Assembly: GCF_019455385.1 (NCBI RefSeq) | Contig: NZ_JACOFR010000002.1 | Location: forward strand, 248,001-312,000 | Length of the DNA stretch: 64,000 nucleotides | Reading direction: 5' to 3' | Source of the DNA: Bradyrhizobium sp. BR 10289 | Lineage (GTDB): Bacteria > Pseudomonadota > Alphaproteobacteria > Rhizobiales > Xanthobacteraceae | Shown here: positions 1 through 64,000 of the stretch, in pieces | Numbering within the stretch: position 1 is the stretch's first letter | How the letters are laid out: every line of letters starts with the position of its first letter | Notes under the pieces: generated by a model | Databases searched by the model: none | What the model was told of the DNA's origin: nothing | Seen by the model: the letters and a program-made list of their open reading frames with translations, nothing else | Position numbers and translations under genes: made by a program

Positions 1-943
1 CGACCTTGATGTTCATCTCGTGCAGCGGCTCGGCGTGCTCCATCAGGCCGACGACATTGTAGGCGGCCGCCTTGTCCTCGGGGCAGAGCATGTCGAGCAC
101 GTCCGCAAAGTGCGAGCCTTTCAGCAGCGGCAACGGCAGCTGCGCGACATCAGCGAAGCGCTGGGGGACGTCGACAAGGTGTCCCTCGGCGTCGGTCTGC
201 CACAGCCAGTCGCTGGCGTTCTCCTGAAAGTCCTTCAGCAGCAGCGAGATGATCTCGGTCTGCCGTTCGAGCTCGAGCTGGGCCTTGAGATTGCCGAGGA
301 ACAGATTGCCTTGCGAGACGATGTTGCGCGCCATGAAGAAGGCGAACAGCATCAGGAACACCGCCGTCACCAGATACGGCCCGGTGCCGCACAGCAGCAG
401 CGCACCGGCGCAGCCGACGGTCATGGTGGCGAGATAGACGAGGCCCGCGCGCGGGAACGTCGACAGCGTGAAGGCGCCGCCCGACATCATGCCGACCATC
501 AGGCAGGCCAGGATCAGCTGGCTGGTCGGCTCGATCCGGCTGAACAACGCGAGCGGCAGCGTGCCCCAGATCGCGGCGAGGAAGAACGCCTGCCGCAGCA
601 TCTGCCGCGCGGCGCGGGGCGAAGCTTCCTGGGGCGGGTTCTTGTGCGAGCGCCGCCATGAGCGCACCGCGAGCGAGGCGGTGGCACCAAGCGTCAGGCC
701 CCAGATCGCGAGAAAATCGTTCCAGCCCCGGCCCCAGAACAGGATCAGCACGATGGCGACGTTGAGCATGGTGACGGCCATCGTCACCGGGATCAGCCGG
801 GTCACCGCGTCGATCTGCTTGGCGCGGATCCGGCGCAGCTCGCGCTCGCTGAGACCCACGGTCAAACCGTCCTCGATCTCGAAGCCACCGAGCCAGTACA
901 GGAAGGCACCGATCAGGCCGTCTTGCGGCTCAATTCGCTTCAT
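1..943 (-). CDS. Membrane PAS-type signalling protein (partial)
   Basis: This gene starts at 943 and runs off the left edge, so only about 314 N-terminal residues are visible. A soluble stretch of about 50 residues (MKRIEPQDG...) is followed by four to six hydrophobic segments between roughly residues 50 and 205. A linker with charged heptads (LKAQLELERQTEIISLL) leads into a PAS-like start (ENASDWLWQTDAEGHL). This layout is usual for membrane-bound diguanylate cyclase/phosphodiesterases or histidine kinases. The output domain lies outside the window, so the class cannot be decided. It is divergent from xthA, with 154 bases between the two starts. Confidence 0.7.
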   Translation of the reverse strand, partial: MKRIEPQDGLIGAFLYWLGGFEIEDGLTVGLSERELRRIRAKQIDAVTRLIPVTMAVTMLNVAIVLILFWGRGWNDFLAIWGLTLGATASLAVRSWRRSHKNPPQEASPRAARQMLRQAFFLAAIWGTLPLALFSRIEPTSQLILACLMVGMMSGGAFTLSTFPRAGLVYLATMTVGCAGALLLCGTGPYLVTAVFLMLFAFFMARNIVSQGNLFLGNLKAQLELERQTEIISLLLKDFQENASDWLWQTDAEGHLVDVPQRFADVAQLPLPLLKGSHFADVLDMLCPEDKAAAYNVVGLMEHAEPLHEMNIKV

Positions 944-1097
944 GAATTTTGTCCGGCCATCCCGTTCGAAAACCTTTCAGTATCAATGGCGCGGAGCCGG
1001 CTTAAGCCGGGTTAATTTTGTGGGAGATTTTGCGGCGTCCTTGACGGGAGCGTTAGCGGTTTGTTCTAACCGTGGCCCCTGGTCCGGAGCCGCCCCT

Positions 1098-1895
1098 ATG
1101 CCCATCAGAGTTGCCACCTGGAACGTCAATTCGGTCCGGCAGCGGATCGACCTGCTGCTGACCTGGCTGAAGGAGTGCCAGCCGGACATCGTCTGCCTGC
1201 AGGAGATCAAATGCGTCGACGAGGCGTTCCCGCGGCTGGAGATCGAGGCGCTGGGCTACAACGTCGTCACCCACGGGCAGAAGACCTTCAACGGCGTCGC
1301 GCTGCTCTCAAAGCTCCGCTTCGACGAGACCAAGTCGGGCCTCGCCGGTGACGACGAGGACGCCCATGCCCGCTTCCTCGAGGGCGTGGTGACGCTCAAA
1401 TCCGGCGTGCTGCGCATCGCCTGCCTTTATCTGCCCAACGGCAACCCGGTCGGGACCGAGAAATATCCCTACAAGCTCAAATGGATGTCGCGGCTTCTTG
1501 AGTATTCGAAGGAGCGCCTCAAGACCGAGGAGCCGCTGATCCTCGCAGGCGACTTCAACGTCATCCCGCATGCCCGCGACGTCCATAACCCGGCCGCCTG
1601 GACCGAGGACGCCCTGTTCAAGCCGGCGACGCGGGAGAGCTTTCAGGCCCTGCTCGGCCTCGGCCTGACCGATGCGCTGCGGGCCGTCACCGACGAGGGC
1701 GGGCTCTACACCTTCTGGGATTACCAGGCCGGTGCCTGGCAGAAGAACCACGGCCTGCGGATCGACCATCTGCTGCTGTCGCCGCAGGCCAGCGACAAGC
1801 TCGCCAATGTCGGGATCGACAGCTATGTGCGGGCCTGGGAGAAGCCGTCGGACCACGTGCCGGTGTGGGCGGACCTGGATCTGGAGGCGGCGTAA
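1098..1895 (+). CDS. xthA: Exodeoxyribonuclease III
   Basis: A 265-residue exonuclease III/AP endonuclease of the EEP (exonuclease-endonuclease-phosphatase) fold, acting in base excision repair by cutting 5' of abasic sites and trimming 3' ends. Visible motifs are the N-terminal ATWNVNSVRQR, the metal-binding LQEIK (about residue 38), the catalytic LAGDFNVIP block (about residue 150) and the C-terminal RIDHLLLS and SDHVPVWADL, which holds the catalytic His. The longer open frame upstream has no such similarity, so the ATG at 1098 (MPIRVATWNV) is the start. It is a stand-alone gene, divergent from the signalling gene at the left edge. Confidence 0.95.
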   Translation: MPIRVATWNVNSVRQRIDLLLTWLKECQPDIVCLQEIKCVDEAFPRLEIEALGYNVVTHGQKTFNGVALLSKLRFDETKSGLAGDDEDAHARFLEGVVTLKSGVLRIACLYLPNGNPVGTEKYPYKLKWMSRLLEYSKERLKTEEPLILAGDFNVIPHARDVHNPAAWTEDALFKPATRESFQALLGLGLTDALRAVTDEGGLYTFWDYQAGAWQKNHGLRIDHLLLSPQASDKLANVGIDSYVRAWEKPSDHVPVWADLDLEAA

Positions 1896-1921
1896 CGCCG
1901 CCTCACCCGACCTTACCCGCC

Positions 1922-2743
1922 CTACTCGCGGCGGCCCTGCACCCACTGCTCCAGCATCTGCAGGCACATGGCGCGGTCGTCGTCGGAGGCTTTGGCGAAA
2001 GCGCGGTTATAGCTTTCCTTGATCCAGATCTCGTCGGTGCCAGCGCTGTCACGGGCCAGCGTCAGCCACATCAGGCCGCGCGCGGCCTGCCGCGGAACGC
2101 GGTCGCCGTTGAACAGCATTTGGCCGAGCAGCGCCTGCGCCTCGTGCTGGCCCTTCTGGGCGGCAAGGCCGAGCCAGCGGGCGCCATAGCGGAAATCCTC
2201 GCGCGAGGCGTCCGGGGTCTTCAGGTACAGCCGGGCGAGATCATACTGGGCGTCCGCATTGCCGAAATAGGAGGCGGCATAGGAGAACATCTCCCGCGCG
2301 CGGTCCTGGTCCGGCTTGATCTTCGAGTTCGGGATGCCGTTCAGGTAGTAACGACCGAGCGCGACGAAGGCGTTGGCCACGATCTGCGCCTGCGGCGCCG
2401 ACGGGCTGTCGTCGGCATGGGCGTTGGCGATCCGGCTGAAATATTCGAAGGCGCGCACATCGTCCTGGGCGACGCCGTCGCCATTGGCGTACATGCGGCC
2501 GAGCTTGAACTGGGCGCCGGGATGACCGCCTTCGGCGGCATATTGCAACGCGCTGAGAGACGTTTCCTGGGCCGGCGCCGGCACCTTGCTGCGCACGGTG
2601 CCCGCAGCACCCGGCAAGGTCGTCACGACGGGGATGGTCGCGTCCTTGTTGTTGACCGGCGCGCCATCAAAGGCGAGCGCCGGCGCGGCCAGCGCACCGG
2701 CCCCCAACACAAACGCAACAATGGCACGCCTAGATGTCCGCAT
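1922..2743 (-). CDS. ExoR-like Sel1-repeat exported protein
   Basis: A 273-residue exported protein with a clear signal peptide ([20 protein letters not shown]) followed by Sel1/TPR-like repeats, for example [18 protein letters not shown] and [18 protein letters not shown]. Length, signal peptide and repeat wording recall rhizobial ExoR, the periplasmic inhibitor of the ExoS/ChvI two-component system that controls exopolysaccharide and motility. This comparison is from memory, so ExoR function is inference. The start overlaps the end of ilvD by 14 bases on the same strand, so translation is probably coupled to ilvD. No exoS or chvI gene is nearby. A generic Sel1 protein is the alternative. 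Confidence 0.85.
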
Positions 2744-4454
2744 AGCACTGTTTCTCGTGCGCGCCGCCCGGATGGGTCACTGCCCCCCCGACTGCTGGTC
2801 CAACCTGCTGAGCATATTTCCAGAGCGCACCCGACGTGTGGTTAGTCGCGCGAGCCGCCCATTTGGTCTTGCGCTGAGCCAGCTCAGCGTCACTCAATTT
2901 TACGTTAAGGGTACCGATGTCGGCGTCGATCTCGATGATGTCGCCATCCTCGAGCAGCCCGATTGGGCCGCCGACCGCCGCCTCGGGCCCGACATGGCCG
3001 ATGCAGAAGCCTCTCGTGGCGCCGGAGAAGCGGCCGTCGGTGATGAGCGCGATCTTGCCGCCCATGCCCTGCCCGGTCAGCGCCGCGGTGGTCTGGAGCA
3101 TCTCCCGCATGCCGGGGCCGCCCTTGGGGCCCTCGTAGCGGATCACGATGACTTCGCCTTCTCGGTAGGTGCGGTTCTGAACGGCCTCGAACGCATCCTC
3201 CTCCCGGTCGAAGCACCTGGCCGGACCGGTAAACTTGAGGTTGGACATGCCCGCGACTTTCACGATCGCACCTTCTGGCGCCAGATTGCCCTTCAGGCCG
3301 ACCACACCGCCTGTCACGGTGATGGGCTTGTCTGCCGGGTGCACCACGTCCTGGTGCGGATTCCACTTCACGCTTTTGAGGTTTTCGGCGATCGTTCGAC
3401 CGGTGACCGTAATGCAGTCGCCGTGGAGAAATCCGTTGTCGAGCAGCGTCTTCATCAGAAGCGGTATGCCACCTACTTCAAACATGTCTTTGGCGACATA
3501 ACGGCCACCCGGCTTCAAATCCGCGACATAAGGTGTCTTTTTGAAGATTTCGGCGACGTCGAACAGGTCGAACTTGATGCCGCACTCATGCGCGATCGCC
3601 GGCAGGTGCAGCGCAGCATTGGTCGAGCCGCCGGACGCGGCGACCACGGCCGCCGCGTTCTCCAGCGCCTTGCGGGTGACGATGTCGCGCGGCCGGATGT
3701 TTTGCGCGATCAGGTCCATCACCTTCTCGCCCGCTGTCATGCAGAACGCGTCGCGGATCTCGTACGGTGCCGGGGCACCAGCCGAGTAAGGTAGCGCAAG
3801 ACCGATGGCTTCCGAGACGGTCGCCATGGTGTTGGCGGTGAACTGCGCGCCGCAAGCGCCCGCCGAGGGGCACGCCACGCGCTCGATCTCGTCGAGGTCC
3901 TCGTCCGACATGGCGCCGACGGAGTGCTTGCCGACCGCCTCGAACATGTCCTGCACGGTGACCTGCTGCCCGCGGAAATTGCCGGGCAGGATCGAGCCGC
4001 CATAAATGAAAATCGAGGGCACGTTGAGGCGGACCATCGCCATCATCATGCCCGGCAGCGACTTGTCGCAGCCGGCGAGCCCAACGAGGGCGTCATAGGC
4101 GTGGCCGCGCACGGTCAGCTCGACCGAGTCCGCGATGCATTCGCGCGACGGCAACGAGGAGCGCATGCCGTCATGGCCCATGGCGATGCCGTCGGTGACG
4201 GTGATGGTGCAGAACTCGCGCGGCGTGCCGCCGGCGGATGCAACGCCCTTCTTCACCGCCTGCGCCTGACGCATCAGGGCGATGTTGCAGGGCGCAGCCT
4301 CGTTCCAGCACGAGGCGACGCCGACGAAGGGCTGGTGGATCTGCTCGGTGGTCAGACCCATGGCGTAGAAGTAGGACCGATGGGGCGCGCGCGCAGGACC
4401 TTCCGTCACGTGACGGCTCGGCAGCCTCTGCTTGATGTTGGTCTTGGCGTCCAT
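2730..4454 (-). CDS. ilvD: Dihydroxy-acid dehydratase
   Basis: A 574-residue dihydroxy-acid dehydratase of the IlvD/Edd family. It converts 2,3-dihydroxy-3-methylbutanoate and its isoleucine-pathway homologue to 2-oxo acids in branched-chain amino acid synthesis. Cluster-ligand cysteines lie in [19 protein letters not shown] and [10 protein letters not shown]. The C-terminal part has the expected [15 protein letters not shown] and [10 protein letters not shown]. The start at 4454 ([14 protein letters not shown]) follows an unusual tandem copy of a 14-base unit that contains the Shine-Dalgarno sequence. The ExoR-like gene overlaps its 3' end. Confidence 0.97.
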
Positions 4455-4908
4455 CGCGACCAGTTTCCTTGGTCCAGTTTCCTTGGCGAACCCTTGTCAG
4501 ACCCGGAACATGAGACCCAAGATTTGAATCGACCTTGGGATTTTCCAGCGCCTGCAAGGGACCAGCCCAGTCCCTGAAACATTAGAGTGATTTTATTCAT
4601 GTTTGGGTGTGGCCAAAAAGCGGCGGTGATGCGAACCACCGGTGGTGAAGGTTAAATCCACCGTGGGTGTTGCGGAGACAGCACATTCGTTACCGGGAAG
4701 ACACGGGTGCGCTTACTGAAATACCCTTCCGAATATGACAATTCGCAACTTGAAATTTCAAAACGGGAACATCGCGCCCGACTTGCTTGCGATGACAACA
4801 AACAACGCGAGTGAGTCGCCGCGGACACTCGTCCCGTGAAGGCGTTTGGGCCTTCGAGTTTGTTGAGACGGAGTCTGTCGCCTTGCGGCGGTGGCTTCAA
4901 GAAGCCGC
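4455..4908. other. 454-base gap without a convincing gene
   Basis: Upstream region of ilvD and downstream of the membrane-protein gene at 4909. No frame with coding character was found. It holds the duplicated ribosome-binding unit (4460-4487), a more AT-rich patch around 4575-4760 and a perfect 12-bp palindrome TTGAAATTTCAA at 4750-4761. The ilvD promoter must lie here, but no confident -35/-10 pair could be chosen. Confidence 0.5.
4460..4487 (-). promoter_or_regulatory. Tandem duplication of the ilvD ribosome-binding site
   Basis: Two adjacent 14-base copies that differ only in the last base (read on the minus strand, ACCAAGGAAACTGG). Each contains the Shine-Dalgarno-like AAGGAAA. The proximal copy sits about 9-10 bases from the ilvD ATG at 4454; the second is 14 bases further away. 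The duplication is plain in the sequence; any effect on initiation is inference. Confidence 0.6.
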
Positions 4909-5490
4909 TCAGGCCGACATCGCGCCCTTGCGACCGAACGGCCGAACCAGCCGCACGATCTCACAGGCAGCAACGAGCCCGGCGAGCCAGACCGCGCTGG
5001 TCAATCCGATGCGCGTGACGATGGCGGCGGTGAAGGCGCCCTCGCCGCCGAGGAGCGGCGTCGCGGCGAACAGCGCGAGCTCATAGGCCGCAAAGGCGGC
5101 GACGAACGCGATCGCCAGCCTCAGCGGCGTGCGGCCCTGCGGGAGCACGCGAAGCACGGCCGACGAGACGGCGGTTGCGAGCAGCGCCGCAGCGCCGATG
5201 ACAAAACCCCAGGCGATGGTGCTGCCATCGGCGGGATAGTGCAGCGCGCCGAAACCGATGCCCTGGTTCACGAGCCACGCCCCGGTGACGACGAGCAGCG
5301 CCGGACGCAGCGGCAGCATCGCGGCCGCAACGACGGCGAAGGCCGCGAACGGCGTTGCGCAGGCCAGTGCAATGCTCGCGAGCAGGCACGACGCCGTCAG
5401 CAGCGCAAAGCCGAACATTGGCGCGAGACGCGGCGCGACTGGATGAAGGCGGAAACAATCGGCATGGGGTGAAGGCATGTCGGCAGGCAT
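4909..5490 (-). CDS. Unknown multi-pass membrane protein
   Basis: About 193 residues with five to six hydrophobic helices (for example LLTASCLLASIALACA, WGFVIGAAALLATAVSSAV, LAIAFVAAFAAYELALFAA) and a short basic C-terminus. I do not recognise the family. An aromatic/glycine motif NQGIGFGALHYP between helices two and three may be diagnostic. The start at 5490 has AGGAG seven bases upstream; ATGs at 5493 and 5511 are also in frame. It lies on the minus strand with the small genes at 5564 and 5882, but spacing is too wide to assert an operon. Confidence 0.65.
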   Translation of the reverse strand: MPADMPSPHADCFRLHPVAPRLAPMFGFALLTASCLLASIALACATPFAAFAVVAAAMLPLRPALLVVTGAWLVNQGIGFGALHYPADGSTIAWGFVIGAAALLATAVSSAVLRVLPQGRTPLRLAIAFVAAFAAYELALFAATPLLGGEGAFTAAIVTRIGLTSAVWLAGLVAACEIVRLVRPFGRKGAMSA

Positions 5491-5563
5491 CATGGATCTC
5501 CTGGCGACCATCCTAGCACATTTGCCTGCAGGCTTCGATTGACATGCGCGCGAGCAACGGACG

Positions 5564-5794
5564 TCACGAGCTCCGGGCCGACTCCCGCTCCGCCTGCGTC
5601 CGGATCACCGCACGCTCGCCGGCGTCGACAAGCTGGCCGATGCCGGTCCTCCCTGCGAGCGCGCTGCGGATGATGTTTTCGGCGACCAACCTGCGTAAGC
5701 CAAGATCGTCGCCGCGGGAACGATTGCGGCAGACGCGGTCCAGCGCCAGCTTCATGTTGATCCGTGTGCGGATGTCGAAATGCTCGCTGATCAT
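5564..5794 (-). CDS. Small conserved-looking cytosolic protein
   Basis: A 76-residue protein starting at MISEHFDIRTRINMKLA. It is predicted soluble and helical, with several charged pairs and an LVAENIIRSALAGRTGIGQL core. It resembles short hypothetical proteins common in rhizobia that begin with a DI-TRIN-ALDR pattern, but I cannot assign a function. The longer upstream frame is Pro/Ser/Arg-rich shadow sequence, so the internal ATG is preferred. Confidence 0.6.
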   Translation of the reverse strand: MISEHFDIRTRINMKLALDRVCRNRSRGDDLGLRRLVAENIIRSALAGRTGIGQLVDAGERAVIRTQAERESARSS

Positions 5795-5881
5795 GCGCCA
5801 GCCTCGATGCGTTGATGTCGGCGCGGAAACGCTTCCGGAGCGGCAGGGTTCCCAAGGGGAGCACAAGGGGAGCAGGGCGGC

Positions 5882-6139
5882 CTACGTTCGCCCTCGCGGG
5901 CGCTGAGCCTGCGCCCAGGCAATGCTGACGTGGCGCGGCGGAACGTCCAGGCGCCGGATTGGCGTCAGCTCGCCCGAGGCCGAGACGATCGCGGTCTCCT
6001 CGCGGCGGCAGCGCGGACAGACGAAGCGGACCTCGTGCGGCGACGCCGACCAGCTCGACCGTTTGACATTGGCGGCCATCGGCCAGGCCTCGCAATGCGA
6101 GCATGACACCAGAAAGCGACCGGGATCGAGCATACCCAT
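5882..6139 (-). CDS. Small CxxC-pair (zinc-ribbon-like) protein
   Basis: About 85 residues from MGMLDPGRFLVSCSHC. Two cysteine pairs, CSHC and CPRC, are separated by about 27 residues, as in small zinc ribbons. The C-terminus is basic (AWAQAQRPRGRT). Function is unknown; a metal-binding or nucleic-acid-associated role is only suggested by the cysteines. The second ATG (6133) is an alternative start. It lies downstream of the cytochrome b561 gene on the same strand, 72 bases away. Confidence 0.6.
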   Translation of the reverse strand: MGMLDPGRFLVSCSHCEAWPMAANVKRSSWSASPHEVRFVCPRCRREETAIVSASGELTPIRRLDVPPRHVSIAWAQAQRPRGRT

Positions 6140-6211
6140 TCCATCGGACTCCGCGTCCTGCCGCCACCTCAATGATTATCCTATGTGAATCGTTCCGGTG
6201 CCCCCGCACCG

Positions 6212-6781
6212 TCAGCCGGCGGAGCGCTTGCGGCTCCCCGCCCGGGGCCACATCCGCGCCAACGTTCCATCGCGCATGACGACGGCGTGCCAGACGGTTG
6301 CGGCGATATGCAACGCGACTACGGCATAGACCAGCCAGGCGAGCGTATCGTGGGAGAGCTCGCCGGCATGCGCGATCGCGGGGTTGTCGGCAACCAGCCG
6401 CGGCCAGCTGAACGTCCAGAAATACTTCAGCGAGTAACCGCCGGCCGACGAGAAGGCGTAGCCGGTGAGCGGCATCGCGAACAGGATGGCATAGAGCGCC
6501 CAATGATTGAGCCGCGCCGCCAGCCGGACCAGCCAACCGAACGATTCCGGCTCCGGCGGCGCCTTGGTCGCGAGGCGCACCGCCAATCGCAGCACCGACA
6601 GGAACAGCAACGTCATGCCCGCCGATTTGTGCACCTCGAGCAGCTCGCGACGCGGCGAGGTGCCCGGCGGCTGCAGGCCGCAATAAAGGCCAATCAGCAT
6701 CGCCGCAATGAACAGCACCGCGGTTGCCCAGTGGATCGCGCGCAGCAGCGGCGCGTAGGCCCTCGTCTCCTCCACCGGCAT
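6212..6781 (-). CDS. Cytochrome b561 family protein
   Basis: A 189-residue four-helix di-haem membrane protein of the bacterial cytochrome b561 family, which moves electrons between quinol and other carriers in the inner membrane. Candidate haem-ligand histidines are in LLRAIHWATAVLF, LLEVHKSAGM, AARLNHWALYAILF and VALHIAATVWH. The start at 6781 (MPVEETRAYAPLLRAIHW) is chosen because the longer frame adds an Arg-rich unconserved leader. GAGG precedes it by four bases. The start codon lies in the 3' arm of a perfect 10-bp hairpin and overlaps the stop of a 31-codon ORF. Confidence 0.88.
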   Translation of the reverse strand: MPVEETRAYAPLLRAIHWATAVLFIAAMLIGLYCGLQPPGTSPRRELLEVHKSAGMTLLFLSVLRLAVRLATKAPPEPESFGWLVRLAARLNHWALYAILFAMPLTGYAFSSAGGYSLKYFWTFSWPRLVADNPAIAHAGELSHDTLAWLVYAVVALHIAATVWHAVVMRDGTLARMWPRAGSRKRSAG

Positions 6782-6805
6782 CAGGCCTCGATAGCGCCTG
6801 ATGCC
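6777..6805 (-). promoter_or_regulatory. Hairpin sequestering the cytochrome b561 start
   Basis: A perfect inverted repeat with 10-base arms GGCATCAGGC and GCCTGATGCC and a 9-base loop. On the minus-strand transcript the Shine-Dalgarno GAGG straddles loop and 3' arm, and the ATG at 6781 lies in the 3' arm. Translation of the 31-codon ORF that ends within this arm would melt the stem. The geometry is visible; the regulatory role is inference. Confidence 0.5.
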
Positions 6806-6876
6806 AGGGCCGATGAAACGTTCAATGAGACGCCGCCTGACACGGCGTCGTCGATTTCGAGGCTTGCGAGTATCAT
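6781..6876 (-). CDS. Possible 31-codon leader ORF
   Basis: A short frame MILASLEIDDAVSGGVSL... of 31 residues, ending TGATG so that its stop overlaps the cytochrome b561 start. GGGA lies about seven bases before its ATG. GC at third positions is moderate, so coding is not proven from composition. It has no signal peptide and no recognised family. The likely role, if translated, is translational coupling through the hairpin at 6777-6805. It may equally be a chance frame. Confidence 0.35.
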   Translation of the reverse strand: MILASLEIDDAVSGGVSLNVSSALASGAIEA

Positions 6877-6983
6877 CGGATGTCCCTGCTCCCGAACGAG
6901 CCCTATCAGGTCGCATCGTGCGGAACGATGGACGGCAGGAGATGGCGCGGTTGCGATCCCTGCAGACCGCCGCAACCGTCGGC

Positions 6984-7196
6984 TCAGCGCGCGCCCCTGA
7001 GGGTGCAGGCGGTGGTGCAGGTCACGGTGTTGCCGTGATCGCAGGTCTTACAGGCGGCCACGCACTGGTTCATGTCGCGAGGGTTGTAGGCGCTGTAATT
7101 CCGCGCCGGGCAGACTGCGGTCGAGCCGGTGATATCAGGCTCCTGGTTGCAGGCCGCCGTCAGGAGCGCGAGCATGAGAACCGCAACGACACGCAT
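6984..7196 (-). CDS. Small Cys-rich lipoprotein
   Basis: A 70-residue precursor with an N-terminal hydrophobic segment (MRVVAVLMLALLTAAC) ending in a lipobox-like TAAC at residue 16. The mature part carries six further cysteines (ACKTCDHGN and TCTTAC among them). This suggests disulfide or metal binding in the periplasm or at the outer membrane. Function is unknown. The ATG at 7196 is preferred over an upstream in-frame start because the signal sequence then begins at residue 1. Confidence 0.7.
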   Translation of the reverse strand: MRVVAVLMLALLTAACNQEPDITGSTAVCPARNYSAYNPRDMNQCVAACKTCDHGNTVTCTTACTLRGAR

Positions 7197-7430
7197 GGGA
7201 TCGCCCTGCAAAAGCCAGCGTCAAAGCGACGCTTCCAGAGGCTCGTTGCGTTGCAACAAGCCCTGGCATTCCCATCGCGAGGAACGACGCAACGTCGCGC
7301 GCCTCGCATCGCGATCAAGGATGCGCGCCAAACGTTAAAAACGGCTTTCAGCCGCGCGGCCCCGCAATGGTTCCACGCATCATGCAGCGGATTGCATGCC
7401 CGAGGCTTACGTCTCGCCTCACGCTGCTGT

Positions 7431-7607
7431 TTAGGCAGCAGCCCTGGTCGCAACCGCGCGCCGGGTCTCGTCCGCAAGCTCGTAATAGTGCTCGGCGAGC
7501 TTGAGATAGAATTCGCGCTTGGTGCTGTCGGTGGCGAGCTTGGCAATCAGCTCGCATTCGGCGGTGAGCGTCTCGAACCGTTCCAGCCTGTCCTCAAGTT
7601 CGGTCAT
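7431..7607 (-). CDS. Small helical protein, unknown function
   Basis: A 58-residue acidic, amphipathic protein (MTELEDRLERFETLTAECEL...) predicted to be almost entirely helical. Its hydrophobic spacing is compatible with a short coiled coil or helical hairpin (FYLKLAEHYYELADETRR). GGGGAC lies about six bases upstream of the ATG at 7607. No family is recognised. It is isolated, with about 230 bases of apparently non-coding sequence downstream towards the lipoprotein gene. Confidence 0.65.
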   Translation of the reverse strand: MTELEDRLERFETLTAECELIAKLATDSTKREFYLKLAEHYYELADETRRAVATRAAA

Positions 7608-7713
7608 CGGCGTGTCCCCATCAAACGCCTTAGGGCCAACCAACCTAAGCCCGGGAAATAGGTCACGGCCAACATCGTTATGAGATAGAATCAATTATTC
7701 CGAAGCGGCCCGG

Positions 7714-9450
7714 CTATTTGCTGTCCAGCCGCCAGGCTCCGTCCCAATCGGCCGCCGGCGGGCTCGCTTCGAACTGCGCGATCCGGGCAAGCATTGTGCG
7801 CGACGGACCATCGCCCGGGACGCTCTCCAGCGCGGCGCCAAAGGCCATGCGGGCCTCGCCGAAGCGGCGGCTGCGATAGGCAGCAAGCCCCTCGGCATAG
7901 TGCTTTCGCAGGCCCTCCTGCACGGCAGTCAGCGCGCCTGCTCTGCCCATCACCTCGAAGATCGGCTGCGGCGCACCCTGGCCCGCGACCGCCAGACGAT
8001 CGATCTCGCGCAGCTCGAGGTTTTGGCCGATGGCATCGGCCGTGGCCTGCGCGATCAGGATGCGGGTGCCGTAGAGCTTGTTGACCAGCTCCAGGCGCGA
8101 GGCGAGGTTCACGGCATCGCCCATCACCGTAAAGCTCATCATCAGCTCGGAGCCGATGCTGCCGGTCAGGACCTCGCCGGTCGCAATGCCGATGCGCAAA
8201 TCGCAAGGACCGGGCATGGCGCGGATGCCAAGCAGGTCGGGCAATTGCTTCTGGAGCGCCGGCACCTGGTCGGCCATCTCGACGGCGGCAAGGCCGGCGA
8301 GCAGCGCCGGCTCATCATCCTCGATGAAGGGCGGGCCCCAATAGGCCATGATGGCGTCGCCGATATATTTGTCGATGATGCCGCGATTGTTCCTCACCGG
8401 CGCCGACATGACCGTGAAATAGTGGTTCATCACCTTGACGAGGCCGCGTGGCGTCATGCCCTCGCTCATCGAGGTGAAGCCGCTCATGTCGCAAAACATG
8501 ATGGTCATGACGCGGCGCTGGCCCTCGATGGCGACTTCCGGCCGGTCGATCAGGCCCTGCACCACCTTCGGATCGATGTAGCGGCCGAAGGTCTCGCGGA
8601 TGCGCTCGTTGTGGCGCAGCTGCTCGATCATGCGATTGAAGGCCGCGGCGAGTTCGCCGATCTCGTCCTGGGTGGACACGGTGATGGGCTTGTCGAAGCG
8701 CCCCGCCTCGACCTCGCGCGTGCCGGCCAGCAGCAGCCGCACCGGCCGCGTGATGCCGCTGGACACCAGCAGCGCGAAGGCAAATCCGACGACCGCAGCG
8801 AGCGCGGTGACGACACCGGAGATGATGATCGTCTCGTGCTGACGGCCAACGACCGTCGAGGTGCTCGCGAACACCTGCTTGAGCATGTCGGAACGAATGC
8901 CGTCGATCTTCTGGTTGAACTGGTCGCGCAGCATGTCGAGATGCTCGAGCGTGCCGCGCGCGTCCGCCATCTGCCTGGCGTCGATCTGCTTGAGCAGTTT
9001 GGCGTGCTCCTCGCTCATGCCTTGCCGCAGCTCGGAGACGGCGGTCTCGATGCGGACATCGATCCGCGCCAGCGCGGCATTGTCGGACGGCGTCCTGGTG
9101 TCGTCGATGATCGCGTTGATATGCTTTCGCGCGTCCGAGGTCTCCGCCTCGATCTTGCGGTCGGCCTCTTCGAACTCCTTGAGCCGTGCAGCATACGCCT
9201 CCTCGTCCGGGGCTTCCTGCATCTTCATCATCACCATCCGGCGCAGTGCCACGGACCGCTCCAGCGAGCGGATATTGGCGCGCGCGAGGTCGCCATAGGC
9301 CGGGATGTAGCGGTTGGTCAGCTCGTCCAGGAGAACGCCGACCTGGCTCGACATCACCATCGACAGGATCGAGGTGACCAGCATCAGGACGATCAATCCG
9401 AGGGCGATGCCGACGATCTTGCGCCGGATCGACTGGTTGAAAAGCGGCAT
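7714..9450 (-). CDS. Membrane class III adenylate/guanylate cyclase
   Basis: A 578-residue cyclase. A transmembrane helix at about 10-32 precedes a long helical sensor region (33-230), a second helix (about 232-255), a HAMP linker (IGELAAAFNRMIEQL) and a class III catalytic domain (about 340-525). Catalytic-domain motifs are MFCDMSGFTSMSE and DKYIGDAIMAYWG (metal-binding Asp residues) and VMGDAVNLASRLE (transition-state Asn/Arg). The last 50 residues look TPR-like (HYAEGLAAYRSRRFGEA). It likely makes cAMP in response to an envelope signal. The start at 9450 (MPLFNQSIRRKIVGI) places the first helix correctly. It is divergent from the lytic transglycosylase gene. Confidence 0.92.
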   Translation of the reverse strand: MPLFNQSIRRKIVGIALGLIVLMLVTSILSMVMSSQVGVLLDELTNRYIPAYGDLARANIRSLERSVALRRMVMMKMQEAPDEEAYAARLKEFEEADRKIEAETSDARKHINAIIDDTRTPSDNAALARIDVRIETAVSELRQGMSEEHAKLLKQIDARQMADARGTLEHLDMLRDQFNQKIDGIRSDMLKQVFASTSTVVGRQHETIIISGVVTALAAVVGFAFALLVSSGITRPVRLLLAGTREVEAGRFDKPITVSTQDEIGELAAAFNRMIEQLRHNERIRETFGRYIDPKVVQGLIDRPEVAIEGQRRVMTIMFCDMSGFTSMSEGMTPRGLVKVMNHYFTVMSAPVRNNRGIIDKYIGDAIMAYWGPPFIEDDEPALLAGLAAVEMADQVPALQKQLPDLLGIRAMPGPCDLRIGIATGEVLTGSIGSELMMSFTVMGDAVNLASRLELVNKLYGTRILIAQATADAIGQNLELREIDRLAVAGQGAPQPIFEVMGRAGALTAVQEGLRKHYAEGLAAYRSRRFGEARMAFGAALESVPGDGPSRTMLARIAQFEASPPAADWDGAWRLDSK

Positions 9451-9775
9451 CTGGAGCGGGGCAAAGGCTGAAAGGACGGATTGGAACCTCAATACACCGG
9501 ATTTGACCACGGGAACACGCGCAATTGGTCCGCTCGTGACGCCGCTGGCCACACACAACCGTCGCGCGAGCCCGGATCGTTAACAAAGGTTAAAGCCGCT
9601 ACCCCCTTCAGCGATTTCGGAAGTTCCCAGTTCCAATCCGTATTTTGCCGCATTGTTGAACCAGCGTGAGGAATGCGAACGATGTCGTGGCATCGTTTTG
9701 GTGTCGTCTCTTGATTCTCAAGCCGCATGTCGTCGCGGACCTTGGTTTGTAGTGGTTTCGCAGGGGGACCATCGA
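9451..9775. other. Divergent promoter region, cyclase and transglycosylase
   Basis: 325 bases without a convincing gene between two divergent starts. It contains TTAA-N6-TTAA at 9580-9593, one base shorter than the CtrA consensus spacing (N7), so it is only a near match. CAGGGGGACC at about 9761 provides the ribosome-binding site for the transglycosylase gene. No promoter could be placed with confidence. Confidence 0.4.
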
Positions 9776-11950
9776 ATGAACCAGTGCCTACGCTCGCTCG
9801 CGTGTGTCGTTGCCGTGGCCGCATTGGCCCTCCTTCCTTCCGAACTGGCAGCGAAGAGCAATCACAAATCGGCCGCGTCGAAGAAGACGCATGAAACGAA
9901 AGCCGGCGGTAAGCAGCGCCATGCCGCCGCGAAGTCGCGTCACGGCAAGCATGCCGACGCCAAGCGCAAATCGAAGAAGCAGGACGACGAGCCCGCGGAC
10001 AAGCCGGCGGCGCCGCCGCTCACCGGCGACCTCGCTGCGCTGAAGGACGCCATCGATCTCGCGCGCAAGGGCAAGACCGACGATGCGACCGCCGCGCGCG
10101 ACCGCATCGCCGATCCCGCCGGCCAAAAGCTCGCCGACTGGTTCATGCTGCGCCATTCGGAGAGCACCGCACCTTTCAAGCGCTACGCCGCCTTTCTCGC
10201 CACCAGTCCGGACTGGCCGAGCAGCGCCCTGCTCCGCCGCCGCGCCGAGGCGCGGCTGTGGCAGGAGAAGAGCGATGCGGCGACCGTGCACAAATTCACC
10301 ATGGACCGGCCGACCAGCGCCAAGGGCAAGTTCGCGCTCGCGCGCGTGCTGCTGGCTGAAGGCGACAATGACAGGGCAACGCGTCTCGTCCGCGAGGCCT
10401 GGCGCACGGAGGAATTGTCCGAACGCAGCGAGGCGGATTCCTACGAAGCGTTCCGCGATCTGCTGACCGCCGACGACCATCGCGCCCGCATGGACAAGCG
10501 GCTCGGCGCCAAGGACTATGCCGGCGCAAGGCGCGCGGCCAAACGGCTCGGCGAGGATGCGCTCGCAATCGTCAAGGCCTGCTCGGCCGTCACCGGCAAG
10601 GCCAGCAAGGCCAAGGACTATCTCGAGGACGTCGCGGCCGAGGCGCGCCGCGATCTCGGCTATGTGCTCTGCCGCGCGCAATGGCATCTCCAGAACGACC
10701 GTATCGACGACGCCGCCGAAGTGATCCTGGCTGCCGCACCCGACACCATGGCGGCGCAGGACACCGATGCGTGGTGGCGCGAGCGCCGCCTGCTGGCGCG
10801 AAAGCTGCTCGACCAGGGCAAGTTCAAAACAGCTTACGACGTGGTGCGCACCGCGGCCGTGCCGGCGATGGAGGTCTACCGCGTCGACTATCACTTCATG
10901 TGCGGCTGGATCGCGCTGCGCTATCTCAACGATCCAAAAACGGCACTGGTGCATTTCGCCGCGATCGACGAGGGCTCGGCCAATCCGATCGCGCTATCGC
11001 GCGCGCATTACTGGCGCGGCCGCGCCGCCGAAGCGATGGGCGCGACTGCGGACGCCCGGATGAGCTATCAGGCGGCGGCGCGCTATTCGACCGCCTATTA
11101 CGGCCAGCTCGCCCGCGCCAGGCTCGGGCTCGACCGGATCGAACTGCGCCCGCCCTCGCCCGTGCTGGCCGCAGCCGGCACGCCGCCAGCGGACGAGCGC
11201 GTGCGCGCCGCCGACATGCTCTACGGCATCGGCGAGCGCGACACAGTGTTCTATTATGCCGAGGACCTCGCCAAGGAGAGCACCGACGTCGCAGCGCTCG
11301 AGGCGCTCGGCGAGCTCGCCGGCCAGCGCAACGACGCGCGCGTGATGCTGGAGGTCGGCAAATCGGCGCTGGCGCGCGGGCTCGCGCTCGACCATTACGC
11401 CTTCCCGACCATCGGGATTCCCGAGCACAAGCAGGTGGCCCCGGCGATCGAGACCAGCGTGATCTACTCGGTGGCGCGCACCGAAAGCTCGTTCGACCAG
11501 CGCGACAAGTCGCCCGCCAACGCGGTCGGGCTGATGCAGGTGACGCCGGAAGCCGGACGCGACACGGCAAAGCGCTTCGGCCTGACCTATGACTGGGACA
11601 GGATGGTCTCCGACCCCGTCTACAACACGCAGATGGGCGCGGCCGAGCTCAGCGCGCTGTTGTCGGAATATCGCGGCGACCAGATCATGACCTTCGCCGG
11701 CTACAATGCCGGCCGCGGCCGCGTCCGCGAATGGGTGCAGGCGCACGGCGACCCCAGGGATCCCAAGGTCGATCCGGTCGACTGGGTCGAGCGCATCCCG
11801 CTCTCGGAGACGCGCAACTACGTCCAGCGCGTGATGGAGAACGTGCTGGTCTACCGCGCAAGGTTCGAGGGCAGCGGCGTGGTCGCAGGCAAGAGCGATG
11901 AGCGCGTGGTGACGAAGGACGTGAGTGCCAAGGCGATGCCGGTTGATTAG
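9776..11950 (+). CDS. Soluble lytic murein transglycosylase
   Basis: A 724-residue periplasmic lytic transglycosylase of the Slt70 type, cutting peptidoglycan glycan strands to 1,6-anhydromuramic ends. A signal peptide (MNQCLRSLACVVAVAALALL) is followed by an unusual 55-residue Lys/His/Ala-rich basic stretch. A superhelical TPR-like region and a C-terminal SLT domain follow, with the catalytic Glu in ARTESSFDQRDKSPANAVGL and the typical MQVTPEAG and GYNAGRGRVREW. The start at 9776 has a GGGGG ribosome-binding site. The basic linker is longer than usual for the family. Confidence 0.93.
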   Translation: MNQCLRSLACVVAVAALALLPSELAAKSNHKSAASKKTHETKAGGKQRHAAAKSRHGKHADAKRKSKKQDDEPADKPAAPPLTGDLAALKDAIDLARKGKTDDATAARDRIADPAGQKLADWFMLRHSESTAPFKRYAAFLATSPDWPSSALLRRRAEARLWQEKSDAATVHKFTMDRPTSAKGKFALARVLLAEGDNDRATRLVREAWRTEELSERSEADSYEAFRDLLTADDHRARMDKRLGAKDYAGARRAAKRLGEDALAIVKACSAVTGKASKAKDYLEDVAAEARRDLGYVLCRAQWHLQNDRIDDAAEVILAAAPDTMAAQDTDAWWRERRLLARKLLDQGKFKTAYDVVRTAAVPAMEVYRVDYHFMCGWIALRYLNDPKTALVHFAAIDEGSANPIALSRAHYWRGRAAEAMGATADARMSYQAAARYSTAYYGQLARARLGLDRIELRPPSPVLAAAGTPPADERVRAADMLYGIGERDTVFYYAEDLAKESTDVAALEALGELAGQRNDARVMLEVGKSALARGLALDHYAFPTIGIPEHKQVAPAIETSVIYSVARTESSFDQRDKSPANAVGLMQVTPEAGRDTAKRFGLTYDWDRMVSDPVYNTQMGAAELSALLSEYRGDQIMTFAGYNAGRGRVREWVQAHGDPRDPKVDPVDWVERIPLSETRNYVQRVMENVLVYRARFEGSGVVAGKSDERVVTKDVSAKAMPVD

Positions 11951-11961
11951 ACGACGGTCTC

Positions 11962-12050
11962 GTAGGGTAGGCAAAGGCGCGCAAGCGCCGTGCCCACGAT
12001 CTCATTGATCACACTCCGAACGTGGGCACGCTACGCTTTGCCCACCCTAC
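11962..12050. repeat. Palindromic intergenic repeat (GTAGGGT type)
   Basis: An 89-base element whose ends are inverted: GTAGGGTAGGCAAAGG at the left matches GTAGGGTGGGCAAAGC on the opposite strand at the right. Inner arms CGTGCCCACGAT and CGTGGGCACG form a second stem. It lies between convergent genes and could act as a bidirectional terminator. I recognise this as a dispersed Bradyrhizobium-type element; copy number was not checked. Confidence 0.75.
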
Positions 12051-12062
12051 CAGAGTCCCCTC

Positions 12063-13034
12063 TCAATCCACCTTGATGTTCGCTGCCTTGATCATCGGCC
12101 ACCACTTTGCGATCTCGGCCTTTTGCCGCGTGCCGAGCGCTTCCGGGGTGAGCTGATCCTGCGGTGTCATCTCGAGGCCCTGGCTTTCGAGCTGCTTCTT
12201 CACGGCGGGATCGTTCAAGGCCTCCACGGCCGCGGCGTTGAGCTTGGTCACGATCTCCTTCGGCGTGCCCTTCGGCACCCACATGCCCGACCACAGCGTC
12301 ATGTTGAAGCCTTTCAGGCCGGCCTCCTCCGCGGTCGGAATGTCGGGCGCCGAGGCGAGGCGCTTGTCGTCGGTGATGGCGTAGGCGCGGATCGTGCCGG
12401 CGCGGACCTGGCTGATGGAGTTGGAGGTCTGGTCGACGATGACGTCGATCTGGCCGGCGATGAGATCGTTCAACGCGGGCGCGGTGCCGCGGTACGGCAC
12501 GTATTGCAGCTTGATGCCGCTGACGCTCTCGAAATAGACGCCGGCGATGTGGCTGCCGGAGCCCGCGCCGGCGGTGCCGGCGGTCGGCGGCGAGGGCCGC
12601 GACTTCAGCCAGTCCAGCAGTTCCTTCAGCGAGGTCGCGGGGACTGCATTCTTGCTGACGACGATCATCGGGTTGCTGGGCAGCAGCACCACGGGCTCGA
12701 GATCGGCAACGAGATCGTATTTGAGCTTGTAGACCGCGCCGTTGGCGACGTGGGTGCCGAGATGGCCGAACGAGATGGTGTATCCGTCCGGCGGCGACTG
12801 CACGGCGCGCCCCACTCCGATCGAGCCGCCTGCGCCGGTGACGTTCTCGATCACCAATGGTTGGCCAAGCGAGACGCGCATCCGCTCGGCGAGCACGCGC
12901 GCCATCGCATCGGACGGGCCGCCGGCCGCGAAGGGCACGATGATGGTGATGGGATGCGAGGGGTAATCGTCGGCGCGCGCGACGCCCGAAACAGCGAGAA
13001 CAGCAATCAGCGCAGCCCAGACGGCCTTCTTCAT
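12063..13034 (-). CDS. Bug/TctC-family solute-binding protein
   Basis: A 323-residue periplasmic protein of the Bug (TctC) family that captures carboxylates for tripartite tricarboxylate transporters. It has a signal peptide (AVWAALIAVLAVSGVARA) and the family motifs YPSHPITIIVPFAAGGPSD and YVPYRGTAPALNDLIAGQID. No TctA or TctB gene is nearby, which is common for this family. It follows the threonine synthase gene on the same strand with 87 bases between. Substrate cannot be predicted. Confidence 0.93.
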   Translation of the reverse strand: MKKAVWAALIAVLAVSGVARADDYPSHPITIIVPFAAGGPSDAMARVLAERMRVSLGQPLVIENVTGAGGSIGVGRAVQSPPDGYTISFGHLGTHVANGAVYKLKYDLVADLEPVVLLPSNPMIVVSKNAVPATSLKELLDWLKSRPSPPTAGTAGAGSGSHIAGVYFESVSGIKLQYVPYRGTAPALNDLIAGQIDVIVDQTSNSISQVRAGTIRAYAITDDKRLASAPDIPTAEEAGLKGFNMTLWSGMWVPKGTPKEIVTKLNAAAVEALNDPAVKKQLESQGLEMTPQDQLTPEALGTRQKAEIAKWWPMIKAANIKVD

Positions 13035-13121
13035 GGTCTTCTCCCCAACGATGTGCTTTTTGTTCTTGTCTCTCCCCGCGTACGGGAAGAGGGATCGTTC
13101 GTGAAGAGACGAAACGACGCG

Positions 13122-14363
13122 CTAGAACTGCGTGTAGTCGATCGGCTTGTGGCGATCGAGCGTGCGGTCGACCTTCGGCAGCGGATATTTCAGGCCGGTG
13201 GCGCAGTTGAACAGCATGACGCGGTCGCTCTTCGAGACGCGGCCATCGGCAAGGCTCTCCTTGTAGGCGGCGTAGGTGGCGGCGCCCTCGGGGCAGAGCA
13301 GCAGCCCCTCCTCGCGCGCGACCTCGTTCAGTGCTGCCGAGATCTTGTCGTCGTCGACCGCAATGGCAAAACCCTTGCTTTCGCGCACGGCGCGCAGGAT
13401 GAGAAAATCGCCGATCGCCTGCGGCACGCGGATACCCGACGCGATGGTGTGGGCGTCCTCCCAGCGCGTGGCGTGCTCGGTGCCGGCCTCATAGGCCCGC
13501 ACCATCGGCGCGCAGCCCGAAGCCTGCACCGCGACCATGCGCGGGCGCTTCGAGCCGATGAAGCCAATCTTCTCGAGTTCGTCAAAGGCCTTCCACATGC
13601 CGATCAGGCCGGTGCCGCCGCCGGTCGGATAGAAGATCACGTCGGGCACGTCCCAATCGAGCTGCTCGGCGAGCTCGAGGCCCATCGTCTTCTTGCCTTC
13701 GATCCGGTACGGCTCCTTCAAGGTCGAGGTATCGAACCAGCCGACTTTGGCTTTGCCCTCGCCGACGATCTTGCCGCAATCGTCGATATAGCCGTTGACG
13801 CGGTAGACGGTTGCGCCCTGCAGCTCGATCTCGCTGACATTCACCTCGGGCGTATCCGCCGGGCAGAAGATCGTGGTCTTGATGCCGCAGCTCGTCGCGT
13901 AAGCCGCCAGCGCCGCGCCAGCATTGCCGTTGGTCGGCATCGCCATGTGCTTGATCCCGAGCGCCTTGCCCATCGACACCGCCATCACGAGGCCGCGCGC
14001 CTTGAACGAGCCGGTCGGCAGGCGACCTTCATCTTTGACGATGATCTCGCCGCCGCCGAGCTTCTTGGCCAGCTTCGGCAGCCGGATCAGCGGCGTCGTG
14101 ACCTCGCCGAGCGAGACGATGTCCTGGCATTTGCGCACCGGCAGCAGCTCGCGGTAGCGCCACATGTCGGCGGGACGTTCCTTGAGCGCATCCTTGGTCA
14201 GCGCCTTCTTCACACCCGCGAGGTCGTAGCGCACCAAGAGCGGCTTGCCGGCCTTGGAGAGATTGTGGACCTGGTCGGCGGCGTAATGATCGCCCTCCAT
14301 GGCGCATTCGAGATGCGTGACGAAGGTCGGGCGCTCGATGGTGAGGTTGTCGTTGTCATGCAT
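13122..14363 (-). CDS. Threonine synthase (PLP-dependent)
   Basis: A 413-residue fold-type II PLP enzyme annotated by similarity to threonine synthase, which turns O-phosphohomoserine into threonine. The PLP lysine is in PTGSFKARGL, the phosphate-binding loop in PTNGNAGAALAAYA and YPTGGGTGLIGMW. Length and N-terminus match the thrC-like subgroup often present beside a canonical ThrC in rhizobia, so a related threonine/diaminopropionate lyase activity is possible. Start at 14363 (MHDNDNLTIERPTF). A Bug-type binding protein follows on the same strand. Confidence 0.85.
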   Translation of the reverse strand: MHDNDNLTIERPTFVTHLECAMEGDHYAADQVHNLSKAGKPLLVRYDLAGVKKALTKDALKERPADMWRYRELLPVRKCQDIVSLGEVTTPLIRLPKLAKKLGGGEIIVKDEGRLPTGSFKARGLVMAVSMGKALGIKHMAMPTNGNAGAALAAYATSCGIKTTIFCPADTPEVNVSEIELQGATVYRVNGYIDDCGKIVGEGKAKVGWFDTSTLKEPYRIEGKKTMGLELAEQLDWDVPDVIFYPTGGGTGLIGMWKAFDELEKIGFIGSKRPRMVAVQASGCAPMVRAYEAGTEHATRWEDAHTIASGIRVPQAIGDFLILRAVRESKGFAIAVDDDKISAALNEVAREEGLLLCPEGAATYAAYKESLADGRVSKSDRVMLFNCATGLKYPLPKVDRTLDRHKPIDYTQF

Positions 14364-14404
14364 GGGGTGATTTCCTCTTCTTGTTCTGGTGTTTCGTCAT
14401 TAGA

Positions 14405-14557
14405 CCCGTCACCCTGAGGCGCTCTTCATGCGGCGCAACGCGCCGTATGGAGAGCCTCGAAGGGCGACGAGCCCGGCTGCTGCATCTCGGCCGCTCATCC
14501 TTCGAGGCTCTGCCAACGGTGCTCCGCACCGCCGGCCTCGCACCTCAGGATGACGGG
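14405..14557. repeat. Palindromic intergenic repeat (CTCAGGATGACGGG type)
   Basis: A 153-base element with terminal inverted arms CCCGTCACCCTGAGG and CCTCAGGATGACGGG (one mismatch). Internal stems lie around the GGCGCAACGCGCC segment and GCCTCGAAGG/CCTTCGAGGC. It sits between thrC and lpdA, both on the minus strand. A related but shorter element is at 22830-22940. The family looks like a dispersed rhizobial repeat; this is from memory. Confidence 0.75.
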
Positions 14558-14583
14558 TCGGGTACGGCGCCGCCCTCGCCTCG

Positions 14584-16005
14584 TCAGATATTAAGCACCC
14601 GGCCATAGGCATCCAGCACGGCTTCCTTCATCATTTCCGACAGCGTCGGATGCGGGAAGACCGTGTGCATCAGCTCTTCTTCCGTGGTCTCCAGGTTCAT
14701 GGCGACGACATAGCCCTGGATCAGCTCGGTCACCTCGGCGCCGACCATGTGGGCTCCGAGCAGCTGGCCGGTCTTCTTGTCGAAGATCACCTTGACGAGG
14801 CCCTGGTCCTCCCCGAGTGCAATCGCCTTGCCGTTGCCGACGAAGGGGAAGCGACCGACGCGGATCTCGCGGCCGCTCTCCTTGGCCTTGGCTTCGGTCA
14901 AACCAACCGAGGCGACCTGCGGGTTGCAATAGGTGCAGCCGGGGATCAGGAGCTTGTCCATCGGATGCGGATGCAGGCCCTTGATCGCCTCGACGCAGAT
15001 CACGCCCTCATGCTCGGCCTTGTGGGCGAGCATCGGAGGACCGGCGACGTCGCCGATGGCGTAGATGCCGGGCACGTTGGTCTTGCCGTGGCCGTCGATC
15101 ACGATGCAGCCGCGCTCGGTCTTCACCCCAAGCTTTTCGAGGCCGAGATTCTCGATATTGCCGACGACGCCGACCGCCGAGATCACGCGCTCGAACTCGG
15201 TCGTCACAGGCTTGCCCTTGCCGTCGTCGATGGTGGCGACGACGCTGTCGGGTTTCTTCTCCAGCTTGGTCACCTTGGTCGAGGACATGATCTTGATGCC
15301 CTGCTTCTCCAGCCGCTTGCGCGCGAGGCCGGCGATCTCGGCATCCTCGACGGGCAGGATCTGCGGCAGCACCTCGACCACAGTCACGTCGCTTCCCATG
15401 GTGTGGAAGAACGAGGCGAACTCGATGCCGATCGCGCCGGAGCCGACCACCAGCAGCGACTTCGGCATCTTCTCCGGCACCATTGCTTCGAAATAGGTCC
15501 AGATCAGCTTCTTGTCGGGCTCGAGTCCGGGCAGCACGCGCGGCCGCGCGCCGGTGGCGACGATGATGTGCTTGGCCTGGTAGGCCCCCTCGCCGAGCGC
15601 GCCCTTCGGCGCCTCGACGTCCGACTTCTTCACGGTGATCTTGCCGGGCGCATCGATCGTGGCGTTGCCCCAGATCACGCTGACCTTGTTCTTCTTCATC
15701 AGGAAGCCGACGCCGTCGTTCAGCCGTTTCGAGACGCCGCGCGAACGCTGCACCACCGCCTTGGGGTCGAACGAGACGTTGTCGGCCGACAGGCCATAAT
15801 CCTTGGCGTGCTGCATGTAGTGGTAGATCTCGGCCGAGCGCAGCAGCGCTTTCGTCGGGATGCAGCCCCAGTTCAGGCAGATGCCGCCGAGATAGGATTT
15901 CTCGACGATCGCGGTCTTGAAGCCGAGCTGAGCGGCGCGGATCGCGGCGACATAGCCGCCGGGGCCGGAGCCGATGATGATGACGTCGAAGGATGTGTCG
16001 GCCAT
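14584..16005 (-). CDS. lpdA: Dihydrolipoyl dehydrogenase (E3)
   Basis: A 473-residue FAD disulfide oxidoreductase that reoxidises lipoyl groups of the pyruvate dehydrogenase complex with NAD+. It shows the FAD-binding GSGPGGYVAAIRAAQLG, the redox disulfide GGICLNWGCIPTKALLRS, the NAD-binding GSGAIGIEFASFF and the C-terminal catalytic HPHPTLSEMM (His). It closes the pdh operon on the minus strand, 17 bases after a small membrane-protein gene that separates it from pdhC. Confidence 0.97.
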   Translation of the reverse strand: MADTSFDVIIIGSGPGGYVAAIRAAQLGFKTAIVEKSYLGGICLNWGCIPTKALLRSAEIYHYMQHAKDYGLSADNVSFDPKAVVQRSRGVSKRLNDGVGFLMKKNKVSVIWGNATIDAPGKITVKKSDVEAPKGALGEGAYQAKHIIVATGARPRVLPGLEPDKKLIWTYFEAMVPEKMPKSLLVVGSGAIGIEFASFFHTMGSDVTVVEVLPQILPVEDAEIAGLARKRLEKQGIKIMSSTKVTKLEKKPDSVVATIDDGKGKPVTTEFERVISAVGVVGNIENLGLEKLGVKTERGCIVIDGHGKTNVPGIYAIGDVAGPPMLAHKAEHEGVICVEAIKGLHPHPMDKLLIPGCTYCNPQVASVGLTEAKAKESGREIRVGRFPFVGNGKAIALGEDQGLVKVIFDKKTGQLLGAHMVGAEVTELIQGYVVAMNLETTEEELMHTVFPHPTLSEMMKEAVLDAYGRVLNI

Positions 16006-16022
16006 GTCGGCTCCCGTTCAAC

Positions 16023-16253
16023 TCAGGACGTAACGCCGCGGGCGCGGCGATTGAGGATGTAGGTTCTGACCAGCCATTCGAGGAGAATGGCTGCCGTCAT
16101 GACGGCTATGATGCTGAGCGCGATCGGCGCCCAGATGTTGCGCGACAGCGCCTCATCGGCGAAGAAGGCAGCGTTGACGATCTCGAGGCCGAACGGGGTG
16201 AGCGTGAGGATCAGCGAAACCAGCATCGAGATCCAGGGCCAGCGCGTCGTCAT
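16023..16253 (-). CDS. Small two-helix membrane protein in pdh operon
   Basis: A 76-residue protein with two hydrophobic helices (ISMLVSLILTLTPFGLEIV and IALSIIAVMTAAILLEWLV) and a basic tail (YILNRRARGVTS). It lies 8 bases after pdhC and 17 before lpdA, so it is cotranscribed. The ATG at 16253 (MTTRWPWISMLV) is preferred because the longer frame would overlap pdhC. Function is unknown; an operon passenger or membrane tether is possible. Confidence 0.7.
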   Translation of the reverse strand: MTTRWPWISMLVSLILTLTPFGLEIVNAAFFADEALSRNIWAPIALSIIAVMTAAILLEWLVRTYILNRRARGVTS

Positions 16254-16261
16254 ACGCCATC

Positions 16262-17611
16262 TCACACCATCATCATGACGGGGTTTTCGATCAGCTGCTT
16301 GAACGCTCCGATCAGCTCGGCGCCGAGCGCGCCGTCGATGGCACGGTGATCGCACGACAGCGTCACGCTCATCATGTGCGCGATCTCGATCTTGCCTCCG
16401 CGCACGACGGGCCGCTCCTCGCTGGTGCCGACCGCGAGGATGGTCGCATGCGGCGGGTTGATCACCGCGGTAAAGTGGCTGATGCCGTACATGCCGAGGT
16501 TGGAGACGGCGGTGGTGCCGCCCTGATATTCCTCGGGCTTCAATTTGCGCGAACGGGCGCGCGCGGCAAAATCCTTCATCTCGTTGGAGATGGTCGAGAG
16601 CGTCTTGGTCTCGGCCTTGCGGATGATCGGCGTGATCAGGCCGCCCGGCATCGCGACGGCAACGCCGACGTCGGAATGGTGGTGCTTGACCATCCCGCTC
16701 TCGGTCCAGCTGACGTTGCAGTTCGGGATCTTCTGCAGCGCCACCGCCATCGCCTTGATGACGAAGTCGTTGACCGAGATCTTGTAGAGCGGTTTCTTCT
16801 CCTTGTCCTTCGGCGCGGCGGCGTTGATCTCCTCGCGCGCGGCGAGCAGCTTGCCGATGTCGCAGTCGATGGTCAGGTAGAAGTGCGGGACGTTCTGGAT
16901 CGACGCGGTCAAGCGTTGCGCGATCGTGCGGCGCATGCCGTCATGCGGCACGACCTCGTAGGAGCCGGGCTCGAACAGCGACAGGATCTGCTTGTCCGAC
17001 ATGGTCGGCGCGATCGCGGGTGCAGATGACGGAGCCGCGGCGGGCGCCTTGAGGCCCTTGCCTGATTTGGCCTGTTCGACGTCGCGGGCGACCACGCGGC
17101 CATGCGGGCCGGTGCCCGTGATCATCGACACGTCGATGCCGGCTTCCTTGGCAAGACGCCGCGCCAGCGGCGATGAGAACACGCGGCCGGCGTGACCGTT
17201 GCTCTGCGCGGCGGGTGCGGCAGCCTGAGGTGCCGGGGCCGCAGCGGGCGCGGGAGCAGCCTTGGGCGGGACAGGTGCGGGTGCCGGAGCAGCGGCAGGA
17301 GCCTCGGCAGCCTTGGGCGGTGCCGCCGAAGCGCTGGGCTTGGCACTGCCTGCGGCCTTCACGTCCTCGCCCTCGCCGGCGAGCACGGCAATGACGTCAT
17401 TGACCGGCACATCCTGCGTGCCCTCCGGCACCAGGATCTTGGCGATCGTGCCCTCGTCGATGGCCTCGACCTCCATGGTCGCCTTGTCGGTCTCGATTTC
17501 AGCGATGACGTCGCCGGACTTGACCTTGTCGCCTTCCTTCTTCAGCCACTTGGCGAGGTTGCCCTTCTCCATCGTCGGCGAAAGAGCGGGCATCAGGATG
17601 TTGATGGGCAT
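16262..17611 (-). CDS. pdhC: Pyruvate dehydrogenase E2, dihydrolipoyl acetyltransferase
   Basis: A 449-residue E2 that moves the acetyl group from the lipoyl arm to CoA and forms the complex core. An N-terminal lipoyl domain (lysine in [12 protein letters not shown], about residue 43) is followed by an Ala/Pro-rich linker. The peripheral subunit-binding domain comes next (SSPLARRLAKEAGIDVSMI). The catalytic domain ends in SCDHRAIDGALGAEL, with the active-site His and Asp. It is one of two lipoyl-bearing subunits in this operon, the other being PdhB. Confidence 0.96.
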   Translation of the reverse strand: MPINILMPALSPTMEKGNLAKWLKKEGDKVKSGDVIAEIETDKATMEVEAIDEGTIAKILVPEGTQDVPVNDVIAVLAGEGEDVKAAGSAKPSASAAPPKAAEAPAAAPAPAPVPPKAAPAPAAAPAPQAAAPAAQSNGHAGRVFSSPLARRLAKEAGIDVSMITGTGPHGRVVARDVEQAKSGKGLKAPAAAPSSAPAIAPTMSDKQILSLFEPGSYEVVPHDGMRRTIAQRLTASIQNVPHFYLTIDCDIGKLLAAREEINAAAPKDKEKKPLYKISVNDFVIKAMAVALQKIPNCNVSWTESGMVKHHHSDVGVAVAMPGGLITPIIRKAETKTLSTISNEMKDFAARARSRKLKPEEYQGGTTAVSNLGMYGISHFTAVINPPHATILAVGTSEERPVVRGGKIEIAHMMSVTLSCDHRAIDGALGAELIGAFKQLIENPVMMMV

Positions 17612-17674
17612 GCTGACCTCAAGAAGAACTTTGCAAAAACTCGTCTCCGAAAGCGAAGACGAACAGGACCAGGT

Positions 17675-18127
17675 TTAGTTGCCGATGTCGCCTTGCCAGA
17701 GGCGCTCATTGGCGGGGATGGAACGCCAATTCTTCATCATGGTGATGGAGCGGTCGTCGGCAAGGTCGATCCAGGGAATGCCGAACTTGTCGAGGATATC
17801 CTTGGACCCCTCGAAGGTGACGGATTCCCCGATCACCACCAGCTTGACCTTGAACAGGCCGAGCGCGCCGGCACACATCGAGCATGGCGACAGCGTGGTG
17901 TACATGACGGTGTCGTGGAACGAGATCGCGCCGGCTTCGCGCAGGCAGCTCATCTCGCCATGCAGGATCGGATTGTTCTCCTGCACGCGGTTGTTGTGGC
18001 CGCGGGCAATGATCTTGTTGTCGCGCGTCAGCACGGCGCCAATCGGCAGGCCGCCCTGCGCGATCGAGGCCTCGGCCTCGCGGATCGCCTCGAGCATGAA
18101 GTCGAAATGATAGGATTCGATCGCCAT
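17675..18127 (-). CDS. Fcy1-like cytosine/nucleoside deaminase
   Basis: A 150-residue zinc deaminase of the CDA fold. Zinc ligands and general acid are H56, E58, C82 and C85 in ILHGEMSCLREAG and TLSPCSMC. The overall pattern (GGLPIGAVL, ARGHNNRVQ, YTTLSPCSMCAGA, VVIGESVTFEG, and a C-terminal WQGDIGN) closely recalls yeast cytosine deaminase Fcy1, as compared from memory, more than TadA. It would hydrolyse cytosine, or a related base, to uracil plus ammonia. It sits inside the pdh operon between DUF5076 and pdhC, an odd place for pyrimidine salvage. Confidence 0.85.
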   Translation of the reverse strand: MAIESYHFDFMLEAIREAEASIAQGGLPIGAVLTRDNKIIARGHNNRVQENNPILHGEMSCLREAGAISFHDTVMYTTLSPCSMCAGALGLFKVKLVVIGESVTFEGSKDILDKFGIPWIDLADDRSITMMKNWRSIPANERLWQGDIGN

Positions 18128-18129
18128 GG

Positions 18130-18432
18130 TCAGTGCCCCTTCCCGCGCGGCGTCGTGGTGCCGGTATCCGTCGGGCGCTCGATCTCGGCCTGGAACATGT
18201 CGAGGATCCGGTTCAACGCGTCCTCCTCGGTGTATTCGCTCTCACGGGCATAGGCGCGCGCGGCGTGGCGGGCGAGATCGACCAGCAGCAGGCCCCACAT
18301 GTCGGGCTCCTCGAAGGCCCGCTGGAACGCCATCGACAGCCCGCCGTCCAGCACGAACACGCGCAGGATCTCGACCGCGTCGTCGCGGGTCATGACGTCG
18401 GGCGGCAGTGGCTGCTCCTTGGGGCCCGCCAT
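18130..18432 (-). CDS. DUF5076 protein
   Basis: A 100-residue soluble acidic protein that matches the DUF5076 family as I remember it, found beside pdhB in alphaproteobacteria. Core wording is VEILRVFVLDGGLSMAFQRA and the helical YTEEDALNRILDMFQAEI. It starts 4 bases after the pdhB stop and ends 2 bases before the deaminase gene, so it is an operon member. No biochemical function is known to me; its position suggests a role linked to the complex. Confidence 0.8.
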   Translation of the reverse strand: MAGPKEQPLPPDVMTRDDAVEILRVFVLDGGLSMAFQRAFEEPDMWGLLLVDLARHAARAYARESEYTEEDALNRILDMFQAEIERPTDTGTTTPRGKGH

Positions 18433-18435
18433 GGT

Positions 18436-19818
<1,383 letters not shown>

Positions 19819-19848
19819 ATCGACTCCAAGAGAAAGCTTGCGCGCGTC

Positions 19849-20871
19849 TTAGCGGTAAACGTCGGTCCAGAGCTCGGCGGCATCCGGCTCGGGATCATGC
19901 TGGGCGAAATCGGCGGAGGCGTTGACGATGTCACGCACCTCGGCGTCGATCGCCTTGAGATCGGCCTCGCTGACCTTGGCGGCCAAGAGGCGATTGCGCA
20001 CCTGCTCGATCGGATCCTGGTCGTGGCGGACCTTCTCGACCTCCTCACGCGTGCGGTATTTGGCCGGGTCGGACATCGAGTGGCCGCGATAACGGTAGGT
20101 CTGCATTTCCAGGATGTAGGGGCCCTTGCCGGCGCGGCACCATTCCGCCGCCTCTTCGCCCGCGGCCTTGACGGCGCGCACGTCCATGCCGTCGACCTGC
20201 TTGCCGGGGATGTTGAAGGACGCGCCGCGCTTGGAGAAATCCTGCTGCGCCGAGGCGCGCGACACCGACGTGCCCATGGCGTAGCGGTTGTTCTCGATGA
20301 CGTAGATCACCGGCAGCTTCCAGAGCTCCGCCATGTTGAAGCTCTCATAGACCTGGCCCTGGTTGGCCGCGCCGTCGCCGAAATAGGTGACGCTGACATT
20401 GCCGTTGCCGCGATAGTGATTGGCGAAGGCCAGACCCGTGCCGAGCGAGACCTGGGCGCCGACGATGCCGTGGCCGCCGTAGAAGTGCTTCTCCTTGCTG
20501 AACATGTGCATGGAGCCGCCCTTGCCCTTGGAATAACCGCCGCGGCGGCCCGTGAGCTCGGCCATGACGCCGTTGGCGTCCATGCCGGTGGCAAGCATAT
20601 GGCCGTGATCGCGATAGCCGGTGATGACCTGATCGCCCTCCTTCAGGGCCATCTGCATGCCGACCACCACGGCCTCCTGGCCGATATAGAGATGGCAGAA
20701 GCCGCCGATCGCGCCCATGCCGTAGAGTTGGCCGGCCTTTTCCTCGAACCGCCGGATCAGGAGCATCTCGCGGAGCGCCTTCAGCTCCTGCTCTTTGGTG
20801 AATTCCGGGGGCGAAGCGCCGTCGGTTTTGTCCTGTACAGCGCCTGCGGCGGCTTTCTTGGGTGCGGCCAT
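19849..20871 (-). CDS. pdhA: Pyruvate dehydrogenase E1 alpha
   Basis: A 340-residue E1-alpha subunit and first gene of the operon. It binds thiamin diphosphate through GDGAANQGQVYESFNMAELW...NN and decarboxylates pyruvate with PdhB. The phosphate-binding GGHGIVGAQVSLGTGLAFAN and the substrate-site RYRGHSMSDPAKYRTREE are clear. The N-terminus is Ala/Lys-rich (MAAPKKAAAG). About 280 bases without a gene lie upstream to 21151 and must hold the operon promoter; no operator was recognised there. Confidence 0.97.
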   Translation of the reverse strand: MAAPKKAAAGAVQDKTDGASPPEFTKEQELKALREMLLIRRFEEKAGQLYGMGAIGGFCHLYIGQEAVVVGMQMALKEGDQVITGYRDHGHMLATGMDANGVMAELTGRRGGYSKGKGGSMHMFSKEKHFYGGHGIVGAQVSLGTGLAFANHYRGNGNVSVTYFGDGAANQGQVYESFNMAELWKLPVIYVIENNRYAMGTSVSRASAQQDFSKRGASFNIPGKQVDGMDVRAVKAAGEEAAEWCRAGKGPYILEMQTYRYRGHSMSDPAKYRTREEVEKVRHDQDPIEQVRNRLLAAKVSEADLKAIDAEVRDIVNASADFAQHDPEPDAAELWTDVYR

Positions 20872-21151
20872 GGGAATTCCGGGTCAGAGAAAACTTCAGC
20901 CCTCTCTAGCCCAAGTCAAACGCCGTTGGAAAGCACCGCAACGGAATAGCACGATTTTCATTATGCCGCAGTGCAACGTGGCCGTAATATTGCAAAATGT
21001 TTGACGCCGATCAGGCAACAAATTTAAGCACCGGTCTCGACCGCAGCAGATTCGGTGACCGCGACAAAAAGCGCCGCGGCAGTCAACCCCGTTTGCCGGA
21101 TAAGCGGCGTCAAAAATTGACGCCGCCCTCTCCGCCCGATCACATCTTCGA

Positions 21152-22669
21152 TCAGAAGAAGCCGAGCTTCTTCGGGCTGTAGCTGACCAGCAGGTTCTTG
21201 GTCTGCTGGTAGTGATCGAGCATCATCTTGTGGGTCTCGCGGCCGACGCCCGACTGCTTGTAACCGCCGAAGGCCGCATGCGCGGGATAGGCGTGGTAGC
21301 AATTGGTCCAGACCCGACCGGCCTGGATGGCGCGGCCGAAGCGGTAGCAGCGGTTGGCATCGCGGCTCCAGACGCCGGCACCCAGGCCGTAGAGCGTGTC
21401 GTTGGCGATCGCGAGCGCTTCGTCATCGGTCTTGAAGGTCGTGACCGAGACGACGGGACCAAAGATCTCCTCCTGGAAGATGCGCATCTTGTTGTGACCC
21501 TCGAACACCGTGGGCTGGACGTAAAAGCCGCCCGACAGATCGCCGCCGAGCTCGGCACGCCCGCCGCCCGCGAGCACCTTGGCGCCCTCCTGCTTGCCGA
21601 TGTCGATGTAGGACAGGATCTTCTCCAGCTGCTCGCCGGAAGCCTGCGCGCCGATCATGGTGTCGGCCACGCGCGGGTCGCCCTGCTTGATGGCGGCGAC
21701 GCGCTTCAGCGCCCGCTCCATGAAGCGGTCGTAGACGTCGGCATGAACCAGCGCCCGGCTCGGGCAGGTGCAGACCTCGCCCTGGTTCAGCGCGAACATG
21801 ACGAAGCCCTCGATCGCCTTGTCGAAGAAGTCGTCGTCCTCGGCGGTGACGTCCTTGAAGAAGATGTTCGGCGACTTGCCGCCGAGCTCCAGCGTCACCG
21901 GAATGAGGTTTTGGCTGGCGTATTGCATGATCAGCCGGCCCGTCGTGGTCTCGCCGGTGAAGGCGATCTTGGCGATGCGCGGGCTGGAGGCGAGCGGCTT
22001 GCCGGCTTCGAGACCGAAGCCGTTGACGATGTTGAGGACACCCGGCGGCAGCAAGTCGCCGACGATCTCGGCCCAGACCATGATCGAGGCCGGAGTCTGC
22101 TCGGCCGGCTTGAGCACGACGCAATTGCCGGCGGCAAGCGCTGGCGCAAGCTTCCAGCAGGCCATCAGCAGCGGAAAGTTCCAGGGAATGATCTGGCCGA
22201 CCACGCCGAGCGGCTCGTGGAAATGATAGGCGATGGTGTCGTGGTCGATCTCGCCGATCGAGCCTTCCTGCGCGCGCACCACGCCGGCGAAATAGCGGAA
22301 ATGGTCGATGGCGAGCGGCAGGTCGGCGGCGCGGGTCTCGCGGATCGGCTTGCCATTGTCCCAGGTCTCGGCGACCGCGAGGCGCTCGAGATTTTCCTCC
22401 ATGCGGTCGGCAATCCTGTTCAGGATCGCGGCGCGCTCGGCGACGCTGGTGCGGCCCCATGGGCCCTTGGCGGCATGCGCCGCATCGAGGGCGGCTTCGA
22501 CGTCCTGAGCGTCGGAGCGCGCGATCTTGCAGACGATCTGCCCGTTCACCGGCGAGGCGTTGTCGAAATACTTGCCGGAACGTGGCGCCGTGAACTTGCC
22601 GCCGATGAAATTGTCATAGCGCTCGGCGAACGGACTTTGGGTGAGGCCGAGGAATTCCACCTTGTTCAT
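21152..22669 (-). CDS. NAD-dependent aldehyde dehydrogenase (AcoD/ExaC type)
   Basis: A 505-residue aldehyde dehydrogenase close to the acetaldehyde-type enzymes AcoD/ExaC. It oxidises small aldehydes to acids with NAD. Catalytic Cys is in [13 protein letters not shown] (about residue 300), the general-base Glu in [14 protein letters not shown], and the family motifs [19 protein letters not shown] and AFTGETTTG are present. A GAF/Fis regulator gene lies upstream on the same strand, and a 20-bp palindrome sits about 115 bases before the start. Induction by an aldehyde or alcohol is a reasonable inference. Confidence 0.94.
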
Positions 22670-22783
22670 TGATCACTCCCGATGTTGCTGTTTGCGCTTG
22701 TCGTCGTGTGCTCACGACTTGCGCCGACGATCTCGCGGGAGGTGATTTCTGTCAGCCCTGGGGAGCGCGATGACGAAGCCGAC

Positions 22784-22803
22784 CTGTCGCAGTTCTGCGA
22801 CAG
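22784..22803. promoter_or_regulatory. 20-bp perfect palindrome upstream of aldehyde dehydrogenase
   Basis: CTGTCGCA-GTTC-TGCGACAG has perfect 8-base arms. It lies 115 bases upstream of the aldehyde dehydrogenase ATG, at the distance usual for enhancer-type activators. A smaller palindrome GTCGTG-TGCT-CACGAC is at 22703-22718. The neighbouring GAF/Fis protein is the obvious candidate binder; this is inference. No good sigma-54 promoter was found between the site and the gene. Confidence 0.5.
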
Positions 22804-22829
22804 ATCACGAGGCTGCAGCAGCATACTCA

Positions 22830-22940
22830 GTCATCATCCTGAGGAGCGCGCCGTTGCGCGCGTCTCGGAGGATGGCCACGGATCCAGTGGGGCCTGCATG
22901 GTTCGAGACGACCGCGTCGCGGTCTCCTCACCATGAGGGG
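22830..22940. repeat. Intergenic repeat (CATCCTGAGGAGC type)
   Basis: An element of about 111 bases beginning GTCATCATCCTGAGGAGCG and ending CACCATGAGGGG, with inner stems around GCGCGCCGTTGCGCGCG and GACCGCGTCGCGGTC. It shares the CATCCTGAGG/CCTCAGGATG signature with the element at 14405-14557 but is otherwise different, so a subfamily or degraded relative. It lies at the 3' end of the GAF/Fis regulator gene. Confidence 0.65.
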
Positions 22941-22947
22941 ATAGAGT

Positions 22948-23907
22948 TCAGTGCCGGATCTCAAACCGCTTCAGCTTCCGGTGCAGCGTGGCGCGGCTGA
23001 CGCCGAGGGCCTTGGCGGCAGCCGAAACATTGCCGCCGGCGCGGAGCAGCGCGCGCTGCAGCACCGCGCGCTGGCCGCCGGCGAGATGGTCGCGCGCGAT
23101 ATCGCCGCCGAGCAGGTCGGCCGCGGGCACCGGCTGCAGCGCCCTGCCCGGCGCAATTCCGAGCCCGATCCGCGCAGACCGGGTCGCGCCAATCACGAGA
23201 TCGTCCGCATCGACCGCGACAAGGCCGCCGCACTGGCCGTCAGCAGTCGGCGTCAGCACGATGCGGGCGTAGGCGAAGGCGCGGCGGAACAGGTCGGCCT
23301 CGATGCGCTTCGCCGCCTCGCCTGCCGCAAGCGCAATCAGGTTGGAGAACGCATCGGTGCGGTCGGCACGGCAGGAGGAGACGTCGAGCACGCCGGCAAA
23401 GGCTGCCTCATGGTCGTAGATCGGAACGGCGGTGCAGCTCAGGAGGGTGTTGCGGGCGAAGAAGTGCTGGTCGCGGTCGATCGTCAGCGGCCGCTGCTCG
23501 ACGACGCAGGTGCCGATGCCATTGGTGCCCTCGTGCTCCTCGCTCCAGAGCGCGCCGGTCCACAGGCCCCAGGACTGGAACGTCGTGTCGTCCGCGGGCA
23601 TGCCGCGGCGGTCGACCGGAACCCCCTCGCCGTCGGCCAGCAGCACGCAGCAGCCGGCCACGCCGACCGCCTGGTAGAGCCGGTCCATCGCACCTTGCGC
23701 GGCGGCCAGCAGCGGCGCGATGCGCTCGCGCGCCGCACGGAGTTCCGCCTCCGTCAGCCGTTGCGGCAGGCCGCGGCCGGAGGGGTCGAGATGATGCAAT
23801 CGGGACGAACGGCGCCAGGAGGCCACGAGCGCCGACCGCGCCGCCTGGCCTGATGCAATGGCGGCCTCGACACGGGCCGCGTGATGCTGGGGGGCTTGCC
23901 CATTCAT
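22948..23907 (-). CDS. GAF/Fis-type transcriptional regulator lacking AAA+
   Basis: A 319-residue regulator with an N-terminal helical region, a GAF domain (about 75-215: TNGIGTCVVEQRPLTID, SCTAVPIYDHEAAFAGVLDVS) and a C-terminal Fis-type helix-turn-helix (GGNVSAAAKALGVSRATLHRKL). The sequence resembles AcoR-type activators, but the central AAA+ ATPase that contacts sigma-54 is missing: no Walker A and no GAFTGA. It therefore cannot act as a classical enhancer-binding activator. The ATG at 23907 has GGAGG eight bases upstream. It likely controls the downstream aldehyde dehydrogenase gene. Confidence 0.9.
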   Translation of the reverse strand: MNGQAPQHHAARVEAAIASGQAARSALVASWRRSSRLHHLDPSGRGLPQRLTEAELRAARERIAPLLAAAQGAMDRLYQAVGVAGCCVLLADGEGVPVDRRGMPADDTTFQSWGLWTGALWSEEHEGTNGIGTCVVEQRPLTIDRDQHFFARNTLLSCTAVPIYDHEAAFAGVLDVSSCRADRTDAFSNLIALAAGEAAKRIEADLFRRAFAYARIVLTPTADGQCGGLVAVDADDLVIGATRSARIGLGIAPGRALQPVPAADLLGGDIARDHLAGGQRAVLQRALLRAGGNVSAAAKALGVSRATLHRKLKRFEIRH

Positions 23908-23955
23908 CACCGTTTCCTCCGGGTGGCAATCTTAAGACCTGCCGGCGCGGCCCGA

Positions 23956-23969
23956 TTGATCTCCGTCAA
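23956..23969 (-). promoter_or_regulatory. FixK/FNR-type box
   Basis: TTGATCTCCGTCAA fits the rhizobial FixK2/FNR half-site pattern TTGAT-N4-RTCAA, and the flanks extend the symmetry (GATTGAT...GTCAATC). Its centre is about 55 bases upstream of the regulator ATG at 23907, so a site at -41.5 would place the transcript start about 14 bases before the ATG. Oxygen-responsive control of the regulator is inference. Confidence 0.5.
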
Positions 23970-24112
23970 TCCTGGGATGCAGCGCACCGGACAAGCCATG
24001 CCCCTGCGGGCGCCGTCCCGTCAAGGCGGCAACGCGGCTGCGGTCTTGCGACTTTCGATGTGATGAGGTCGGGAGGTGCCGGCTTTCGCCGCCACTTTCG
24101 AAACCCGCGCAG

Positions 24113-24433
24113 TTACTGGCTCTGCGGGATCATCCGAACCAGATCGTGCGGATTGACATAGTCGAGCTGGAACCGCGCCCGCTCGTCGAGCATATCAGGG
24201 TCGATCCGCGACGTCCGCAGCAGCGAGACGCGTTGCTCGCTCCTGGCGCGCTCGCGCTTGAGCTGGGCGAGCTCGCCGGTCAGCGCGATGATCTCCTGGT
24301 CGAGCTCCTGGCGGGCGTTGAGGCCGTATTTGCCGGTGTAGGCGTTGACGCCGAAATAGCCGACGATCGCGGCCGCCATCGCATAGAGGGCAAGGCCGGT
24401 CAGGATCGATTTCAGGCGCGCGCGGGAGACCAT
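24113..24433 (-). CDS. ftsB: Septum formation initiator FtsB/DivIC family
   Basis: A 106-residue bitopic membrane protein of the FtsB/DivIC family, part of the FtsQBL divisome subcomplex. A short cytoplasmic basic tail (MVSRARLKS) precedes one transmembrane helix (ILTGLALYAMAAAIVGYFG) and a periplasmic coiled coil (LDQEIIALTGELAQLKRERA). It ends in a conserved-looking region around DPDMLDERARFQLDYV. The ATG at 24433 is preferred to the longer frame. Its position between eno and pdhA matches the usual alphaproteobacterial gene order. Confidence 0.88.
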   Translation of the reverse strand: MVSRARLKSILTGLALYAMAAAIVGYFGVNAYTGKYGLNARQELDQEIIALTGELAQLKRERARSEQRVSLLRTSRIDPDMLDERARFQLDYVNPHDLVRMIPQSQ

Positions 24434-24495
24434 TTTTGGAAGATGGGGCAGCTTGGTTAAGGGCACGCTAACGCGCCCTGCCCACTCCATCGAGT

Positions 24496-24525
24496 GTCAT
24501 GCCCGGGCTTGCCCCCGGGCATGAC
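24496..24525. terminator. Strong hairpin between flavin reductase and ftsB
   Basis: GTCATGCCCGGGC-TTGC-CCCCGGGCATGAC forms a 12-14 base stem 12 bases after the flavin reductase stop. There is no U-run in either direction, so this is either a rho-independent-like pause structure or a small dispersed palindrome. The stem is clear; function is inference. Confidence 0.5.
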
Positions 24526-24536
24526 CAAGCACGGCC

Positions 24537-25088
24537 TCAGCCGTGATACTTGGCAACGTGTGCCGCGAAGGCGTCGATATAGGCCTGCAGCACGCCCTTC
24601 AGCGAGTCCTTGACGAGGTTACCCTCGGCATCAAAAGCGTCGCCGACGGCGTTCAGATAGGCTTCCGGCTGCTGCATGATCTGGCCGGCGATGCCGGGCA
24701 GGATGTGCTGGAGGGTCTTGGCGGCGCTGACGCCACCGAGGGGGCCCGGCGAGTTCGAGATGATGCCGACCGGCTTGCCGTTGAACGAGCTCTTGCCGTA
24801 GGGGCGCGAGGCGACGTCGATGGCATTCTTCAGCACGCCGGGGATGGCGCGGTTGTATTCCGGGGTCACGAAGATGACGCCGTCGGACTTCTGGATCTTC
24901 TCGCGGAACGCCAGCCAGTCGGCGGGCGGCGCGCTCTCGAGGTCCTGGTTGAAAAACGAGATGCCTGCCGGCGTGATGACCTCGAGCTTGAGCGAGCTGG
25001 GTGCGAGCTTTGCCAGCGCGTTGCCGATCTTCAGCGAGAAGCTGTCCTTGCGCAGGCTGCCGGCGATCACGAGGATGTTGTAGGCCAT
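24537..25088 (-). CDS. NADPH-dependent FMN reductase
   Basis: A 183-residue flavodoxin-fold reductase of the chromate/azo/quinone reductase group (ChrR/YieF-like), reducing quinones or other acceptors with NAD(P)H and FMN. The FMN phosphate loop is VIAGSLRKDSFSLKIGN. TPEYNRAIPGVLKNAID contacts the flavin, and GPLGGVSAA is also typical. Physiological substrate cannot be read from sequence. It is on the minus strand in an insertion between eno and ftsB. Confidence 0.92.
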   Translation of the reverse strand: MAYNILVIAGSLRKDSFSLKIGNALAKLAPSSLKLEVITPAGISFFNQDLESAPPADWLAFREKIQKSDGVIFVTPEYNRAIPGVLKNAIDVASRPYGKSSFNGKPVGIISNSPGPLGGVSAAKTLQHILPGIAGQIMQQPEAYLNAVGDAFDAEGNLVKDSLKGVLQAYIDAFAAHVAKYHG

Positions 25089-25272
25089 GGATTGTCCTTG
25101 GAGGCTTGAGGGAGAGTGCCGCGCGGCACTTAAGCGATCCGGATTGATGGATGCAAGTGCATGAACCGGTCGGGATTGGAAACGCTGAGTTTCCTGGAAG
25201 CAGATGGTCGGCCAAAACGATCAGGCCGCCAAGCGGCGGCCTGATGTCTCCTATAAATCTGCAACCACGCTC

Positions 25273-26271
25273 TCAGATCGTCGGATTCCACGCCGACGGG
25301 ATCAGACGATATTTCGCGCCGTCCTTCTCGACATGGCCGACCGACGGGAAGGTGAAGTGGAAGCCGATCACGGTCGCCTTCTCGGCGGCCGCCATGTCGT
25401 AGAATTTATGGCGCGTCTCCTGCGCCATCGCGGCATCGGTGTCGAACACCACGTGCCAGTCCGGATTGCGCAGGAAGAATTCCGGAATGTTCGTGACGTC
25501 GGACTGGATCAGCACCTTGGCATCGCCCGAGGCGACCGCGAACGAGGTGTGGCCCGGCGTGTGGCCCGGCGTCGCGATCGAGGTGATGCCCGGCGCGACC
25601 TCCTTGCCCCACTCGTACTTCGTCACCTTGGACTCGAGGCCCGCAAACGTCTTCTTCACGTTGGCGAAGTAGTTCTTCATCATCGGATTGGACTCGGCCT
25701 TGGCCGTGTTGTCCTCGCTGGTCCAGAACTCCCAGTCCTTGCCCGGCACCATGATCTCGGCGTTCGGGAACGCGAGCCCGCCGTCGGCGAGGCGGATGCC
25801 GTTGGTGTGATCGGGATGCAGATGCGACAGCAGCACGACGTCGATGCTCTTGGGGTCGACGCCGGCGGCCTGTAGGTTCTGCAGCGTGCGGCCGACCGCG
25901 CCCTTACTCGGCTCGAGATTGGCAACGCCATTGCCGGCATCGATCAGCACCAGCTTGGAGCCGGTGTTGATGAGCTGCGGATTGAACGGCACGGTGACCA
26001 TGCCCTTGGGCATGTAGGCGGCCTCGGCCGCGGCGGCGGCTTCTTCCTTGGGCACGTTGACGACGAACTTGTCCGGCATCGGGAAGGTGCGGGCACCGTC
26101 ATTGATCGAGGTGCACTCGAAGCTGCCCACCTTGTAGCGATAGAAGCCCGGCGCCTGCGTGCCGGCTTGCGGCACTGCGGCATTGGCGGTGGTCGGCCGC
26201 AGGCCGGTGGCGGCAGCCGCACCCATGGCGGCAGCGGCTGCGAGCAGATGGCGGCGATTGAGATCGGTCAT
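25273..26271 (-). CDS. Exported MBL-fold metallo-hydrolase
   Basis: A 332-residue metallo-beta-lactamase-fold hydrolase. A twin-arginine-like signal (MTDLNRRHLLAAAAAMGAAA) precedes the fold. The metal-binding signature is LSHLHPDHTNGI, with further His residues in TPGHTPGHTSFAVA and a late IGFHF. It resembles lactonase-type enzymes (quorum-quenching or carboxylic-ester hydrolases), but the substrate is unknown. The ATG at 26271 is preferred because the signal then begins at residue 1. Confidence 0.88.
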   Translation of the reverse strand: MTDLNRRHLLAAAAAMGAAAATGLRPTTANAAVPQAGTQAPGFYRYKVGSFECTSINDGARTFPMPDKFVVNVPKEEAAAAAEAAYMPKGMVTVPFNPQLINTGSKLVLIDAGNGVANLEPSKGAVGRTLQNLQAAGVDPKSIDVVLLSHLHPDHTNGIRLADGGLAFPNAEIMVPGKDWEFWTSEDNTAKAESNPMMKNYFANVKKTFAGLESKVTKYEWGKEVAPGITSIATPGHTPGHTSFAVASGDAKVLIQSDVTNIPEFFLRNPDWHVVFDTDAAMAQETRHKFYDMAAAEKATVIGFHFTFPSVGHVEKDGAKYRLIPSAWNPTI

Positions 26272-26391
26272 GGAGAGGTCCCCTTCTGAGCGCCTTCGCG
26301 GTTGTCCGCTTTCAAATGGCGGCGGAAATAATCTCCCGCCTTGCTCAGAAGGCAAGACCTTCTTGCGGTGACGTGCCGTCGCACGTGATGA

Positions 26392-27525
26392 TTATTTATT
26401 TGGGTTGATGAGGAATTTTTCGCCGGTGGCCCGTTTGGCGTAGGCCGCGATGTTGGCGGGATCGAGCGCTTCCTGAAGCGAAACTGTCTTGGTGTAGTGG
26501 CTGGCGAAAGTGGTCTTCAATTCGCTCACGACACGCTGGCGCAGCCGTCCGATATCGGCCGGCCCGATCTTCTGGAGGAACGGGGTCAGGAGCCAGCCGC
26601 CGACGCCCCAAGCCATGCCGAAGCCGCGCGGCAACTCGATCGGACGGGTATCGAGCCCACCGTAGACATAGACCTGCTTGTGCACCATGGAGCCATAGCG
26701 GCTGTATTCCTTGGCGGTCTTGTTGATCGCGATTTCCATGCAGTTGAGGATGTCGCCGGCAAGCTTGCCGCCGCCGATGGCGTCGAACGCGATGGTGGCT
26801 CCGGTCTCGACCAGCGCATTGGTGAGATCGTCCAGGAAGCTCGGCTTGCTGGAATCGACGACGTGCTTGGCGCCGATCTTCTTCAGGATCTCCGCCTGCT
26901 CCTGGCTGCGCACGATGTTGACGAGCGGGATGCCGTCCTTGATGCAGATCTTGTTGAGCATCTGGCCGAGATTGGAGGCGGCCGCAGTGTGCACCAGCGC
27001 CTTGTGGCCCTCGCGTCGCATCGTCTCGGTCATGCCGAGCGCGGTGAGCGGATTGACGAACCAGGACGCGCCTTCCGCCGCACTGGTGCCCTCGGGCAGC
27101 ACCTGGCAGTCCCTCACCTTCATGGTCCGGTACTGCGAGTACATGGCGCCGCCGATCATCGCGACCGTCTTGCCCATCAGCGCCTTCGCAGCATCGGACG
27201 CGCCGGTCTTGATGACGACGCCTGCCCCTTCATTGCCGACCGGCAGGGACTGGTCGAGCCGCGCCCCCATCGCGCGCATCGCGCCGTCAGGCACCTTTGC
27301 GGTGATGATCGGCGCCTCCTTCGTGCCGGAGGCCTTGGCCGTGCTCATGTCGGCGGCGCCGATAAGCAGGCCGAGATCGGACGGGTTGATCGGCGCCGCC
27401 TCGACGCGGACGACGACCTCGTCGTCCGCCGGCTCGGGGGTCGGCACGTCCACAAGCGAGATCTCGAGCTCACCGCTCGTCTTGATCAGCGAACGCAGTT
27501 GCAGTCCGGTCTTGCCGTCGCTCAT
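26392..27525 (-). CDS. Zinc-less MDR oxidoreductase (quinone reductase-like)
   Basis: A 377-residue medium-chain dehydrogenase/reductase. The GroES-like part (VRVEAAPINPSDLGLLIG, LPVGNEGAGVV) lacks the structural and catalytic zinc cysteines. The NADPH-binding part has ALVHTAAASNLGQMLNKIC. The profile suggests a quinone oxidoreductase or enoyl reductase. The start at 27525 (MSDGKTGLQLRSLI) lies after a GGGGAGG ribosome-binding site; the longer open frame is Ser/Pro/Arg-rich shadow. It follows eno with 49 bases between the genes. Confidence 0.88.
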   Translation of the reverse strand: MSDGKTGLQLRSLIKTSGELEISLVDVPTPEPADDEVVVRVEAAPINPSDLGLLIGAADMSTAKASGTKEAPIITAKVPDGAMRAMGARLDQSLPVGNEGAGVVIKTGASDAAKALMGKTVAMIGGAMYSQYRTMKVRDCQVLPEGTSAAEGASWFVNPLTALGMTETMRREGHKALVHTAAASNLGQMLNKICIKDGIPLVNIVRSQEQAEILKKIGAKHVVDSSKPSFLDDLTNALVETGATIAFDAIGGGKLAGDILNCMEIAINKTAKEYSRYGSMVHKQVYVYGGLDTRPIELPRGFGMAWGVGGWLLTPFLQKIGPADIGRLRQRVVSELKTTFASHYTKTVSLQEALDPANIAAYAKRATGEKFLINPNK

Positions 27526-27574
27526 GTCGAACCTCCCCTGTCCTTCTTTCGCGCTTTCGCGCGGTGACGCTGGC

Positions 27575-30244
<2,670 letters not shown>

Positions 30245-30248
<4 letters not shown>

Positions 30249-32119
30249 TATGCGCTCAGCAGATCGACCTTGGCGTTGGCGGCGACCAGCCGCCGCGCCA
30301 GGATGGCGGCGAGATTGCGCATGATCTTCAGCGACGCGTCCGGATGCAGCCGCCGATAATCGGCAAAGCTGTCGAGCGGCAGTTCGAGGCAGGTGACAGG
30401 CGTGTCGGCAAAGACGTCGGCGCTGCGGCTCTGCTCGAGCATCGCCATCTCGCCGAATTCCATGCCGGGGCCGAGCGAGGCGAGCCGCACGCCGCTGCGC
30501 AGCTTGACGCTGACCATGCCGCTCTGGAGGAAGAACAGCGAATTGGCGGGCTCGCCGGCGGCGATGATGCGCTGGCCGGCGGCGTAATAGCGCGTGGTCG
30601 ACAGTTTAACGATTGCGGCGATCTCGTCCGCGTCGAGTTCGGCGAGCAGCGCCTGCTCGCCGAGATGCGAACTCTCCTTCACATCGGTGAAGCCGCCAAA
30701 GCGGTAGATGACCTGGTCCTCGGCCCATTCGATGGCATCATCGAGCAACGCAAATCGCCGCAGCCGGCGCGGATCGGCCGTACGCGTGGAGATCGCCGCC
30801 CATACGGCGGAGGTCTCCTCGACCCCCGAGAGAACGGCAGTGACATCGGCATTGCCGAGCGCGGTCAGCGTCTCGCCGAGCAGTTCGGCGCCGGCGGCCG
30901 TGATATCGGGGACGCGGCGGAAATCGATGATCAGCAGCGGCGCGTTCGGCGGCTCGCTGGTGAGCCTTCGCGTGACATAGTCGATGGTGCCGAAATTCAT
31001 CGCGCCGACCAGCTCGAGCACCCGGACGTCGCTGTGGCGTTCGTCGAGGATCTGCTGCTCGCGCGGCTGGCGGCTGCGGCGCGAGGAGATGCCGTAGATG
31101 TCGTAGTCCGCCATGATGCTCGTCCGCACATCGGCGTTGCGGTTGAGCATATGCAGATCGAACCGGGCCGACAGCGCCTCGCAGACCTTGAGGCCGCGCA
31201 CACTGTTGAAATGATTGTCGAGCAGCGGCGAGAAGGTGCCGAGCCCGAGCTGTGAGGGCAGCGCCGCGACAATGCCGCCGCCCACCCCGCTCTTGGCGGG
31301 AATGCCGACGCGGTAGGTCCATTCGCCGGCATAATCGTACATGCCCGAGCTCGTCATCACCGACAGGGTGCGCGCGACGATGTGCGGCGTGATCACCTGA
31401 ACGCCCGTCACCGGATTGATGCCGCGATTGGCAAGCGTTGCCGCCATCACCGCGAGATCGCGCGCCGTCACCAGGATCGCGCATTGGCGGAAATAGACAT
31501 CGAGCACGGCATCGACATCATCGGGCAGCACCGCGTAATTCCGCAGCAGCCAGGCAATGGCCCGGTTGCGATTGCCGGTCGCGGTCTCCGAGGCGTGCAC
31601 GGCTTCGTCGACGCCGAGCTCGCGCCCGGCGAACTGGCTCAGTTTTGCGCGGACGCGCTCGAAGGCGCCGCTGCCGTCGACCTCGTAGATCAGGCCCGAG
31701 CAGGCGATGGCGCCGGCATTGACCATCGGATTGAACGGACGATTGTCGTTGGTAAGCCGGATCGAATTGAAAGCCTCGCCGCTCGGCTCGACGCCGATGG
31801 TGGCCGCGACCCGTTCCTCGCCAACCGCCTCCAGCGCCAGCGCGAAGACGAAGGCCTTCGAGACCGACTGGATCGTGAAGGGGACCGCGCTGTCACCGAC
31901 CTCATAGACATGGCCGTCGATGGTGACGAGCGCGATGCCAAAATGATCGGGATTGGCGCGCTTCAGCTCGGGGATGTAGTCGGCGAGCTCGCCGGACTTA
32001 TCGGTCCGGAATTGCTCGTGGCATTCGGTCAGGAAACGCCGCAGCGGTGGCCTGGTGGGATATCCGGCCGATCGGGCGACGCTGGCTGCGTTGGGCGAAC
32101 GGCGGGTCTGGGCGTCCAC
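30245..32119 (-). CDS. glsA: Glutaminase fused to STAS and cNMP-binding domains
   Basis: A 624-residue three-domain protein. Residues of about 20-310 form a serine-dependent glutaminase (SVSKAF with the Ser-x-x-Lys pair, NDNRPFNPMVNAGAI, GIPAKSGVGGGI) that turns glutamine into glutamate and ammonia. Residues of about 355-470 resemble a STAS domain (LIIDFRRVPDITAAGAELL). Residues of about 490-610 form a cyclic-nucleotide-binding domain (IIAAGEPANSLFFLQSG, GPGMEFGEMAML). GTG at 32119 is preferred, with GAGG nine bases upstream; a TTG lies 8 codons earlier. The extra domains suggest allosteric control, possibly by cAMP; that is inference. Confidence 0.92.
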
Positions 32120-32266
32120 GGTCTCACACCTCGATTTGCTCAAAAACCAAGCAATTCATGTGCCATGTATACCGGAGAAGACTGTGGCACGGTGCCGCGA
32201 GAAAGACGACGGCGGCGCGGCCTGACGCTGCGGTGGACCCACAATTGTACCGCTCGGTCCGGCAGC

Positions 32267-34360
32267 TTACGCAACCGCCCTCACCTTGCTGATGAACCCG
32301 TCCACCTCCGAGGTCAGCGAGGTCGACTGGCCTGACAGATTGGCTGCGGCCTGCAGCACGCCGGACGCGGCGCGGCCGGTCTCGCTTGCCGCCGACGACA
32401 CGGTTGCGATGTTGCGCGTCACGGTCGAGGTGGCTTCCGCGGTGTGCTGCACGGTGTTGGCGATCTCGGCGGTGGCCTTGTTCTGCTCCTCGATTGCCGC
32501 CGCGATGGTGCGATTGATTGTCGAGACTTCCTCGATCGTCTTGACGATGCCGTCGATCGCAGAGACCGCCTTCTGGGTCGCACCCTGAATCTCCGTGATC
32601 TGGGCGCTGATCTCTTCGGTCGCCTTCGCCGTCTGCGAGGCCAGGTTCTTCACCTCGCTCGCGACCACCGCAAACCCGCGTCCGGATTCGCCGGCTCGCG
32701 CGGCCTCGATGGTCGCGTTCAATGCCAGCAGATTGGTCTGGCCGGCGATCGAGGTGATGAGGCCGATGACCTCGCCGATGCGGTCGGCGCCGTCGGCGAG
32801 CGCCCGCATGGTGCTGTCGGTCTCCTTGACGGTGACGACCGCCTGCTCGGTGGCGCGGGTTGCCTGCTCGACCTGGCGATTGATCTCGCGAATGGAGGCG
32901 TTGAGCTCTTCGGCAGCGGCGGCAACGGTCTGCACGCCGCTGCCGACCTGGTCAGCAAGGGTGGAAGCCGAGCCGGCCTGGGTCTGGGCCTCGGCCGCTG
33001 TGCCCGACATCGAGCGCGCCGTCGTCTCCAACTCGCCCGAGGCGTTCGACAGCGTCTGCACCATCTGACCGATACGGCTTTCGAACTGCCGCACGAGGCC
33101 GGCCATCTCGGACGCACGCTTCTCTTTCTCGGCGCGTTCGGCGGCCTGGTCGCTCGACAGGCGCTCGGCGTTGATCATTGCATCCTTGAACACTTGCAGC
33201 GCCGAGGCCATCCGTCCGATCTCGTCGTTGCGACCGAGGCCCGGCACGTCGCCGGCGAAATCATGCGCGGCGAACCGGGTCATGACGCCGGTGATCGCGG
33301 TCAGCGGCCGAGTCACGCGGTTGCGCGTCAACAGCATGCCCCCGATGGTCATCGCCAGCGATGCCGGCAGCAACACCCCAAACAGAATCAGGCTGAAGCG
33401 GGCGCGCGAGGCGCCGTCTTCGGCGCGCGCGATCATGTTGGCGAGCGCGGTCTGAGTGACGATGACGACATTGTTGGCACCGACCAGTTGGCGATCGCGA
33501 AAATCGATCCCGGCAACGCCTGCGGGGTCGCCGGCAAGCAGCTTGGTCGCGATCGTATTGCGCTCGTCGCTGAGTCCGCCAGAGATTTCCGGCTCGGCGT
33601 TACGGATCGCTTGCAGCAAGTCGGGCGAAGCCACGTTCGGGCTGAGGTCACGCACCACCAGCCAGGACTGCTGGATGCGGCCGCGCAGGTCTGCGAAGGC
33701 GACGCCGTCGGCTGCGGTCCAGGTCTTGTTGGCGAGTATCGAGGAGAACTGAACCAGAATGGTCTGACCGACGTTGGCGCGGGCTTGCCAGGACGCCTGC
33801 TTGGCGATCAGAAGCCGATCGACAACGGGATCGATCAATGTCATCGCGCCGTCGACATGAGCGGTGACATCGCCGATCGCCTCCATATAGGCGTCGCTGA
33901 TCTTGGCCCAGTTCGGCTGTAGGTTCGGATCACGTGCACCCTTCTCCTGCTTCAGAGCCGCGATCGCGCGCGGCCGCAGCTCCTCGAGCTGTGCCCAGAT
34001 GCCACGGAGCTTGTCGAGCTTGGCGCCAAGACCGGGCTCATCGACGGAGGCGAGGCTCTGCAAGGCTTGCGCATGATTCTTCGTCACGGTGGCGCGCTGC
34101 CCGGCGAGGCTGCTGATAGTGCTGTCCGGCGCGGGAGCGGCCGACGCCAGAAAGCTCAGCGTGTCACCCCGCTCCAGGCGAAAGATCACCAGCGTATTGG
34201 TGAGGTCGCGGCTGGCAACCGCAAGCGAGACGATGCGGTTGCTGTCCGAGTAGCGGGTGACCGCGAGCTTCAATGCATAGGCACAGATGACGACGAGGAC
34301 GAGGCCGAGGGACCCGACCACCGCCCCGAGGAGACGGGCGACCGAACGCTGCTTTTGCAT
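32267..34360 (-). CDS. Methyl-accepting chemotaxis protein
   Basis: A 697-residue chemoreceptor. Transmembrane helix 1 (about 9-30) precedes a roughly 280-residue periplasmic helical sensor that begins [13 protein letters not shown], reminiscent of a NIT-type nitrate/nitrite sensor. Helix 2 (about 315-338, [20 protein letters not shown]), a HAMP domain and a signalling domain (about 440-690) with the hairpin tip [19 protein letters not shown] follow. ATG at 34360 is chosen over a TTG 15 codons upstream that lacks a ribosome-binding site. No che genes are adjacent. Confidence 0.93.
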
Positions 34361-34501
34361 CGACTGATCCACAGATGTTGCCGCCCTTTCGCGGTTCGCG
34401 GGCAATCTATGAAGCGAACGGTGAGATTTGACTTAAGATCGAACGGACTTGGCTGCCATTTTTTCCCGGAAAACTACGGGAATGGTAGCGCGATACGTCC
34501 G

Positions 34502-35713
34502 TCAGGGCTGTGCGTCCGCCGGTGCTCGCGACCTGAGCCACCGGGCGCAAACGAGGCCCAGCGCCACCATGATCGCGGCGCTCGCAAGCAGGGTCGGCAC
34601 CTTGCCGCCATGGTGGAGCCCGAAGCCATAGGCGAGCGGTCCGACTGTCTGCCCCATGAAGAAGAAGAACGAGTGCAGCGACATCGCGGTTGCCCGCGCC
34701 TCGATCGTCAGCTCGCTGGCGAACACCTGCAGGCAGCCATGGATCATGTAGAATCCCCAGCCCATCGCCAGCATGCTGACGAACTGGAGCTTCCAGCCTG
34801 GACCAAACGCGAGGAAGGCGAGCTGGAGCGCCACGATGCTGCCGCCGGCGATCATCATGCCCTTGACGCCGAGCCGCGGCAGGAAGCGCGAGACGGTGAG
34901 CGTGTAGAACAAGCCGCCGACCGCAAACCCTGCGATGACGATGCCCGCGATCGACAGCGATTTCTCGCCGAGATCGAACAGGAATGCGGCAATGAAGGGA
35001 AACAGGCCGACCACGCAGCAGCCCTCGATGAACACGGCCGAATAGCAGTAGCGCGTGTTGGGATTGGCGAAGATGGTGCGATAGCCCTGCTTGAGCGTTT
35101 TCAGGTCGGTCTTCGGCGGTGCGGTCAGCGCGGCGCCGCGAAACCCCGCCGCCACCGCGACGGCCGCGATCAGGCCGAGCGCGCCGAGGAGCATGAGCAC
35201 GCCGCGCCAGCCGACGAGATCGCCGATGATGCCGGAGGCGGACGCACCGAGCAGATTGCCTGTCATCGACCCCGCCATCGTGCGCCCGATCGCAACCTGC
35301 CGCTTGGCCGGCGCGACGAGGTCGGCGGTGAGACCAAGCGCCACCGGAAACACGCCGCCGGAGGCAATGCCGGCCAGGATGCGGCTTGCAAACAGGCCCG
35401 AGAACGAGGTGGCGAGCGCCCCCAGAATGCAGGAAACGCCAAGCAGGGCCAGGCACGCCGTCATCAACCGCGCCTTGCCGAACAGATCGGCGGCAGCTCC
35501 AATCGCCGGCTGCACCAGCGCGTAGATCAAGGCGAATCCGGCAGCGATGCTCGCGGCCGTCGTGATGCTGATCGAAAAATCGTCCGCAATGTGCGGCAGA
35601 ACGGGATCGAGCGCGCGCGCCGACAGCGCCGCCGAAAAGCCCGCGAGCGCAATGATGTTGATCGCGGGCGGAAACTTCTGGTCCTGGGGCGGCCTGCTCA
35701 CCTTCTGGTGCAT
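34502..35713 (-). CDS. MFS transporter
   Basis: A 403-residue major facilitator with about 12 transmembrane helices. The family loop motifs appear as ADLFGKARLMT and GASASGIIGDLVGWRGVL. It resembles drug/arabinose-type exporters, but the substrate is not predictable. The ATG overlaps the kdsA stop as TGATG, so it is translated by coupling to kdsA. The C-terminus RSRAPADAQP is short and hydrophilic. A small inverted repeat lies downstream towards the chemoreceptor gene. Confidence 0.92.
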   Translation of the reverse strand: MHQKVSRPPQDQKFPPAINIIALAGFSAALSARALDPVLPHIADDFSISITTAASIAAGFALIYALVQPAIGAAADLFGKARLMTACLALLGVSCILGALATSFSGLFASRILAGIASGGVFPVALGLTADLVAPAKRQVAIGRTMAGSMTGNLLGASASGIIGDLVGWRGVLMLLGALGLIAAVAVAAGFRGAALTAPPKTDLKTLKQGYRTIFANPNTRYCYSAVFIEGCCVVGLFPFIAAFLFDLGEKSLSIAGIVIAGFAVGGLFYTLTVSRFLPRLGVKGMMIAGGSIVALQLAFLAFGPGWKLQFVSMLAMGWGFYMIHGCLQVFASELTIEARATAMSLHSFFFFMGQTVGPLAYGFGLHHGGKVPTLLASAAIMVALGLVCARWLRSRAPADAQP

Positions 35714-36576
35714 CAGCGGCCAGCGCCCTTTGACATGCTCTTGGTCACCGCGTCGAACGCCATCAGCCCTGCGATCAATCCCTCGAACTCACGCAACGGC
35801 ACCATATTGGGCCCGTCGGACGGCGCACGATCAGGATCGGGATGGGTCTCGATGAAAACGCCGGCGACACCGACAGCGACGGCCGCACGCGCGAGCACCG
35901 GAACGAATTCACGCTCGCCGCCCGAGGACGCGCCTTTCCCGCCCGGCTGCTGCACCGAATGGGTGGCGTCGAAGATCACCGGCGCGCCGGTGGTGCGCGC
36001 CATGATCGGCAGTGCGCGCATGTCGGAGACCAGCGTGTTGTAGCCGAAGGAGACGCCGCGCTCGGTGACGAGCACGTTGGGGTTGTTGGCGCTGGTGATC
36101 TTGGTCACGACATTGGTCATGTCCCAGGGCGCCAGAAATTGCCCCTTCTTGACGTTGACGACCTTGCCCGTTGCGGCCGCGGCAAGAAGCAAATCGGTCT
36201 GCCGGCACAGGAACGCCGGGATCTGCAGCACGTCCACAGCTTGCGCCACCTCGGCACATTGCGCGGCATCGTGCACGTCGGTCAGCACCGGCAGGCCGAG
36301 CGAGGAACGGATCTCGGCGAAGATCGGCAGCGACTGCGAAAGGCCAAGGCCGCGCGCGGCAGAGGCGCTGGTGCGGTTGGCTTTGTCGAACGAAGTCTTG
36401 TAGACGAGGCCGATCTTCAGGCGCGCGGCGATCTCCTTCAGCGCGGATGCCACCTCCAGCGCATGCTGGCGGCTTTCGAGCTGGCAGGGTCCCGCGATGA
36501 TCGAGATCGGCAGATCATTGCCGAATTTGGTCGAGCCAACGGTGACGACAGGCGCGGCGGATGATGAAGAGCTCAA
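35713..36576 (-). CDS. kdsA: 3-deoxy-8-phosphooctulonate synthase
   Basis: A 287-residue KDO-8-phosphate synthase that joins arabinose-5-phosphate and PEP for lipid A core synthesis. Characteristic motifs are [57 protein letters not shown] and [16 protein letters not shown] at 36576 (then [13 protein letters not shown]) is chosen because GAGGGA sits six bases before it; the alternative TTG 17 codons upstream adds an unlikely leader. Its stop overlaps the MFS transporter start. Confidence 0.94.
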
Positions 36577-36700
36577 GGCAAATCCCTCGTTTCGGCGCGA
36601 CCATAGCCGCCATCGAGGCCTGATCAACCCTATTCGCCCCGGACGGTCAGAATATCAGGGTTGCGCCGGGGTTCCCCGGCGCGCCATGGGACGCGCCCTG

Positions 36701-37027
36701 CTATTTGACGGCAGAGAAGGCGGTCGGCGTCAGCAACTGGCTGACGATGTTGCCGACAATCTGGCCGTCGGCTTCGCTCTCGGCCCGTGCCTTGATCCAG
36801 TCGGGGTCGGTCATGAACTTGCCCCACTTGGTCTCGCGCTCGGCAAGCGACTCCCAGGCCAGGAAATAGGTCAGCTCCTGGTTGGATTCACCGATCAGCG
36901 TGGTGAAAAAGCCGGCCTGCTTGATGCCGTGCTTTTCCCAGAGCTTCAGCGTCACCGTCTCGAACCGCTTCAACAGCGCCGGCAGGCGGCCGGGCACACA
37001 ACGATAGATGCGCATTTCGTAGATCAT
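36701..37027 (-). CDS. NIPSNAP-family protein
   Basis: A 108-residue NIPSNAP/dimeric alpha-beta-barrel protein (MIYEMRIYRCVPGRLPALLKR, WESLAERETKWGKFMTDPDW). Members are small cytosolic proteins of mostly unknown activity. GGAGG lies about nine bases before the ATG. It is divergent from the response regulator gene, with about 200 bases between the two starts. Confidence 0.9.
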   Translation of the reverse strand: MIYEMRIYRCVPGRLPALLKRFETVTLKLWEKHGIKQAGFFTTLIGESNQELTYFLAWESLAERETKWGKFMTDPDWIKARAESEADGQIVGNIVSQLLTPTAFSAVK

Positions 37028-37161
37028 ATTCGTCTCCTCCCTGAACAGGTCGGGCGGTTATAACGTCTGGCCACGATGGTGTCTTGAGCCCTGCCCGGCC
37101 GGCCCCGCGGCGTTTTGCGCATGGCTAGGTTGGACCCTTGCAACGCATCGCATCCGGCTCC

Positions 37162-37179
37162 CGCAATGCTGCCGCAATG
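37162..37179 (+). promoter_or_regulatory. 11-bp-period direct repeat before response regulator
   Basis: CGCAATG-CTGC-CGCAATG: two identical heptamers 11 bp apart, as expected for a tandem-bound OmpR/PhoB-type dimer. TAGAAT, a plausible -10, begins 10 bases after the repeat, so the site covers the -35 region. The same repeat recurs at 39310-39327 before the PmtA-like gene. Autoregulation by the adjacent response regulator is inference. Confidence 0.6.
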
Positions 37180-37224
37180 ATCGGGCCGCTAGAATGGCTG
37201 AGTTGCGGTCGAGGTGCCCATTAC

Positions 37225-37899
37225 ATGCGGATTTTGCTCGTCGAAGATGAGGCGGAGATGGCCGGCGCATTGTCGTCGGCGCTGAAGCGCTACGACATGG
37301 TCGTGGACCACGCCCCGACGCTCGCCGAGGCGGAGGAGGCCATTTCCGCCGACGTCCATGCCGCCGTTCTGCTTGACCGCCAGCTCCCCGATGGAGATGG
37401 CCTGGCGCTGATCCCGAAGCTTCGCGCGCGCGCCGACGGCGTGCCGATCATCGTGCTCACCGCGCGCGGCGAGCTCGCCGACCGCATCGCCGGGCTCGAC
37501 AGCGGCGCCGATGATTATCTGGCAAAGCCATTCGCAGTCGAGGAGTTGCTGGCGCGGCTGCGTGCGGTGCTGCGGCGGCCCGCGGGCCTCTCTCCTGAAA
37601 TCATCCGCGCCGGCCGTCTCGCCTTCGATGTCGGCCATCGCGAAGCCAGCATCGACGGCCAGCCGTTCGAGCTGCCGCGCCGCGAGCTCCTGGTGCTCGA
37701 AGCCTTGATCCGCCGCATCGGCCGGACCGTGCTGCGCTCGGCGCTGGAAGAAGCGGTCTACAATTTCGACGACGAGATCCAGTCGAACGCGCTCGACACG
37801 CATATCTCGCGGCTGCGGCGCAAGCTTGCCGACGCCGAGGCGGGCGTGGAGATCCACGGCATTCGCGGTGTCGGCTATCTCCTGAAGAAACTAACATGA
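37225..37899 (+). CDS. OmpR-family response regulator
   Basis: A 224-residue response regulator. The receiver domain has the acidic pair in LLVEDEAEM, the phosphoacceptor D51 in AVLLDRQLPDG, the Thr in VLTARG and the Lys in LAKPFAVEELLARL. A winged-helix DNA-binding domain follows (about 125-222: LALDTHISRLRRKL is approximated by NALDTHISRLRRKLADAEAG). It resembles QseB/PmrA/TctD regulators. Its stop overlaps the kinase gene start by 4 bases (ATGA). Confidence 0.95.
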   Translation: MRILLVEDEAEMAGALSSALKRYDMVVDHAPTLAEAEEAISADVHAAVLLDRQLPDGDGLALIPKLRARADGVPIIVLTARGELADRIAGLDSGADDYLAKPFAVEELLARLRAVLRRPAGLSPEIIRAGRLAFDVGHREASIDGQPFELPRRELLVLEALIRRIGRTVLRSALEEAVYNFDDEIQSNALDTHISRLRRKLADAEAGVEIHGIRGVGYLLKKLT

Positions 37900-39284
37900 G
37901 CACGATCAGCGTACACCACGAGGATCCCTACTGCCTGCGCTCGCAGCTGAGTTGGCGCCTGCTCTGGCTCCAGGCTGCGATCCTGATTGCGCTGGTCGCG
38001 GTCGTCCTCGCCGGGCTGTGCGCATCCGGCTTCGTGCTCGCCGAACGCGACGAGGACCGCGTGATCGACATCGTGCAGCGCGCGCTCGCGCGTGATGCGC
38101 AGGGCGGCCTGATCATCCGCCCCACGGCCGAGCTGAGACAGTTGCGGGGCGAAACGCCCGATCTGTGGTTCCTGGTCCGCGACAAGCAAGGACATTCGCT
38201 CAGCGAAGGCACGGTGCCGGCCGAATTCGCCGCGATCGGGGGCGGCCTAGACCAGATCAGCCAGGCGCGGCTCGGCTGGCAGATGTTCGAGGACGATCCG
38301 CGCAAACCGGCGGCGCGGCTCAAGCGCGTCGACACCGACGCCGGTAACGTCCAGATCATCACGGCGACGCAGGGACGGATGACCGGCGCCAAGGCGCTGG
38401 TCATGACATCGCTTGCGTTTCTCGGCATCGCCCTGCCCGGCCTGCTGCTGATGGGAACGGCGACGTTCATTGCGACACCGATGATCGTGCAGCGCGCGTT
38501 CAGGAGGCTCGACACCACGGCCGACGAGGCGCGCCGCATCGACATTCACCAGCGCGGCGCGAGGCTCTCGGTGGAACGGATTCCGCTGGAGGTCGTGCCG
38601 CTGGTGAGCGCGATCAACGACGCGCTGGCGCGGCTCGACCAGGGCTATGCCCGCCACAAGCGCTTCGTCGCCGACGCCGCGCACGAGCTGCGCACGCCGA
38701 TCGCGATTCTCAATACGCGCCTTGAATCGCTCAGCCCCTCGCCGGACAAGACGCGGCTGCTGGAGGATGCCGCGCGGCTGGCGACGCTCGCCGAACAATT
38801 GCTCGACATCCAGCGGCTCGACCGCTGCGGCCATCCCTTCACCAACGTCAATCTCGCCGCGGTCGCGCAAAGCGTCGCCGCCGATCTCGCACCGCTGGCG
38901 ATCGCCGCCGGCTACGAGCTGGCGCTCGATGCGCCGGAGACGCCGATCGAGACGATCGGCGATGCGGCGGCGCTGGAGCGCGCACTGACCAATCTCGTGC
39001 AGAATGCGATCCAGCACGGTCCGCGCCGCGGCACCATCGGGATTCGCGTCTCCAGACCCGCATGCATCGAGGTCAGCGACGAAGGCGCCGGCATTCCCGC
39101 CGACCAGCGCGAACAGGTGTTCGAGCCGTTCTACCGGCTGGCGCCGCTCGATCGCGGCGCCGGCCTCGGCCTCAACATGGTGCGCGAGATCGTGCAGCTG
39201 CATGGTGGTCACGTCTCGGTCGCGGACGGCCCCGATAGCGGCGCCTGCTTCAGGATGACGCTGCCGCCGATGCGACAAAGCTGA
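37896..39284 (+). CDS. Sensor histidine kinase
   Basis: A 462-residue membrane kinase, partner of the overlapping response regulator. Transmembrane helix 1 (about 23-50) and helix 2 (about 170-195) flank a periplasmic sensor of about 120 residues. A HAMP-like linker leads to the dimerisation domain with phosphoacceptor H263 in AAHELRTPIAILN. The ATPase domain has N-box NLVQNAIQHGPR, G1 EVSDEGAGIPADQ and G2 GAGLGLNMV. The signal is unknown; PmrB/QseC-type kinases are the closest group by layout. Confidence 0.94.
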   Translation: MSTISVHHEDPYCLRSQLSWRLLWLQAAILIALVAVVLAGLCASGFVLAERDEDRVIDIVQRALARDAQGGLIIRPTAELRQLRGETPDLWFLVRDKQGHSLSEGTVPAEFAAIGGGLDQISQARLGWQMFEDDPRKPAARLKRVDTDAGNVQIITATQGRMTGAKALVMTSLAFLGIALPGLLLMGTATFIATPMIVQRAFRRLDTTADEARRIDIHQRGARLSVERIPLEVVPLVSAINDALARLDQGYARHKRFVADAAHELRTPIAILNTRLESLSPSPDKTRLLEDAARLATLAEQLLDIQRLDRCGHPFTNVNLAAVAQSVAADLAPLAIAAGYELALDAPETPIETIGDAAALERALTNLVQNAIQHGPRRGTIGIRVSRPACIEVSDEGAGIPADQREQVFEPFYRLAPLDRGAGLGLNMVREIVQLHGGHVSVADGPDSGACFRMTLPPMRQS

Positions 39285-39309
39285 TACAATTCGCCTTCGT
39301 CTCCGACAG

Positions 39310-39327
39310 CGCAATGCTGTCGCAATG
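39310..39327 (+). promoter_or_regulatory. 11-bp-period direct repeat before PmtA-like gene
   Basis: CGCAATG-CTGT-CGCAATG, identical to the repeat at 37162-37179 in 17 of 18 positions. It lies 69 bases before the PmtA-like ATG and 10 bases before AAACTG, a weak -10-like hexamer in the same relative place. This indicates that the response regulator also controls the methyltransferase gene (inference). Confidence 0.6.
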
Positions 39328-39396
39328 CGCTTCCCCGAAACTGCATCCGTCTCACCTCTGATCTCTCGAGGTGCAAACCAAGATGCTGGAGTGCGC

Positions 39397-41672
<2,276 letters not shown>

Positions 41673-41826
41673 CTAATCCCTCGAATACGATTCGCCAAAG
41701 CGATTCGTATTCCGCCCCAAAGATTCTGCGGGCCTGTGGGTGAGCCAAAACGAAGTGTGGTGACAGTGCCTTGATGGGGATTGTTGATGCAGGACGGTAG
41801 AAGCGGCCCTGCATGGCCCCCTTGCT

Positions 41827-42213
41827 TTATTGCGAACGCGGCACCTGCGGGCCGGTCGGAGCCGGGGCCTGCTGCTGTTCGTCCGCCTTCTTCAGCGAAT
41901 CCAGGATGCCGCCCGAGGTCGACGGCGCGAGCGGCGTTCCGCCGGCCGGCTGGCCCTGCGAGGCCGGGCTGCCGATGATCGACGAGGGCGCGCGGTTGTA
42001 GCCCGCATACCAGGACAGGAACAGGCTGGTCAGGAAGAAGCCGGCAGCCAGGATTGCGGTGGTCCGCGTCAACAGGTTTGCGGTGCCGCGGCTCGACATG
42101 AAGCCCGCGCCGCCGCCCATGCCGAGGCCGCCGCCTTCCGACTTCTGGAGCAGGACGGCGCCGATCATCACGGCGACGATCATGAGGTGAATGACGATAA
42201 CAACGGTCTGCAT
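41827..42213 (-). CDS. secG: Preprotein translocase subunit SecG
   Basis: A 128-residue SecG with two transmembrane helices (VVIVIHLMIVAVMIGAVLLQ and TTAILAAGFFLTSLFLSWY) joined by the glycine-rich SEGGGLGMGGGAGFMSSRG loop typical of the family. The C-terminal 55 residues form a Pro/Ala/Gln-rich cytosolic tail, common in alphaproteobacteria. It supports SecYEG export and sits between tpiA and pyrG on the minus strand. Confidence 0.94.
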   Translation of the reverse strand: MQTVVIVIHLMIVAVMIGAVLLQKSEGGGLGMGGGAGFMSSRGTANLLTRTTAILAAGFFLTSLFLSWYAGYNRAPSSIIGSPASQGQPAGGTPLAPSTSGGILDSLKKADEQQQAPAPTGPQVPRSQ

Positions 42214-42297
42214 AGCGTCCTTCCGTCACAAGCGGACGGCGCCTGACGGCGGCCGATCGCGCTTCGCGGGGTTTTCCTGAAGTTGCGCGGTGTTACA

Positions 42298-42329
42298 CGA
42301 TCGGAGGGGGCATTGTCACCCCCGATCGG
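42298..42329 (-). terminator. Possible hairpin after tpiA
   Basis: Arms around CGATCGGAGGGGG and CCCCCGATCG form a GC-rich stem with a short bulge, about 25 bases downstream of the tpiA stop and before secG. No U-run follows, so a terminator role is uncertain. Confidence 0.35.
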
Positions 42330-42353
42330 CCCGGGCCGCGGCTTTGACGTTAG

Positions 42354-43109
42354 CTAGGGGCAGCCTTTGGCAATCGCAAGGAAATCGGCCGCTTTCAGGC
42401 TGGCACCGCCGACCAGCGCGCCGTTGACGTTTTTCACCGCCATCAGTTCGGCCGCGTTCGAGGGCTTGACCGAGCCGCCGTAAAGAATCCGCATCCCGGC
42501 ACCCTCTGTCTTGAAACGGGAGATCAGGAGTTCCCGGATAAACCCATGAATTTGCTCGACATCCTTGGCCGTCGGGGTCAGGCCGGTGCCGATCGCCCAG
42601 ACCGGCTCATAGGCCACGACCAGATTCGCGGCGGTCGAGGCATCGGGCAGTGAGCCATCAAGCTGGCCGCGCAGGATGTCCAGGGTTTTTCCGGCGTCGC
42701 GCTGGGCCTGGGTTTCACCGATACAGACGATTGCGATCACCCCGGCGCGCCAGGCCGCCTCAGCCTTCTGCCTCACAAGGGCATCGCCCTCGCCATGGTC
42801 GGCGCGGCGCTCGGAATGGCCGACGATGATGGCGCTCGCGCCGGCATCGGCCAGCATTTCGGCAGCGATGTCGCCGGTATGGGCGCCGGAGGCCTTGGGG
42901 TGGCAATCCTGGGCCCCGACCGCGACCGTCTTGCCCCGTGCCTTCTCGGCGAAAGCGGCAATCAGGGTGGCCGGCGGGCACACCAGCAGGTCGGCCTTGG
43001 CAGCCACATCTGCCGCGCCGTTGAGCATGGCGTCGAATTCGGCAGCCGAGCCCTTCAGCCCGTTCATTTTCCAGTTGCCGGCGATCAGCGGTCGGATGGC
43101 GTCGGTCAT
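42354..43109 (-). CDS. tpiA: Triosephosphate isomerase
   Basis: A 251-residue TIM barrel enzyme interconverting dihydroxyacetone phosphate and glyceraldehyde-3-phosphate. Active-site residues are in AGNWKMNG (Lys), [13 protein letters not shown] (His) and [12 protein letters not shown] (Glu), with the phosphate loop [10 protein letters not shown]. It is divergent from ppiD, with about 220 bases between the starts and no recognised operator. Confidence 0.97.
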
Positions 43110-43332
43110 GTCAATGTCCAGCAGAATGAGGTTTGTGCATGCGCTAGCAGAGCTGTCGCGGCAGTTCCAGAGACCAGGGGCTTTTAACCGCAGGACTCAA
43201 GGGCCGCCTGACCTGAGGTTGCGGGGGGAAAGCCGCCACTTTATGATGAACTATCAATTTGGTGACGCGCTTTTGCGGAATCTGCATTAAGACGCGCTCC
43301 CGTTTCCCTCCTGACCAAACAAGTTGGACCAA

Positions 43333-45231
43333 ATGCTTCGAGGAATGCGCAAGGCCTCATCGAACTGGCTCGGCAAGACCATTATGGCCTTGGTGATGGG
43401 CGTGCTGATCATCAGCTTCGGCATTTGGGGCATCGCCGACATCTTCCGCGGCTTCGGGCAGTCCACGGTGGCCAAGATCGGCCGCACCGAGATTTCGCTG
43501 AACGAGTTCCGTCAGATCTATACCGACCGCCTGCAACAGATCAGCCGCCAGTTCGGCCGTCCGCTGACGCCTGACCAGGCGCGCGCCTTCGGCCTCGACC
43601 GTCAGGTGCTGCAGCAGACCATTGCGGAAGCCGCCCTCGACGAAGAGTCGCGCCGGCTCGGCCTTGGCCAGTCCGACGAGCAGATCCGCCAGTTCATCAT
43701 GAACGACCCCAACTTCAAGGGCGTCGACGGCAAATTCGACGCGAACCGCTTCCAGGCCGTGATCCGCAATTTCGGCTACACCGAGCAGCGTTACGTCGCC
43801 GAGCAGCGCAAGGTGTCGCTGCGCCGGCAGATCACCGGCACGATCGGCGCCGGCCTCGAGCCACCGAAGGCGATGATCGACGTGCTGACGCGCTTCCAGA
43901 ACGAGCAGCGCACGATCGAGTTCGTCAGGCTCAATTCGGCGCAGGCCGGCACCATCGACGCGCCCTCGCCCGAAGCGCTCGCCGCCTATTTCGAGGATCA
44001 CAAGGTCCAGTTCCGCGCGCCCGAATATCGCAAGATCGCTTTCGTCGTGATCTCGCCGGAAGAGATCGGCAAGTGGACCGAGGTCTCCGACGAGGAGGCG
44101 AAGAAACTGTTCGAGCAGCGCAAGGACCGGCTCGGCACGCCGGAGAAGCGCCAGATCCAGCAGCTCGTGTTCCCGAATGCCACCGAGGCGCAGGCCGCGC
44201 GCGAGCGCCTGGTCGGTGGGATGTCGTTCGAGGACCTCGGCAAGGAGCGCGGGCTCAGTGCCTCCGAAGTCAATCTTGGCCTCGTAACGAAATCCTCGCT
44301 CGACGCCGCGGTCGGCGATGCCGCCTTCGCGCTGCCCGCCGGTGAGATCAGCCAGCCGATCCAGGGCGCCCTCGGCACCTCGATCGTCAAGGTCGACAAG
44401 ATCGAGCCGGGCACGGAGGCCGACTATGCGAAGCTTGCCGGCGACATCAAGCGCGAGGTCGCGACCGAGCGCGCGCGCGTCAAGGTCGCCGAGCTCCGCG
44501 ACAAGATGGAAGACGAGCGCGGCGGCGGCGCCAGCGTGATCGACGCAGCGCAGAAGCTCGGTCTCACCGCCGTTACCATCGACGCCGTCGACCGCTCCGG
44601 CCGCGCTCCGAACGGCCAGCCGGTCGCCAACATCCCGCAGGGCCTCGACGTGGTGTCGCAGGCCTTCAACACCGATGTCGGCGTCGACAATGACGCGATC
44701 TCGTTCAAGGGCGGCTATGCCTGGTACGACGTGCTCGCCATCACGCCCTCGCGCGACCGCTCGCTCGACGAGGTCCGCGACCAGGTCGAGGCGCGCTGGC
44801 GCCAGGACCAGATCGCAACCAAGCTGAAGGCCAAGGCGACCGAGATCGTGCAGAAGCTGGAGGCAGGCGGCAAGCTAGCCGATGAGGCCGCTGCGATCGG
44901 CGCCAAGGTCGAGAGCGCGAGCGGCTTCAAGCGCGACGATACGCCAGCCAGCGTGCCTGCCGCCGTGGTGGCCGCGGCCTTCCGCACCGCCAAGGACGGC
45001 GTGGGACAGACGGCGGTGACCGGCGGCACCGAGGTGATCGTGTTCCGCGTCACCGACATCGTCGATCCCCCGGTCGATGCCGCCTCCGACGCGGTCAAGA
45101 AGCTCAAGACCAGCCTCGACCAGGCGCAGACCGAGGAGCAGGTCTCCGCCTACGTCAACAAGCTTGAAACCGACATCGGGACCACCATTAATCAGGCCGC
45201 CTTCGCGCAGGTGACCGGCGCGAACCAGTGA
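43333..45231 (+). CDS. PpiD-like periplasmic folding protein
   Basis: A 632-residue inner-membrane-anchored SurA/PpiD-type chaperone and peptidyl-prolyl isomerase-like protein. An N-terminal transmembrane helix (TIMALVMGVLIISFGIWGIA) precedes a SurA-like N-domain and a parvulin-like core (about 230-360, with QIQQLVFPNATEAQAARERL and FEDLGKERGLSASEVNLG). Isomerase activity is uncertain for this family. The ATG at 43333 (MLRGMRKASSNW) is preferred over a TTG three codons upstream. trpD follows after 14 bases, suggesting cotranscription. Confidence 0.92.
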   Translation: MLRGMRKASSNWLGKTIMALVMGVLIISFGIWGIADIFRGFGQSTVAKIGRTEISLNEFRQIYTDRLQQISRQFGRPLTPDQARAFGLDRQVLQQTIAEAALDEESRRLGLGQSDEQIRQFIMNDPNFKGVDGKFDANRFQAVIRNFGYTEQRYVAEQRKVSLRRQITGTIGAGLEPPKAMIDVLTRFQNEQRTIEFVRLNSAQAGTIDAPSPEALAAYFEDHKVQFRAPEYRKIAFVVISPEEIGKWTEVSDEEAKKLFEQRKDRLGTPEKRQIQQLVFPNATEAQAARERLVGGMSFEDLGKERGLSASEVNLGLVTKSSLDAAVGDAAFALPAGEISQPIQGALGTSIVKVDKIEPGTEADYAKLAGDIKREVATERARVKVAELRDKMEDERGGGASVIDAAQKLGLTAVTIDAVDRSGRAPNGQPVANIPQGLDVVSQAFNTDVGVDNDAISFKGGYAWYDVLAITPSRDRSLDEVRDQVEARWRQDQIATKLKAKATEIVQKLEAGGKLADEAAAIGAKVESASGFKRDDTPASVPAAVVAAAFRTAKDGVGQTAVTGGTEVIVFRVTDIVDPPVDAASDAVKKLKTSLDQAQTEEQVSAYVNKLETDIGTTINQAAFAQVTGANQ

Positions 45232-45245
45232 GTTGAAAGCACGCG

Positions 45246-46259
45246 ATGGACGACCTGAAATCGATCATTGGAAAAGTGGCGACCGGCGCCAGCCTGTCGC
45301 GCGAGGAAGCAGCTTCCGCCTTCGACGCCATGATGTCGGGCGAGGCCACGCCCTCGCAGATGGGCGGCTTGTTGATGGCGCTGCGGGTACGCGGCGAGAC
45401 CGTCGACGAGATCACCGGCGCGGTGTCGGCGATGCGGTCCAAGATGCTGACTGTGGCGGCACCGCCTGAGGCCGTCGACATCGTCGGCACCGGCGGTGAC
45501 GGCTCCGGCTCGGTCAACGTCTCGACCTGCGCCGCCTTCATCGTCGCGGGCACCGGCCTGCCGGTGGCCAAGCATGGCAATCGCGCGCTGTCGTCGCGCT
45601 CGGGCGCCGCCGACGTGCTGGCTTCGCTTGGCGTGAAGATCGACCTCAAGCCGGAGCAGGTCGGCCGCTGCGTGCGCGAATGCGGCATCGGCTTCATGTT
45701 CGCCCCCGCCCACCATCCCGCCATGAAGAACGTCGGCCCGACCCGGGTCGAGCTGGCGACGCGCACGATCTTCAACCTGCTCGGTCCCCTCTCCAATCCG
45801 GCCGGCGTCAAGCGGCAGATGGTCGGGGTGTTCTCCAGGCAATGGGTGCAGCCGCTGGCGCAGGTGCTCAAGAACCTCGGCTCCGAATCCGCCTGGGTCG
45901 TGCACGGCTCCGACGGTCTCGACGAGATCACCCTCACCGGCCCGACCTTCGTCTCCGCGCTCCACAATGGCGAGATCAGGAATTTCGAGATTACACCGGA
46001 GGACGCGGGCCTGCCGCGCTGCGAGCCCGGCGCGCTGAAAGGCGGCGATGCCGACGCCAATGCGATCGCGCTGCAAAGCGTGCTCAACGGCAAGCCGAGC
46101 CCCTATCGCGACGTCGCCCTGATGAACGCGGCCGCCGCGCTGGTCGTGGCCGGACGCGCCAAGGATCTCAGGGAAGGCGTCGCGATCGGTGCAAAGTCGC
46201 TCGACAGTGGCGCTGCGAATGCACGGCTGAAGCATCTGATCGCAGTCTCCAACGGCTGA
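45246..46259 (+). CDS. trpD: Anthranilate phosphoribosyltransferase
   Basis: A 337-residue TrpD, second step of tryptophan synthesis (anthranilate plus PRPP). It shows the diphosphate-binding [38 protein letters not shown], and [19 protein letters not shown]. Transcribed with ppiD upstream and trpC 7 bases downstream; trpE and trpG are not in the window. Confidence 0.98.
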
Positions 46260-46266
46260 ACCTGAC

Positions 46267-47088
46267 ATGTCGGACATTCTGACCAAGATCGAGGCCTACA
46301 AGCGCGAGGAGATCGCCGCCGCCAAGCGCGCGCAGCCGCTCTCCGCGGTCGAGGCCAGGGCCAAGGCACAAGCCGCCCCACGCGGCTTCGTGCGCGCGAT
46401 CAAGGCCAAGCATGCCAATGGCGACACCGCGCTGATCGCCGAGGTCAAGAAGGCCTCGCCATCAAAGGGGCTGATCCGCGCCGATTTCGATCCGCCCGCG
46501 CTCGCGAAGGCCTATGAGGCCGGCGGCGCCGCGTGCCTTTCGGTGCTGACGGACACGCCCTCGTTCCAGGGCCATCTCGACTTCATGGTGGCCGCGCGCG
46601 CGGCGACCTCGCTGCCGGTGCTGCGCAAGGACTTCCTGTTCGACACCTACCAGGTGGTCGAGGCCCGCGCGCATGGCGCCGACTGCATCCTCATCATCAT
46701 GGATGCGCTCGACGATGCCGCCGCCAGGGATCTGGAAGACGCCGCCATCGCCTATGGCATGGATGTGCTGATCGAGATCCACGACCGCGCCGAACTGGAC
46801 CGCGCGCTCAAGCTCCGCTCACCGATGATCGGCGTTAACAACCGCAATCTGCGCACCTTCGAGACCACGCTTGCGACCAGCGAAGCGCTGGCGCCGCTGA
46901 TCCCGCGCGAACGGCTGATGGTCGGCGAGAGCGGCATCTTCACGCCCGCCGACATCGCCCGGCTCGAGCGCGTCGGCATGTCGACCTTCCTGGTCGGCGA
47001 GAGCCTGATGCGGCAGGCCGACGTGACCGCCGCCACGCGCACGCTGCTCGCGCGGGAGACGACGGCGCATGCCACGGGCACGCGCTGA
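46267..47088 (+). CDS. trpC: Indole-3-glycerol-phosphate synthase
   Basis: A 273-residue monofunctional TrpC (no TrpF fusion) that closes the indole ring. Active-site residues lie in [40 protein letters not shown] and [12 protein letters not shown]. Its stop overlaps the moaC start (TGATG), so the two are translationally coupled. Confidence 0.98.
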
Positions 47089-47600
47089 TGGCGCGTCAGC
47101 CCGCAAAGGCCAAACCGACCAAGGCCGGCCCTGCCCTCACCCATATCGGCGCCTCCGGTGAGGCGCGGATGGTGGACGTCTCGGACAAGCCCGCGACCGA
47201 ACGGGTTGCGGTCGCGGAAGGCCGCGTCGTCATGACGAGGGCGACGCTTGATCTCATCGTCTCGGGCAATGCCAAGAAGGGCGACGTGCTCGGCACCGCC
47301 CGCATTGCCGGCATCATGGCCGCCAAGCGCACCTCCGAGCTGATCCCGCTCTGTCATCCCCTCGCGCTGTCGAAGGTCACGGTCGACATCGAGCCCGACA
47401 GCAAGCTGCCGGGCTGCCTGGTCCGGGCCAGCGTGAAGGTCACGGGCCCGACCGGTGTCGAGATGGAGGCGCTCACCGCCGTGTCGGTCGCCTGCCTCAC
47501 CATCTACGACATGATCAAGGCAGTGGAGCGCGGCGTGCGTATCGAGGGCATCCATCTCGTCGAGAAGATCGGCGGCAAGTCCGGCCATTACCGCGTCTAG
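47088..47600 (+). CDS. moaC: Cyclic pyranopterin monophosphate synthase MoaC
   Basis: A 170-residue MoaC acting early in molybdenum cofactor synthesis. It has [20 protein letters not shown], the substrate-site [12 protein letters not shown] and the C-terminal [25 protein letters not shown] block. Usually moeA follows directly in related genomes as I remember them; here moeA is about 8 kb away. Confidence 0.97.
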
Positions 47601-47609
47601 CGCCCCTTT

Positions 47610-47703
47610 CCGATTGCATCGGAAGCGGGCTCTGGATTGCTCCGACGCGTTTTCTTGACCGAACCGGCACCCGGTTCGCTCGAAAACGCTCCGATCGCAT
47701 CGG
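47610..47703. repeat. Nested palindromic repeat (CGATTGCATCGG type)
   Basis: A 94-base element with outer arms CCGATTGCATCGG and CCGATCGCATCGG and an inner stem where CGAACCGG and CCGGTTCG pair, flanked by CGCGTTTTCTTG and CGAAAACGCT. It lies just 3' of moaC and upstream of the GGDEF-EAL gene. I recognise it as a dispersed Bradyrhizobium-type repeat from memory. It may stop or stabilise the trp-moaC transcript. Confidence 0.75.
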
Positions 47704-47791
47704 TTGCTTTTGCACGCAGCCATTCACGCCGCGTTAACCGTGCTTCCTAACTTCACCTCCACATCGTTCCCGTAAACCGACGGATGTTTTG

Positions 47792-47810
47792 AGGATCAAG
47801 AATTGATCCT
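47792..47810. promoter_or_regulatory. Palindrome just before the GGDEF-EAL start
   Basis: AGGATCAA-GAA-TTGATCCT has perfect 8-base arms and ends 4 bases before the GTG at 47814. It could be a repressor operator or an RNA hairpin over the initiation region. Its polarity is opposite to a FixK/FNR box, so that reading is excluded. Confidence 0.4.
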
Positions 47811-47813
47811 GGC

Positions 47814-50567
47814 GTGTACGCGGCAGCGATCAAGATGATGACGAAATATGGCAGTCGCCTGTTCGACCAGGCTTTCGTGCGCAGCGGACCGATCCGCTGG
47901 CTGGTCGTGGGCGGCACGCTGCTGATCGCCGCGATTGCCGTCGGCGCGGTGCTGATGGCGCAGAATTTTCGCGAGCGCGCGCTGCGCAATTCCAGCCGCG
48001 AACTGGAAAACACGGTGCTGATGCTGGCCCATCATTTCGACCAGCAATTGCAGGATTTCGCCGTCATCCAGAAAGATTTCGTTGACTACGTCCGCACCAT
48101 CGGCGTCAGCGGTGCCGAGGATTATCGCAAGCGGCTTTCCGGCCAGAACATCCACCTGATGCTGCGCTCGAAGATCGAGGCACTGCCTTATATGGGCGGC
48201 GTCAACGTCATCGACGCCGAAGGCAATCTGGTCAACTCGTCGACGACATGGCCTGTCCCGAAGATCAACTTCGCCGATCGCGCCTATTTCCGCACCTTTC
48301 GCTACGATCCTCATTCGCCCGAAATCCTGATCGAGCCGCTGCACAGCCGCGTCTCCGGCGCCTGGACGATTGTCATCGTGCGCAAGATCGTCGGACCGAA
48401 CGGCGAGTTTCTGGGCGCCGTCGGACGCGGCATCGAGCCGGCCAATTTCGAGAAATTCTTCGAGTCCGTCGTGCTCGGCGAAGGCGCGACGATCTCCATG
48501 CTGCATCGTGACGGCACGCTGCTCGCGCGCTACCCGCATTCCGGCGAATTGATGGGACGCAATTTCAGGAACGGCCCGTTCGAGCAGCAGCGCGTGTTCG
48601 GGCTCGACCACTTCGCGGGGCGCTTCATGAGCCCGGTCGACGGCGAGGACCGGCTGATCTCGGCCCGAGCCCTGCCCCACTTCCCGATCCTGATGATGGC
48701 CACCACCACGCGCGCTGCGGCCCTGGCGGACTGGCGCGAGCAGATCGGCATCCTGATCTCGGTCGCCGCCTCCTCCGCCCTCGCCATCGCCGGCGTGCTG
48801 ATCGCGATCGTGCGCAAGCTGCTCGAGCAGCACCGCCTCTCGCGGGAGCGGCTGACGCTGGAAAAGCAGCGCCTCGACCGCGCCGTCAACAACATGACCC
48901 AGGGCTTGTTGCTGTTCGACGCCGAGCGGCGGCTCGTGGTGTGCAACCAGCGCTATATCGAGATGTACGGCCTGTCGCCTGACGTGGTGAAGCCCGGCTG
49001 CAGCTTCCGCGACATCATCGCCCATCGCAAGACGACCGGCTCCTTCACCGGCGACGTCGACGACTATGTCGCGCGCGTGCTGCGCGACATCCATCTGCGC
49101 AACTCCATGGTGGTCGACACCGCCGACGGGCGCTCGATCCACATCCTCAACGAACCGCTCACGGACGGCGGCTGGGTGGCAACGCACGAGGACATCACCG
49201 AGCGCCGGCGCATCGAGGCGCGCATCACCCACCTTGCTCATTACGACGCACTCACCGACCTGCCCAACCGCGCTATGTTCCACGAACATCTGCGGCAGGA
49301 GCTCGGCGCGCTCGCCGAGGGCGAAGAGATCGCGGTGCATTACATCGACATCGACGAGTTCAAGGGCGTCAACGACGCGCTCGGCCATCTCGTCGGCGAC
49401 GAGCTGCTGAAGTCGGTCGCAGCGAAGCTCAGCTTCTGCGCGGGCCCCACGGATTTCGTCGCCCGGCTCGGCGGTGACGAATTCGCCATCGTGCAGAGCG
49501 CGGTGACGGCGCATGAGCAGGTGACCGATCTCGTCGCCCGGGTCTTCCACGCCATCCGTACGCCGTTCGACTGCATGGGGCATCATCTGACCACCGATGC
49601 CAGTATCGGCATCGCGCTGGCGCCCGAGCACGGCACGGCGCTGGACCAGATCCTGAAGAATGCCGACATGGCGATGTACGCCGCCAAATCCGCCGGGCGC
49701 CGCACCTACCGCTTCTTCGAGCCGGAGATGGACGCCAAGGTCCGCGAGCGGCGGCAGCTCGAGATCGACCTGCGTCACGCCATCGCCCAAAGCGGGCGTG
49801 AAGGCGGCCTCGAGGTCTATTACCAGCCCTGTCTGGGCCTCAAGGACGACCGCATCACCGGCTGCGAGGCGCTGGTGCGCTGGCGCCATCCCGAGCGCGG
49901 CTGGGTCTCGCCGGCCGAGTTCATCCCGATCGCGGAGGACACCGGGCTAATCAACGAGATCGGCGAATGGGTGCTGGCGACCGCCTGCCGTGACGCGGCA
50001 GGCTGGCCCGACGACATCCGCCTCGCCGTCAACGTCTCGCCGGTGCAGTTCAAGAGCGGCACGCTGGCGCTGAAGATCATGGCGGCGCTCGCCGCTTCCA
50101 ACCTGCCGGCGAGCCGGCTCGAGCTCGAGATCACCGAGGCCGTGCTGATCCGCGACGATGACATGGCGCTTGCGATCCTGCACCAGCTCCGCGCCATCGG
50201 CGTGCGCATCGCGCTCGACGATTTCGGCACCGGCTATTCCTCACTGAGCTATCTGCACCGCTTCCCGTTCGACAAGATCAAGATCGACCGCTGCTTCGTC
50301 AACGACATCGCTGGCCCCGATGGCTCCGCCAGCATCGTTCAGGCCGTCGTCAACCTCGCGACCGCCCGCCGCATGACCACCACGGCCGAGGGCGTCGAGA
50401 CCGAGGAACAGCAGCGCCTGTTGCGTACGCTCGGCTGCTCCGAGATGCAGGGCTATCTGTTCAGCGCCGCAAAGCCAGCCGACAAAATGCTCGAGCTGTT
50501 CGCGCTGCATCGCAGCCGGCTTGCCAAGCGCGCCGGCGGGGAAAGCCGAAGGCGCGAGGCGAGTTAG
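47814..50567 (+). CDS. Cache-PAS-GGDEF-EAL cyclic di-GMP enzyme
   Basis: A 917-residue membrane protein. Transmembrane helix 1 (about 27-49), a periplasmic Cache-type sensor of about 260 residues and helix 2 (about 310-330) precede a PAS domain (about 350-460). A GGDEF domain with intact LGGDEFAIV (about residue 555) and an EAL domain with GCEALVRWRHPE (about 684) and DDFGTGYSSLSYLHRFPFD complete it. Both catalytic signatures are intact, so it may make and degrade c-di-GMP. The start is GTG 47814 or ATG 47835; neither has a strong ribosome-binding site. Confidence 0.93.
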   Translation: MYAAAIKMMTKYGSRLFDQAFVRSGPIRWLVVGGTLLIAAIAVGAVLMAQNFRERALRNSSRELENTVLMLAHHFDQQLQDFAVIQKDFVDYVRTIGVSGAEDYRKRLSGQNIHLMLRSKIEALPYMGGVNVIDAEGNLVNSSTTWPVPKINFADRAYFRTFRYDPHSPEILIEPLHSRVSGAWTIVIVRKIVGPNGEFLGAVGRGIEPANFEKFFESVVLGEGATISMLHRDGTLLARYPHSGELMGRNFRNGPFEQQRVFGLDHFAGRFMSPVDGEDRLISARALPHFPILMMATTTRAAALADWREQIGILISVAASSALAIAGVLIAIVRKLLEQHRLSRERLTLEKQRLDRAVNNMTQGLLLFDAERRLVVCNQRYIEMYGLSPDVVKPGCSFRDIIAHRKTTGSFTGDVDDYVARVLRDIHLRNSMVVDTADGRSIHILNEPLTDGGWVATHEDITERRRIEARITHLAHYDALTDLPNRAMFHEHLRQELGALAEGEEIAVHYIDIDEFKGVNDALGHLVGDELLKSVAAKLSFCAGPTDFVARLGGDEFAIVQSAVTAHEQVTDLVARVFHAIRTPFDCMGHHLTTDASIGIALAPEHGTALDQILKNADMAMYAAKSAGRRTYRFFEPEMDAKVRERRQLEIDLRHAIAQSGREGGLEVYYQPCLGLKDDRITGCEALVRWRHPERGWVSPAEFIPIAEDTGLINEIGEWVLATACRDAAGWPDDIRLAVNVSPVQFKSGTLALKIMAALAASNLPASRLELEITEAVLIRDDDMALAILHQLRAIGVRIALDDFGTGYSSLSYLHRFPFDKIKIDRCFVNDIAGPDGSASIVQAVVNLATARRMTTTAEGVETEEQQRLLRTLGCSEMQGYLFSAAKPADKMLELFALHRSRLAKRAGGESRRREAS

Positions 50568-50876
50568 GTCTCAGCCGGCCCGCCGCGCTTGACGGTGACA
50601 CCAGGCCAAAGTATTTCAGCATTTGCAGCTGCCGCGACGCCGCTGCCGTAGGCGTTACCGTCATCCAACGCGTCCCTTGTCGAGAGGAACCCAGCTGGGA
50701 GATCTCGATTCACGAGACGCCACGGTCATGCCATCCATCTCCCTGTTTGCGGCCAATCATCCATTCAAGACATCGGTCCCGACGCGGCTCGTCCGCGCCG
50801 CGACGTCCGTGGTCTTGCTTGCCCCAGCAGGGATTTTCCGGGTTGCCGCGGCTCTCAACTCCATTGAGAGGCAACC
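50568..50876. other. 309-base gap before the SDR gene
   Basis: No confident gene. A 50-codon frame from ATG 50728 (MPSISLFAANHPF...) ends at 50880 and overlaps the SDR start by 4 bases (ATGA). GC at its third positions is moderately high, but it has no good ribosome-binding site or recognised family, so it is noted only as a possible leader. No clear promoter was placed. Confidence 0.4.
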
Positions 50877-51632
50877 ATGAAGATGACTGGCAACACGATC
50901 CTCATCACCGGCGGCACCAGCGGCATCGGCCGCGCGCTGGCTGAGGCTTTCCACGACCGCGGCAATCGCGTCATCGTCACGGGACGACGGCAGACGCTGC
51001 TCGATCAGATCACGGCTGAACGCCCTGATATGGTTGGCCTGCCGCTCGACCTCGACGATCCCGCGAGCCTGCAGCGCCTGTCGGCTGACATGCGCGAGCG
51101 CTTCCCCGAGCTCAACGTCCTGATCGCCAATGCCGGCATCTCGCGCAGCGAGGACATGACCGCGAACGGATGGGATGCCTCGGACGCCGAGGCCATCGTC
51201 AAGACCAACATTCTCGGTGTGCTGCGCGTGACGGCGGCGTTCCTACCGCTCCTGAAGGGACGGCCGGACGCGACGATCATCGCGACCAGCTCGAACCTCG
51301 CCTTCGTGCCGCGTGCCGATTTCCCGGCCTACTGCGCCAGCAAGGCGTTCCTGCACTCCTGGCTGCAGTCGCTGCGGCACCAGTTGCGCAGGATTCCGGT
51401 GGAGGTGCTGGAGCTCGCACCGCCCTATGTGCAGACCGAGCTGACGGGCACGCAGCAGGCCAGCGACGCACGCGCGATGCCGCTCGATGCGTATGTCGCG
51501 GAGGTCATGCAGTTGCTGGAGCTGCGCGTTCATCCCCGCGACGAGGTGCTGGTCGAGCGTGACCGGGCCCGCCGCTGGGCCGAGCGCGACGGCCGCTACG
51601 AGGCGACGTTCGCGGCGATGAATCCGAGCTGA
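50877..51632 (+). CDS. SDR-family oxidoreductase (DltE-like)
   Basis: A 251-residue classical short-chain dehydrogenase. It has the cofactor loop ITGGTSGIGRALAEAF, NAG in LIANAGISRSED, and the active-site Ser/Tyr/Lys in SSNLAFVPRADFPAYCASKA. An Arg-rich residue pair after strand 2 (TGRRQTLL) suggests NADPH. It resembles the DltE-type group of uncharacterised SDRs. Substrate unknown. Start at 50877 with GAGAGG about six bases upstream. Confidence 0.93.
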   Translation: MKMTGNTILITGGTSGIGRALAEAFHDRGNRVIVTGRRQTLLDQITAERPDMVGLPLDLDDPASLQRLSADMRERFPELNVLIANAGISRSEDMTANGWDASDAEAIVKTNILGVLRVTAAFLPLLKGRPDATIIATSSNLAFVPRADFPAYCASKAFLHSWLQSLRHQLRRIPVEVLELAPPYVQTELTGTQQASDARAMPLDAYVAEVMQLLELRVHPRDEVLVERDRARRWAERDGRYEATFAAMNPS

Positions 51633-51707
51633 GACCGCATCCTGAAACGAAATCGCCCGGGAGCGGTGATCCACTCCCGGGCGATCGATGTCTCCAAGTG
51701 CGACGGC

Positions 51708-53045
51708 TTAGTTCGGCACCGCAGCCTTCGGCGCGGGCTTGGCGGCGACCGCGTTCGCGGACTGGCCGTGCAGGAAGTCGAAAGCCGCGTGCAGGGCCTT
51801 GTCGTCCTTCTCTTCCGGCGGGACGTAGGACTGCGAGCCGGTCTGCTCGGCACCCTCGCTGTTTTGGAGATGCCCGCGCATCTGCGACTCCGCCATGGTG
51901 TCCATCCGGCCCTTCAATTCCGGCGGGATGTCCTGGAGGATCTCGATGTCGGGCGCGATGCCCTGGGCCTGGATCGAGCGGCCGGACGGCGTGTAGTAGC
52001 GCGCCGTGGTCAACGCCAGCGCACCGTTGCCGGCGCCAAGCGGAATGATGGTCTGCACCGAGCCCTTGCCGAACGAGCGCGTGCCGATGATGGTCGCGCG
52101 CTTGTGATCATGCAGCGCGCCGGCCACGATCTCCGAGGCCGAAGCCGAGCCGCCATTGACCAGGATCACCAGCGGCTTGCCCTTGGTGAGGTCGCCGCCA
52201 TGCGCGGTGAAGCGCTGGGTCTCTTCCGGATTGCGGCCGCGGGTCGAGACGACCTCGCCGCGCTGCAGGAACGCGCTCGACACCGACACGGCCTGGTCGA
52301 GCAGGCCGCCGGGATTGTTGCGCAGGTCCATGACATAGCCGACCAGCTTCTCCTGCGGGACATCCTTGGAGATCGACGCGATCGCCTTCTTCAGGCCATC
52401 GGTGGTCTGCTCGTTGAACGAGGTGACGCGGATATAGCCGATGTCGCCGTTCTCGACATGGAAGCGCACGGGGCGGACGTGGATGATCTCGCGCTTGATC
52501 GCGACATCGAGCGGAGCGTCGGCGCCCTTGCGCACGATGGTGAGCTTGGTCTGGGTGTCGACCGGCCCCTTCATCTTGTTGACGGCCTGCTCGAGCGTCA
52601 TGCCCTGCACGTTCTCGCCGTCGATCTTGCTGATGAGGTCGCCGGACATGATGCCGGCCTTGGAGGCCGGCGTGTCGTCGATCGGCGAGACGACCTTGAC
52701 CAGGCCCTCCTCCATCGTGACCTCGATGCCGAGGCCGCCGAACTCGCCGGAGGTGGTCTCCTGCATCTCGGTCCAGGCCTTGTCATTCATGTAGCGCGAA
52801 TGGGGATCGAGCGAGGTCACCATGCCGGTGATCGCGCCTTCGATCAGCTTGGCGTTGTCGGGCTTCTCGACATAGCTCGCCTTCACCCGCTCGAACACTT
52901 CGCCGAACAGGTTGAGTTTGGAATAGGCATCATCCGCGCCTGCCGCCGCCCTCGCTGCCCAAAGTCCGCCCTGCGGACCGGAAACCAGAAGGGTCAGACA
53001 CACTCCGGTGAGCGCGCCCAGTGGGAACAGCAGGGATTTTCGCAT
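51708..53045 (-). CDS. S41 C-terminal processing peptidase
   Basis: A 445-residue periplasmic CtpA-type protease. A signal/anchor (LLFPLGALTGVCLTLLVSG) precedes an N-domain, a PDZ domain (about 85-165, GLGIEVTMEEGLVKVVSPID) and the S41 core. The catalytic Ser is in NGGSASASEIVAGAL and the Lys in TRSFGKGSVQT. The C-terminal 70 residues are Glu/Gln- and Ala/Pro-rich. It trims or degrades envelope proteins from their C-termini. The ATG at 53045 is preferred over the longer frame. Divergent from the FMN oxidase gene. Confidence 0.93.
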   Translation of the reverse strand: MRKSLLFPLGALTGVCLTLLVSGPQGGLWAARAAAGADDAYSKLNLFGEVFERVKASYVEKPDNAKLIEGAITGMVTSLDPHSRYMNDKAWTEMQETTSGEFGGLGIEVTMEEGLVKVVSPIDDTPASKAGIMSGDLISKIDGENVQGMTLEQAVNKMKGPVDTQTKLTIVRKGADAPLDVAIKREIIHVRPVRFHVENGDIGYIRVTSFNEQTTDGLKKAIASISKDVPQEKLVGYVMDLRNNPGGLLDQAVSVSSAFLQRGEVVSTRGRNPEETQRFTAHGGDLTKGKPLVILVNGGSASASEIVAGALHDHKRATIIGTRSFGKGSVQTIIPLGAGNGALALTTARYYTPSGRSIQAQGIAPDIEILQDIPPELKGRMDTMAESQMRGHLQNSEGAEQTGSQSYVPPEEKDDKALHAAFDFLHGQSANAVAAKPAPKAAVPN

Positions 53046-53349
53046 GGATGAGTTGGCCTTCTTCCTGGGAGCTTGGCTCGGGCTCGGGAGCCGCCATGCA
53101 AATGGCGATCCAGCCCGCTTCTCACAATACCATTCTGGTTTCTTCAAGGCCGGAATGCCACGCCGGCTTGTACCTGCAAAAATCCCTTCGCCTCGAGCTA
53201 AACTTTTGGCAACGTTCGGAAACCGTCTCGCACCCGGCGGGAATCGGCCGACCGGCCGCTGCTTCGCAGCTATGCGATATTAGGATGGTTTTGGAAGCCC
53301 GGACGGGTTAGGCGATGGGACAAGGCTTCAAATTCTCGGGAGGATAACA
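53046..53349. other. 304-base divergent intergenic region
   Basis: Separates the S41 protease and the FMN hydroxy-acid oxidase starts and must hold both promoters. A CGGCCG-AC-CGGCCG inverted repeat lies around 53248-53261. GGGAGGATAAC supplies the ribosome-binding site of the plus-strand gene. No coding frame or known operator was found. Confidence 0.4.
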
Positions 53350-54483
53350 ATGAACGAGGCACCCCGCATCCGGCCGGAACGGAACGTCGAGCTCGGCGCC
53401 AGCAACGAGCCGTTCCAGAACCTGCACGAATTCATCAAGAAGGCACGCGCCAACCTCAACCAGAACGCCTGGGACTATATTGTCGGCGCCGCCGAGACCG
53501 AGACCACGATGCGCCGCAACCGCATGGCGCTGGACGAGATCGCCTTTCGCCCGCGCGTGCTGCGCGACGTGCACGAGGTCGACGGCTCCGTCGCGCAGTT
53601 CGGCCGCAGGATGCGCCTGCCTGTGGTGCTGGCCCCGGTCGGGGCGCTGGAAGTGTTCGATCCCCATGGGGCGGCGGCCGTCGCCCGCGCCGCCGGCACC
53701 TTCGGTGCGGCCCACATGCTGAGCTCGGTCACCGAGCCGGGGCTGGAGAAGACCGCCGAGGCTGCTCCCGATGCGCTGCGCCTGTTCCAGCTCTATGTCC
53801 GCGGTGACGATGACTTCGTCGCCGACGTCGTCAACCGCGCCATGAAGAACAATTACGCGGCCTTCTGCCTGACCGTCGACACCGCCCATTACAGCCGTCG
53901 CGAACGTGACATCGCCAAGCGCTATGTTCGCGAGAGCCGCCTGCGCGCCACCGGCGGCGACTTCCAGAAAGGCCTGGAATGGCGGACCGTGAAGATGATC
54001 AAGGACAAGTTCAAGATCCCGCTCATCCTCAAGGGCATTGCCACCGCCGAGGACGCCCAGATCGCGATCGATCACGGCGTCGAATGGATCTACGTCTCCA
54101 ACCATGGCGGCCGTCAGCTCGATCATGGCCGCGGCGCCATGCATGTGCTGCCCGAGATCGTGGATGCCGTGAAGGGCCGCGCAAAAATCATGGTAGATGG
54201 CGGCTTCTGCCGCGGCACGGACATCGTCAAGGCGATCGCCGCCGGCGCTGATCTCGTCGGCATCGGGCGGCTGCAATGCTGGGCCCTTGCGGCCAACGGC
54301 GAAGCCGGCGTGACGCGGATGCTGGAGCTGCTCGAGGACGAAGTGCTGCGCTGCCTTGGCCTGCTGGGCGTCACGTCGTTTGCCGACGTCAGCAAGTCCT
54401 GCCTGCATCCGGCCACCGCAACCAATGCGCCGAGCGTGTTCAGCGCGTTCCCGCTGTTCGACCACGAGCCTTATCGATACTGA
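53350..54483 (+). CDS. FMN-dependent alpha-hydroxy-acid oxidase/dehydrogenase
   Basis: A 377-residue TIM-barrel flavoprotein of the lactate dehydrogenase (LldD)/glycolate oxidase family. It has the N-terminal WDYIVGAAETETTMRRN, LPVVLAPVG, FQLYV, the catalytic His/Arg in YVSNHGGRQLDHG and the FMN phosphate loop DGGFCRGTDIVKAIAAGADL. It oxidises an L-2-hydroxy acid; whether lactate, mandelate or another is unknown. It lacks a strong membrane segment. The YihX-like phosphatase gene follows after 29 bases, suggesting an operon. Confidence 0.93.
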   Translation: MNEAPRIRPERNVELGASNEPFQNLHEFIKKARANLNQNAWDYIVGAAETETTMRRNRMALDEIAFRPRVLRDVHEVDGSVAQFGRRMRLPVVLAPVGALEVFDPHGAAAVARAAGTFGAAHMLSSVTEPGLEKTAEAAPDALRLFQLYVRGDDDFVADVVNRAMKNNYAAFCLTVDTAHYSRRERDIAKRYVRESRLRATGGDFQKGLEWRTVKMIKDKFKIPLILKGIATAEDAQIAIDHGVEWIYVSNHGGRQLDHGRGAMHVLPEIVDAVKGRAKIMVDGGFCRGTDIVKAIAAGADLVGIGRLQCWALAANGEAGVTRMLELLEDEVLRCLGLLGVTSFADVSKSCLHPATATNAPSVFSAFPLFDHEPYRY

Positions 54484-54512
54484 CCTTGCCGATATTGAGT
54501 GAAAGGACGCAG

Positions 54513-55136
54513 GTGACATCGCTTTCTCCCGGCAGCGCGGATGCGCTCCTGTTCGATCTCGGGCGCGTCGTGCTCGACATCGATTTCTCCAAGGCGATCG
54601 CCTGCTGGGCGCAACATGCGGGCTGCAAGCCCGAGGCGATCGTCGCGCGCTATGTGCGCGACGAGGCCTATCGCCTGCACGAGGTCGGCAAGATCAGCGA
54701 CGAGGATTATTTCGCCTCGCTGCGCGCATCGCTCGGCATCGGCATTTCGGATGCGCAGTTCCTGGAAGGCTGGAACGCGATCTTCGCCGGCGAGATGCCT
54801 GATATCGCCGAGCTATTGCCGCGTGCGGCGAGGCAGATGCCGCTCTACGCCTTCTCCAACACCAACCGGCCGCACGTGGACTATTTCTCGAAGGAATATG
54901 CCGATCTGCTAGGCCATTTCCGCGAGATCTATTTGTCGTCCAGCATCGGCCTTCGCAAACCGGACGCGGAGGCTTTCGACCACGTGGTCGCCGCGATGGG
55001 CGTACCGGCCAGCCGGATCGTTTTCTTCGATGATCTCGCCGAGAATATCGAGGGAGCGCGCGCCTGCGGATTGACCGCCGTGCATGTGACCTCGCCGACG
55101 GATGTCGGGGCTGCCCTGAAGGCGCTGGGGATCTAG
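54513..55136 (+). CDS. YihX-like HAD phosphatase
   Basis: A 207-residue HAD hydrolase. Motif I is LLFDLGRVVLDIDF (nucleophile Asp, with Gly at the second position as in the YihX group), motif II LYAFSNTNRPH, motif III GLRKPDAEAF and motif IV VFFDDLAENIEGA. The wording closely follows E. coli YihX (alpha-glucose-1-phosphate phosphatase), as compared from memory, so a sugar-phosphate substrate is possible. A GTG at 54513 with AAGGA upstream is the chosen start. It follows the FMN oxidase gene. Confidence 0.88.
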   Translation: MTSLSPGSADALLFDLGRVVLDIDFSKAIACWAQHAGCKPEAIVARYVRDEAYRLHEVGKISDEDYFASLRASLGIGISDAQFLEGWNAIFAGEMPDIAELLPRAARQMPLYAFSNTNRPHVDYFSKEYADLLGHFREIYLSSSIGLRKPDAEAFDHVVAAMGVPASRIVFFDDLAENIEGARACGLTAVHVTSPTDVGAALKALGI

Positions 55137-55278
55137 GACTGCCCGCCGCCCGGCTGGAACAATTTGGGCAAAATGGGGAACCAAATCACTTTGTGCAATT
55201 TTGTACAAAGTTCCGGGAACGGAATGCCCTGTTCCGGACTCATGAGTCCGTTGGGAATTCTACATCGGACGTATCCAC

Positions 55279-55470
55279 GTGTTGGGCAAAACCTATCTTA
55301 CCAAGCAGGCCTCCCTGCTGATGAAGTTCGCCAGAACCACCTCGGATTCTGAGCTTTCCGCCAAGTTGATCAGCAAGGCCGCGGATTTGAAATCGCAGGC
55401 CGATCCGATGCCCGACAAGGACCAGAGCCCTGCCGCTCCGGACGTTAGTCCAAACGGATCGGGGCGCTGA
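55279..55470 (+). CDS. Small unknown protein (63 residues)
   Basis: MLGKTYLTKQASLLMKFART... from a GTG at 55279. The first 40 residues are helical and amphipathic; the last 20 are polar and Pro/Asp-rich (ADPMPDKDQSPAAPDVSPNG). It reads like short Bradyrhizobium hypothetical proteins, but I cannot assign a function. A tiny membrane-peptide ORF starts 3 bases after its stop. Confidence 0.55.
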   Translation: MLGKTYLTKQASLLMKFARTTSDSELSAKLISKAADLKSQADPMPDKDQSPAAPDVSPNGSGR

Positions 55471-55473
55471 CCG

Positions 55474-55563
55474 ATGCTGGCCGTGGCGCTCGTCATTCTT
55501 ATCCTCGCCATGGCCACACTCGTACCGGTTCTGCTCATCCTGCAGACCATGCCGCGGGCTTGA
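55474..55563 (+). CDS. 29-residue single-helix membrane peptide
   Basis: A very short frame (MLAVALVILILAMATLVPVLL...) that is almost entirely one hydrophobic helix, ending QTMPRA. It begins 3 bases after the stop of the 63-residue gene, so it could be translated by coupling. Length and composition resemble known single-helix small membrane proteins, but existence is a hypothesis based on position and composition. Confidence 0.4.
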   Translation: MLAVALVILILAMATLVPVLLILQTMPRA

Positions 55564-55641
55564 TTGGCCTCATCGCCGACCGGCGGTGCAGGATCAATCG
55601 TCCAGCTCGCTGCCGCTTTGCCTCCGCGCCCGCGCTCAGCT

Positions 55642-55687
55642 AGAACTCTCGCCGCCGATTTGCCCGAGCGGGCGCAGCTGGAGTTCT
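55642..55687 (+). promoter_or_regulatory. Inverted repeat over the moeA ribosome-binding site
   Basis: AGAACTC at 55642-55648 pairs with GAGTTCT at 55681-55687. The 3' arm contains most of GGAG, the likely ribosome-binding site of moeA (GTG at 55693). The loop is 32 bases and GC-rich with internal pairing (GCCCGAGCGGGC). It could tune moeA translation; this is inference. Confidence 0.35.
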
Positions 55688-55692
55688 GACCC

Positions 55693-56904
55693 GTGGCCCT
55701 CATGCCGGTATCTGACGCGCTTGCCGCGGTGCTGGCCGGCGCCGAGCCGCTGCCTGACGAGATGGTTTCCCTTGAGGCAGCCTTCCATCGCGTGCTGGCA
55801 CGCGACGTCGCGGCGCGGCGCACCCAGCCGCCGCAGGCGATGTCGGCGATGGACGGCTATGCCGTGCGCGCGGCCGATGCGGCGAAGATCGATGCGCAAC
55901 TCACCGTGATCGGCGAGGTCGCGGCGGGCCGGCCGTTCGCGGGATCGGTCGGCGCCGGCAAGGCGGTACGCATCTTCACCGGCGGTGTCGTTCCCGCCGG
56001 CGCCGACGCCGTCGTGATCCAGGAGGACACCGTTGCAGACGGCGAGCGCATCACGATCAAGGAAGCTGCCGTGACCGGGCGGCACATCCGGCCTGCCGGC
56101 GTCGACTTCCGCGAAGGCGACGTGCTGCTCCGTCAGGGAACGAGACTGACCGATCGTGATCTCGCGCTCGCAGCCGGGATGAATCACCCTCTCCTCGCCG
56201 TCCGTCGCCGCCCGAAGGTTGCGATCCTCGCCACCGGAGACGAGCTGGTCATGCCCGGTGCAACGCCAGGCCCCGGCCAGATCGTCTACTCCAACGGCTA
56301 TGCCCTGCACGCGCTCGCCCGCCTGGAGGGCGCCGAGACCGTCGACCTCGGCATCGCCGGCGATACGCTTGCGGCCACTACATCGGGCATCCGCCGCGCT
56401 CGCGACAGCGGCGCCGACATCCTGATCACGACCGGCGGCGCCTCGGTCGGCGACCACGATCTGGTGCAGCAGGCGCTGAAGGATGAAGGCATCGCCATGG
56501 CGTTCTGGAAGATCGCGATGCGCCCCGGCAAGCCGATGATGAACGGTCGGCTCGGCGCGATGCGCGTGATCGGCCTGCCCGGCAATCCCGTGTCGTCCTA
56601 CGTTTGCGCCTTCCTGTTCATGGTACCGCTGATTCGCGCATTGTCGGGCCGACAGGTGATTCACCACCGCCGTGAGCGCGCCGTGCTCGGCCGTGATGTC
56701 GGCGCCAACGACCAGCGCGAGGATTATCTGCGGGCGCGCCTCGATATGCACGACGACGGCACGCTCGTCGCCCTTCCCGTCAATCATCAGGACTCCTCGC
56801 TGCTTGCGAATCTCGCTGCGGCACAGGCACTTCTCGTGCGCGCACCGTTCGCGCCGAAGGCCGAGGCCGGCTCGCCCTGCGAGGTGCTGCGCCTGCCCGT
56901 CTGA
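55693..56904 (+). CDS. moeA: Molybdopterin molybdenumtransferase MoeA
   Basis: A 403-residue MoeA inserting molybdate into adenylylated molybdopterin. It has MSAMDGYAVRAADAAKI, IFTGGVVPAGADAVV, LATGDELVMPG, TTGGASVGDHDLVQ and LPGNPVSSYVCAFLF. The start is GTG 55693 (MALMPVSD); an ATG at 55702 is possible. It precedes lexA, as usual, but is separated from moaC by the 47.8-55.6 kb block. Confidence 0.96.
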   Translation: MALMPVSDALAAVLAGAEPLPDEMVSLEAAFHRVLARDVAARRTQPPQAMSAMDGYAVRAADAAKIDAQLTVIGEVAAGRPFAGSVGAGKAVRIFTGGVVPAGADAVVIQEDTVADGERITIKEAAVTGRHIRPAGVDFREGDVLLRQGTRLTDRDLALAAGMNHPLLAVRRRPKVAILATGDELVMPGATPGPGQIVYSNGYALHALARLEGAETVDLGIAGDTLAATTSGIRRARDSGADILITTGGASVGDHDLVQQALKDEGIAMAFWKIAMRPGKPMMNGRLGAMRVIGLPGNPVSSYVCAFLFMVPLIRALSGRQVIHHRRERAVLGRDVGANDQREDYLRARLDMHDDGTLVALPVNHQDSSLLANLAAAQALLVRAPFAPKAEAGSPCEVLRLPV

Positions 56905-56965
56905 CCGCTTCGTTCGCGTGCGTTCCGCGAATTTTGTCGCGTTGACGGTAAATTAAGCAGTTGCG

Positions 56966-56980
56966 GAACATGTATCGAAC
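56966..56980 (+). promoter_or_regulatory. LexA (SOS) box of lexA
   Basis: GAACATGTATCGAAC is an exact GAAC-N7-GAAC, the direct-repeat SOS box of alphaproteobacteria. It lies about 100 bases before the lexA ATG, fitting autoregulation by LexA. No second exact copy was noticed in the other intergenic regions. Confidence 0.88.
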
Positions 56981-57080
56981 ATATAGTGTCCGTTCATGAT
57001 TTGTTTCGAGCATGCAGCGGCTTATCGCTGAATTCAGCGTCTCGGAATCGAACGACACCAACCGGGGGATCTAGGTCGAG

Positions 57081-57782
57081 ATGTTAACGCGCAAACAATA
57101 CGAGCTCCTGCGGTTCATCAGCGAACGGCTGAAGGAAAGCGGCGTCCCGCCGTCCTTCGACGAGATGAAGGACGCGCTCGATCTGCGCTCGAAGTCGGGC
57201 ATCCATCGCCTGATCACCGCGCTCGAAGAGCGTGGCTTCATCCGCCGCCTGCCCAATCGCGCCCGCGCGATCGAAGTGATCAAGCTGCCCGAGCTGCAGG
57301 CCGCCGCCGGCAACCGCCGCGGCTTCACGCCGAGCGTCATCGAGGGCAATCTCGGCAAGGTGCGCACGACCTCCACCCCGCCCGTCGACGAGGGCGAGCG
57401 GCCCGTTGCCGTGCCTGTGATGGGCCGCATCGCGGCCGGCACGCCGATCGAGGCGCTCCAGACCCGCAGCCACACCATCAGCGTGCCGCCCGACATGCTC
57501 GGCGCAGGCGAGCATTACGCGCTCGAAGTGCGCGGCGATTCCATGGTGGAAGCCGGCATCCTCGACGGCGACATGGCGCTGATCCAGCGCAACGAGAGCG
57601 CCGACACCGGCGACATCGTGGTGGCGCTGATCGATGACGAGGAAGCCACCTTGAAGCGCTTCCGCCGCCGCGGCGCCTCGATCGCACTGGAGCCGGCGAA
57701 TGCCGCCTATGAGGTCCGCATCCTTCCTCCGAATCGGGTGAAGATTCAGGGCAAGCTGATCGGGCTGTACCGGAAGTACTGA
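57081..57782 (+). CDS. lexA: LexA repressor
   Basis: A 233-residue SOS repressor/autoprotease. The winged HTH covers about 1-65 ([35 protein letters not shown]). The Ala-Gly cleavage site is in [12 protein letters not shown] and the Ser/Lys dyad is S154 ([10 protein letters not shown]) and K192 (EEATLKRF). Longer than the enterobacterial protein by an alphaproteobacterial insert near residues 75-110. It is regulated by its own SOS box upstream. Confidence 0.97.
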
Positions 57783-57822
57783 GCGCCGGCTCTGACGCGA
57801 TCAGGGATCGCCATCCATGATT

Positions 57823-57844
57823 GGAGCGGATGATTGTCCGCTCC
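57823..57844 (+). terminator. Possible hairpin after lexA
   Basis: GGAGCGGA-TGATTG-TCCGCTCC, a perfect 8-bp stem 41 bases after the lexA stop. It is followed only by a loose T-containing stretch (AGTCTTTCTGG), so it is a weak terminator candidate. Confidence 0.4.
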
Positions 57845-57966
57845 GGCTGGATAGTCTTTCTGGTTCTGCATAGATTATCCGGCCATCTCTCCAGCGCTAC
57901 CTCCTCGGCACGCCGCAACGAAGCACGCATCGCTTCGCAGGCCTTTGAAAAACCGAGGAGACCCAT

Positions 57967-58167
57967 ATGCGCAAGATCGTCTTGAGCACAGTTACGTTGG
58001 CGCTGATCGCAGTATCGGCATCGCAAGCCCTTGCCGCGCAACGGCATCGTGCCCGCAAGCCGGCGGTGGCGACGAGCGAGCAATTCCGCAACGCTCGCAA
58101 CGCCGTCGCACAGCCATCGCAGCCAGCCTGGCCGTATTCGGGCTGGTCGGCGCCCGCTGGCCACTGA
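57967..58167 (+). CDS. Small secreted protein, unknown function
   Basis: A 66-residue precursor with a signal peptide (MRKIVLSTVTLALIAVSAS, cleavage after QALA) and a short basic, Pro/Trp-containing mature part (AQRHRARKPAVATSEQFRNA, then WPYSGWSAPAGH). GAGGAG lies about six bases before the ATG. No family recognised. It stands alone between lexA and an unknown gene. Confidence 0.7.
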   Translation: MRKIVLSTVTLALIAVSASQALAAQRHRARKPAVATSEQFRNARNAVAQPSQPAWPYSGWSAPAGH

Positions 58168-58360
58168 CGAAAGACGCACGCGAAATGCACGGGAGCGGGC
58201 TTTGTTCCTCCCGCGTCCGGGAAAGATATTGTGATGGCGGCTCGCGGACCCAAGCCGCAGATTTGCCTACAACCAGGCAGACGCTAGAATGCTTCCACTC
58301 TGATAGAGGCCTGCGCCTCGTAAGAGGCGTCGGTGCTCTATCCCGAATGAGGAGCACCCG

Positions 58361-58792
58361 ATGTGTGACTACAGCCTGCACGCCGTCGCGACGCGTCCCG
58401 CAGAAGTCGGCGAGACCATCGTCACGACAACGTTCCGCGGTACCTCGACGCGCGGCTTCGCCTCCGAAGCCGACACGTCCGTCGCGGTCTGCCTGTTGCC
58501 GGGAACGGAGCTCGCCTTCGCCGACAACGTCCGCTACGACAATCGCTGGATCTGGACCCGCACGATCAATTCGCGCGTCGGCAAGTTCGGCAAGATCGAT
58601 CCGCACATTCCCGACCGTCATCACGACGCGATCGAATTCCCAGACGGCAAATACGTGCTGGTGACACAGCTGGTTGAAGGCCAGCGCGCAACCGTGCTGC
58701 AATTGCCGGTGACCCAGCCGCTCGGCGAGCGCGAGCACAAGCCTGAGGTCATTGCGGAGAGGCCGACGATCACGCGTCTGCCGATCGGCTGA
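58361..58792 (+). CDS. Conserved-looking protein, unknown function
   Basis: A 143-residue soluble protein beginning MCDYSLHAVATRPAEVGETI. It has a beta-rich middle (TTTFRGTSTRGFASEADTSV) and the aromatic WIWTRTINSRVGKFGKID. The final third (QPLGEREHKPEVIAERPTI) is polar. GGAG lies nine bases before the ATG. I do not recognise the family; the sequence reads like a genuine gene by codon use. Confidence 0.7.
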   Translation: MCDYSLHAVATRPAEVGETIVTTTFRGTSTRGFASEADTSVAVCLLPGTELAFADNVRYDNRWIWTRTINSRVGKFGKIDPHIPDRHHDAIEFPDGKYVLVTQLVEGQRATVLQLPVTQPLGEREHKPEVIAERPTITRLPIG

Positions 58793-58860
58793 TGTAGTCA
58801 GCCCGGCTCACTGGTCCGGGGCCAGGATCGAAATCGCCATCGCCGGCCGTGGCCGGCGAC

Positions 58861-59010
58861 GTGGTGGTATTTGTGCCTCCGGAAATTCCGATCCGCTGCG
58901 CCTGCCCGCCGCATGAAGTCGGCGCGATCGAGCTCCAGCACAAAGAACCCGACATGCTGCACGAGATTTCGCTCGCCGACTTAGTCATCGGCCTGCAAGT
59001 CAGACTCTGA
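58861..59010 (+). pseudogene. Coding-like fragment overlapping the comEC 3' end
   Basis: In one plus-strand frame, codons from about 58861 to the TGA at 59008 have strong GC3 bias and a protein-like translation (PEIPIRCACPPHEVGAIELQ, then HKEPDMLHEISLADLVI). There is no convincing start or ribosome-binding site, so it may be a truncated gene or a small gene with a GTG start. Its last 30 bases overlap the convergent comEC stop. Confidence 0.35.
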
Positions 59011-61260
59011 CGGCGTCGCGTCCCGGTTGCGGGGCGCCGCCGCCTGCGGCGCAAGGCTGGTGCCGAAATCGGCCTCGCCGGCCGTCGCCGGCGACCACGG
59101 GCGGTCCGTCCCTCTCGCCTTCACGGCCTGAATCTCAAAGCCGTCACCGCGCCGTGTCAGCGCCAGCGCGCCTTGCGCGGCGAGCCGCTGCCGGTCGACG
59201 ACCATCGCCGCGCAATCCGGCGGCGCCGGACGGGCCGTCACCACCAGCGCGGCGCGGCTGCAATCGTCCGCCAGCGCGTCGACGCGCAGGGCCAGCGCGA
59301 CCAGCCGCCCATCAGCGAGCGGCGTCACGCAGCCGGCCTCGTCGCACGACACGCCGTCGCCCAGCACAGCGCTGCCGACGTCACGCGGATCGGCATCGGC
59401 GGCGAGCCACTCCTTCAGCAGAAAACCATCCTTGCTCGCCCTGATCAGATGCAGTTGCCCGTCCCTGCCCCGGACCGCGACGCTCTGCCCGTCCCCCGCG
59501 ATCAGGATGTCCGGCTGCGGCATCGACAGCCCCCAGAGGATCGCAGCCAGCAGCACCAACCCACCTGACCAGCGCAGCGGCGTACGCAACAAGCCCATCA
59601 CGATGATGCCGAGGCTGGCCGCGATCAGCGGCGCGATTCCGAACGCCGGGATACGGCCGACCGCACCCGGCAGCGCCGCCACCCAGCGGGAGACCATGAC
59701 CATCCAGTCGATCCCGATCCCCATCAGCCACCAGAACACGCCATCGAGCCCGAAGGGAGCTGCAAGCAATCCCAGCAATCCCGCCGGCATCACCAGGGCC
59801 GACACCACCGGCATCGCGCCGAGATTGGCGAGCACGCCATAGGGCGTGACGCGGTGGAAATGGAAGGCGGCATAAGGCGTGGTCGCGAGCCCCGCGATCA
59901 TCGAGGCCAGGAACAGCATCGCAATCTCGCGGCCGCCCCACATCGCGATCCGCGCCGTTGTCGAATGATCGGGCGAAGCGAACAGGTTCGGCATGCCGAT
60001 CTGCACCAGCGCGACGAGCCCGAGCGTAGCCGCAAACGACATCTGGAAACTCGGATGCACCAGCGCTTCCGGCGCGACCGCGAGCACGATCAGCGCCGCC
60101 ACCGCCAGGGTGCGGAAGGTGATCGCGCGGCGATCGACCATGACCGCGATCAGCACCACTGCGGTCATGAAGAACGAGCGCTGCGTTGCGACCTCCGCAC
60201 CGGACAGCAGCAGATAGAACGCAGCCGCGACCAGTGCCGCTGCCGCCGACCATTTCTTGATGGCGAAGCCTGCCGCCAGTCCCGGGATCAGCGCGAGCAG
60301 CGCGCGCACCGCAAAGAACACGACGCCGGCGACGACCGCCATGTGATAGCCGGAGATCGACAGCACATGGCCGAGCCCGGACACGAACATCGCATCGTTG
60401 ACCGGCGTCGTGATCGCATCGCGACGCCCCGTCAGCAGCGCGGTCGCGATCGCCCGGTTGTCACCCTCGAGGGTGGCACGGATGCGCGTGTCGATCGCAT
60501 CGCGCAGGCTCTGCATGATCGCGGCATAGCGCAGCCGCAAGCCGCCGGTCTCGGGCGGCGCGGCCACCGTGATCGCGCCCATGGCAAAGCCGGAGGCGCC
60601 GATCCCCTGAAAGAACAGGTCTCGCGAAAAATCGTAGCTGCCGGGCCGCACCGGCGAGAGCGGCGGCATCAGTCGCGCCTTGAGCTGGACAAAACTGCCG
60701 ACCTCCGGCGCGGTCCCCTTGCGCACCGACAGGCGCACGCGCTCCAGCCTGACGTCGCTGCGCTGCGCCTCCATCGACGTCACGCGCAACACGAAGCGAT
60801 CGGTACGCTCGCGGATGTCGCGCGTCTCGACGAAGCCCGACAGCGAGACGGAATAAAGCGGCTTTGCCAGCACCGTGTGCGCGATCCGCGCCGTCTTCCA
60901 GGTCGCCATCGCAAAACCGGCCGCGACCGCCGCAATCATGATCGCCGGTGCAAACAGCCGGCTCCGCCGCAGCAGCACGGCGCCGAGCATGAGGGCTGCG
61001 GCCGTTGTGGTGACGATCCACAGCACCGGCTCGTGGTCGGCCGCAAAGTAGAGCGCGATGCCGCAGCCGAACGCGACAGGCACCCACGGCAACAGCCGCC
61101 CGGCGCCGGCTTCGGCGCGGAGCCATTCGCGCAGCGTACCCGCAACCGCAGGCGTGAGGCCCAAGCCTGCCGGCGCAAAGCCGCCAGCCGGCGCGGCCCG
61201 GCCAACGGGCCAAGTGCCCGCGATCCCCTGGGACCGTATCGGCCGGCCCGGCTCCGCCAT
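58981..61260 (-). CDS. comEC: ComEC/Rec2 family DNA-uptake channel protein
   Basis: A 759-residue polytopic membrane protein. An N-terminal DUF4131-type region precedes the competence domain with the hallmark GLGHVLSISGYHMAVVAGV and FQMSFAATLGLVALV. The C-terminal 190 residues resemble the metallo-hydrolase part of ComEC but no intact HxHxDH signature is visible, so this part is probably inactive. The N-terminal 45 residues are Gly/Ala/Pro-rich. DNA uptake is the known family role; competence of this organism is not shown. Confidence 0.92.
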   Translation of the reverse strand: MAEPGRPIRSQGIAGTWPVGRAAPAGGFAPAGLGLTPAVAGTLREWLRAEAGAGRLLPWVPVAFGCGIALYFAADHEPVLWIVTTTAAALMLGAVLLRRSRLFAPAIMIAAVAAGFAMATWKTARIAHTVLAKPLYSVSLSGFVETRDIRERTDRFVLRVTSMEAQRSDVRLERVRLSVRKGTAPEVGSFVQLKARLMPPLSPVRPGSYDFSRDLFFQGIGASGFAMGAITVAAPPETGGLRLRYAAIMQSLRDAIDTRIRATLEGDNRAIATALLTGRRDAITTPVNDAMFVSGLGHVLSISGYHMAVVAGVVFFAVRALLALIPGLAAGFAIKKWSAAAALVAAAFYLLLSGAEVATQRSFFMTAVVLIAVMVDRRAITFRTLAVAALIVLAVAPEALVHPSFQMSFAATLGLVALVQIGMPNLFASPDHSTTARIAMWGGREIAMLFLASMIAGLATTPYAAFHFHRVTPYGVLANLGAMPVVSALVMPAGLLGLLAAPFGLDGVFWWLMGIGIDWMVMVSRWVAALPGAVGRIPAFGIAPLIAASLGIIVMGLLRTPLRWSGGLVLLAAILWGLSMPQPDILIAGDGQSVAVRGRDGQLHLIRASKDGFLLKEWLAADADPRDVGSAVLGDGVSCDEAGCVTPLADGRLVALALRVDALADDCSRAALVVTARPAPPDCAAMVVDRQRLAAQGALALTRRGDGFEIQAVKARGTDRPWSPATAGEADFGTSLAPQAAAPRNRDATPSESDLQADD

Positions 61261-61355
61261 TACCCCGCACCCTGCGATACGCGACTGGGCTGGAGGCTAC
61301 TGGAACGTGCAGCGGGTCGAATAGCGGTACGGATCAGGAACGAGGGAGCTGGGGC

Positions 61356-61589
61356 CTACTTTTCCTCTTCCATCGTCACGGCGACATCCGCTTTGGCGGA
61401 CAGCCGGACCTTGTTGCCCTCGACGCCGGCGACAAGGCCCTTGTCGATGAAGTGATGGTGGCCCTTGTGGCTGCCCTCGCCGCTGTCCTTCTTGGTCAGC
61501 TTGATGCGGTTGCCCTCGACCTTGTCGACCGTGCCGACGTGGACGCCGTCAGCGCCGATGACTTCCATGTGTTCTGCGATGTTCTGCAT
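61356..61589 (-). CDS. DUF2171 protein
   Basis: A 77-residue PRC-barrel-like protein of the DUF2171 family (MEVIGADGVHVGTVDKVEGN, HHHFIDKGLVAGVEGNKVRL). Such genes are often stress-induced in rhizobia. GGATCC precedes the ATG. An EcfG-like promoter lies 28-52 bases upstream of the start. Function is unknown. Confidence 0.9.
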   Translation of the reverse strand: MQNIAEHMEVIGADGVHVGTVDKVEGNRIKLTKKDSGEGSHKGHHHFIDKGLVAGVEGNKVRLSAKADVAVTMEEEK

Positions 61590-61616
61590 GGTGGGATCCT
61601 TGTTGGGACCCCCGTC

Positions 61617-61641
61617 AACGCTCGGTACGCATGTTCGTTTC
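61617..61641 (-). promoter_or_regulatory. EcfG-like general stress promoter
   Basis: On the minus strand GAAAC-N16-CGTT matches the alphaproteobacterial EcfG pattern GGAAC-N16/17-CGTT with one mismatch in the -35. It lies 28 bases upstream of the DUF2171 start. Dependence on the general stress sigma factor is inference. Confidence 0.45.
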
Positions 61642-61667
61642 CATCGTCGAAATGACGATGCCGTGCG

Positions 61668-62054
61668 TCAGATCAGCGGCGCCTTCGCCGAGGCATGGTG
61701 ATTGACGATCTTCCAGTCGCCGTCTTCGCGGATGATGACCCAGCTCATCTTGACCACGAGGTCCGGGCGCTCCCCGGCGAGGTCGAATGTGATGGTCGCG
61801 CCCATGTTGATGAGGTCACGGCCGGCTTGGGCTGCGTTCACGTCCGAGAAGGTCGCGGCTGGCCTGCGCCAGCGCGGCAAGCCGTTGAAGTAATCCGCGA
61901 CGCCGCCCCTGCTCCGGTAGAGCTTTGGATTGGAGCCGAAGAAGAACGCGTTCTTCGCATACAGCGACGACAGCGCCGTTGCATCGAGCGTTGCGAAGCC
62001 GGCGCACCATTTCGCGATGATGGCGGAAACGATGGCGTCGGCTTCACTACTCAT
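61668..62054 (-). CDS. NTF2-like SnoaL/SgcJ-type protein
   Basis: A 128-residue cone-fold protein of the SgcJ/EcaC-NTF2-like superfamily. Typical pieces are the N-terminal helix (SSEADAIVSAIIAKWCAGFA), LYAKNAFFFGSNP and SWVIIREDGDWKIVNHHAS. It is a small ligand-binding or accessory protein of unknown role. The ATG at 62054 is preferred; the longer frame reads into shadow of glnS. It is 7 bases downstream of the glnS stop, so likely cotranscribed. Confidence 0.88.
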   Translation of the reverse strand: MSSEADAIVSAIIAKWCAGFATLDATALSSLYAKNAFFFGSNPKLYRSRGGVADYFNGLPRWRRPAATFSDVNAAQAGRDLINMGATITFDLAGERPDLVVKMSWVIIREDGDWKIVNHHASAKAPLI

Positions 62055-62061
62055 GCGTAGC

Positions 62062-63738
62062 TCAACCTTTCGCCACTTCCTTCGCGAAGGTGTCGCGCAG
62101 GCCGATGGTGCGCGAGAACACCGGCTTGCCCGGCGTCGAATCCTTGTCGCGCACAAAGTAGCCCTGGCGCTCGAACTGCATCGGTTCGGTCGCATTGCTC
62201 TCGGCAACTGACGCCTCGATCCGCGCGTCGCTGAGAATCTCCAGCGAGTTCGGATTGAGATCAGCGGCGAACTTCGCGGCGTCCGGGCTCGGGTTCGCAA
62301 AGAGCTGGTTGTAGATGCGGATCTCCGCAGGGACAGACGTCGCCGCCGGCAGCCAGTGCATGGTCGCCTTGACCTTGCGGCCGTCGGGCGCGTTGCCGCC
62401 CTTGGTCGCGGGGTCGTAGCTGCAGCGCAGCTCCACCACCTCGCCCTTGTCGTTCTTGATCACGCCGGTGCACTTGACGAAATAGGCGTAGCGCAGCCGC
62501 ACCTCGTTGCCCGGCGACAGACGGAAGAACTTTTTCGGCGGATTCTCCATGAAATCGTCCTGCTCGATATAGAGCTCGCGGCCGAATGTGATCTTGCGCG
62601 TGCCCGCGGTGGGATCGTCCGGATGGTTGATCGCCTCGAGCTCCTCGGTCTGCCCTTCCGGATAGTTCTCGATCACGACCTTCAGCGGCTTGAGCACCGC
62701 CATGCGCCGCTGTGCGGTGCGGTTCAGCTCCTCGCGGATGCAGAACTCGAGCATGCCGACATCGACCACGCTGTTGGCTTTCGCCACGCCGATGCGCTTG
62801 ACGAATTCGCGCAAGGCCGCCGGCGGCACGCCGCGGCGGCGCATGCCGGCCATGGTCGGCATGCGCGGATCGTCCCAGCCCGCGACGTGACCGTCGCGGA
62901 CGAGCTGGGTCAGCACGCGCTTCGACAACAACGTGTAGGTCAGATTGAGCCGCGCCATTTCGTACTGGTGCGGCCTCGACGGCACCGGCAGCTTCTCGAT
63001 AAACCAGTCGTAGAGCGGCCGATGGTCCTCGAACTCCAGCGTGCAGATCGAATGCGTGATGCCTTCGATGGCGTCGGACTGGCCGTGGGCGTAGTCGTAG
63101 CTCGGATAGATGCTCCACTTGGTGCCGGTGCGCGGATGGTGCGCGTGCAGAATCCGGTACAGCACGGGATCGCGCAGATTGATGTTGCCTGAGGACATGT
63201 CGATCTTGGCCCGCAGCACGCGCGCGCCGTTCGGGAATTCACCCGCCTTCATGCGGCGGAACAGGTCGAGATTCTCGTCCACCGAGCGGTCGCGGAACGG
63301 CGAGTTCTTGCCGGGCTCGGTCAGCGTGCCGCGCGAAAGCCGGATCTCTTCCTGCGACTGGTCGTCGACATAGGCAAGCCCGTCACGGATCAGCTTCTCC
63401 GCCCATTCGTACAGGCGGTCGAAATAGTCCGAGGCGTAGAACAGGTTCTTGCCCCAATCGTAGCCGAGCCAGTGCACGTCAGCCTGGATGGAATCGATAT
63501 ATTCCTGCTCTTCCTTGACCGGGTTGGTGTCGTCGAAGCGCAGGTGGCAGCGGCCCGGAAACTCCTGGGCGATGCCGAAATTGAGCGCGATCGACTTGGC
63601 GTGGCCGATATGCAGGTAGCCGTTCGGCTCCGGCGGGAACCGGGTCACGATCTCCTTGTACTTGCCCTGATCGAGGTCGGCCTGGATGATGTCACGAATG
63701 AAATCGCGCCCAACCTCAGGTGCCACCGGTTCTGTCAT
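62062..63738 (-). CDS. glnS: Glutamine--tRNA ligase
   Basis: A 558-residue class I aminoacyl-tRNA synthetase. HIGH motif in [20 protein letters not shown]-like motif in [10 protein letters not shown], and the anticodon-binding beta-barrels in the C-terminal third (about 350-550). Presence of GlnRS in an alphaproteobacterium beside gltX suggests that this lineage does not rely only on the GatCAB route for Gln-tRNA; whether both coexist cannot be seen here. Divergent from gltX with 144 bases between starts. Confidence 0.97.
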
Positions 63739-63870
63739 TACGAAAATCCTGTAGGGAAATCAGCGGTCCTTCTGCCAAATTCGCTTGGCTGAGCCAAGGC
63801 CTTAAGCGGTCCGCTGCCGGGCTTTAGTTATGCTCCGGTCCTGTTATATACCACCGCCTCTCATGCATAG

Positions 63871-64000
<130 letters not shown>

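Follow-up and report, generated by a model that had tools for sequence, protein, structure and literature searches.

The promoter architecture considered here has its closest described counterpart in the PHO box, which was first defined as a pair of 7-nt direct repeats spaced by 4 nt and later as two 11-nt units, and to which PhoB binds head-to-tail over 18 bp (PMC4415409); equal spacing has been reported for another regulator of the PhoB type (PMC4832192). Two-component systems (TCSs) have also been connected with membrane phospholipids. The CinKR system of Streptomyces cinnamoneus controls Cinorf10, a phosphatidylethanolamine (PE) methyltransferase encoded in the same cluster (PMC5408092), while ExoS/ChvI of Sinorhizobium meliloti is reported to be activated when phosphatidylcholine (PC) is absent (PMC8343143). 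Bradyrhizobium encodes extra pmt genes that function in E. coli, yet are reported to be off in laboratory culture: PmtX2-4 are described as silent under standard laboratory conditions (PMC3972451), and PmtX4 (BAC50069; PMC11409717) gives 65% MMPE and 15% DMPE when produced in E. coli (PMC8590670). In B. diazoefficiens the PC level is reported to be important for how nodules function (PMC8590670, PMC11409717), so that a means of inducing PE methylation is of relevance to symbiosis. The accessible portions of the literature on the extra Bradyrhizobium pmt genes, including PmtX4, name no regulator, a search of titles and abstracts, mostly of non-subscription articles, found no TCS tied to pmtX4, and the string GCAATG was absent from papers among the matches listed in the literature search.

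The locus described here belongs to Bradyrhizobium sp. BR 10289 (GCF_019455385.1) and lies in a window, that is the whole stretch of DNA analysed, of 64,000 nt (NZ_JACOFR010000002.1, 248,001-312,000). A response regulator (RR) gene (37225..37899, + strand, 224 aa; receiver and OmpR-type winged helix, Pfam PF00072 and PF00486) overlaps by 4 bp with a sensor histidine kinase gene (37896..39284, + strand, 462 aa; PF00512, HisKA, and PF02518, HATPase_c). The adjacent gene (39397..40032, + strand, 211 aa) encodes an S-type phospholipid N-methyltransferase-like protein (PMT; NCBIfam NF045881, PDB 9KO3) that is taken to be the probable PmtX4 ortholog. Neighbours of the locus are a NIPSNAP gene and, judging from our own inspection of the open reading frames, kdsA and pyrG. 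Two 7-4-7 direct repeats accompany these genes: box 1, CGCAATG-CTGC-CGCAATG (37162..37179, + strand), has the RR start codon 45 bp downstream, and box 2, CGCAATG-CTGT-CGCAATG (39310..39327, + strand), is located in the gap between kinase and PMT, with the PMT start codon 69 bp downstream. The original prediction had singled out these two 18-mers as identical at 17 of 18 positions, which proved correct, and had read two heptamers 11 bp apart as OmpR/PhoB-type geometry; tandem half-sites are indeed found in both putative target promoters and are conserved in orthologs.

As in PhoB-dependent promoters, a 7-4-7 direct repeat is situated just upstream of a -10 element. The half-site, however, is CGCAATG and not CTGTCAT, there are just two exact boxes in the genome, and the putative target is a lipid methyltransferase. 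CinKR-Cinorf10, likened here by description, shares with our locus the joint encoding of a TCS and a PE methyltransferase, but it is part of an actinomycete antibiotic cluster and its proposed trigger is a PE-binding lantibiotic (PMC5408092). ExoS/ChvI is likewise a TCS connected with PC; there, in contrast, the lipid state acts on the kinase, and the accessible part of the report mentions no dedicated PMT target (PMC8343143). PmtX4 of B. diazoefficiens resembles the window PMT in being an S-type Pmt of Bradyrhizobium. The parts are of known kinds, and a PE methyltransferase under TCS control is known from CinKR-Cinorf10. New, as far as the literature was searched, are the box belonging to the kinase-regulator pair, the fact that this pair accompanies S-type PMTs in several genera and in either of two gene orders, and the likely connection with a pmt gene reported as silent. 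A candidate regulator, a putative operator at base level and a predicted two-promoter regulon for what is probably the silent pmtX4 make its control testable.

The kinase and regulator had been likened to PmrAB and QseBC. Pfam scores of 88 bits for PF00072 (cut-off 30.2) and 69.4 bits for PF00486 (cut-off 26.2) place the RR in the OmpR/PhoB class, and its best-scoring NCBIfam models are PmrA at the top, TctD, RppA and QseB, all under their curated cut-offs. The RR reaches 191.5 bits against a cut-off of 330 for PmrA and 160.5 against 345 for QseB; the kinase reaches 123.7 against 314 for PmrB and 125.9 against 475 for QseC, and neither family name is retained. While PmrA and QseB are thus among the best models for the RR, the putative target here is PmtA-like, and the PmrA box differs from the CGCAATG half-site.

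Conservation was followed in 80 loci, the best 80 of 215 kinase matches on genome contigs, which were picked by kinase similarity and not by the box; nearly all are from Bradyrhizobium, joined by a Xanthobacteraceae MAG, a Tardiphaga MAG and Nitratireductor soli. The box before the RR has no mismatch in 50 and one mismatch in 30 of the 80. Leaving aside one locus that ends inside the kinase gene (L073), the box before the PMT has no mismatch in 64, one in 13, two in one and four in one of 79, the last (L106) having a contig end nearby and no PMT found there. Conservation at orthologous loci was an expectation of the original prediction, and it is borne out in these best 80 of 215, with at most one mismatch before the RR in 80/80 and at most two before the PMT in 78/79, while the flanks drift. 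Some loci carry CGCAATGTTGYTGCAATG before the RR. Mean information amounts to 1.82 bits per base over each box, making the box the best-conserved part of each stretch analysed; non-overlapping 18-bp stretches average 0.48 bits per base and attain at most 1.04 (RR) and 0.86 (PMT), and the best of them outside the box lies directly downstream of it and contains the -10. It is important to point out that the 80 loci are not independent and mostly represent one syntenic site, because kdsA is shared by 75, NIPSNAP by 77 and pyrG by 74 of them; the case for selection on the box is argued from its contrast with the drifting flanks.

A -10-like hexamer had been predicted 10 bases downstream of each box. 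This applies to the RR promoter, where TAGAAT (37190..37195, + strand) starts exactly 10 bp past box 1, but not to the PMT promoter, where AAACTG occupies that position; the better candidate there is GAAACT (39337..39342, + strand), which starts 9 bp past box 2 and is weak in the window. Among 78 distinct orthologous sequences from the best 80 of 215 loci, T (91%) and A (95%) prevail at the first two positions of the TAGAAT site; among 77 distinct sequences from the same loci, the second-position A of the GAAACT site is invariant, with A at the fourth position in 84% and T at the sixth in 71%. The distance from box to start codon is 42-47 bp in 75/80 RR genes (3, 40, 55, 61 and 102 bp in the other five) and 60-72 bp in 76/78 PMT orthologs, again among the best 80 of 215. 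Both boxes sit at the -35 location with the -10-like hexamer 9-10 bp beyond, and by eye neither promoter has a consensus -35 of its own. The spacing between box and -10 is the same as that of PhoB, and the layout is that of PhoB-activated promoters.

Because the box occupies the -35 site, the -10 follows 9-10 bp on and the distances to the start codons are conserved, the arrangement points to an activator with positive autoregulation. We consider it probable that boxes 1 and 2 are operators of the adjacent RR, in a self-activating TCS that drives the adjacent pmt gene, and the sequence evidence strongly suggests that the regulator controls both its own operon and the neighbouring PMT gene. In such a system a membrane or envelope signal would cause the kinase to phosphorylate the RR, and an RR dimer would bind head-to-tail in the -35 region, at a distance of 9-10 bp from the -10, where the two half-sites are spaced by one helical turn. 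The bound RR would switch on its own RR-kinase operon and also the adjacent pmt gene, whose product, probably PmtX4, would methylate PE to mainly MMPE/DMPE and thereby change the membrane head groups.

A box that covers the -35 region might equally be used for repression, with an RR dimer keeping both promoters off until a signal releases them. The silence of the PmtX genes in culture, reported for two of them in the source cited here, fits repression as well as it fits missing activation (PMC11409717), and the position of the box at -35 is compatible with either. At both promoters, however, the box ends 9-10 bp before the -10-like hexamer and leaves it uncovered. A separate consensus -35 is not apparent by eye at either promoter, and the layout shared with PhoB-activated promoters also speaks against repression, which we regard as unlikely.

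The association of the kinase with the PMT was examined in 117 genus genomes. At E <= 1e-60 the kinase is found in 55 and the PMT in 59 of them; 53 have both, two the kinase only, six the PMT only and 56 neither (Fisher p 8e-24, a figure that ignores shared ancestry). One of the kinase-only genomes is 80% complete (G035) and the other has kinase and PMT in pieces (G057), and the matches in the six PMT-only genomes are of 60-63% identity. A PMT lies within 3 kb of 63 of the 68 kinase matches (some genes being in two pieces), downstream on the same strand in 53 cases and upstream on the opposite strand in 10; the five matches without a nearby PMT are those in G037 (at a contig end), G077, G057 (two pieces) and G035. 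Separately, ten genomes (G101, G107, G004, G086, G069, G044, G042, G049, G010 and G088) contain a paralogous kinase (~51-57% identity) with its own divergent PMT (~60-64% identity), in most of them in addition to the main locus.

Eighteen of the 80 genus PMT matches have no adjacent kinase match. No box was found in 14 of the 17 kinase-free copies fetched (best 4-5 mismatches), and many of these boxless PMTs come, by eye, after a dehydrogenase-like gene; the eighteenth (C188 in G037), which sits at a contig end, has the exact box (L120). Three genomes (G115, G095 and G018) have an unlinked PMT preceded, 59-63 bp upstream, by a box with 1-2 mismatches. These stretches contain no RR or kinase relative of the system at E <= 1e-3, all three genomes carry the main locus elsewhere, and in the one of the three that was tested the gene after the PMT encodes a VTT (DedA-type) domain. 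The unlinked boxed PMTs provide the only hint of possible control in trans.

Outside the genus, a family search (kinase E <= 1e-60; matches in 19/149 genomes and 10/47 genera) and an order search (kinase E <= 1e-70; 23/249 genomes and 12/111 genera) together yielded 50 distinct loci, the window and a few same-genus loci included, with one listed match lacking a locus. An RR box, with up to two mismatches over 12 positions and located 35-66 bp upstream of the RR, is present in 37 of the 50. The fetched stretch includes a PMT in 26 loci, 25 of which have the RR box, and no PMT in 24, of which 12 have it; as half of the PMT-less loci are boxed and 13/50 loci have no RR box, the box tracks the regulator more closely than it tracks the PMT. 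Sixteen of the 26 loci have the PMT downstream on the same strand and 10 have it in divergent orientation, and this pairing in several genera and two gene orders argues that the link between kinase and PMT has been selected and is not an accident of one locus. A second box with one mismatch faces the PMT in four of the divergent loci (L191-L194), and the other six have no PMT-facing box at up to two mismatches. Nine of the 16 downstream-PMT loci have a box with at most two mismatches within 250 bp past the kinase, four of them at exactly two; on the PMT side, the box of distant genera is degenerate. Among the 13 loci without an RR box are L199, L200, L204, L205 and L209-L212, which look as though they may form a separate lineage.

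These comparisons bear on the proposition that another OmpR-family regulator binds the boxes and that the adjacent TCS is merely one of its targets. OmpR-family paralogs are numerous and alike, and the three genomes in which a boxed PMT stands apart from any kinase or RR relative would agree with such a scheme; yet all three own the system elsewhere. Moreover, the box goes along with the RR across genera (37/50 loci), and the eight distant-kinase loci listed above are without an RR box at up to two mismatches. We therefore hold a foreign regulator to be quite improbable and favour the adjacent RR as the protein that would bind both boxes.

The rarity of the box points to the same two promoters. 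At up to two mismatches CGCAATGCTGNCGCAATG, the form with the spacer CTGN, has two occurrences in the window where 0.06 would be expected, and none of 100 shuffles had two or more; a looser pattern at up to three mismatches showed no enrichment in the window (13 found vs 16.15 expected). An exact search of the whole genome (7,755,363 bases, 61 contigs) for CGCAATG-N4-CGCAATG returned two matches, boxes 1 and 2, so that the heptamer pair occurs exactly only in these two promoters and is not common at random sites. At up to two mismatches the same pattern has 129 genome places vs 25 for the reversed control, for which reason looser versions of the box mean little, and a 6-5-6 core has five exact places, three of them elsewhere than the locus. 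The compact regulon of the original prediction survives as a conserved box that connects the regulator both with its own gene and with the PMT, with two exact boxes in the genome, and not as a PmrAB/QseBC-like system.

Exact boxes occur in 61 of the 117 genus genomes, at a total of 100 places by hand count (compared with 7 for the reversed control), and 33 genomes have a pair of exact boxes about 2.1 kb apart. Sixteen of the 100 places are away from the locus and are treated as background; at least eight of them fall inside two genes seen repeatedly, which by eye encode an AraC-type regulator and a sugar-kinase-like protein, and the remainder are mixed, with L111, L131 and L147 among the few that are not clearly coding. 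That the repeat reflects chance, composition or the coding constraint of an extended PMT reading frame, an ORF being able to begin at the in-frame ATG inside box 2 (39325), can appeal to the 129 genome places at up to two mismatches and to the matches within the two recurring genes, but is contradicted already by a box that stays constant while its flanks drift, by the position of box 1 upstream of a conserved RR start and by the orthologs, only 22/78 of which have the box 2 ATG in frame without a stop as against 78/78 that keep the downstream ATG, and we give it practically no credence.

A third member of the regulon was also sought in the genome among 14 one-mismatch places, many of which are inside likely genes. 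The best candidate, a place with the same spacer (L012), was found in 12 of 25 other genus genomes, with the box unchanged in one and weaker or absent in 11, and was rejected because the box changes while the adjacent bases are kept. Another (L003) lies inside a regulator-like gene adjoining a pobA-like gene (by eye); its counterparts in four other genomes have an exact box, yet are coding too, and it was likewise discarded.

The PMT scores 103.7 bits against NCBIfam NF045881 (PmtA, Agrobacterium type), under the cut-off of 250, and by this measure is a relative and not a PmtA equivalog. Its closest solved structure is PDB 9KO3 (E 2.8e-22), which is AtPmtA (PMC12139422). A SAM motif, ELGPGTG from residue 46, fits E/DxGxGxG, and a groove motif reads F146-T-Y148, with Y148 in a YGM stretch aligned with SYG of the 9KO3 chain; in our own reading this SYG holds Tyr161 of AtPmtA. 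The window PMT accordingly has both the SAM motif and the conserved substrate-groove Tyr of S-type PMTs. The groove residues are described as Ile159 and Tyr161 in AtPmtA and as Phe161 and Tyr163 in B. diazoefficiens PmtA, activity being linked to the Tyr and the range of substrates to whether Ile or Phe is present (PMC12139422). Because the window PMT has F146 and Y148 in its groove motif, it is predicted to make mainly MMPE/DMPE. The only other PMT relative in the genome at E <= 1e-5 is C9, which has 40% identity and no box at up to two mismatches in the stretch fetched (L187). The window PMT is probably PmtX4 of B. diazoefficiens (BAC50069), an assignment made from accession numbering and gene numbers and not from sequence: PmtA (BAC45946) is presumably blr0681, which would make BAC50069 gene 4804, and this gene we take to lie by pyrG.

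No Pfam sensor domain was detected in the kinase at E up to 5. The model of its N-terminus, the sensor domain, has a mean pLDDT of 66 and no match in the PDB at E <= 0.001; the best match, the sensor domain of PhoQ (E 0.03), is too weak to name a signal. Tentatively, and with more doubt than conviction, the system may be envisaged as a homeostat of membrane lipids or a defence switch present in several Hyphomicrobiales genera. The kinase would sense either altered lipids in the inner membrane or a compound that acts on membranes, for instance a PE-binding peptide made by soil actinomycetes, and the RR would turn on a normally silent PE methyltransferase that masks or replaces PE, in some species together with an unlinked PMT-VTT/DedA pair in trans. 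If true, this would explain why Bradyrhizobium retains silent extra pmt genes and how one extra pmt rises upon loss of pmtA.

Several minor observations may be recorded. The unlinked boxed PMTs of the three genomes mentioned above (L235, L236 and L237, also L244-L246), each followed by a VTT/DedA-type gene, lie by eye downstream of oxidase-like genes. In one genome (L153 in G016) the RR and kinase genes have seemingly been lost, leaving NIPSNAP, the box and then pieces of the PMT; the genome is fragmented, and the gap is either a deletion or an assembly fault. One family genome (G208) has five kinase relatives (L165, L180, L183, L184 and L185), and for two of these the stretch fetched also contains a PMT. 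Within the window, positions 30245-32143 (- strand) encode, by translation, a glutaminase-like domain seemingly fused to STAS-like and cyclic-nucleotide-binding-like domains. Finally, relatives of the TCS without a nearby PMT (L184, L188, L195, L201, L203 and L208) have a similar box, with 0-2 mismatches, after the kinase gene; a box with two mismatches precedes genes for a beta-barrel protein (L184), a patatin-like phospholipase (L188) and a DUF3313 protein (L203), which suggests that there may be a wider set of modules composed of a regulator plus one envelope gene.
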